Part shown: piece by piece, positions 1 through 32,538 of the stretch
Position numbering within the stretch: position 1 is the first letter of the stretch
Layout: every line of letters starts with the position of its first letter
NCBI GenBank assembly: GCA_903824935.1
Contig: CAIJYT010000042.1
Span: 1-32,538 of the forward strand
Origin: an uncultured Bacteroidales bacterium
GTDB lineage: Bacteria > Bacteroidota > Bacteroidia > Bacteroidales > FEN-979
DNA length: 32,538 bases
Direction: 5' to 3'
Program-made: the position numbers and the translations under genes
The notes under the pieces: generated by a model
The model's database searches: none
The model's input: the letters and a program-made list of their open reading frames with translations, nothing else
Told to the model about the DNA's origin: nothing

Positions 1-261
1 CACCAGATTGCCATTACAACCGGGAGTGATCTTTCTGAAAAAATTTTTGCAACCGGAGGAGGGGCTCATAATAACTACCTGATATCACTGATAGGGAAAC
101 ATGTTAAACCCCAGCTCGTAAAACCTAACAATCTTATTGTTAATTTCAAAGAATCAATTATCTTTGCATTTCTAGGAGTTCTGCGTTGGAGAAATGAAAT
201 AAACTGCCTAAAAACCGTTACCGGAGCGGGACAGGATGGTTCTTACGGGGCTATTTATTGA
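1..261 (+). CDS. anmK: Anhydro-N-acetylmuramic acid kinase, C-terminal end
   Basis: The open frame runs in from the left edge and ends with 86 residues plus a stop. It shows the C-terminal signature of AnmK: a Gly-rich ATGGGAHNNYLI loop followed by VNFKESIIFAFLGVLR and a VTGA motif near the end, as in the ASKHA-fold kinases of Bacteroidota. The enzyme phosphorylates and opens 1,6-anhydro-MurNAc to MurNAc-6-phosphate in cytoplasmic cell-wall recycling. The N-terminal two thirds, with the ATP-binding DGT segment, lie outside the window. The stop codon overlaps a likely folC promoter. The family call is from recognition of the conserved C-terminus. Confidence 0.85.
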   Translation, partial: HQIAITTGSDLSEKIFATGGGAHNNYLISLIGKHVKPQLVKPNNLIVNFKESIIFAFLGVLRWRNEINCLKTVTGAGQDGSYGAIY

Positions 262-288
262 CTTTGGCATTTAATTGTTTTATCTTTG
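258..288 (+). promoter_or_regulatory. Bacteroidota-type promoter before folC
   Basis: A -33-like TTG at 258-260 and a perfect TAnnTTTG box (TATCTTTG, 281-288) are 20 bp apart, the usual spacing for the primary sigma factor of this phylum. The predicted start near 293 leaves a leader of about 57 nt before the folC ATG. The -33 part overlaps the end of anmK, so folC probably has its own promoter. Confidence 0.45.
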
Positions 289-349
289 TTACCATTGAGT
301 TGAATCATTATATAATGAGTTGATTTTTCATTCTAAAAAAACAAACAAC

Positions 350-1645
350 ATGAGTTATAAAGAAGCGGTTGATTATATGAACGCACAACTCCCCATGTTT
401 CACCGGGTGGGAGCAGCGGCGTACCGGGCAAATCTTGATAATACCCTTGCACTGTGCTCGGTACTTGGAAATCCTCAGACGAATTTCAGGTGCATCCATA
501 TTGCAGGCACAAATGGCAAGGGTTCGGTTGCTCACATGCTCGCATCGGTTTTGCAGCAAAATGGTATACGCGCCGGATTATATACCTCACCCCACCTTAA
601 AGATTTCCGTGAGAGGATCAGGGTTAACGGGAAGAAGATCTCAAAGGCCTATGTTCCGGCTTTTATTTCAAAACACATGGAGGAATTTGAAAAAATAAGC
701 CCTTCATTTTTTGAACTTTCGGTTGCCATGGCGTTTCAGTATTTCAAGGAGCAACATGTAAATGTGGCTGTTGTGGAAGTTGGTATGGGAGGAAGGCTTG
801 ATTCCACCAATATCATTACCCCTCTTCTCTCGGTAATTACAAACATCAGCCTGGATCACATGCAGTTTCTCGGCGACAACGTTACAAAGATCGCACAGGA
901 AAAAGCCGGCATCATTAAACACGGTGTTCCTGTCCTGATTGGAGAAAGACAGGATGGCGTTGATACTGTTTTCAAAAAACATGCAAAACTTATGCAATCG
1001 GAGCTCAGTTTCGCTACCGACCATTATTCTGTTTCCAAGATCCGTAACTGGGGCCGTAAAGCCATCCACCTGAATGTGGATGCTTTCAAGGATGATGCAA
1101 TATTCATCAAAAAGATCCCCTGCCCCCTCGGCGGAGATTACCAGATGAAGAACCTGGTTACACTTTTGGGCATTATTGAGGAATTGAACAAACAGGATTT
1201 TGCGATCAGTGCCGAAGATGTTAAAAAAGGAATCAGGTACTCTGCAGTAAGGACCGGTTTAAAAGGACGCTGGCATGTTTTAAACCTGAAGCCTCTTACC
1301 ATCTGCGATACCGGGCATAATGAAGCAGGTATCCGGGAGGTGATCGCCCAGATAGAAAACATTCCTCATAAAAAGCTCCATTTTGTCTTCGGAACGGTAA
1401 GCGACAAAGATCCCTCACTGATGCTGAAGCACCTTCCTGCCAAAGCATCTTACTATTTCTGCAAAGCTGATATTCCCAGGGGGATGGATGCAGATTCGCT
1501 GAAACTGGCAGCTGCAGATTATAAGCTGAAAGGAAAAAGTTTTAAAACCGTGGCCCAGGCTTTCCAGGCTGCCCGTCAGGCAGCAGCACCAGATGATCTT
1601 ATTATGATCGGGGGAAGCACTTTCGTGGTTGCTGAAGTCATCTGA
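350..1645 (+). CDS. folC: Bifunctional folylpolyglutamate synthase/dihydrofolate synthase
   Basis: FolC adds glutamate to dihydropteroate and to reduced folates in an ATP-dependent ligase reaction in the cytoplasm. The 431-residue product has the usual FolC length. It shows the P-loop AGTNGKGSVAHML (about residues 52-64), the Mur-ligase-type segment VVEVGMGGRLDSTN, the ISLDHMQFLG segment and the C-terminal ligase domain with DTGHNEAGI. An in-frame TTG 30 bp upstream would add ten residues that do not resemble the family. The ATG giving MSYKEAVDYM matches the normal N-terminus and is preferred. The gene is followed directly by a hairpin repeat shared with the convergent thiS. Confidence 0.95.
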   Translation: MSYKEAVDYMNAQLPMFHRVGAAAYRANLDNTLALCSVLGNPQTNFRCIHIAGTNGKGSVAHMLASVLQQNGIRAGLYTSPHLKDFRERIRVNGKKISKAYVPAFISKHMEEFEKISPSFFELSVAMAFQYFKEQHVNVAVVEVGMGGRLDSTNIITPLLSVITNISLDHMQFLGDNVTKIAQEKAGIIKHGVPVLIGERQDGVDTVFKKHAKLMQSELSFATDHYSVSKIRNWGRKAIHLNVDAFKDDAIFIKKIPCPLGGDYQMKNLVTLLGIIEELNKQDFAISAEDVKKGIRYSAVRTGLKGRWHVLNLKPLTICDTGHNEAGIREVIAQIENIPHKKLHFVFGTVSDKDPSLMLKHLPAKASYYFCKADIPRGMDADSLKLAAADYKLKGKSFKTVAQAFQAARQAAAPDDLIMIGGSTFVVAEVI

Positions 1646-1701
1646 CTCGTGAATCGTGAATCGTGAACCGTGATCCGGTTTACGATTCACGGTTCACGGT
1701 T
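1646..1701. terminator. Heptad-repeat hairpin between convergent folC and thiS
   Basis: The whole 56-bp gap is built of 7-bp units of the CGTGAAT/CGTGAAC type, inverted in the second half. Arms at 1662-1673 and 1687-1698 pair perfectly over 12 bp with a 13-nt loop, and a short T run follows on the plus strand. It starts directly after the folC stop and ends at the thiS stop. Function as a bidirectional terminator is inferred from position and structure. Confidence 0.5.
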
Positions 1702-1905
1702 TTATCCCCCGCTTACCAAGTGAAGGACCATCACATCGTCTTTGTCCCTGACCAGGGCAGTGTTGTATTCGTCCTTCTTTACCAGGTTCCCGTTGATCCT
1801 TATCACAAGCATTTTGAAAGTGAACTTTTTTAATTTCAGGAGTTCATCAACCGTTATGATCTCCTGATCAAACTCCTCGGGGGTATTATTTAATATTATC
1901 CTCAT
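1702..1905 (-). CDS. thiS: ThiS/MoaD-type sulfur carrier protein
   Basis: This is a 67-residue beta-grasp protein ending in Gly-Gly (LHLVSGG), the tail that is adenylated and converted to a thiocarboxylate. The pattern INGNLVKKDEYN followed by a hydrophobic strand before the GG fits ThiS of thiazole synthesis. It lies 47 bp downstream of a short ThiF-type adenylyltransferase on the same strand, its expected partner. No other thiamine gene is visible, and a tungsten AOR lies about 3.3 kb away, so a role as sulfur donor for the tungsten/molybdenum pterin is an alternative. The fold and class are secure; the pathway is not. Confidence 0.82.
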   Translation of the reverse strand: MRIILNNTPEEFDQEIITVDELLKLKKFTFKMLVIRINGNLVKKDEYNTALVRDKDDVMVLHLVSGG

Positions 1906-1952
1906 TTTCTAATCTTTTCTTATCCCATTATCCTGCATCTCATCTCTCATCC

Positions 1953-2534
1953 TCAGGATTGTAATAATATTTCCAGCACCACATTAGCCTGCATATTTGC
2001 TACTATTCCCACCCTCGGGGCAAGCGGGGGGATCTCGCTGCTGATCTCTGTCGTTTCATCCCCGCAGATATGCAAGTTGCCCGAGCGGCGGTAATGAATG
2101 CTTTCGTTCATTCCCCAGCCGGCCATTCCCACGCCCACAACCAGGGGTTTCTCAGGAAAAGCCGATAATACAGTCTCTATCAGCATCTCCTTTTCCTCAG
2201 CCTGGTCAAAGGCCTCCACGATGACATCACAATCCTTGAAATATCTCAGGATATGTTCGGGATCAAGCTTTATTTCGTAGGCAATTACACTAACCGAAGG
2301 ATTTATCTGGTGGATCACCCTTTTTAGCGCAGCTGCCTTTGGCTCGCCTAACTGGCTAAGGAAATAATACTGCCGGTTCAGGTTCGACCCGGCTATCACA
2401 TCAAAATCGGTAAGTATCAGGGTTCCGACACCCACCCTGGCAAGCGCAACTGCACAATTGGAGCCAAGTCCTCCGCAACCAGCCACACCAACCGTCTTGT
2501 TTTTGAGCTTTTCTCTTATCTCTGCGGATGTCAT
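1953..2534 (-). CDS. thiF: Short ThiF-family sulfur-carrier adenylyltransferase
   Basis: The 193-residue E1-like protein has the nucleotide-binding loop GVAGCGGLGSNCAVAL (residues 16-31), the acidic strand ending in DFD, and the SNLNRQYYF motif whose Asn and Arg contact ATP in ThiF/MoeB enzymes. It is shorter than MoeB (about 250 residues) and lacks the paired CxxC zinc ligands. This matches the short 'family 2' ThiF type. It would activate the C-terminal Gly of the neighbouring ThiS. It starts 10 bp after the LruC-lipoprotein stop and shows no promoter of its own that I can see, so it is probably co-transcribed. The 47-bp gap before thiS holds short CATC-rich repeats. Confidence 0.87.
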   Translation of the reverse strand: MTSAEIREKLKNKTVGVAGCGGLGSNCAVALARVGVGTLILTDFDVIAGSNLNRQYYFLSQLGEPKAAALKRVIHQINPSVSVIAYEIKLDPEHILRYFKDCDVIVEAFDQAEEKEMLIETVLSAFPEKPLVVGVGMAGWGMNESIHYRRSGNLHICGDETTEISSEIPPLAPRVGIVANMQANVVLEILLQS

Positions 2535-2544
2535 CTGGAAATGT

Positions 2545-4830
2545 TTACGGTTTTACATAAATATTTGTTGCATCCCTGTATCCTGCAAGGTTCTTATACC
2601 AGTCGGGATATTGAACTCCTCCCGATTCGGCCCAGGTGCCGAAATGAAGATGGCCGCTGAGGATCTGAACTCGTTCCCAGGTATAGTCAAATTTTACAGG
2701 AATATTGATACCCCATGGGAGGTTGGTTGACGATTTGTAATATCTTCCCGATGCAGGATCAGAGTTGTCATTGGCGGTTCCGAATAATGATCGGTCAGCC
2801 AGGGCTGTTGGTACGCGGTCGGGTAAATGAATTTCAACTGGCCTGCTCATGTCTTTTATCAGGAAAGGATTATAGGGTGGAGTTCCAACCGCCGATTGCG
2901 ACTGGGGGGTTGCAAAATGAAGGTTCACGAAAACTGTATCTGAAATACCATAAGGAACGTCCTTTAAAGTATTATACAGACCTGTACTTCCTGCCTGGGC
3001 AACATTGGTCCAGTTGTCGAAAACAATGACCACTGCCTGGGGCTGGTTGTTTTCAACACCATTCGCAGCAAGGCTGATATAATTATTCCTTAAGGTGTTG
3101 GCAGGCGTTAGCGTTACAGACTGAACCGCTGCAGCGGCCACGCCATCAAGCTGGAAACCGAAACCGTTACGCAGAGTTGCACCTGCTGCCCTGAGATAGA
3201 ACTTAGGTTTCAGGTCCACAACCTTGTTCTGGGCATTGGTGACATACCAGTAATTATAATCTATCACCGCGTCATTCATGTCATAGTCGCCATACCCGGG
3301 CCAGAGATCTTCAAATGCCAGAGACCCGAACTGGTTCTTACCGGGATAGTAGTTGTTATACGCACGGGTTGCATCGTTGGGATAATCGTCGAGATTATCA
3401 GGCACACCGTCGCCGTCAGTATCAGTCGGGCCGGGATTATTACCTATGCCATCGGGATTACAATCTCCGGTTGGAATATAATTCTGAATATTGGCCCAGC
3501 TGACGAGAGTAGCGCCGTTGATGAAATTGGAAGGCCCCCCGTTACTGATTGTCCCGCTCTGGGTTGCAAATTCAATCGGGCCATTCACCTTGGGACCATT
3601 GATGGTAGCAGTTGTGGTCTTGACGGAACTCTTACTGCCGGAACCGATAAATCCCCCGTTCAGCATGATGTTCAGGGCAACCACCTCCGACTGGTTCTGC
3701 AGTTTAATACTGCTGGCATTTATATTGAGAGTCTGGTAAATCTTAAGATACCCGTTGTTCATGGTAAAATTCGCAGTATTGCTGTTGAGGGTCTGATGAA
3801 CAATGAATTTACAGTCATTCTCCACCACACAGTTGCCATTCAAATTAACGCTTTGCTGCACTTCAATGGTGCCGGTATTCGTAAAATCATGATTGGCATT
3901 AAAAGACTGACTGATATTCAGGGTCCCCGCATTTGCAAGCGTGCTTCCTCCATTGATATTATAATCGCCGTTCACAGAGATCGTCCCGAAATTGACCACG
4001 GGACCATCCGGCGAAAAAGTCGCTCCAATGGTGCAATCCGGAGAATAGTTGGTAAGGTTTGACCCTGCTGTGTTCATATTGAATCCGCCGTTAAAATGTG
4101 CATGAGTACTGGGATATAACGTTATCCCGGCATTCCCGTCCATACTGAAGGAATTGCTGACGTTAAGTATGCCTCCTGATGTAACAATGATAGCCGTGTT
4201 TGTACCTCCAAAACTGTTAATGCTGCTGATGTTTGCAGTAGCCCCGCATATCTTTAGAGTCCCTCCCCCATTCCAGAATTCAAAATTTACCGTACCACTG
4301 AAATTGCTGGTTATACAGTAAGTCTTACCCCCGTTAATTGTCACGCTGTTCCCTGTAACAGAAACATCACAACCGCTGGAACAACTGGGTTCGTTAACAC
4401 TCCCGCCGCTTTTGATCCCCGACTTCGAAGAAGAAAAGGTATAGCTGATATTGTCCGAAACATTCACTTCGGCCTGCTGGGTTGATCCGTTCCCTGAAGT
4501 TACAAGCAGGTAAATTTTTGTGAGTGCGGTAGGCACCTTCAATTTTGTATCAAACGGGAAGTTATAGCCGGCAGATCCCGATACAAGAAGGTTCCCTCCC
4601 TGCAGCGGGTCATTATCATAAACTAAGATCCTTGAAAGCATCCCGACCTGTGAAGCAAAATCCACGGCAACATCCAGATGGACCTCCCTGCTGCTCTCCC
4701 AGTTGAAGGACGCTGGAACCTTAAGGTTAAAAATATTTACAGGAGCCTGCGAATCAGAATTGTTCTTCCTGCATGACGACAGGATTGCCAGGAATGTAAA
4801 GAGAAACAGCAGAAGTTTAACGGATTTCAT
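2545..4830 (-). CDS. LruC-domain surface lipoprotein
   Basis: The 761-residue product begins with a lipoprotein signal peptide ending in the lipobox ILSSC (Cys20), so it is probably lipid-anchored. Residues from about 150 to 430 are a low-complexity, Asn/Gly/Thr-rich series of short beta strands resembling a beta-solenoid. A Ca-binding thrombospondin-type loop (DTDGDGVPDNLDDYPND) follows. Then comes the LruC domain, recognised from YYPGKNQFGSLAFEDLWPG and GDYDMNDAVIDY. LruC-domain proteins are common, poorly characterised surface proteins of Bacteroidota. A promoter with good spacing lies upstream. The ligand or partner is unknown. Confidence 0.85.
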   Translation of the reverse strand: MKSVKLLLFLFTFLAILSSCRKNNSDSQAPVNIFNLKVPASFNWESSREVHLDVAVDFASQVGMLSRILVYDNDPLQGGNLLVSGSAGYNFPFDTKLKVPTALTKIYLLVTSGNGSTQQAEVNVSDNISYTFSSSKSGIKSGGSVNEPSCSSGCDVSVTGNSVTINGGKTYCITSNFSGTVNFEFWNGGGTLKICGATANISSINSFGGTNTAIIVTSGGILNVSNSFSMDGNAGITLYPSTHAHFNGGFNMNTAGSNLTNYSPDCTIGATFSPDGPVVNFGTISVNGDYNINGGSTLANAGTLNISQSFNANHDFTNTGTIEVQQSVNLNGNCVVENDCKFIVHQTLNSNTANFTMNNGYLKIYQTLNINASSIKLQNQSEVVALNIMLNGGFIGSGSKSSVKTTTATINGPKVNGPIEFATQSGTISNGGPSNFINGATLVSWANIQNYIPTGDCNPDGIGNNPGPTDTDGDGVPDNLDDYPNDATRAYNNYYPGKNQFGSLAFEDLWPGYGDYDMNDAVIDYNYWYVTNAQNKVVDLKPKFYLRAAGATLRNGFGFQLDGVAAAAVQSVTLTPANTLRNNYISLAANGVENNQPQAVVIVFDNWTNVAQAGSTGLYNTLKDVPYGISDTVFVNLHFATPQSQSAVGTPPYNPFLIKDMSRPVEIHLPDRVPTALADRSLFGTANDNSDPASGRYYKSSTNLPWGINIPVKFDYTWERVQILSGHLHFGTWAESGGVQYPDWYKNLAGYRDATNIYVKP

Positions 4831-4865
4831 ATCAGAATGACTTTAGTTTATAATTAAATTAACTG

Positions 4866-4897
4866 CAAACCTAAACTCAATTTATCAATTACACAAG
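4866..4897 (-). promoter_or_regulatory. Promoter of the LruC lipoprotein gene
   Basis: Read on the minus strand, TAGGTTTG (4866-4873) matches TAnnTTTG exactly, with CTTG (4894-4897) 20 bp upstream as the -33 element. The predicted start leaves a leader of roughly 30 nt before the ATG at 4830. It would also drive thiF and thiS. Confidence 0.5.
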
Positions 4898-5071
4898 CAA
4901 CAACAAGTATGTGTAGCTACTTTATGTATTTCCGTTCATGTTTTTGGGGTATCCGGAAATCACCACAGGTCAATATGTGTTTTTTTGAATGGAATCAGAA
5001 TTCCGCTTGCCCCAAACCAATGCATTTCGTTATGCAATGTCAAACATATCGAAGTTTTTGATTGTCGGGGC

Positions 5072-5099
5072 TTTGCGAAGATATTTTTCACTAAATTTG
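5072..5099 (+). promoter_or_regulatory. Candidate promoter for the AOR gene
   Basis: TAAATTTG (5092-5099) is a perfect TAnnTTTG box. The nearest -33-like TTTG (5072-5075) is 16 bp away, shorter than the usual 19-21 bp. A start near 5104 would give a leader of about 130 nt made mostly of the simple-repeat array. Confidence 0.4.
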
Positions 5100-5119
5100 C
5101 AACGTTAAATTTTTAACAG

Positions 5120-5224
5120 ATGCAAGATTCTGGATGCGGGATGCAAGATGCAGGATGAAGGATATAAAACTCACCATCCCTCATCCAACATCCAGTAACC
5201 CAGTAACCCAGTAATCCAGCATCC
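5120..5224. repeat. 7/8-bp inverted simple-repeat array in the AOR leader
   Basis: The left half has GGATGCG/AGATGCA-type heptads. The right half has CATCC-containing complements followed by four 8-bp units CAGTAACC, CAGTAACC, CAGTAATC and CAGCATCC (5193-5224). The halves can pair through GGATG/CATCC. The 13-mer GGATGCGGGATGC at 5132-5144 recurs inside moeA. Confidence 0.75.
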
Positions 5225-5237
5225 AAAACCCATATAT

Positions 5238-7397
5238 ATGACCTTCTCAGAATTCCAGAAAACCCACAAACTCCTGGCCAGTTACAAATACACCTGGGCT
5301 CCTATCGATAAAGGATATAACAACAGGACCATATATGTCAATGTTGGCGACCTTAATATAAAAGAAAAACCGGTAAGCCAGCAGATGAAAGATAAATTCG
5401 TCGGAGGCAAGGGATTTGACCTTCGCTTATTATGGGATGCAACAAAACCTGATACAAAGTGGAACGATCCCGAAAATGAAATTGTGATTTCAGGCGGACC
5501 ATGTTGCGGGATAACCCAGTATTCGGGTGCAGGCAAGGCCATCTGCTGCGCTATCAGTCCGCAGACAGATATTATTGTTGATTCCAATGTAGGTGGATTT
5601 TTTGGCCCCTTCCTCAAATTTTGCGGGTTTGATGCGCTCGAAATACAGGGGAAATCCGACCAGGAAGTCATGATCGTTTTTGAAGAAGAACGTGAAGTGG
5701 TTGAAATTTACGAAGCAGCCGATCTGCCGACCGACAGCCATATCCTTGGGGAGATACTGCACGAAATGATGGCCAATCCCGAAAATGAGAAAGACAAGTA
5801 CAATGTTTCCATCGTTTCAGCCGGCACAGCTGCTGATCACTCGCTTATCGGGATGCTCAATTTTACCTTTTACGACATCAAGCGTAAAAAAGTCAGGCTG
5901 AAACAAGCCGGCCGCGGCGGTATTGGCACCGTTCTCCGCGATAAAAAGATTAAAGCCGTGGTAGCCCATGTAAAAAACATAGGCGGAAACCGCAATAATG
6001 TAGTCAATATGGAGGCCATACAGGAACGTGGCCGCAAGTTCAACAAAGAGATGAGGGATCTTGACGACAAACAGTGCGAAATGCGTTCAAAAGGCACGGC
6101 CCATCTTACACATATCATGCACGATTACGACCTCCTCCCGGTGAATAATTTCAAATTCGGAAGTCATCCCGAGGTTTTTAAAATCAATGGAGAAGTCTGG
6201 AAGTCGTTTTTTACCCAGAATGTCCCCGACGGCTGCTGGGTAGGCTGCAATATGGCCTGCGCAAAGGGTGTCGACAATTATGAACTCCGCAGCGGTCCTT
6301 ATAAAGGCGAAAAAGTGATAGTCGACGGACCAGAGTATGAAACCACTTCCTCACTGGGCTCGGTTGCCGGGATATTCAACCCCGATTTTACCATCGAGGC
6401 CAATTTTTATTGCGATACATACGGCATCTGTACCATTTCCTGGGGAACCATTCTCGGATTTATAATGGAGTGTTTTGAGAACGGGATTCTCAACGAGGAA
6501 CGGACCGGCGGACTGAAGCTGAATTTCGGGAATGCCGATGCCGCAATGGAGTTGCTCCACCAGGTTTCAAAGGGAGAAGGCTTCGGACTGATTGCCGGCC
6601 AGGGAGTACGTAAAATGAAAGGTGTTTTTGCAAAGAACGGCTGGGGAGACCCGGGTTTTATGCAGGACATCGGCATGGAGAACAAAGGCCTTGAATATTC
6701 CCAGTATGTATCCAAGGAATCCTTAGCCCAGCAGGGAGGTTATGCAATGACCAACAAAGGGCCACAGCACGACGAAGCCTGGCTGATCTTTATGGATATG
6801 GTAAACAACCAGATCCCGACTTTTGAGAAAAAAGCAGAAGCCCTGCATTATTTTCCCATGTTCCGCACCTGGTTCGGGCTTGCAGGTTTCTGCAAACTCC
6901 CCTGGAATGATGTGGAACCCGAAGACAATGCCCAGAATGCCGAACCTGCCAAGGTTCCTGAGCATGTCGATAACTATGTGACAATTTTCAACGCTGTAAC
7001 AGGTTTAAAGATTGACAAGACAGAGCTGGTCCGTATGTCGGAGCGTGTCTATAATTTCCAGAGGATACTCAGCATACGCAGGGGATATGGCTTGCGGAAG
7101 CATGACGCACAGCCTTACCGGGCCTGTGGTCCTGTGACAAAAGAGGAATATGAATCCAGGGCCGAACGATACGACAAACAGCTGATCGAGAAAGTAGGTT
7201 TCGACCCGACAGGGAAATCCACAGAAGAAAAAATGGCAGTGTTAAGAAAGCATCGCGAAGAACAGTATGAAAAGCTTCTTGATGCGGTATATGAGCGTCG
7301 CGGCTGGACAAAGAACGGCGTGCCGAAGATCGAACACCTGAAGAATATAGGGATGGACCTGCCCGAACTTATTGAAGTGGTCGAACCACTTCAATAA
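5238..7397 (+). CDS. aor: Tungsten/molybdenum aldehyde:ferredoxin oxidoreductase
   Basis: The 719-residue protein belongs to the AOR family, which oxidises aldehydes to acids (or acts on related substrates) using a bis-pyranopterin W or Mo centre and one [4Fe-4S] cluster, with ferredoxin as usual partner. The N-terminal domain has the pterin-binding pattern FVGGKGFDLRLLWD, SGGPCCGITQYSGAGKA and SNVGGFFGPFLKFCGFDALEI. Cluster ligands are Cys333, Cys337, Cys341 and Cys552 (GFCKLPW). The first three are spaced C-x3-C-x3-C, not the C-x2-C-x3-C I expect from archaeal AOR. The length exceeds the roughly 610 residues of archaeal AOR and is closer to longer bacterial members. No ferredoxin or electron-transfer subunit adjoins it. 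The substrate cannot be told from sequence. The tungstate uptake and cofactor operon lies downstream. Confidence 0.9.
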   Translation: MTFSEFQKTHKLLASYKYTWAPIDKGYNNRTIYVNVGDLNIKEKPVSQQMKDKFVGGKGFDLRLLWDATKPDTKWNDPENEIVISGGPCCGITQYSGAGKAICCAISPQTDIIVDSNVGGFFGPFLKFCGFDALEIQGKSDQEVMIVFEEEREVVEIYEAADLPTDSHILGEILHEMMANPENEKDKYNVSIVSAGTAADHSLIGMLNFTFYDIKRKKVRLKQAGRGGIGTVLRDKKIKAVVAHVKNIGGNRNNVVNMEAIQERGRKFNKEMRDLDDKQCEMRSKGTAHLTHIMHDYDLLPVNNFKFGSHPEVFKINGEVWKSFFTQNVPDGCWVGCNMACAKGVDNYELRSGPYKGEKVIVDGPEYETTSSLGSVAGIFNPDFTIEANFYCDTYGICTISWGTILGFIMECFENGILNEERTGGLKLNFGNADAAMELLHQVSKGEGFGLIAGQGVRKMKGVFAKNGWGDPGFMQDIGMENKGLEYSQYVSKESLAQQGGYAMTNKGPQHDEAWLIFMDMVNNQIPTFEKKAEALHYFPMFRTWFGLAGFCKLPWNDVEPEDNAQNAEPAKVPEHVDNYVTIFNAVTGLKIDKTELVRMSERVYNFQRILSIRRGYGLRKHDAQPYRACGPVTKEEYESRAERYDKQLIEKVGFDPTGKSTEEKMAVLRKHREEQYEKLLDAVYERRGWTKNGVPKIEHLKNIGMDLPELIEVVEPLQ

Positions 7398-7427
7398 GTA
7401 GCGAAGTAGCGAGGTAGCGAAGTAGCG
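7396..7427 (+). repeat. Four 8-bp AAGTAGCG units at the AOR stop
   Basis: Four tandem copies of AAGTAGCG (one with AGG for AAG) begin inside the AOR stop codon. They lie just before a second, 7-bp array, and its complement GCGAAA can pair with TTTCGC there. Confidence 0.8.
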
Positions 7428-7480
7428 AAATTTAGAATTTTTAACTTGTTACCGGTGCAATTTCCAAGAATTAAACATTT

Positions 7481-7508
7481 TTTTCGCCTTTCGCTTTTCG
7501 CCTTTCGC
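7481..7508 (+). repeat. Four 7-bp YTTTCGC units before the fucosidase gene
   Basis: The units are TTTTCGC, CTTTCGC, TTTTCGC and CTTTCGC in perfect tandem. The array ends 17 bp before the fucosidase ATG. No clear TAnnTTTG promoter is visible in this 128-bp gap, so the next gene may depend on read-through from the AOR gene. Confidence 0.8.
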
Positions 7509-7525
7509 TTTTTAATTTCAATCGC

Positions 7526-9085
7526 ATGCGATTTCTCACCTGCACTCTTATATCCCTGATCCTGCTTACCAGGTCCATGGCCATTGCCCAGACAGGTAAC
7601 AATTATGTTCTGCTCCCAGTGGGGCTGACAGCTGATTCAATAGTAAAGATTGCTGGAACGGTCAGGCCCGACCAAAGGCAGGCTGCATGGCAGGAAATGG
7701 AATTCACGGTTTTCTTTCATTTCGGGATCAATACTTTTGCAGACCTTGAATGGGGTAAAAAAGGGATTAAACCCGGCATTTTCAACCCAGGCGAGCTGGA
7801 TGCACGACAATGGGTACGCACGGCAAAAGAAGCCGGTGCAAAACTTGCCATACTGGTTGCAAAGCATCACGACGGCTTCTGCAACTGGCCAAGTAAATAC
7901 ACGGACTACAGTGTTAAAAATTCTCCATGGAAGAACGGGCAGGGTGATGTGGTGAAAGAGGTTTCGGATGCCTGCAGGGAATACGGGCTTAAATTCGGAG
8001 TATACGTTTCTCCCTGGGACATCCATTCCGAAGTCTATGGCAGCAACGAATACAACACCTATTTCAAAAACCTGCTCACCGAGGTCCTGACCAATTACGG
8101 TGAGGTCAGCGAAGTATGGTTTGACGGTGCCTGCGGCGAAGGGCCGAACGGTAAAAAACAGGTGTATGACTGGATGGGATATTATGAACTCATCCGTAAA
8201 CTTCAGCCCAAGGCAGTTATTGCTATCATGGGTCCCGATGTGCGCTGGGTGGGAACTGAATCAGGCTACGGAAGGGAAACTGAATGGAGTGTTGTCCCTC
8301 TCTCACTGGCTTCACTTGAAAGTATCCCGGCTAATTCACAGCACAAGGCAGGCAAAGGAATTTTTTTACCGCCCGGCGACATGATGCAGGAAGACCTTGG
8401 CAGCCGTGAAACGATAAAAAATGCACAGGGACTTATCTGGTATCCTTCTGAAGTTGATGTTTCTATACGTCCTGGTTGGTTTTATCACAGTAAAGATGAT
8501 TCATTGGTGAAAAGTCCTGAAAAACTTGCCGACATCTATTTCAGTTCTGTGGGAAGGAATTCGGTACTTCTCCTCAACATCCCTCCCGATAAGCGAGGCC
8601 TTATCCATGAAAATGATATAAAAAGCCTCAGGGGAATGCGCGCCTTACTCGATTCCTGCTTCAGCGAGAATTTAGCAGCAGGTGCAACCATCATACCGGC
8701 CAACGGTAATCTGAAATCCAAAGGGGAAAACATGACCGATCATAATCCATCTACCTTCTGGACCTGCAGAAAAGGGAGCAACTGCGCATCATTTATCATG
8801 GAACTGAAAAAGATTTCGCCCTTCAACTGCCTCAGCCTCCAGGAAAATATTAAAAACGGGCAAAGGGTGGAATCATTTCTGGTTGAAATCCCAGACGGCA
8901 AAGCATGGAAAGTCATTGCCTCGGGCACTACCATTGGTTATAAACGATTACTCAGGTTCCCCCGGCTTCAGGCTGGCATGGTCAGGATCAGGATCACTTC
9001 ATCAAGGCAGAACCCTGAAATTTCCGAGATCGGATTATATCTGATCCCCGAACGCCTTGTTCCCGTAACTTCGCAAAAAAATTAA
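7526..9085 (+). CDS. Secreted GH29 alpha-L-fucosidase
   Basis: The 519-residue protein has an N-terminal signal peptide (about residues 1-22). Its GH29 (beta/alpha)8 barrel carries FFHFGINTF near the start, LVAKHHDGFCNWPS, and VSPWDIHSEVYG. The strand SEVWFDGACGEG contains the probable nucleophile Asp200. GH29 enzymes release terminal L-fucose from glycans by a retaining mechanism. From about residue 395, the segment MTDHNPSTFWTC and following beta strands look like a truncated F5/8-type C (discoidin-like) carbohydrate-binding domain. It is likely periplasmic or surface-exposed. The next gene begins 3 bp after the stop. Confidence 0.92.
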   Translation: MRFLTCTLISLILLTRSMAIAQTGNNYVLLPVGLTADSIVKIAGTVRPDQRQAAWQEMEFTVFFHFGINTFADLEWGKKGIKPGIFNPGELDARQWVRTAKEAGAKLAILVAKHHDGFCNWPSKYTDYSVKNSPWKNGQGDVVKEVSDACREYGLKFGVYVSPWDIHSEVYGSNEYNTYFKNLLTEVLTNYGEVSEVWFDGACGEGPNGKKQVYDWMGYYELIRKLQPKAVIAIMGPDVRWVGTESGYGRETEWSVVPLSLASLESIPANSQHKAGKGIFLPPGDMMQEDLGSRETIKNAQGLIWYPSEVDVSIRPGWFYHSKDDSLVKSPEKLADIYFSSVGRNSVLLLNIPPDKRGLIHENDIKSLRGMRALLDSCFSENLAAGATIIPANGNLKSKGENMTDHNPSTFWTCRKGSNCASFIMELKKISPFNCLSLQENIKNGQRVESFLVEIPDGKAWKVIASGTTIGYKRLLRFPRLQAGMVRIRITSSRQNPEISEIGLYLIPERLVPVTSQKN

Positions 9086-9088
9086 AGC

Positions 9089-10192
9089 ATGAAGGCTGAT
9101 AAGAAACTCCGGGCCCGCCTTCAGACCGAGGTCGACACCGGGTACCTGTACCTGCGCGTGGCCTCGCTGGAGAATGACCCCGAGATCAGATCCATTTACC
9201 TTGAAATGGCAAGGCTTGAAGAAGTGCACAAGTCCAAGATGATGGAGAAAATACGGGCCGCTAACGGTAATGTATCTGAGCCCCTGCCATCAGCCAGGGC
9301 CAGGATCATCTCGAAACTCGGCGGAGTGTTCGGAAAGAACATAATGCTCGGCATCCTGCTTGACACGGAGAAGAGCATCTCAAGCGCTTCGCTTACATTG
9401 AAGAACAGTTCAGGAAAACCAAGGAGCGGGGCTGAAGACAGGCATGTCAGGATACTGAAATCCCTGGATCACCTCAGCGGCGACAGGGTAAGAAAAATGG
9501 AGGGCAGCCACCGCAGCGTCGGAGGTAATGCGCTAAGGGCGGCTGTACTTGGAGCCGACGACGGTCTTGTAAGCAATCTGAGCCTCGTTATGGGAGTTGC
9601 AGGTGCAACCCAGGGAGGCAATGCTGTGCTTATTGCAGGCTTCGCGGGACTTCTTGCAGGAGCTTTTTCAATGGCCCTTGGTGAATGGATATCCGTCAAA
9701 AGCTCGCAGGAACTTCTTGAGCGGCAAATCGAGATCGAAATGGAAGAGATCGAGAACAGCCCGGAAGAGGAAAGGCAGGAGATCATCCTGATGAACCGTG
9801 CAAAAGGCATGCCTGAGGACGAAGCGAGGGCACTGGCCGACAGGATCTTTTCAGATAAAGATAATATGCAGACCCTCCTGGTAAAAGAAGAACTGGGCCT
9901 GGACCCGGAGGATCTGAAAGGCTCCGCCTGGGAAGCTGCAATAACGTCATTCCTGCTTTTTATTACCGGGGCGATCATTCCACTCGCACCTTTTATCTTC
10001 CTTCGCGGTCAAAGAGCAATAATACTGAGTGCCGTGCTAAGTACAGTTGCGCTGTTTACGATAGGAGCAGCAATAACGCTGCTTACAGGAAAGTCACTCG
10101 TAAAATCCGGGATGCGGCAGGTGATCATCGGGCTGGCAGCAGCCGCTGTCACATTCCTTATCGGCCGGCTGATTGGCTCAACCCTTTTATAG
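9089..10192 (+). CDS. Ferritin-like domain fused to VIT1/CCC1 iron transporter
   Basis: The 367-residue membrane protein has two parts. Residues 1 to about 135 form a ferritin/rubrerythrin-like helical domain with candidate iron ligands Glu14, Glu44/Glu45 and His47 (LEEVHKSKM). Residues from about 147 on are a VIT1/CCC1 transporter, recognised from AAVLGADDGLVSNLSLVMG in the first membrane helix, SMALGEWISVKSSQELLERQ, a charged cytoplasmic loop rich in Glu, and three C-terminal hydrophobic helices. This architecture resembles MbfA, an iron exporter with a ferritin-like sensor domain. It may export Fe or Mn to limit metal stress. The 3-bp gap after the fucosidase suggests translational coupling, although the functions are not obviously linked. 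Confidence 0.85.
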   Translation: MKADKKLRARLQTEVDTGYLYLRVASLENDPEIRSIYLEMARLEEVHKSKMMEKIRAANGNVSEPLPSARARIISKLGGVFGKNIMLGILLDTEKSISSASLTLKNSSGKPRSGAEDRHVRILKSLDHLSGDRVRKMEGSHRSVGGNALRAAVLGADDGLVSNLSLVMGVAGATQGGNAVLIAGFAGLLAGAFSMALGEWISVKSSQELLERQIEIEMEEIENSPEEERQEIILMNRAKGMPEDEARALADRIFSDKDNMQTLLVKEELGLDPEDLKGSAWEAAITSFLLFITGAIIPLAPFIFLRGQRAIILSAVLSTVALFTIGAAITLLTGKSLVKSGMRQVIIGLAAAAVTFLIGRLIGSTLL

Positions 10193-10268
10193 TGAACGGT
10201 GATCCGTGAATGGTGAATGGTCATAATTCAATGTTCACCAGTCACGGTTCACAGCTCACGGCTCACGG
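10193..10268. terminator. Heptad-repeat hairpin between convergent VIT1 and mgsA genes
   Basis: The 76-bp gap is filled by GTGAAYG/TCACGG heptads in inverted order. Arms 10206-10217 and 10234-10245 pair over 12 positions with one mismatch and a 16-nt loop. It begins right after the VIT1-fusion stop and ends right before the mgsA stop. It belongs to the same family as the elements at 1646 and 11913. Confidence 0.45.
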
Positions 10269-10814
10269 CTACTCGGGTATATTCCTGCTGAGATATGCTG
10301 AATAATCCCTGACTTTAGGATGATAATCTTCATCCATCAATGCTGAAGATATCAGAAAGTCTGCGGTGGAAAGGTTGCACGCCGAAGGTATATTATACAA
10401 TACGGATATCCTCAGCAATGCCTTTACATCCACATCATGAGGATGCGGTTGCATGGGATCCCAGAAGAATATCAGAATATCGACACGTCCCTCGGAGATC
10501 ATGGCTCCCAACTGCTGATCGCCACCAAAAGGACCCGATTTCAGCCTGATGATTTTCGGGAAAGGATATTTTTTCCTGTCCTCGGTGCGGGTGGTCTTTT
10601 CAGTGGAAGACCCCTCGCCGGCCACCTGATTGTCGGCCTGGTACATATCTATTCTCTTTGTAAGCGCGTCGTTGACCAATTGACCGGTTGTTCCTGTACA
10701 TATCAGCTGATGCTTCATCAGGACCTGCCAGTTCCATTCAACCCATTCCACAATATCATGCTTGCAGTTATCGTGGGCCACCAGGGCTATACGTTTTCTC
10801 TTTCCAGCTGCCAT
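10269..10814 (-). CDS. mgsA: Methylglyoxal synthase with a central insertion
   Basis: MgsA converts dihydroxyacetone phosphate to methylglyoxal plus phosphate in the cytoplasm, as a bypass when phosphate is scarce or sugar phosphates accumulate. The 181-residue product has ALVAHDNCK (His14, Asp15), the phosphate-binding GTTGQL, SGPFGGDQQLGAMI with catalytic Asp99, FFWDPMQPHPHDVDVKALLR with His126 and Asp129, and the C-terminal TADF. It is about 30 residues longer than the roughly 150-residue E. coli enzyme. The extra length is a hydrophilic Glu/Lys/Thr-rich stretch at about residues 58-87, just before the GGDQQ motif. Catalytic residues are intact. Confidence 0.95.
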   Translation of the reverse strand: MAAGKRKRIALVAHDNCKHDIVEWVEWNWQVLMKHQLICTGTTGQLVNDALTKRIDMYQADNQVAGEGSSTEKTTRTEDRKKYPFPKIIRLKSGPFGGDQQLGAMISEGRVDILIFFWDPMQPHPHDVDVKALLRISVLYNIPSACNLSTADFLISSALMDEDYHPKVRDYSAYLSRNIPE

Positions 10815-10830
10815 TTATGAATATTTTAAT

Positions 10831-10838
10831 CAAAGATA
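10831..10838 (-). promoter_or_regulatory. -7 box of the mgsA promoter
   Basis: On the minus strand, TATCTTTG matches TAnnTTTG, 16 bp upstream of the mgsA start. I found no good TTG at the expected -33 distance, so this is a weak call. Confidence 0.35.
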
Positions 10839-10864
10839 CAACATCCCCTTCAGGTTTTATATTG

Positions 10865-10896
10865 TTGACTGCGGATGAATTTTCTCCATATATTTA
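10865..10896 (+). promoter_or_regulatory. Candidate promoter for the Rieske oxygenase gene
   Basis: TTG (10865-10867) and TATATTTA (10889-10896, one mismatch to TAnnTTTG) are 21 bp apart. They would give a leader of about 25 nt before the ATG at 10923. Divergent from the mgsA promoter. Confidence 0.35.
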
Positions 10897-10922
10897 GCCC
10901 TCTGTTTCTTAATTTTTCAGAT

Positions 10923-11924
10923 ATGATCCCAAACCAGTGGTATGTTATTCTTGAATCGTGCGAAATAAAGAAGAACCAGGTCAAAGGCTTTACAAGGTTC
11001 GGTGAAAAGATTGTTGCCTGGAGAGATTCCCGGGGATGTTTAGGCGTTTTCCGGGATAAATGCCCTCACCGTGGAATACAACTCAGCTGCGGCAAGGTTA
11101 AAGAAGATTATCTCCAATGCCCTTTTCACGGTTTTGAGTATGATACCACAGGACGTTGCACCCTGATCCCCGCGAATGGCAAGGCATCCCAGGTTCCTGA
11201 TTATATAAGGGCAAACTCTTACCCGGTTAAGGAAGCCCATGGCTTTGTTTACGCCTGGTACACCCCCCAGCCCCTTAACGGAAAGATTCCCGATGGTGGT
11301 TTTCCTGAAGTTCCCTGGTTTGACGACCTGGACGACAGCCTGATCTCATCCTCCTTTACCGATCTCTGGAAAGCTCATTATTCAAGAGGGATTGAGAACC
11401 AGCTTGATGTGGTTCATGTTCCCTTTATCCATCATTCCACAATAGGAAGGGGCATTGGCCCTGTTGTGAACGGACCTTATACCAGGCAGGGGGAAAACTC
11501 TATTTCTTTCTGGCCTTTCAATGAGGAAGACCGCGGACAGCTGCCCCTGAAACCCGACCAGGTTCCTGAGCCTCCGAAGAAAAGCGTGTATATTACGTTC
11601 ATCTTCCCCAACCTCTGGCAGAACCATATCATGGATTCAATGAGGATCATCGTGGCCTTTGTGCCTATAGATGACGAACATACCCTGTTTTATCTCAGGA
11701 CTTACCAGAAAATGATCAAACTGCCTTTGCTGCGGAATCTGTATTTTGAATTCTCAAAAATATTCAACCGCATTGTGCTTAAACAAGACCGTACAGTGGT
11801 TGAAACCCACCAGCCACAGGCCACATCTCTGAAAATGGACGAACACCTGATCTCAGGCGATCATCCCATCATACTGTACAGGAAGATGAGGGAGCAACTT
11901 AAAACCGTGAATCGTGACTCGTGA
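10923..11924 (+). CDS. Rieske non-heme iron oxygenase (ring-hydroxylating alpha-subunit type)
   Basis: The 333-residue protein has an N-terminal Rieske [2Fe-2S] domain with ligands Cys47-x-His49 and Cys66-x2-His69 (CPHRG and CPFHGF). A catalytic domain follows, where NQLDVVHVPFIHHSTIG contains Asp162 (the electron-bridge Asp) and iron ligands His165 and His170. The overall form resembles the single-subunit oxygenases related to pheophorbide a/chlorophyllide oxygenases and other Rieske monooxygenases. No reductase or ferredoxin gene adjoins it. The upstream open frame could extend to 10875, but MIPNQWYVILES fits the family N-terminus. Its last residues (VNRDS) and stop are encoded by the hairpin repeat. 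Substrate unknown; an O2-dependent enzyme is notable beside oxygen-sensitive AOR machinery. Confidence 0.87.
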   Translation: MIPNQWYVILESCEIKKNQVKGFTRFGEKIVAWRDSRGCLGVFRDKCPHRGIQLSCGKVKEDYLQCPFHGFEYDTTGRCTLIPANGKASQVPDYIRANSYPVKEAHGFVYAWYTPQPLNGKIPDGGFPEVPWFDDLDDSLISSSFTDLWKAHYSRGIENQLDVVHVPFIHHSTIGRGIGPVVNGPYTRQGENSISFWPFNEEDRGQLPLKPDQVPEPPKKSVYITFIFPNLWQNHIMDSMRIIVAFVPIDDEHTLFYLRTYQKMIKLPLLRNLYFEFSKIFNRIVLKQDRTVVETHQPQATSLKMDEHLISGDHPIILYRKMREQLKTVNRDS

Positions 11925-11956
11925 TCCGTGAACCGTAAACCGGATCACGAGTCACG
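11913..11956. terminator. 16-bp-stem heptad hairpin between Rieske and P5CDH genes
   Basis: Arms 11913-11928 and 11941-11956 are perfectly complementary over 16 bp with a 12-nt loop. The left arm contains the stop codon of the Rieske gene. The right arm ends 1 bp before the stop of the convergent dehydrogenase gene. It has the same GTGAATC/GTGACTC heptad make-up as the two other convergent junctions. Confidence 0.55.
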
Positions 11957-11957
11957 G

Positions 11958-13598
11958 TCAATGGCATTTGTCGACCTTCATATACGGGTATGTAAACTCC
12001 GTAGGAGGAATAAGGGTTTCCTTGATTGTTCTGGGGTTTGTCCAGCGAAGCAGGTTCAGGTGGCTTCCGCTCTTGTCGTTGGTGCCTGAGCCCCTGGCTC
12101 CTCCGAATGGCTGCTGCCCAACAACGGCACCCGTGGGTTTGTCGTTGAAATAAAAATTTCCGGCTGCGTAACGCAGTATCCTGCAGGCGGTGTTAAGCGC
12201 ATTGCGGTCTTTCGAGAAAACCGAACCGGTAAGTCCATATGGCGAAGTATGGTCGCAGATGTGAAGCGTATCCTCGAAGTCCTTATCCTTGTATACATAA
12301 ACTGTCATTACAGGCCCGAAGATCTCTTCTTCCATTGATTTATAATGGGGATTGCTGGTTTTGATAACTGTCGGCTGCACGAAAAATCCCTTTGATTTAT
12401 CCCCGGTTCCTCCGAATACAACTTCCGCATCATCAGCTTTCTTTGCATGTTCGATGTACCCCATGATGTTGTCAAACGAAGCTTCATCGATCACGGCATT
12501 CATGAAGTGGCTGAATTCTCGCACATCCCCCACGGTAACCGTCGAAAGCATATCACCTATCCTTGTCTTTACATCATTCCAAAGCGATTCGGGGATATAA
12601 GACCTGGATGCAGCTGAACATTTCTGCCCCTGGTATTCAAAAGAACCCCTGACGATCGCAACGGCAACTTCCTGGGGGTCCGAAGAAGGATGTACAAAAA
12701 TAAAATCCTTTCCCCCGGTCTCCCCCACTATCCTTGGATAAGACCTGTAACCCGACATATTATCTGCAACGGTTTTCCAGATACCGTTGAACGTACCAGT
12801 AGACCCAGTAAAATGGATGCCTGTAAGATCACGATGACCCAAAGCCACTTTACCTATCATACTTCCTGAGCCGGGAACAAAATTGATAACCCCATCAGGT
12901 AATCCGGCTTCCTTGAAGATCTGCATTAATACATAATTTGAAAGAATCGAAGTCGATGAGGGTTTCCATACCGTGGTATTCCCCATCGCTACCGGGGCCA
13001 TGTTGAGGTTGGAGGCAATGGCAGTGAAATTGAACGGGGTGACAGTGAAGACAAATCCTTCGAGAGGCCGGTATTCTATGCGGTTGATGATCCCGTTTTG
13101 TGAATGAGGCTGCTCCTTGTATATTTCGGTTGTAAAATAAGCGTTGAACTTCAGGAAATCCGTAGTCTCGCATGCGGCGTCTATTTCGGCCTGGTATACG
13201 CTTTTACCCTGTCCCAGCATGGTGGCTGCATTGATCCATTGACGGTATTTCGTTGCAATGAGTTCGGCAGCTTTCAATGTTATAGAAACTCTCTCGACCC
13301 ATGAAACTTCCTCCCATTCCTTATGCGCTTTCAAGGCAGCTTCTATTGCCATCCCTACTTCCTTCTCACCTGCCAGGTGGTAGTTGGCCAGTACATGCTG
13401 GTGGTCATGAGGCATCACCACTTTGGCAGTTTTGCCGGTCCTCACTTCCTTCCCTCCGATTATAAGAGGAATATCCAGCACCTCGCTGCTCATCTTATCG
13501 AGTACTTCATTCAGGGTTTTTCTTTCCCTGCAACCCGGCGCATAATTCAGGGTATGTTCATTCTCCGGTCGTTCGAGATTAAAAATTGCGTTGTTCAT
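11958..13598 (-). CDS. pruA: Delta-1-pyrroline-5-carboxylate dehydrogenase
   Basis: The enzyme oxidises glutamate-gamma-semialdehyde to glutamate with NAD, the second step of proline catabolism. The 546-residue protein has the aldehyde dehydrogenase pattern VTPFNFTAIASNLNMAPVAM, the NAD-loop HFTGSTGTFNGIW, the catalytic-Glu motif RIVGETGGKDF and the nucleophile motif EYQGQKCSAASR, followed by EEEIFGPVMTVYVY. This is the stand-alone P5CDH type, not the fused PutA. The open frame extends 32 codons further upstream, but MNNAIFNLERPENEHTLNYAPG matches the normal start. No proline dehydrogenase gene is in the window. A promoter with good spacing lies upstream. Confidence 0.93.
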   Translation of the reverse strand: MNNAIFNLERPENEHTLNYAPGCRERKTLNEVLDKMSSEVLDIPLIIGGKEVRTGKTAKVVMPHDHQHVLANYHLAGEKEVGMAIEAALKAHKEWEEVSWVERVSITLKAAELIATKYRQWINAATMLGQGKSVYQAEIDAACETTDFLKFNAYFTTEIYKEQPHSQNGIINRIEYRPLEGFVFTVTPFNFTAIASNLNMAPVAMGNTTVWKPSSTSILSNYVLMQIFKEAGLPDGVINFVPGSGSMIGKVALGHRDLTGIHFTGSTGTFNGIWKTVADNMSGYRSYPRIVGETGGKDFIFVHPSSDPQEVAVAIVRGSFEYQGQKCSAASRSYIPESLWNDVKTRIGDMLSTVTVGDVREFSHFMNAVIDEASFDNIMGYIEHAKKADDAEVVFGGTGDKSKGFFVQPTVIKTSNPHYKSMEEEIFGPVMTVYVYKDKDFEDTLHICDHTSPYGLTGSVFSKDRNALNTACRILRYAAGNFYFNDKPTGAVVGQQPFGGARGSGTNDKSGSHLNLLRWTNPRTIKETLIPPTEFTYPYMKVDKCH

Positions 13599-13680
13599 TT
13601 TATGGTATTTAATGTCTTTCTGGTAATTCCTGTTTATGTTGACGGCCTTTTGTTTCCTCCAAAGGAACTGAAAAAGCTTG

Positions 13681-13710
13681 CAAAAATAATTCATTTTTCG
13701 TTATGCTCAA
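13681..13710 (-). promoter_or_regulatory. Promoter of pruA
   Basis: On the minus strand, TTG (13708-13710) and TATTTTTG (13681-13688) are 19 bp apart, a textbook Bacteroidota arrangement. The leader would be about 75-80 nt. Confidence 0.5.
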
Positions 13711-13883
13711 TTTTGCATATCGGTTATTTTTATCATCTCCAATTCGCCCTTCCTGGTGTTCAGGAAGAATGACAGCGTGTTTTCCTGTTTTCATAGAAGA
13801 GCAAAAAAGATAGTTTATTCTTAGTGTTTATTTAGACTTAATTAATTATGTCTACAAATGTACGGATTTTTTATTTCACGGTG

Positions 13884-13905
13884 GATATGCATTTATTAGC
13901 ATATC
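13884..13905. promoter_or_regulatory. Inverted repeat, candidate operator of the tungstate operon
   Basis: GATATGC and GCATATC form perfect 7-bp arms around an 8-bp AT-rich spacer. The site lies 22 bp before the ModE-like start and would overlap the -33 region of the promoter whose -7 box is at 13917. This suits repression by the adjacent regulator. The link to that protein is inferred. Confidence 0.45.
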
Positions 13906-13916
13906 GCAAAAAGTAG

Positions 13917-13924
13917 TATTTTTG
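13917..13924 (+). promoter_or_regulatory. -7 box immediately before the ModE-like start
   Basis: TATTTTTG is a perfect TAnnTTTG match ending 3 bp before the ATG at 13928. A start a few bases further on would fall at or near the ATG, implying a leaderless or nearly leaderless mRNA. Confidence 0.4.
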
Positions 13925-13927
13925 CTT

Positions 13928-14311
13928 ATGGAAACAAAGTTCAAAGCCCGGGTTCAGGACATTAAACTTGATTACAAGATCTGGCTCGCCAACAGTGAGG
14001 GCAACGGCATACTTGGCGATGGAAAATGGCGCATGCTTAAGCTGATCTCCGAAAAAGGTTCACTCAAGGCTGCATGTGATGAGCTGGGTTACACCTACCG
14101 GAGGACCTGGGGCAACATCAAAAAAATTGAAGACTTCTTCGGCTTCCCTCTCCTGGAAAAACACAGGGGCGGAGCAGAAGGCGGAAGCATGGCTCTTACC
14201 GAAGAAGGGAAACTCCTGGTAAAGGCCTTTGACAGGTTCCATTCAGATGCAGATGCCGTCATTCAAAAAGGATTTAACGACTTTCTTAATGAATTATCAG
14301 GAAAAGAATAA
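13928..14311 (+). CDS. ModE-like winged-helix regulator without Mop domain
   Basis: The 127-residue protein matches the N-terminal DNA-binding domain of ModE: KWRMLKLISEKGSLKAACDE, then GYTYRRTWGNIKKIEDFFGFPLLEK, then GGSMALTEEGKLLVKAF. E. coli ModE has additional C-terminal Mop/TOBE domains that bind molybdate. Here the chain ends after the winged helix and a short dimerisation helix, so any oxyanion sensing must occur elsewhere. It is the first gene of the uptake/cofactor operon and probably controls it through the inverted repeat just upstream. I prefer the ATG at 13928 over a TTG six bases earlier that lies within the -7 box. Confidence 0.85.
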   Translation: METKFKARVQDIKLDYKIWLANSEGNGILGDGKWRMLKLISEKGSLKAACDELGYTYRRTWGNIKKIEDFFGFPLLEKHRGGAEGGSMALTEEGKLLVKAFDRFHSDADAVIQKGFNDFLNELSGKE

Positions 14312-14337
14312 TAATTGCTAAACTAATACTACCATTT

Positions 14338-15297
14338 ATGAAACGATTTTTTGCTGTCCTTTTATGCAGTTTCATTCTGACCTCTTACACATTTTCCCAG
14401 AAACCTGCGGATCTCAAGGGCGATCTCATCATTTTTCATGCTGGCAGCCTTTCGGTCCCGATGAAAGAGATCAAGGCCGGATTTAACAAGATCTATCCCA
14501 ACGTCAATGTGCTCATCGAATCGGCCGGCAGCGTTGAATGCGCCCGCAAGATCACCGACCTGAAAAAGCCCTGCGATATTATGGCTGCTTCGGATTACGG
14601 GGTTATAGACAAAATGCTTGTTCCCGCTTATGCCGACTTTAATATCAGGTTTGCAAGTAATGAACTCTGCATTATTTATTCCGACAAGTCGAAACTGAAG
14701 GACAAGCTCAATGCAAAAAACTGGTATGACATCCTTATGAAAACTGAAGTTGCTTTTGGCCGTGCAGACCCCAATGCAGATCCCTGCGGTTACAGGACGG
14801 TGATGTGCTTTCAGCTTTCCGAAACATATTATAAAAAACCGGGTCTTGCAAAACAGATGCAGGAAAAAGATTTGAACTACATCAGGCCTAAAGAAGTGGA
14901 TTTGATTGCCCTGCTTGAATCAAACAACATTGATTATGTGTTCAATTACAGGTCGGTCGCTGTGCAGCATAAACTAAACTACCTTCTGCTTCCCGACCAG
15001 GTCAACCTGAAAAGCCCGAAATTCAACGAAGATTACAAAAAGGCTGTTGTGGACATCAAAGGAAAAGAGCCCGGAAAAACAGACCAGATCAAAGGCGAAG
15101 CCATGATCTACGGGATCACCATGCTTAAGAACGCTCCGAACAGGGAAGCTGCTGTTGCCTTCCTGGAATTCCTGCTTTCAAAGGACAAGGGGATGGCTAT
15201 TCTGGAAAAGGACGGTCAGCCTTCGGTTGTTCCCATGGAAGAGAAGAATTACAGCCTTGTTCCCGACCGGCTGAAACCCTTCGTTAAAAAGCCGTAA
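14338..15297 (+). CDS. wtpA: Tungstate/molybdate-binding periplasmic protein, WtpA type
   Basis: The 319-residue ABC transporter binding protein has a signal peptide ending near residue 20. The WtpA/archaeal ModA signatures are FHAGSLSVPMKEIKAGF, ESAGSVECARKITDLKKPCD, ASDYGVID, PNADPCGYRT and KEVDLIALLESNNIDYVF. Asp148 and Glu194 appear to match the two carboxylates that I recall give archaeal WtpA its octahedral tungstate site; this alignment is from memory. Such proteins bind tungstate, and often molybdate, very tightly in the periplasm and deliver it to the WtpBC permease encoded two and three genes on. No lipobox Cys is visible, so it is probably soluble. The AOR gene nearby supports tungstate as the relevant anion. 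Confidence 0.88.
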   Translation: MKRFFAVLLCSFILTSYTFSQKPADLKGDLIIFHAGSLSVPMKEIKAGFNKIYPNVNVLIESAGSVECARKITDLKKPCDIMAASDYGVIDKMLVPAYADFNIRFASNELCIIYSDKSKLKDKLNAKNWYDILMKTEVAFGRADPNADPCGYRTVMCFQLSETYYKKPGLAKQMQEKDLNYIRPKEVDLIALLESNNIDYVFNYRSVAVQHKLNYLLLPDQVNLKSPKFNEDYKKAVVDIKGKEPGKTDQIKGEAMIYGITMLKNAPNREAAVAFLEFLLSKDKGMAILEKDGQPSVVPMEEKNYSLVPDRLKPFVKKP

Positions 15298-15309
15298 ACC
15301 AGGCTGGAT

Positions 15310-16389
15310 ATGAAAACCCGACTCATCCTCCTGGCAGGATTATTATGGATCACACCCTTGACATTCATGGCGCAGGACAAGCAACAAAATAATGCAGCGG
15401 AACCACTGAAGCTGGTTTCAGCAGCAGATCCGAAAGACAGGAACAACAATTTCTACGACAATGCCGATACCTATGCATTGCCGGGAGGTGAGATACTGGT
15501 GGGCGGCGAGATTGAAAATCCAGGGACTGCCGGTCTGGCCGGCCTCAGCAAGCATAGCGTGATCGTAAAAGAAGCATTGCTGGGCGAAGACGGTAAGAAC
15601 CATTTTACCGGGGCTTACCGCTATGAAGGATACTCCCTTTTTGACATCCTGACAAGCCGCATTCTTAAAAAAAAGAATAAGGAGGATTTCTCCCCGGTAA
15701 TTGACCTGTACGTGGTCATTGAAAATGACAAAGGGGAAAAAGTCGTGATGAGCTGGGGAGAGATATTCTATCCCAACAACCTTCACAACTGCATTATCGC
15801 AACAGAAGTTACCAGGATTGTTCCCAGCAAGACGGGAGACCTCTGGCCGCTTCCTGCAGAAAGGAAACTAGTTGTGGGCAGCGACCTGCTTGGCGAAAGG
15901 AACATCAGCAATCCCACGAAGATCACGGTAAGAACACCATCACGCAGCATCCCCGTCAATAGGGATCTTAAACCACTGTATTCCAACAATATCAGGATTA
16001 CATCAGGTAAAACAACGACCGGGGTGATCGACAGTATCAGTGAAAAATCCACTGTCACTTACAACACTATTTTTTACGGAAGGGGAAGAGGAATTCACAG
16101 TACGACACCCTTTAAAGGCGCCATGCTGAGCGAACTCCTCGCTGCATATATACATCCGGACCATGCAAACCTCAGGAACAGCCTGCTGCTCATCGTGGGC
16201 GCCGACGGCTACAGGGCAGTGTATTCATTGAGTGAAGTCATGAACCGCAACGACCAGAGCGAATTGCTGCTGGTACCCTGCGAAGGAAATGAAGACGGGG
16301 GAAAATTCAGGGTCTTTCCTGCCTGCGATTTTTTCTCCGACAGGGCAGTGAAGGCAGTATCGGAGATCTCGCTAATCTTGGCTGAATGA
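15310..16389 (+). CDS. Periplasmic protein with two SUOX-like molybdopterin-binding folds
   Basis: The 359-residue protein has a signal peptide ending near AQD (residues 20-23). Two successive regions resemble the sulfite-oxidase-type pterin-binding fold. Residues 55-210 run from GGEIENPG through YEGYSLFDIL and VVMSWGEIF to VVGSDLLGERNISNPTKI. Residues 220-358 contain FKGAMLSELLAAY, VGADGYRAVYSLSEVM and VFPACDFFSDRAVKAVSEI. I see no Cys in the context of the metal-ligating Cys of sulfite oxidase or YedY, so catalysis is doubtful. It lies 12 bp after wtpA and overlaps wtpB by the ATGA tetranucleotide, so it is an integral part of the transporter operon. It might bind oxyanion, pterin or WtpA. 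The specific function is unknown. Confidence 0.7.
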   Translation: MKTRLILLAGLLWITPLTFMAQDKQQNNAAEPLKLVSAADPKDRNNNFYDNADTYALPGGEILVGGEIENPGTAGLAGLSKHSVIVKEALLGEDGKNHFTGAYRYEGYSLFDILTSRILKKKNKEDFSPVIDLYVVIENDKGEKVVMSWGEIFYPNNLHNCIIATEVTRIVPSKTGDLWPLPAERKLVVGSDLLGERNISNPTKITVRTPSRSIPVNRDLKPLYSNNIRITSGKTTTGVIDSISEKSTVTYNTIFYGRGRGIHSTTPFKGAMLSELLAAYIHPDHANLRNSLLLIVGADGYRAVYSLSEVMNRNDQSELLLVPCEGNEDGGKFRVFPACDFFSDRAVKAVSEISLILAE

Positions 16390-17165
16390 AACGCCAGACT
16401 CTTCAATGGGTATTTTCATTGCTGGGAGCGATCATTCTTTTGTTCATCCTCGCCCCGGTGCTTGGCCTGTTATTTTCATCCTCTCCTCTCAAGCTGTTTG
16501 AAACAGCGAAAGATCCCGAAGTAAAGAACAGTATATTACTCACTTTGGGGACTTCCATGGGAGGTACCCTTTTGTTTGCCCTGGCTGCTGTTCCTTTCTC
16601 ATGGATACTTGCCCGTTACAGTTTCCCCCTAAAGAAACTGGTCACCGCCATCATCGACCTGCCGGTGGTCATTCCTCATTCAGCTGCAGGCATAGCCGTA
16701 CTGGGGTTTTTATCAAGGGACACCTGGCTGGGAAAAGCAAGCTCGGCTGCAGGGTTTAATTTTGTAGGCCATCCGGCTGGTATCATGATAGCAATGGCAT
16801 TTGTTAGTCTCCCCTACCTCATCAATGCGGCACGGGACGGCTTTATCTCGGTTCCCGAACGCCTTGAAAAAGCTGCGCTTACACTCGGGGCTTCACCGGT
16901 AAGGGTGTTTTTCACAATCTCACTTCCCCTGGCATGGAAAAACATCCTTTCGGGCCTCATACTGATGTTTGCAAGGGGCATGAGCGAATTCGGGGCCGTC
17001 GTTATCATCGCTTACCATCCTATGATAACACCTGTGCTGATCTACGAACGTTTCACTTCCTTCGGACTTAAATATGCACAACCCGTTTCGGTGATCTTTA
17101 TCCTGGTCGTACTTGTTTTCTTCATGATGATCCGCCTGCTGCTTTCATCTTCCAAAAAGAACTGA
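16386..17165 (+). CDS. wtpB: Tungstate/molybdate ABC transporter permease
   Basis: The 259-residue inner-membrane protein is the WtpB/ModB/TupB-type permease. Hydrophobic helices start near residues 10, 52, 92, 130, 185 and 228. The coupling EAA loop, ERLEKAALTLGASPVRVFF followed by SLPLAWKNILSGLI, contacts the ATPase. RGMSEFGAVVIIAYHP is typical of molybdate and sulfate permeases. It overlaps the preceding gene by 4 bp and is followed 3 bp later by the ATPase gene. Confidence 0.92.
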   Translation: MKRQTLQWVFSLLGAIILLFILAPVLGLLFSSSPLKLFETAKDPEVKNSILLTLGTSMGGTLLFALAAVPFSWILARYSFPLKKLVTAIIDLPVVIPHSAAGIAVLGFLSRDTWLGKASSAAGFNFVGHPAGIMIAMAFVSLPYLINAARDGFISVPERLEKAALTLGASPVRVFFTISLPLAWKNILSGLILMFARGMSEFGAVVIIAYHPMITPVLIYERFTSFGLKYAQPVSVIFILVVLVFFMMIRLLLSSSKKN

Positions 17166-17168
17166 CAG

Positions 17169-18215
17169 ATGCTGAAACTCACAGGCGTTAATAAAGACCT
17201 CAGGGGATTCTGCATCAAGGATATTTCTTTTACTGTGGAAGACGGAGATTATTTCATCCTGCTGGGCCCCTCGGGCGCAGGAAAATCAATACTCCTGGAA
17301 ACTATTGCAGGTCTTCTTCGTTCCGACAGCGGGACCATTGAACTTGGGGGGAGAGAGATTACAAAACTGCCGATACAGCAAAGGAAAGTCGGGCTGGTGT
17401 TCCAGGATCATGCCATCTTCCCCCACATGAAAGTGAGGAAGAACCTGGCTTATGCCCAGCATGGTCTTCCACATGAAGAAATAAAAAATAAAATTGCAGG
17501 ACTGAGCTCCAAGCTGGGAATTGAAGACTTGCTCGAGCGTTATCCTTCATCCTTATCCGGAGGGGAACTTCAGAGGGTTGCATTGGCACGCACAATGATA
17601 CAGGAACCTGAGATCCTCCTGCTGGACGAGCCCCTGTCGTCCATGGACAGCCAGCTTAAAACCGAAATCAGGGCCTTGCTCAGGCAGATCCACCGGGCAG
17701 GGCAAACTATCATGCATGTGACCCACGATTACGAAGAGGCCTTGTCGCTGGGAAACCGCATCGCGGTGATGGACCATGGAAGCATATTACAGTCCGGGAC
17801 TCCCGACGAGGTATTCCATCACCCAAGGAACGGATTTGTAGCCCATTTTATAGGGATAAGGAACTTTATTCCTGCCAGGATTATAATGTACGGTGGACTA
17901 CCTTTTGCCGAAACCCCGGGAGGTATGAAGATCAGGCTTGGTTCAGTGCAAGAAAACCTGAAAGGCTTCGTTATGATACGAGGAGAAGATATCGTACTTT
18001 CGGCTGCTGCCCTGGATTCCTCGGCCAGCAATGTGTTTGAAGGAAAAGTGGAGGAGATCATTGCCACGCCGAATGGTTTTGATATCTGCGTGAATGCCGG
18101 GGAAAAACTCCATGCCCTGATCACCGGCATCTCCCGCAACAAATTGGGCATAAAGGAAGGGATCCAGATCTGGCTGAATTTTAAAGCCACTGCGGTAAAA
18201 TTTATTGAAGAATGA
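17169..18215 (+). CDS. wtpC: Tungstate/molybdate ABC transporter ATP-binding protein
   Basis: The 348-residue ATPase has Walker A GPSGAGKS (residues 33-40), a Q-loop in GLVFQD, the signature LSGGELQ (129-135), Walker B ILLLDEP and the H-switch HVTHD. The C-terminal part from about residue 235 is a TOBE-type regulatory domain, which in ModC/WtpC can bind oxyanion and shut the transporter. With the regulator lacking a Mop domain, this TOBE domain is the only visible candidate intracellular oxyanion sensor in the operon. It overlaps moeA by ATGA. Confidence 0.92.
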   Translation: MLKLTGVNKDLRGFCIKDISFTVEDGDYFILLGPSGAGKSILLETIAGLLRSDSGTIELGGREITKLPIQQRKVGLVFQDHAIFPHMKVRKNLAYAQHGLPHEEIKNKIAGLSSKLGIEDLLERYPSSLSGGELQRVALARTMIQEPEILLLDEPLSSMDSQLKTEIRALLRQIHRAGQTIMHVTHDYEEALSLGNRIAVMDHGSILQSGTPDEVFHHPRNGFVAHFIGIRNFIPARIIMYGGLPFAETPGGMKIRLGSVQENLKGFVMIRGEDIVLSAAALDSSASNVFEGKVEEIIATPNGFDICVNAGEKLHALITGISRNKLGIKEGIQIWLNFKATAVKFIEE

Positions 18216-19390
18216 TATCATTTGAAGAAGCTTTAGAAATAGCGCTGAATAATGCACAGGTAAGCGGGGAAGAAGAAGTTTCCTGGGAATCGGCCAGTGG
18301 AAGGGTGCTGAGCAGGGATGTGTTTTCGGATATCAGCATGCCTCCGTTCGACAAATCGGCGGTGGATGGTTTCGCATGCAGGATGCGGGATGCGGGATGC
18401 GGGATGGAGTTGAAAGTGATAGAGACAATCCCGGCAGGTTCGGTTCCTCAGAAGCAGGTTCAGGCAGGGGAATGCTCGAGGATAATGACCGGCGGCATGC
18501 TGCCGACCGGGGCCGACAGCGTGATCATGGTTGAAGACACCGAGACCTCATCCGCAGACACCATAAAATTCATTAAAAAAAAGTCTGCTGCGAATATTTG
18601 CATCAAAGCCGAAGACGTTAAAGCAGGAGAAAAAGTCCTGGATAAGGGAACCCTGATAGGCGCAGCTCATCTTGCCGTTCTTGCATCAGTTGGTAATACC
18701 AGGATATGGGTGAGCCGTCAGCCACATGTTGCTGTGATTTCAACAGGGAACGAGCTGGTGGAACCTGAAGACAAGCCGTCAGGTGCAAGGATAAGAAATT
18801 CAAATGCCTGGCAGCTTGTGGCCCAGGCAAGGCAGGTTCCTGTAAAATGCACCTATTACGGCATTGCTGATGACACTCCCGAAGACCTTCAGGATAAAAT
18901 GGCAATGGCTTTGTATAAGACTGATATAGTGATACTTACAGGTGGCGTCTCCATGGGTGATTTCGATTATGTACCTGCTGCAATGGAAAGCCTTGGGGCT
19001 CAGATCCTGTTTAAAAGTATAGCCATACAGCCCGGCCGCCCAACTGTTTTTGCCCGTTACAACAACCAGTTCATCTTTGGACTGCCGGGAAATCCCGTTT
19101 CCTCATTCGTACTGTTTGAACTGCTGGTAAAACCATTCATTTTGAAATTGATGGGTTGCGAACAGCAGCCCCTTATCCTTAAGCTGCCGATGGGAGCCGA
19201 TTTTACAAGAAGGAAATCGGCAAGGAAATCGGTTATCCCGGTAATGATTCGCGACGGCCTGGTATTCCCGGTTGAATATCACAGCTCGGCTCATATCAAT
19301 GCATACACCAAAGCCAATGGCATGCTGATCATGGAGATAGGGACAACCGGTATAAGAAAAGGAGAAACTGCCGATGTTCGACCGATTTAA
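18212..19390 (+). CDS. moeA: Molybdopterin molybdenumtransferase MoeA
   Basis: MoeA inserts molybdate or tungstate into adenylated pyranopterin. The 392-residue product shows the MPPFDKSAVDGFA motif, TGGMLPTGADSVIMVEDTE, ISTGNELVEPED, the MoCF-domain motif TGGVSMGDFDYV and FGLPGNPVSSFVLFE, followed by the C-terminal beta domain. Residues 55-65 are encoded by a GGATGCG heptad array in the loop after VDGFA; the frame is kept and all catalytic motifs are intact. The 5' end overlaps wtpC by 4 bp and the 3' end overlaps moaA by 17 bp. An organism using both metals would usually have two MoeA forms; only one is here. Confidence 0.95.
   Translation: MISFEEALEIALNNAQVSGEEEVSWESASGRVLSRDVFSDISMPPFDKSAVDGFACRMRDAGCGMELKVIETIPAGSVPQKQVQAGECSRIMTGGMLPTGADSVIMVEDTETSSADTIKFIKKKSAANICIKAEDVKAGEKVLDKGTLIGAAHLAVLASVGNTRIWVSRQPHVAVISTGNELVEPEDKPSGARIRNSNAWQLVAQARQVPVKCTYYGIADDTPEDLQDKMAMALYKTDIVILTGGVSMGDFDYVPAAMESLGAQILFKSIAIQPGRPTVFARYNNQFIFGLPGNPVSSFVLFELLVKPFILKLMGCEQQPLILKLPMGADFTRRKSARKSVIPVMIRDGLVFPVEYHSSAHINAYTKANGMLIMEIGTTGIRKGETADVRPI
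18374..18408 (+). repeat. In-frame heptad repeat array inside moeA
   Basis: GCATGCA is followed by three perfect GGATGCG units and one GGATGGA. The same 13-mer, GGATGCGGGATGC, occurs in the intergenic array upstream of the AOR gene. It encodes the residues ACRMRDAGCGM. Confidence 0.85.
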
Positions 19391-20174
19391 CCGCCCTATC
19401 ACCTATTTAAGGGTTTCCGTAACCGACCGTTGCAACCTTCGCTGTGTTTATTGTATGCCCCTCAAGGGCATAACAATGCTTTCCCATACCGATATCCTTT
19501 CATACGAAGAGATCCTGGAGGTGATACGGGTGGCAGTATCTATGGGGATATCCAAAGTGAGGATCACAGGAGGCGAACCCCTGGTAAGGAAAGGATTGGT
19601 CAGGTTTATATCGGAAGTGGCTGCCATTCCGGGTATACTCGACCTCGGGCTTACTACCAACGGCATCTTGCTTGAAGAGTATGCACAGCCTCTCGCCCTT
19701 GCCGGCCTGCACAGGATCAATATCAGCCTCGACACCATGGATCCCGTCAGGTTCAGGGAGATCACCAGGGGTGGCGAACTTTCGAAGGTAATGCTTGGGA
19801 TAGAAGCTGCACAAAAGGCGGGCCTGAAACCGATCAAGATCAATTGCGTGATCAAAGATTCATCTGAGGAACCGGATGCAGTGGCTGTGCGGGAGTTTTG
19901 CCGGTCAAATGGTTTTGAAGCGAGGTTCATTCACCAGATGAACCTTGGCGAAGGCTGTTTCACTATTGTTGAGAATGGGCATGGAGGCGATTGCGCCAAC
20001 TGTAACCGACTCCGCCTGACCGCAAATGGCAGGATCAAACCCTGCCTGTTCAGCGACATGGAATTCGATATCCGCAAAATGGGAATCAAGGCGGCAGTGG
20101 AGGCTGCAGTTGGCATGAAGCCCGAAAAAGGCACATCCAATACCTCGGATTTTTTTCATAATATTGGAGGATGA
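19374..20174 (+). CDS. moaA: Shortened GTP 3',8-cyclase MoaA
   Basis: MoaA is a radical-SAM enzyme that, with MoaC, turns GTP into cyclic pyranopterin monophosphate. The N-terminal SAM cluster motif Cys20-x3-Cys24-x2-Cys27 (CNLRCVYCM), Arg13, and the SAM-binding TGGEPL are present. The C-terminal GTP-site cluster is Cys207-x2-Cys210-x13-Cys224 with NRLRLT. The chain ends in Gly-Gly, a feature of active MoaA. At 266 residues it is about 60 shorter than the usual 325-340. The missing part lies between the RFIHQMNLGEG strand and the second cluster. All cofactor ligands remain. It overlaps the end of moeA by 17 bp and is followed by moaC. Confidence 0.9.
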   Translation: MFDRFNRPITYLRVSVTDRCNLRCVYCMPLKGITMLSHTDILSYEEILEVIRVAVSMGISKVRITGGEPLVRKGLVRFISEVAAIPGILDLGLTTNGILLEEYAQPLALAGLHRINISLDTMDPVRFREITRGGELSKVMLGIEAAQKAGLKPIKINCVIKDSSEEPDAVAVREFCRSNGFEARFIHQMNLGEGCFTIVENGHGGDCANCNRLRLTANGRIKPCLFSDMEFDIRKMGIKAAVEAAVGMKPEKGTSNTSDFFHNIGG

Positions 20175-20189
20175 ATTACCGTGAGAAGT

Positions 20190-20642
20190 ATGAGCAAACT
20201 AACACACATAGATAAGTCGGGCAAGGCCACCATGGTTGACGTTTCCGTCAAACCCGAGCAGTTGCGCACGGCTGAGGCCACCGGCCATATCACTCTTGCA
20301 AAAGCAACCATCGCACTGATCCGTGAGAACAAGATAAAGAAAGGCGATGTGCTTACGGTGGCGGAGATCGCGGGCATACAGGGCGGTAAAAAAACATCGG
20401 AACTTATTCCATTATGCCATCCTCTTGGTATAACAAAACTGGAAGTCAGGGCAAGCCTTGATAAAACAGGGGTGCGGGTGAACAGCATGGCCCGTTGTAC
20501 CGGCAAAACCGGCATCGAGATGGAAGCCCTGACTGCGGTTTCAGTAGCACTGCTTACAATTTACGATATGTGCAAGGCAGCCGATAAAAGCATGAAGTTG
20601 GATGAGGTAAGGCTGCTCAGCAAAACAAAGGAAGACATTTAA
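20190..20642 (+). CDS. moaC: Cyclic pyranopterin monophosphate synthase MoaC
   Basis: MoaC converts the MoaA product 3',8-cH2GTP into cPMP. The 150-residue protein has MVDVSVKPEQLRTAEATG, the GGKKTSELIPLCHPL active-site loop, and TGKTGIEMEALTAVSVALLTIYDMCK, all highly conserved. A GTG three codons upstream could also start the protein; the ATG at 20190 gives the family's usual MSKLTHID start. It sits 15 bp after moaA. Confidence 0.95.
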   Translation: MSKLTHIDKSGKATMVDVSVKPEQLRTAEATGHITLAKATIALIRENKIKKGDVLTVAEIAGIQGGKKTSELIPLCHPLGITKLEVRASLDKTGVRVNSMARCTGKTGIEMEALTAVSVALLTIYDMCKAADKSMKLDEVRLLSKTKEDI

Positions 20643-20663
20643 TATAGTGCGTAACCCTTCATT

Positions 20664-21596
20664 ATGGAAGAATTCAAGGTTGTTTCTGTAAATATTTCCG
20701 AAACCAAAGGCACGGTAAAAAAACCAGTTGACGGTATAAAGCTAACCCACCAGGGTGTTGAGGGTGATGCCCATTCAGGGCCATGGAACAGGCAGATCAG
20801 CCTTTTGGGCATGGAGAGTATCAGGAAATTCGAACAGCAAGCCGGGCGCGGTATTTCTCCGGGCGAGTTTGCCGAGAACATTACCCTGGAAGGATTTGAT
20901 TACACTAAAGTTCGTCCTTTGGACCGACTGACCTGCGGGGAAGTCGAGATTGAGATCACCCAGATCGGCAAGGAATGCCACGGGACTTCCTGTTCGATAT
21001 TCAAGGAAGTCGGCGACTGCGTAATGCCAAAGGAAGGTATCTTTGCCAGGGTACTTCATCCGGGCCTGATCGGTAAGGGGGACATCCTTGAATTCCACCC
21101 AAGGATGTACAGGGTGCTTGTTATCACGCTCAGCGACAGGGCCAGCTCAGGAGAGTACGAAGACCGCTCCGGCGCCAGGCTGCAGGCGTTGCTTCGCAGC
21201 TTTTTCAGTGACAATGGACTGAACCTGTTCATCCATTATGCCCTTATCCCGGATGATCAGTATAAACTCACGGAACTGGTGCACCAGGCAAAAGATGAAC
21301 TGGTTGATCTGTTAATTACCACGGGAGGCACAGGCATAGGCCCCAGGGATTTCACCGTTGATGTCATAAAACCACAGCTTGACAAAGAAATTCCCGGCAT
21401 CATGGAAATGATAAGGATGAAATACGGAGCTGTAAAGACCCAGGCCCTGCTCAGCAGGTCGGTTGCAGGGGTAATGGGCAAAACCCTGGTATTTACCCTG
21501 CCGGGAAGCGTGAAAGCCGTTAACGAATACATGGACGAAATCCTGAAATCCATGCTGCATCTCGAATACATGCTTCATGGGCTGGATGTCCACTGA
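20664..21596 (+). CDS. MOSC domain fused to MogA/MoaB-type domain
   Basis: This is a 310-residue two-domain protein. Residues 1-146 form a MOSC domain with GVEGDAHSG, SPGEFAENITLEG and a Cys-containing ECHGTSCSIFKEVGDC stretch; MOSC domains bind pterin-metal-sulfur ligands. Residues 148-310 form a MogA/MoaB domain with VITLSDRASSGEYEDRSG, TTGGTGIGPRDFTVDVI and FTLPGSVKAVNEY, which adenylates the pterin before metal insertion by MoeA. It is the last gene of the operon. The fusion suggests that handling of metal or sulfur on the cofactor is coupled to adenylation. Confidence 0.9.
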   Translation: MEEFKVVSVNISETKGTVKKPVDGIKLTHQGVEGDAHSGPWNRQISLLGMESIRKFEQQAGRGISPGEFAENITLEGFDYTKVRPLDRLTCGEVEIEITQIGKECHGTSCSIFKEVGDCVMPKEGIFARVLHPGLIGKGDILEFHPRMYRVLVITLSDRASSGEYEDRSGARLQALLRSFFSDNGLNLFIHYALIPDDQYKLTELVHQAKDELVDLLITTGGTGIGPRDFTVDVIKPQLDKEIPGIMEMIRMKYGAVKTQALLSRSVAGVMGKTLVFTLPGSVKAVNEYMDEILKSMLHLEYMLHGLDVH

Positions 21597-21604
21597 AATA
21601 AAAC

Positions 21605-21645
21605 CCGGTGAGGAAGATGTTAAGACTTTCCTTCCCTTCCTCCGG
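21605..21645 (+). terminator. Weak hairpin after the cofactor operon
   Basis: CCGGTGAGGAAG (21605-21616) pairs with CTTCCTCCGG (21636-21645) over ten base pairs with two bulges and a 19-nt loop. No T run follows, so terminator function is uncertain. Confidence 0.3.
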
Positions 21646-21811
21646 TTACATCCTTGCTTTCAATGTCTTCAGGTCTTCTGATAATTGCCAGGTATAATCT
21701 TTATATTGGTTAACCGGGCAAATCCGGCCCCTGAATAATGTTCCCCCTGGTTCATTTACAAATAAACTGCTTACAAAACAGGCCTAAATCTCTACACTTA
21801 CAAATTGGTGC

Positions 21812-21843
21812 TTGAAACACCCTGTTGCATTGACTTACTTTTG
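21812..21843 (+). promoter_or_regulatory. Promoter of the first DUF4402 gene
   Basis: TTG (21812-21814) and a perfect TAnnTTTG box, TACTTTTG (21836-21843), are 21 bp apart. The leader would be about 64 nt. Confidence 0.5.
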
Positions 21844-21911
21844 TATCAGATTCTTTGATTAAGTGACTACATCACCGCAAAAAAGAAAACCAGTATAAAA
21901 ATCAAAATACA

Positions 21912-22424
21912 ATGAAAACACAGATCAGATCCTTCGCCCTCGCATTAATTCTGATTGGACTTTCGGCCAGCTTGTTTGCCCAGGTTTCATCAACCAGTGC
22001 TGCTTCAGCCACTATTGTAACACCAATCACCATCGCAAAAACCGCCGACATCAGCTTCGGTAATGTTGCTATCAATGCAACTGCAGGTACAGTTTTATTA
22101 TCAACTGCAGGAACCCGCACATCGACAGGTGGAGTCACCCTGCCTGCTGTCGCAGGAACAGTGACAGCTGCATCATTTAATGTTACAGGTGCTGCCAATT
22201 ACACCTATTCAATAACTCTACCGGGAACTGCCACCACCCTAACCAGCGGAGCAAACAGCATGACGGCAGGTACCTTCATCAGCAACCCCGCCACAACCGG
22301 CACGCTTAGCGGAACCGGCACCCAGACTCTTAAGGTCGGTGCAACCTTGAATGTAAGTGCATCCCAGGCTGCAGGATCATATACCTCGCCCACTCCGTTC
22401 ACCGTTACAGTAAATTATAATTAA
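21912..22424 (+). CDS. DUF4402 secreted pilin-like protein 1
   Basis: The 170-residue protein has a signal peptide ending at LFAQ (about residue 24). The mature part is Thr/Ser/Ala-rich, Cys-free and beta-rich, with the DUF4402 pattern ITIAKTADISFGNVAI near the start and LKVGATLNVSASQAAGSY then FTVTVNYN at the end. DUF4402 proteins are small Ig-like beta-sandwich candidates whose function is not established. With a PapD-like chaperone and an usher-like protein nearby, it is probably a fibre subunit. The strong upstream promoter and separate transcription suggest it could be the most abundant subunit. The subunit role is inferred from context. Confidence 0.8.
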   Translation: MKTQIRSFALALILIGLSASLFAQVSSTSAASATIVTPITIAKTADISFGNVAINATAGTVLLSTAGTRTSTGGVTLPAVAGTVTAASFNVTGAANYTYSITLPGTATTLTSGANSMTAGTFISNPATTGTLSGTGTQTLKVGATLNVSASQAAGSYTSPTPFTVTVNYN

Positions 22425-22498
22425 TTGCCCGTCAGGAAGTAACGAACTTCGTTCTTTTGATAATAATGGGATTACTGGCAAATCGAACAAAAATTTAG

Positions 22499-22506
22499 TA
22501 TATTTG
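22499..22506 (+). promoter_or_regulatory. -7 box before the second DUF4402 gene
   Basis: TATATTTG matches TAnnTTTG exactly, 49 bp before the ATG. No clear TTG lies at the expected -33 distance. Confidence 0.4.
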
Positions 22507-22555
22507 CCTAAGTTGAGTGGAATTTTTAAGCCCTCACGTTGCTAATCTTTTTAAA

Positions 22556-23077
22556 ATGAAAACATTTACCTTTCAGGTTATAGTTCTTGCAGTTGTTTCT
22601 TTTTTAGCCATGAATAAGCTGCAAGCCCAGGTCAGGGTCACAGGACATGTTTCAGCCGAAGTTATTACATCTCTTGCAGCAATGGAAACCGCCCAGCTAA
22701 ATTTCGGACGTTTTGCCCCTCAATCAGCCGGGGGTCAGGTAACGATCACACCGCAGGGGACACAATCAGCCACGGGAACTATTGCCCTGGGCTCAGGAAC
22801 TCACAATGCCGCCAGTTTCTATATCAGCGGCGAAAGCGGCGCCCTTTTTTCAATAACATTGCCCAACGGGCCGGTAACCCTCACTAATACTACGAATTCA
22901 AAAACAATGGTTGTCACGAACTGGATATCTTTACCTTCCCAGGGAATGGGAATTGTTATTCCCGACAGAGGATCCCAGGTTGTTTTAGTTGGCGCATCAC
23001 TCGTTGCCGGCACAAACAATGATAATCCTGTCGGTATTTATACTGGGACCTACTCAATAACATTCAGCTATAATTAA
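22556..23077 (+). CDS. DUF4402 secreted pilin-like protein 2
   Basis: The 173-residue protein has a signal peptide ending at LQAQ (about residue 25), then LNFGRFAPQSAGG and a C-terminal block VVLVGASLVAG with GIYTGTYSITFSYN. The end aligns by eye with the other two DUF4402-like proteins in the locus. It has no Cys. A longer frame begins upstream at 22517, but that start would bury the signal peptide behind 13 unrelated residues, so ATG 22556 is preferred. Probable fibre subunit or tip/minor pilin; the role is inferred. Confidence 0.8.
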   Translation: MKTFTFQVIVLAVVSFLAMNKLQAQVRVTGHVSAEVITSLAAMETAQLNFGRFAPQSAGGQVTITPQGTQSATGTIALGSGTHNAASFYISGESGALFSITLPNGPVTLTNTTNSKTMVVTNWISLPSQGMGIVIPDRGSQVVLVGASLVAGTNNDNPVGIYTGTYSITFSYN

Positions 23078-23190
23078 CGGGGTAGATTTGCTGAATAGCT
23101 TTGAGGATGACCACGATACACATCCCAAAGGTGTTCACAACAATTTAATAACTATTTTGAGGTATGATCACAAACAGCTTCTTTTCGCTT

Positions 23191-23198
23191 TAGGTTTG
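23191..23198 (+). promoter_or_regulatory. -7 box before the chaperone gene
   Basis: TAGGTTTG matches TAnnTTTG and lies 27 bp before the chaperone ATG. A -33 element at the right distance is not evident. It would drive the chaperone-adhesin-subunit-usher operon. Confidence 0.4.
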
Positions 23199-23225
23199 TA
23201 TACATTTTAACCAAAATCACCTCTT

Positions 23226-24107
23226 ATGCATATTTTAAGTTTCAAACAGATATCGTTCAGGTTCAAAACGATAGCATATTTTTTTATGATTGTCTCAGGG
23301 CTGGCAGTTTCCCTGTTCGATTCATCCTCCCTATTAATGGCCCAGGGTAATTTATTACTTACTCCCCGAAGAATCGTTTTTGAAGGTGCTAAAAAATCGA
23401 TGGAACTTAACCTGGCCAACACCGGGACCGATACAGCCAAATATGTAATTTCAATAATCAGGATCCGGATGACAGATGACGGAGCGTTCGAAACCATTAC
23501 CGAACCCGATTCCGGACAATTATTTGCCGATCCTTACCTGCGTTTCTTTCCCCGCACCGTTTCCCTCGGTCCGAATGAAGCCCAGGTAGTTAAAATCCAG
23601 CTTACCAAGACAACCGACCTCGTCCCGGGTGAATACCGTTCACACGTATACTTCAGGGCAGTTCCGAATTTAAAACCTTTGGGAGAAGAAGAAGCTCCCA
23701 AGGATACAACAACTATCTCAGTAAAGCTTACCCCCGTTTTTGGTATTACAATCCCTGTAATCATCCGCGTTGGCGAATCCACCACCAAAGTCAGTCTTTC
23801 GAATCTTGCCCTCGAAATGGTTAACGACACAACCCCGAGATTAAAACTGACATTTAACCGTACGGGTAATTTTTCAGTGTATGGTGATGTCATTGTAAAT
23901 TATACTTCACCTAATGGGAAGACCACCCAGGTCGGGATGATAAAAGGGCTTGCTGTTTATTCACCTAACAAACTCAGAAATTTCCAGTTTGACCTGAATA
24001 AAACTGGCGAGGTCAATTATCATGCAGGAAAATTATACGTTGAATTTTCTACTCAGGCAGAGCCAAAAGCTGTGAAGCTTGCCGATGCCGAGTTGATTTT
24101 ACACTAA
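23226..24107 (+). CDS. PapD-like periplasmic fibre-assembly chaperone
   Basis: The 293-residue protein has a long signal peptide (about 40 residues, ending SLLMAQ). Two Ig-like domains follow. The first begins LLLTPRRIVFEGAKKSMELNLANTG, as in pilus chaperones where an Arg early in strand A1 anchors the subunit C-terminus. SLGPNEAQVVKIQLTK and PGEYRSHVYFRAVP then match the edge strands of PapD-type domains. The second domain starts near residue 165 and is divergent. The canonical second basic anchor (PapD Lys112) is not obvious. It would hold DUF4402 subunits in the periplasm for delivery to the usher-like protein. It is followed 28 bp later by the large surface protein, probably in one operon. 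Confidence 0.78.
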   Translation: MHILSFKQISFRFKTIAYFFMIVSGLAVSLFDSSSLLMAQGNLLLTPRRIVFEGAKKSMELNLANTGTDTAKYVISIIRIRMTDDGAFETITEPDSGQLFADPYLRFFPRTVSLGPNEAQVVKIQLTKTTDLVPGEYRSHVYFRAVPNLKPLGEEEAPKDTTTISVKLTPVFGITIPVIIRVGESTTKVSLSNLALEMVNDTTPRLKLTFNRTGNFSVYGDVIVNYTSPNGKTTQVGMIKGLAVYSPNKLRNFQFDLNKTGEVNYHAGKLYVEFSTQAEPKAVKLADAELILH

Positions 24108-24135
24108 ACACCTGCAACACTTAATAAAATGACGT

Positions 24136-27100
24136 ATGAAACGGATCAGCACATTGTTATTGGTAATAACAATGGCTTTCATGATATCTGTTCAGGATGG
24201 AAATGCCCAGACTACCAAAACAGTTGGTAATACAGGCGCCAATTATTCCACATTAAAACTTGCTTTTGATGCCATCAACGCCGGAACTATTACCGGGGCA
24301 ATCACACTTCAGGTAATCGCAAATACCACCGAAACTGCCACTGCAAAACTGAATCAGAGCGGGACAGGAAGTGCAAATTACACATCGGTGAATATTTATC
24401 CCATGGCAACAGGCCTCACAATCACCGGAAACCTGGCCTTGCCTCTCATCGATTTCAGTGGTGCTGATTATGTCACCATTGACGGAAGGGTAAATGCCAC
24501 CGGATCTGCCATAAGCCTTACTGTTTCCAATACCAGTGCATCCGCGACCGCCGGTACATCCACAATACGTTTCATCAACGACGCAAGCAATAACGTGATT
24601 AAGTATTGTACAATTAAGGGTTCAACAACAGCCGCCGCTTCAGGTATCATTTTTTTCAGCACAACTACAGGAACAACGGGAAACGACGGGAATACAATAT
24701 CCAATAACAATATAACCAATTCGGCTGATGCCAGCAGGCCGCTGAATGCCATTTATTCATCGGGGACCGCTGCATATACCAACAGCGGTGATATAATCAG
24801 CAACAATAATATTTATGATTTTCTAAACAAGGCAACAGCTTCTTTTGGGATAAATATAAACGCCAACAATACCACCTGGACCATTACCGGCAATAGCTTT
24901 TATGAAACAACTGCATTTGCTGCCACAGGGGCAGTTGCCTTTAATGTGTTGCAAATTATTTGCACAGGGACCGGCTTTACTGTGAGCGGCAACTATATTG
25001 GTGGGAAGGCTGCGCTATGCGGAGGTGCTGCATGGACTAAAACCGGCCAGAATACTGCTTTCACCGGGATCAATCTGAGTGTTGGAACAGGTACGGCAAG
25101 CAATGTCCAGAATAATACCATCCAGAACATTTCCTGGACCAACACAGGCTCTGCAACATGGATGGGAATAGACATTGAAGCCGGAGATGTAAACGTGGGT
25201 ACAACGGGCGGGAATGTAGTCGGTTCAGCAACCGGTACTGGTTCGGTTGTTGTAACCGCCGCAGCAACAGCAGCGGTCGTGGATGGTATTGATATTACCA
25301 GTACTGGAATAGTAGTAATCCAGAACAATATTATCGGATCAATCACCGCGGCCAATACATCCACATCGGCAAGTAATTTTTATGGAATAAATAAGACAGC
25401 AGTAGCAGGAACCACAACAATAAGTAATAATACCATCGGAAGCACAACCACTGCCAATAGCATCAGCGCCAGCTCGGCCAGTACCACTTCTGCGAACGCC
25501 CAGAGTGTTTACGGGATCTATAGCGGAGGTACCGGTACTATCAATATAACCGGCAATACCATTGCCAATCTGCAAAATGCGACAACCAATACAACCACTG
25601 GCACAGCAGGGCTTATCAACGGTATTGCGTCAGTGAACGGCACCAATACCATCACCAACAATACGATCTTCAATTTATCCATTGCCAATGCAAATACTTC
25701 CGCAACAAACACAGCCTCAGTATGCGGAATAGCCCTTAGCACAGCCACCTTGCGGACGGTTACTTTGAATACCATTTATAATTTATCCAACTCCTTTGCA
25801 TCATTTGCCGGTTATATTTTCGGTATCTATTTCACCGGCGGGTCCGGAGTAAACAGCCTCAATGGAAATCTGGTCTCTAACTTGTCGGTGACCGGCGCCA
25901 GCTCCGGGACTGCCAACGTAATCGGCCTGAATTTTAACGCTGGGACAGGTGCCAACGTGGTCTCAGGGAATTTTATATATAGCCTTTCGGTAACGGGTTC
26001 TTCTACTTCTGCTTCTATGTATGGGATCAGGATTGTAACAGGAGTTGCCACCTACTCCAACAATATTATTAGTTTGGGGGGGAATACTTCGACAACTGTT
26101 TTCGGGATATATGATGCAGCAGCAGCCTCCCAGACATGCTATCTTTATTTCAACACGGTGTATATCGGGGGAAGCCTGGCTTCAGGGGCAACCAATAAAT
26201 CATACTGTCTATACAGCAACGCATCTTCAAACACCCGGGACTACAGGAACAACATCTTTATGAATGCCCGTTCGACTGTTAGCGGGGCAAGCAAGCATTA
26301 TGCAGCTTATTTCAACTACGCCGTTAGCACCAACCTGACACTGGGATATAATGATTATTTTATATCAGGTACAGGCGGGGTTTTGGGTTATTACGGAGCT
26401 GCGGATAAAACCTCCCTACCTATCGTAAGCGGGCTGGATGGTAGCAGCCAGGCAATAAGCCCTGTTTTTGCCAGCCCCGGGGGAACAACCGCGGTAAGCT
26501 ATTATCCGTCGGCATCATTGACAGGGGTTTCAGGTACAGGTATCCTACTGGATTATTCAGGGATCACCAGGGGGTCGCCTCCGAAGATGGGCGCCCTGGA
26601 AAGCAGTAATTATGTCTGGCAGGGTACCAACAGCACAAATTTTGGAAACCCGGATAACTGGACCGGAAGCGCGGTTCCCCCCGACGGTTCCAGCATTGCT
26701 TTTTCAGCTGCTCCTTCCAATCATTGCTTCCTGGATCAGAACAGATCGCTCAGCAATATTATTAATGTCCAGGCAGCGAAAGATTTTGTAACGAATGGAT
26801 ATCAGCTTACAATAACAGGAAGTCTTTCATTTACGAACGGTGCGCAGATAGATGCCACCTCTGCATCGTCGGTTGTGGTATTTGCCGGCTCAGGCTCTCA
26901 GAGCATACCTTCAGGTGCATTTCTCAATAATTCAGTCCAGGCCCTGACTATCAGCAACAGTTCCGGCGTAATACTGAACGGGGACCTGAGCGTGGAACAA
27001 ACTCTGACACTTGCCGGCGGAGCTTTCTCGGTCGGGGCAAACAATTTGACTATCAACGGTGCGATCAGTACCACTTCCGGAACATTGCTGGGAGGAAGTT

Positions 27101-28668
27101 CTTCAAATATAGTTGTCGGAGGCAGCGGCACCGTTACAACCTTGCCAGCGGTTTCCCTAAACAACCTCACCCTGAACCGTGCCAATGGCTTAAACCTGGG
27201 AGGCGCCGTCGGCGTGGCAGGAATTCTTTTAATAAGTAACGGAACACTGACTACGGGAGGATATCTTACCCTTCTCTCATCTGCTTCACAAACTGCGTTG
27301 ATCGATGGCAGCGGTGCCGGCCAGGTCTCCGGTAATGTTACAGTTCAAAGGTATATCGCCACTGCATACGGTTATAACTATTATAGCATTCCATTCCAGT
27401 CGGGTACGGTCGGTCAGTTTTCAGGTTTTGTAAACCTTTCGGCCACTTTCCCTGCTTTCTACCGTTACGACGAAAACCAGCAATCCAATGGATGGATAAG
27501 CTATACTTCTTCCTCAAACTCCCTTGCACCCATGCAAGGATATGCAGCAAACCTGGGAAACTCAGGGTCGGCCGTTACGGTTTCACTGACCGGGGCCGTG
27601 AATAACGGCACACAAACCGCCCCTACCCTCTATAATCACAACTACCCGTATACTCTTGGATTCAACCTCGTGGGGAACCCTTATCCTTCCCCAATCAACT
27701 GGACTGCAGGCAGCGGATGGACCAAAACGAACATCGATAATGCCATATATTATTTTGATTCCAGTGATACCAACCAGTATTACGGAACATACAGCAGCTA
27801 TGTCAATGGGGTTTCAAGCAACGGCATTGCAAACAATATCATCCCGGCCATGCAGGGATTCTTCATCCATGTGTCAAATGGCACCTATCCTGTTGCCGGA
27901 ACCCTGGTTTTTAATAACAGCGTAAGGATCAACAATCTTAATCCTGTTTTTCATAAACCGGAGGAAGGTGACGCCAGGCCCCTGGTGCGTCTCTCTGCCG
28001 GTTTCAGCAATCAAAAGTCCATGCAGGACCACGTCGTGGTCTATTTTGAAAATACAGCATCGCCGGCTTTCGATAACAACCTCGATGCACTGAAGCTGAT
28101 GAACACAAGTGATCTTGTTCCGAATTTATATGCTGTTTCAACAGATGCGGAACGGCTTTCGATCAGTGCAATACCAAGCCCTCATGACAGCATAACTGAA
28201 ATTCCTCTCGGGCTGGATTTAGCTCATGACGGGCAAATCAGCTTTAATGCCTCTTACACGGAACTTATACCTGCAGAATTTTACATCTATCTGCTCGACA
28301 GGCATACAGGAATATATCATGATCTGAAGGCCAGTCCTGAGTTCAGTATTTATCTGTTATCCGGTTCCTACGGCAACCGCTTTTTGCTGGTTTTCAGCCA
28401 TACAGTCTTAACTGATATCCCTGTTCCGGGTTCAGGATTTTCAGTATACAGTTCCGGAGGAATGCTTACCGTAGACCTTAATCTTTCTTCGGATACGGGG
28501 GGCGATATTATTATTTATGATCTTCTCGGCAGGAGTCTATTACAAAGGAACCTGAGAAGAAACGGCACTTATAAGATTGACATCGGCTTCAGCAGCGGAG
28601 TCTATATTGTACGTTTGTCATCAGATTCGGGGGTCCAGTCAAAAAAAGTCTATATATCCATGCTATGA
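24136..28668 (+). CDS. Giant beta-helix surface protein with T9SS sorting domain
   Basis: The 1510-residue protein has a signal peptide (residues 1-24, ending GNAQ). Residues about 30-830 are Asn/Thr/Ser-rich right-handed parallel beta-helix repeats with recurring ITGN, ISNN and NNTI turns. Residues about 835-1070 are a second beta-rich region. The segment with GYNYYSIPFQSG and NLVGNPYPSPINW (about 1070-1270) is widespread in Bacteroidota surface proteins. The last 75 residues (from about SGFSVYSSGG) form a type A T9SS sorting domain with IIYDLLGRSLLQRNL and SGVYIVRLSS. It should be exported through the T9SS and anchored or released at the surface, likely as an adhesin. Its stop overlaps the next start by ATGA, so it is locked into the chaperone-usher-like operon. 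Confidence 0.85.
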   Translation: MKRISTLLLVITMAFMISVQDGNAQTTKTVGNTGANYSTLKLAFDAINAGTITGAITLQVIANTTETATAKLNQSGTGSANYTSVNIYPMATGLTITGNLALPLIDFSGADYVTIDGRVNATGSAISLTVSNTSASATAGTSTIRFINDASNNVIKYCTIKGSTTAAASGIIFFSTTTGTTGNDGNTISNNNITNSADASRPLNAIYSSGTAAYTNSGDIISNNNIYDFLNKATASFGININANNTTWTITGNSFYETTAFAATGAVAFNVLQIICTGTGFTVSGNYIGGKAALCGGAAWTKTGQNTAFTGINLSVGTGTASNVQNNTIQNISWTNTGSATWMGIDIEAGDVNVGTTGGNVVGSATGTGSVVVTAAATAAVVDGIDITSTGIVVIQNNIIGSITAANTSTSASNFYGINKTAVAGTTTISNNTIGSTTTANSISASSASTTSANAQSVYGIYSGGTGTINITGNTIANLQNATTNTTTGTAGLINGIASVNGTNTITNNTIFNLSIANANTSATNTASVCGIALSTATLRTVTLNTIYNLSNSFASFAGYIFGIYFTGGSGVNSLNGNLVSNLSVTGASSGTANVIGLNFNAGTGANVVSGNFIYSLSVTGSSTSASMYGIRIVTGVATYSNNIISLGGNTSTTVFGIYDAAAASQTCYLYFNTVYIGGSLASGATNKSYCLYSNASSNTRDYRNNIFMNARSTVSGASKHYAAYFNYAVSTNLTLGYNDYFISGTGGVLGYYGAADKTSLPIVSGLDGSSQAISPVFASPGGTTAVSYYPSASLTGVSGTGILLDYSGITRGSPPKMGALESSNYVWQGTNSTNFGNPDNWTGSAVPPDGSSIAFSAAPSNHCFLDQNRSLSNIINVQAAKDFVTNGYQLTITGSLSFTNGAQIDATSASSVVVFAGSGSQSIPSGAFLNNSVQALTISNSSGVILNGDLSVEQTLTLAGGAFSVGANNLTINGAISTTSGTLLGGSSSNIVVGGSGTVTTLPAVSLNNLTLNRANGLNLGGAVGVAGILLISNGTLTTGGYLTLLSSASQTALIDGSGAGQVSGNVTVQRYIATAYGYNYYSIPFQSGTVGQFSGFVNLSATFPAFYRYDENQQSNGWISYTSSSNSLAPMQGYAANLGNSGSAVTVSLTGAVNNGTQTAPTLYNHNYPYTLGFNLVGNPYPSPINWTAGSGWTKTNIDNAIYYFDSSDTNQYYGTYSSYVNGVSSNGIANNIIPAMQGFFIHVSNGTYPVAGTLVFNNSVRINNLNPVFHKPEEGDARPLVRLSAGFSNQKSMQDHVVVYFENTASPAFDNNLDALKLMNTSDLVPNLYAVSTDAERLSISAIPSPHDSITEIPLGLDLAHDGQISFNASYTELIPAEFYIYLLDRHTGIYHDLKASPEFSIYLLSGSYGNRFLLVFSHTVLTDIPVPGSGFSVYSSGGMLTVDLNLSSDTGGDIIIYDLLGRSLLQRNLRRNGTYKIDIGFSSGVYIVRLSSDSGVQSKKVYISML

Positions 28669-29189
28669 TCATTCCGAGAACATCATTTTTAACATGCAGG
28701 GCATTCCTTCTAATCATCAGCGGGATCATTTTATTCCTGCTGGGGCCGGTTAAAGTAACCGCCCAGCCTCAACCTCCTCGTCCAGTTAAGTTGTATACCA
28801 TCCAATCGATGAATTTCGGGGCTTTTTACCAGGGCTTTTCAGGAGGGACGGTTATTGTATATGCTAACGGCACGCGTTCCTGTGCAGGGGATGTTCATCT
28901 TCTGATGCTGGGATTCTCATTTTACCCAGCTATTTTCCAGGTTGATGCGATTGTCGGGACTATCGTTACAATAACAAACGGGGCCGACGCTATATTAACG
29001 GGGAGCAACGGAGGATCCATGACACTCCATCTCGGAGACTCGTATCCTGTCTCACCTTTCATAACCTCTATCGCCCCTTCGGGACGAACGTCGGTAAGCG
29101 TGGGAGGCATACTTACCGTGGGCAACCCCGGGGCTAATCCGGTGGGTGCCTACAGCGGTACGTTTTCGGTTACTTTCAATCAGCAATAA
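28665..29189 (+). CDS. DUF4402-like secreted subunit 3
   Basis: The 174-residue protein has an N-terminal hydrophobic signal segment ending VTAQ (about residue 34). The mature part contains IQSMNFGAFYQGFSGGTV and ends VSVGGILTVGNPGANPVG then YSGTFSVTFNQQ, the same C-terminal pattern as the two upstream DUF4402 proteins. A single Cys occurs in the mature part (RSCAG). The ATGA overlap with the adhesin gene indicates translational coupling, and the usher gene follows by 26 bp. It may be the fibre tip or an adaptor subunit; the DUF4402 call is by pattern similarity and less secure than for its paralogues. Confidence 0.72.
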   Translation: MIIPRTSFLTCRAFLLIISGIILFLLGPVKVTAQPQPPRPVKLYTIQSMNFGAFYQGFSGGTVIVYANGTRSCAGDVHLLMLGFSFYPAIFQVDAIVGTIVTITNGADAILTGSNGGSMTLHLGDSYPVSPFITSIAPSGRTSVSVGGILTVGNPGANPVGAYSGTFSVTFNQQ

Positions 29190-29203
29190 TAACCGGATTA
29201 AAA

Positions 29204-29210
29204 AGGAAAG
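29204..29210 (+). promoter_or_regulatory. Shine-Dalgarno-like site supporting a TTG start
   Basis: AGGAAAG ends 5 nt before the TTG at 29216. Shine-Dalgarno sequences are rare in this phylum, so its presence here helps choose TTG as the start of a gene with no suitable in-frame ATG near its signal peptide. Confidence 0.5.
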
Positions 29211-29215
29211 ATACC

Positions 29216-32200
29216 TTGAGAAGCAAAAGACAACACAACTTCATCCAAGGTTATCCCCAGCTTCACCTTTGTATCTTATTATGGATTTTCCCAGCCATAC
29301 TAATTTTCAACCTGCTGATCCCGGCCCGGGCATATTCGCAGGATCAGCCGGATTACGAAGAAATTTCGGTCGGGCTTCATATTCAGCAACTTGGGAATGT
29401 TGAAATAACAGCCATTGTCAGGGAAAATAAAGCCTACCTGCCGGTGAATGTCCTTTTCGACTACCTGAAGATCAAAAATGACTGCAGCAGGGATTTTGAC
29501 ACTGTTTCAGGTTTTTTCATCACCCAGGATGCCGTTTATCTTATTGACCAGAAACATCATCGTATAACATTTCGCGAGAAGATTTTTGAACTGCAGCCGA
29601 ACGATCTAATCATTACTGAAGAGGGTGTATTTCTTGCCCTTCCTGTCTTAAGTAAGGTGTTCGGCCTAAACTGCACATTCAGTTTCAGAAACCTGATGAT
29701 CACCCTGACCACGAAAGCGGAGCTTCCGGTTATCAGGGAAATGAGACAGGAAGAGCTGCGACGGAATTTAAGATATCTCAAGGGAGAAGGGAAAGCCGAT
29801 ACGGTTCTGAAGCGGAAGCATCCGGTCTTCCATTTCGGAATGGCAGACTGGTCGGTAATTGCCACAGAGATGTTGAGAGGGCCTTATAACGTCAGGGTAA
29901 ACCTTGGGCTGGGCGGGGTTATTGCAGGAGGGGAAACGAATATCCTCCTGAATTATAGTAACGGACAGCCTTTTACCGAAAAAGATCAGTTTTACCTATG
30001 GCGGTATGCCGACAATTCTATCTCTGCATTAAGACAGATTTCGATTGGAAAGATAACTACCCAGGCGACTTCATCCATTTACTCCCCGGTAGTGGGCGCC
30101 CAGTTTACAAACACCCCAACGACCTACAGGCGTGCATTCGGCACCTACACCCTGAGTGACCATACCGAGCCTGGATGGATCGTTGAATTATATGTAAATA
30201 ACGTTTTGGTCAATTTCGTAAAGGCGGATCCTTCGGGATTGTTCACCTTCGAGGTTCCGCTTGTTTATGGGAATTCGATGGTTAAACTCAGATTTTACGG
30301 CCCATGGGGCGAAGAAAAAACCAAAGAAACAAATATCAATATTCCTTACAACTTCCTTCCGCTTCACGAACTGGAATATACAGTCAGCGGAGGTATGGTA
30401 GAGAACGGCATCCGCAGTATATATTCCCGTGCCAATCTGAATTACGGACTTGCCAAACGATTAACCGTCGGAGCCGGGGTTGAATACCTGTCATCCGTCA
30501 CCTCTGGTCCGATTATGCCATTCGCCAACCTTTCACTCAGGATCGCTTCAAGCCTGCTTATCTCTGCTGAATATACGTATGGGGTAAGATTTAAAGGCAC
30601 CCTCAACTACTCTCTTCCATCAAGTCTCCAGGTCGAACTTGATTACACCAGGTATCATCAGGGCCAGACTGCAATAAATTTCAATTACCTGGAAGAAAGG
30701 AAAGCCATTGTTTCCATGCCTGTGAGGGCTCCTCACCTCTCTTTCTTTATGCGACTGACCCTTGACCAGATCATATTACCTTCCACCAACTACACTACTG
30801 CTGAATTTGTATTGTCAGGCGCCGTTTTTGGTGTAGGCACCAACCTGACAACCTATGCGATTTTCCCCAATCCGGGTTACCCAAATGTATACAGCAACCT
30901 GTCGTTGGGTTTCAGGTTTCGCTCGGGGTTCACACTTACTCCCCAGGCACAATTTGACTATAACCAGCTGAAGTTCATCTCGGCGAAATGTGAACTTGAA
31001 AAACGCCTCTTCAAGCAGCTTTACGCCACTTTATCTTATGAACAGATCTTCGCAAGCCAGGTCTACAATATCCAGTTCGGCATCAGGTACGATTTCCCTG
31101 CAGCACATGCTGAACTGCTCGTAAAGCAGTCCAACCAGCTCACAACTCTTTTCCAGTCGGCAAGGGGTAGTCTGATTTGTGATGCAAAATCCAAATATCT
31201 TGATTTCAACAACCGTGTCAATGTTGGCCGGGGGGGCCTCGTACTTGCGCCATTCCTCGATCTTAACCAGAACGGAAAGCGTGATACAGGGGAGCCTAAG
31301 GTCGGCGGACTTACATTCAGTATCAATGGTGGCCGGATTGAAGTTGACACAAAGGATACGATAACAAGGGTCTTTGATCTTGAACCTTACGTCACATATG
31401 TCGTTGAACTGAACAGGAATAGTTTCGAAAATATTGCATGGCAGATCCGTAACCATACTTTAGCTGTGACGGTCGAGCCTAACACTTTGAAAATGATCGA
31501 CATACCTGTCACTGTAGCAGGTGAGGCCTCCGGCACGGTCTCGATGAAAAGTTCCCATGGGATCAAGGGTCAGGGACGTATTGTGGTCTGTTTTTACCGC
31601 AATGACTCCGTCATGGTTGCACGAACCATCACAGAACAGGGAGGGTTCTTCAGCTATTTAGGACTTCCCCCCGGTTCTTTTACCGTTCGAATGGATACTA
31701 TGCAGCTGGGCAAACTTCAGATGACCCCGGTTCCAGCCGGCATACCTTTTACTATTAAGAAAAGTACTGACGGAGATGTTTTGGATGGGCTTGATTTTGT
31801 GCTGCAACCGAATGAGATCAGAAAAGAGAGCAGTGTGTTTCCGGTTGAAGGACACAAGATGGTCAATCCCGATTCGGCTTCAGTGAAAAGTAAAGCAGGC
31901 CGTGCAGACTCACCTCAGCTTTTAAAAGTTAAAATGCTTCCAGTTCCCTCAGGCATACCTCTGAAATTAAAGAAAAACGCTGCAGACAATATGACGAAAA
32001 TGCCTGTAACTGCATTCCCGTCATCAATTACCGGGGAAGGCCTAAGCCAGGTTCCAGCTCCAACTCAAGCTCCCGGCAAAGTGGTTCCGGCCCAGGTTCC
32101 GGCCAAAGCTCCGGTTCAGGTTCCGGTTCAGGTTCCGGCCAAAGCGCCCGGCCAGGCTCCGTTACCGGAACAGGCGGCTCCCCGGGAAGTCAAATCAAAG

Positions 32201-32538
32201 CCCGCAGCTGTGGTAAGCAAACCTGTTCCCCTAAAGCCTGAGAATACCAGGGATACGGTTGATTTCTCTCCTGTCGTAATCAGGATAACGAAAATCAACG
32301 CTATTGCTTTTGAATATTATCAGCAGAGACAATATGCAAAAGCCATCCACCAGTTTGAACAGGCAAGGAAAATTGCAACAGCAAATACATTGAAGGTGGC
32401 TCCTGTTTACGACTCCCTCTATCACCGGTCTTACAAACTATGGCTTCTTGAACAGATCTCCCTCGGCCAGAAGCTGATCGGGGAAAACAAAACTGACTCT
32501 GCCTTAAAATTCTTTCAGATGGCTGCAGCAACTGCCCG
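29216..32538 (+). CDS. Usher-like outer-membrane protein, 3' end outside window
   Basis: One open frame of at least 1107 codons runs off the right edge. TTG 29216 is the chosen start: it precedes a long signal segment (LHLCILLWIFPAILIFNLL, ending AYSQ near residue 42) and no in-frame ATG fits. Residues about 45-200 form a beta-rich N-terminal domain. From about 202 many amphipathic strands suggest a beta-barrel. Residues about 305-372 resemble an usher middle/plug domain: GWIVELYVNNVLVNFVKADP, then GLFTFEVPLVYGNSMVKLRF and YGPWGEE. After further barrel strands come a Ca-binding-like DLNQNGKRDTGE loop (682-693) and Ig-like carboxypeptidase-regulatory-type domains, a Pro/Ala/Val-rich linker (about 945-992) and an alpha-helical TPR-like region from about 1029. 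The usher call rests on the plug pattern and gene context; identity to classical FimD is low. Confidence 0.7.
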   Translation, partial: MRSKRQHNFIQGYPQLHLCILLWIFPAILIFNLLIPARAYSQDQPDYEEISVGLHIQQLGNVEITAIVRENKAYLPVNVLFDYLKIKNDCSRDFDTVSGFFITQDAVYLIDQKHHRITFREKIFELQPNDLIITEEGVFLALPVLSKVFGLNCTFSFRNLMITLTTKAELPVIREMRQEELRRNLRYLKGEGKADTVLKRKHPVFHFGMADWSVIATEMLRGPYNVRVNLGLGGVIAGGETNILLNYSNGQPFTEKDQFYLWRYADNSISALRQISIGKITTQATSSIYSPVVGAQFTNTPTTYRRAFGTYTLSDHTEPGWIVELYVNNVLVNFVKADPSGLFTFEVPLVYGNSMVKLRFYGPWGEEKTKETNINIPYNFLPLHELEYTVSGGMVENGIRSIYSRANLNYGLAKRLTVGAGVEYLSSVTSGPIMPFANLSLRIASSLLISAEYTYGVRFKGTLNYSLPSSLQVELDYTRYHQGQTAINFNYLEERKAIVSMPVRAPHLSFFMRLTLDQIILPSTNYTTAEFVLSGAVFGVGTNLTTYAIFPNPGYPNVYSNLSLGFRFRSGFTLTPQAQFDYNQLKFISAKCELEKRLFKQLYATLSYEQIFASQVYNIQFGIRYDFPAAHAELLVKQSNQLTTLFQSARGSLICDAKSKYLDFNNRVNVGRGGLVLAPFLDLNQNGKRDTGEPKVGGLTFSINGGRIEVDTKDTITRVFDLEPYVTYVVELNRNSFENIAWQIRNHTLAVTVEPNTLKMIDIPVTVAGEASGTVSMKSSHGIKGQGRIVVCFYRNDSVMVARTITEQGGFFSYLGLPPGSFTVRMDTMQLGKLQMTPVPAGIPFTIKKSTDGDVLDGLDFVLQPNEIRKESSVFPVEGHKMVNPDSASVKSKAGRADSPQLLKVKMLPVPSGIPLKLKKNAADNMTKMPVTAFPSSITGEGLSQVPAPTQAPGKVVPAQVPAKAPVQVPVQVPAKAPGQAPLPEQAAPREVKSKPAAVVSKPVPLKPENTRDTVDFSPVVIRITKINAIAFEYYQQRQYAKAIHQFEQARKIATANTLKVAPVYDSLYHRSYKLWLLEQISLGQKLIGENKTDSALKFFQMAAATA
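32048..32162 (+). repeat. 12-bp tandem coding repeat (Gln-Val-Pro-Ala/Val)
   Basis: Units based on CAGGTTCCGGCC and CAGGTTCCGGTT alternate with CAAAGCTCCGGT-like variants. They encode the Pro/Ala/Val-rich linker between the Ig-like and helical parts of the usher-like protein. Confidence 0.7.

Follow-up and report, generated by a model that had tools for sequence, protein, structure and literature searches.

We report here that a locus of six genes in an uncultured Bacteroidales bacterium very probably encodes a divergent chaperone-usher pathway, in which DUF4402 proteins would serve as pilins that are exported by Sec and handled by a chaperone and an usher. The window analyzed is a whole contig of 32,538 nt, and the six genes, all on its + strand, encode three DUF4402 proteins (D1 to D3), a chaperone-like protein, a giant T9SS-tagged protein and a large barrel protein (Table 1). 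An earlier note, made from the letters of the window, had claimed this gene set on one strand, a tight spacing of the last four genes (less than 30 bp or overlapping) and a chaperone-usher system using DUF4402 subunits. The ORFs, strands, DUF4402 domains and T9SS tail were all found as described, the gaps between successive ORFs were 131, 148, 28, −4, and 26 bp from 5′ to 3′, and the system itself is supported by the usher structure, profile comparisons, and neighbor surveys presented below. For D2, ORF calling begins at a GTG at 22517; the more probable start is the ATG at 22556. The barrel-protein ORF (29216–32536) is open at its 3′ end, where it is stopped by the contig end. In the intergenic stretches, neither RNA folding nor promoter/terminator scans rose clearly above chance, except at 23072–23220 (z −2.26).

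Table 1. Genes of the locus and predicted domains of the usher-like protein.
Feature	Position	Strand	Evidence
D1, DUF4402 subunit, predicted shaft pilin	21912..22424	+	PF14352, AlphaFold, Foldseek
D2, DUF4402 subunit, 'VRVTGHVSAEVITSL' N-terminal extension	22556..23077	+	PF14352; matched by D1 HMM
PapD-like periplasmic chaperone (predicted)	23226..24107	+	hhalign with E. coli K-12 chaperones
Giant surface protein, predicted T9SS substrate, possible adhesin	24136..28668	+	TIGR04183
D3, usher-proximal DUF4402 subunit, proline-rich N-terminus, candidate tip/initiator	28665..29189	+	PF14352, class comparison
Usher-like outer-membrane assembly protein, 3′ end missing	29216..32538	+	AlphaFold, Foldseek and VIA; hhalign with E. 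coli ushers
Usher N-terminal periplasmic domain (predicted)	29339..29773	+	model residues 1–145
Usher beta-barrel, 24 strands if 251–257 is strand 6	29828..31183	+	AlphaFold strand list; VIA Z 18.0–20.9 to FimD/PapC
Plug-like domain in barrel after strand 6	30134..30340	+	model strands 266–334; hhalign aligns to FimD about 293–365
C-terminal periplasmic domains	31271..31825	+	VIA reaches model residue 822–823 vs FimD 833–834
C-terminal tail past usher core, incomplete at contig end	31826..32538	+	weak TPR_2

The barrel protein is identified computationally as an usher, by its predicted fold and by homology. With its AlphaFold model (pLDDT 83.5, pTM 0.67), a Foldseek search of the PDB returned FimD/PapC at all of ranks 1–18 (E 1.4e-24 to 6.4e-12; next entry 2.3e-9), and VIA gave the same two proteins Z scores of 18.0–20.9 over 15 usher entries (next entry 14.4), at an identity to FimD of ~12% in the VIA alignment. 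The structure prediction proposed in the earlier note thus recovered the usher-type barrel with plug claimed there, together with C-terminal domains, and profiles and relatives agree with it. The N-terminal domain of the usher is the chaperone binder in known systems; that of the window usher had no match to a known usher N-terminal domain, and the VIA usher alignments start at model residues 143–167. Past the usher core, SPOR domains were found in 44 of 61 tails of related ushers, and the window tail scored 23.3 bits with TPR_2, below the cut-off of 27.

At the profile level, hhalign aligned a wide usher alignment (A2) with seven E. coli K-12 ushers at a probability of 96.6 (E 4.8e-10) and, with proteobacterial members added, of 98.4 (E 7.5e-15), while the TonB-receptor control reached 1.2, and 16.0 in the comparison with proteobacterial members. 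Each of two Bacteroidota usher subfamilies alone gave 89.2 and 92.7; the 11.4 obtained with a narrower alignment (A4) was probably due to that alignment being too narrow; the wider A2 and the proteobacterial set scored high. Comparisons with single ushers (YraJ 96.4, HtrE 94.9, EcpC 42.3, YbgQ 38.5, FimD 3.9, ElfC 2.7, and SfmD 1.3) gave no answer on the nearest usher class. Pfam Usher (PF00577) had no match in the window usher; among 31 relatives, two matched it weakly, the better one at 0.013. A PDB sequence search with the single window usher found no pilus protein. TcfC and CooC_C, both present in EcpC, had no match in the window usher or in six proteobacterial ushers. Patches resembling SdrD_B and CarboxypepD_reg were detected in the usher, the latter being also weak in the alternative usher EcpC. 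The A2 profile was also run against the PDB, and its matches, mainly SdrD and NOMO patches, were set aside.

Comparable profile evidence was obtained for the chaperone, two subfamilies of which aligned with E. coli K-12 chaperones at hhalign probabilities of 91.7 and 92.0, against 0.9 and 5.2 with K-12 subunits, and 95.9 was reached once proteobacterial orthologues were added. Of six proteobacterial orthologues scanned, three exceeded the Pfam cut-off for PapD_N, and 11 of 31 relatives matched it weakly. The PapD-like chaperone of the earlier note is upheld by profiles and relatives, without a Pfam match of the window protein itself. PDB sequence searches with that protein and with the chaperone profile (A1) found no pilus protein, and one with a second-subfamily chaperone gave no match; with the bridged chaperone profile, a WxL-interacting protein came out ahead of CfaA, PapD, and FimC. 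Sequence comparison identifies the first domain of the chaperone as a homologue of the N-terminal domain of PapD that keeps the proline of the superfamily. Residues P109 and R138 probably correspond to Pro60 and Arg89 of EcpB: the alignment pairing R138 with Arg89 had a probability of 28.6, a second one (probability 6.0) placed the gap differently, and the bridged-profile alignment also paired R138 with an arginine of CfaA. In mature numbering, P70 was found in 28/28 and R99 in 27/28 chaperones; overall the arginine was kept in 28 of 37, and in none of the eight of the second subfamily.

D1, D2, and D3 scored 103.4, 91.4, and 67.5 bits with PF14352 (curated cut-off 25.2), and DUF4402 was the sole Pfam family above cut-off in them, fimbrillin families and SCPU giving no match. 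In a Foldseek search with the AlphaFold model of D1 (pLDDT 92.6), ranks 1–35 were all chaperone-usher subunits, individually weak and none reaching E 0.001, and chaperone-usher subunits made up 46/50 among the VIA matches listed, with a best Z of 7.5 that lies in the range the tool calls common; CsuA/B was among the best VIA neighbors (Z 7.2 and 7.1), and DraD was also in the list. DUF4402 aligned with K-12 subunits at an hhalign probability of 4.6, and a DUF4402 profile search of the PDB found only esterase D (E 1.5). The D1 model is pilin-like by its neighbors, with weak individual scores.

The subunits fall into two classes by gene position: a D1/D2 class, upstream of a subunit or chaperone gene (n=38, site found in 35), and a D3 class, between the giant or chaperone gene and the usher (n=57, site found in 55). 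With class motifs that were picked after inspecting the sequences, a donor-like N-terminal motif was found in 32/35 of the former and 0/55 of the latter, in which 52/55 have a PPRP-type proline-rich N-terminus. In D1, the donor-strand-like extension spans codons 22–39 (21975–22028), and residues 1–18 of the model have no assigned strand. As judged from these N-termini, the D3 gene, lying between giant and usher, belongs to a second, distinct DUF4402 class that lacks the donor-like start. The usher-adjacent subunits of L085 type belong to neither class, and several have a donor-like start (VVVTGHITAEIVDA); in loci of this type, DUF4402 precedes the usher and no chaperone is recognized. Cysteine after residue 30 was absent in 94 of 121 DUF4402 ORFs, and mature D1 and D2 have none. 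A cluster usually contains two or more D1/D2-type genes. Fragments of two more D1-like genes lie elsewhere in the source genome.

The T9SS tag claimed for the giant protein was confirmed by the type A tail model TIGR04183 (35.2 bits, cut-off 23; sorting tail 28474–28656), Pfam's own T9SS tail model remaining below cut-off (23.5 vs 27). Such a tail was found in 20 of 22 giant proteins scanned, including that of the window; the homologue alignment (A11) comprised 21 of 25 complete homologues plus the window's. SprA was found in the source genome, and from the C-terminal sorting domain and a T9SS in the genome the giant protein is predicted to be a T9SS substrate.

The operon is conserved across genomes, as shown by computation. 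DUF4402 was found in 36 of 247 Bacteroidota genomes, and the usher profile matched all 36 (25 full-length and 11 fragmentary), with the two genes ≤4.7 kb apart in 35/35 measured genomes, the window's own being left out. Of 79 genomes matched by the profile, 29 were excluded from the usher count, matching over no more than C-terminal stretches at E above 1e-10. This left 50/247 genomes with an usher match (35 full-length, 15 distant or fragmentary), 14 of which had no DUF4402 match. For 78 related ushers that exceed 600 aa and have a complete 5′ end, the next gene upstream is a same-strand DUF4402 gene in 73 cases, which indicates a gene association beyond chance. The genome survey suggested in the earlier note was thus carried out, and the genes adjoin elsewhere. 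No recognized chaperone was found in the upstream gene run of 14/27 ushers whose runs end within the covered DNA. Proteobacterial plasmids carry the operon as well, compared here in 6 of 7 plasmid regions (L181, which has no annotation, was left out), where the usher has gone unrecognized and is labeled 'carboxypeptidase regulatory-like domain-containing protein'. This occurrence, like the separate class of D3, adds to what the earlier note had claimed.

In the proposed mechanism, the DUF4402 pilins would be exported by Sec, and each would be capped by the chaperone, which lends a strand. The usher would receive the chaperone-subunit complexes, open its plug, and join the subunits through donor-strand exchange, in which the D1 or D2 extension would fill the groove of the preceding subunit. 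Because D3 has no donor-like extension, it would most likely form the tip from which the fiber starts. Through its tail, which has SPOR repeats in many relatives and is TPR-like in the window, the usher as assembly platform may be anchored to the cell wall, and we infer for the giant T9SS protein a role as co-expressed surface adhesin. A hybrid machine, in which a wall-anchored usher grows the DUF4402 fiber while the D3 tip couples to a giant adhesin exported in parallel by T9SS, making a single appendage the product of two unrelated secretion systems, is a tentative and rather unlikely extension.

A somewhat unlikely alternative is that the locus belongs, as a very divergent member, to the archaic (sigma, Csu/CupE) systems instead of forming a separate branch. 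According to excerpts of PMC4654587, archaic and alternative chaperones are distinguished by an arginine in strand F of the first domain; it appears to be kept here (27/28; EcpB and CfaA alignments), and CsuA/B is among the best structural neighbors of D1. Nevertheless, this arginine is absent in all eight members of one subfamily, and the subunits are DUF4402 without an SCPU match (PF05229 matched 0/247 Bacteroidota genomes, its positive control likewise giving no match). Most DUF4402 ORFs moreover lack the cysteines that excerpts on archaic pilins describe as invariant, and the usher has SdrD_B/CarboxypepD_reg-like patches, the second of which is also weak in the alternative EcpC. That the barrel exports single, non-polymeric DUF4402 subunits and builds no fiber is very improbable: D3 has no donor-like extension and no fiber has been observed, but the extension is kept in D1/D2-type genes, these usually occur in multiple copies per cluster with two D1-like fragments elsewhere in the genome, and the giant protein, which carries an export tag of its own in a genome with SprA, has no need of the usher. 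An unrelated outer-membrane barrel (TonB receptor, porin, or LptD) beside fimbrial-like genes by chance is scarcely credible, since porins and LptD do occur in the Foldseek list but rank below the ushers (first porin at E 5e-6 vs 1e-24), VIA separates 18–21 from 14.4, the TonB control stayed at 1.2–16, and DUF4402 adjoins in 73/78.

The literature searched describes no chaperone-usher machine of the proposed type in Bacteroidota. In the available portion of PMC5789003, no chaperone or usher genes are described for P. gingivalis, where they are probably absent, and according to excerpts of PMC4654587, archaic systems are carried by proteobacteria, Cyanobacteria, and Deinococcus-Thermus. The locus would reveal a Bacteroidota usher family missed by Pfam Usher (full-length match in 35/247 genomes, 0 above the Pfam cut-off, with the E. 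coli control detected), suggest a function for DUF4402, explain the proteins labeled as carboxypeptidase regulatory-like, and provide an usher with a possible cell-wall anchor. The system is present in the cultured genera Chitinophaga, Pedobacter, and Daejeonella, and can be tested there.

Compared with the Fim and Pap systems (FimC-FimD-FimA, PapD-PapC-PapA), the locus shares an operon that unites subunits with chaperone and usher, the usher barrel, plug, and C-terminal domains, and a pilin-like subunit model, whereas it differs in the low identity to FimD, the lack of a Pfam Usher match, the unmatched N-terminal domain, the DUF4402 subunits, the SPOR or TPR-like usher tail, and a T9SS-tagged protein in the operon. 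The SPOR tails, the T9SS-tagged protein, and the DUF4402 class without donor-like start are unusual features. DraD, AfaD, and SafD are single-domain tip subunits that are not known to have a donor extension; D3 resembles them in keeping its DUF4402 domain without a donor-like extension, and differs in its gene lying directly before the usher and its proline-rich N-terminus. With archaic and alternative systems (Csu, CupE, ECP, and CFA/I), the window's family shares a probable non-classical chaperone arginine, CsuA/B as a neighbor of D1, and the weak CarboxypepD_reg patch of EcpC, while SCPU, TcfC, and CooC_C matches and cysteines in D1 and D2 are lacking. Type V fimbriae (FimA/Mfa1) are, as predicted for the present system, surface fibers of Bacteroidota, and the subunits of the window match no fimbrillin family; the part of PMC5789003 consulted also proposes donor strands for type V fimbriae, with step-wise maturation by protease cleavage in P. 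gingivalis. Finally, the locus resembles cases in which a known usher-pathway component has gained a module, the addition here being the C-terminal SPOR or TPR-like tail.

The earlier note had described six same-strand genes, among them two DUF4402 genes, a third DUF4402-like gene and one for a T9SS-tagged giant protein, and this was confirmed: six genes, all on the + strand, occupy 21912-32538, each of the DUF4402 products (D1, D2 and D3) scores past the curated cut-off, and the product of the gene at 24136 has a sorting tail of T9SS type A. The window is one entire contig (G000:C42) of a 3.63 Mb genome in 289 contigs, and the gene at 29216 is incomplete because the contig stops inside it. 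No Pfam match above cut-off was found for the 23226 or the 29216 protein, and PDB searches with their single sequences found no pilus protein. Upstream of D1 lies a candidate promoter, which agrees with the Bacteroidota consensus; a DUF4842 protein is encoded outside the operon.

Features of the cluster and of related stretches
Feature	Sequence	Position	Strand	Remark
Candidate promoter	window	21812-21843		TTG-N21-TACTTTTG; end 68 bp upstream of D1
D1, DUF4402 subunit gene	window	21912-22424	+	
D2, DUF4402 subunit gene	window	22556-23077	+	
Chaperone gene	window	23226-24107	+	
Giant gene	window	24136-28668	+	shares four bases with D3
D3, DUF4402 subunit gene	window	28665-29189	+	directly before usher
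Usher gene	window	29216-32538	+	3′ end cut by contig end
Usher tail end	window	32204-32536	+	44% identical to G000:C81:8606-8944
Match to usher tail end	G000:C81	8606-8944		part of a separate ~900-residue protein
DUF4842 protein gene	window	2545-4830	minus	761 residues; 194 bits
D1-like DUF4402 gene end	L036 (G000:C141)	1-192		at contig end
D1-like DUF4402 gene end	L053 (G000:C224)	13800-13946	minus	at contig end; followed by terminator-like hairpin, judged by eye
Sigma-54 response regulator and PAS histidine kinase genes	L070	9071-11979	minus	adjoin cluster

The 29216 protein had been proposed to be an usher with a plug, and structure prediction agreed. The core (aa 42-870), aligned with 79 relatives as AlphaFold input, gave a model with pLDDT 83.5 and pTM 0.67. 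Foldseek against the PDB placed FimD or PapC at ranks 1-18 (E 1.4e-24 to 6.4e-12), followed by SdrD (2.3e-9) and porins (from 5e-6); VIA-align returned 15 usher entries at Z 18.0-20.9, the following entry reaching 14.4, with the widest span (model residues 143-823) covering barrel, plug and C-terminal domains. None of these alignments covers the N-terminal domain (model 1-145). Counted by hand on the strand list, the barrel has 24 strands, the sixth being followed by a small sandwich (266-334), which matches the known plan of ushers. In hhalign comparisons with seven K-12 ushers, a 31-member profile matched at probability 96.6 (E 4.8e-10, 600 columns), against 1.2 for a control profile of 12 same-genome TonB receptors; the two usher subfamilies taken separately (21 and 10 members) reached 89.2 and 92.7, and joining six proteobacterial members raised the match to 98.4 (E 7.5e-15; control 16.0). 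The narrower profile A4 by itself gave only 11.4, which counts against homology. Taken over these profile comparisons, the usher likeness is judged to be homology, beyond a shared fold.

In the model of D1 (pLDDT 92.6), residues 1-18 are free of strands and the last element is a strand. Judged by entry title, every Foldseek hit from rank 1 to 35 is a chaperone-usher subunit (best E 0.05, none at 0.001), and such subunits make up 46 of the 50 rows listed by VIA (best Z 7.5; CsuA/B 7.2 and 7.1). DUF4402 was accepted as pilin-like because the ranks agree, though every single score is weak; when profiles were compared, 15 K-12 subunits gave no match (probability 4.6). Two subunit classes were distinguished by motifs picked post hoc, after sequence inspection: a donor-like A-x-[IV]-[IVT] motif is present in 32/35 DUF4402 genes preceding another subunit or chaperone gene and in 0/55 of those between giant or chaperone and usher, where 52/55 have a proline-rich PPRP-type start; the usher-adjacent subunits of loci with a DUF4402 gene before the usher and no recognised chaperone (L085 type) belong to neither class, and some start donor-like. 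A pilin without a donor strand can only stand first in a fibre, and D3 is therefore, judging from sequence, the likely tip. Two further D1-like gene ends in the same genome (L036 and L053) have almost identical C-terminal sequences, and repeated subunit genes may have caused the assembly breaks there.

For the chaperone, hhalign profiles of two subfamilies matched ten K-12 chaperones at 91.7 and 92.0, versus 0.9 and 5.2 for K-12 subunits. Pfam PapD_N was weak in 11/31 Bacteroidota chaperones (best 2.6e-5) and above cut-off in 3/6 proteobacterial orthologues. A bridged profile found CfaA, PapD and FimC in the PDB at E 0.04-0.45, with a WxL-interacting protein ranking higher (0.003). Alignment with E. 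coli Ecp chaperones (probability 28.6) was ungapped over EcpB Pro60-Arg89, pairing these with window P109 and R138; a second one with the narrower A5 (6.0) paired the proline and set a gap ahead of the arginine, and in the PDB profile alignment the arginine column was paired with the tyrosine-arginine of CfaA. PMC4654587 regards this arginine as the feature that best marks archaic and alternative chaperones, and shows that it binds the subunit C-terminus. The window residue is conserved in 27/28 chaperones and in 28/37 of a broader set (proteobacterial 6/6, second subfamily 0/8). A second usher-chaperone set, ~25% identical, occurs in several relatives (L038-L043, L049, L050), with F, Y or W replacing the arginine in 8/8; L038-L041, L043 and L049 have a giant homologue and DUF4402 genes upstream and no DUF4402 between chaperone and usher.

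The earlier note had also asked whether the genes are neighbours elsewhere, and a genome survey showed that they are. One scan of 84,980 species genomes found usher relatives coded in 366 stretches; the best 80 of these, analysed here, include carriers in Chitinophaga, Pedobacter, Daejeonella and Mucilaginibacter. DUF4402 lies immediately upstream on the same strand in 73 of 78 ushers with a complete 5′ end. Same-strand upstream runs of 81 ushers, counted over at most eight genes and mostly ending at the edge of the sequence examined, hold a chaperone in 27 and a giant homologue in 57; 14 of the 27 runs ending within examined sequence lack a recognised chaperone. Among 247 Bacteroidota genomes, the usher match (E < 1e-10) was full-length in 35 and distant or fragmentary in 15. 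DUF4402 was found in 36, all within these 50 (25 full, 11 fragmentary), and in none of the other 197; 14 of the 50 had no DUF4402 match. Distances to the usher were 91-4689 bp on one contig in 35/35 DUF4402 genomes, the window's own excluded, and co-occurrence gave a Fisher p of 2e-31, which cannot be read as the chance of independent events because the genomes are related. Pfam Usher exceeded its cut-off in 0/247 genomes, and its two weak matches (G274, G334) fell where the new profile matched nearly full length. Nine loci (L085-L087, L093, L098, L099, L101, L126, L144) have DUF4402 directly before the usher and no recognised chaperone on that strand; their gene surroundings are different and recurrent. 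ORFs similar in size to the L070 regulator and kinase flank clusters in L038-L041, L046 and L071, and such ORFs may be regulators of the cluster.

By tblastn, chaperone and usher were co-present in seven of 72,556 plasmid records, from Polaromonas (2), Sphingopyxis, Novosphingobium (2) and Pseudoalteromonas (2), four of them matched by the DUF4402 query. The six annotated regions run subunit-type gene(s), chaperone, usher, with no gene between the last two and no giant gene in the flanking sequence examined. DUF4402 is annotated in five; in Pseudoalteromonas Bsw20308 the gene preceding the chaperone is a 'hypothetical' without a Pfam match. Annotation calls the chaperone fimbrial once and the usher never an usher.

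Beyond the core, 61 of 79 full-length ushers extend more than 60 residues further, 6 of them running into a contig end; SPOR, a peptidoglycan-binding domain, is matched by 44 of the 61 tails. Pseudoalteromonas xiamenensis has SPOR in a gene of its own, which overlaps the 3′ end of the usher gene, and a TPR gene after it; the same parts therefore exist fused or apart. The window tail has no SPOR match, and TPR is below cut-off. Its end has similar matches in 7/7 same-genus relatives searched, one such protein showing TPR below cut-off only. T9SS tails occur on 20 of 22 giant proteins scanned, the window's included, and the genome encodes SprA.

Among the 5.39 million papers searched, which include few subscription papers and preprints, none mentions 'DUF4402', and no title or abstract listed describes a chaperone-usher system in Bacteroidota; SPOR domain, usher and pilus together returned two unrelated papers. 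The usher, subunit, chaperone and gene order support the reading first proposed, a divergent chaperone-usher system with DUF4402 subunits. Its unusual features are the T9SS-tagged protein inside the operon, a second subunit class without a donor strand and, as the tail domains suggest, usher tails that probably bind the wall.
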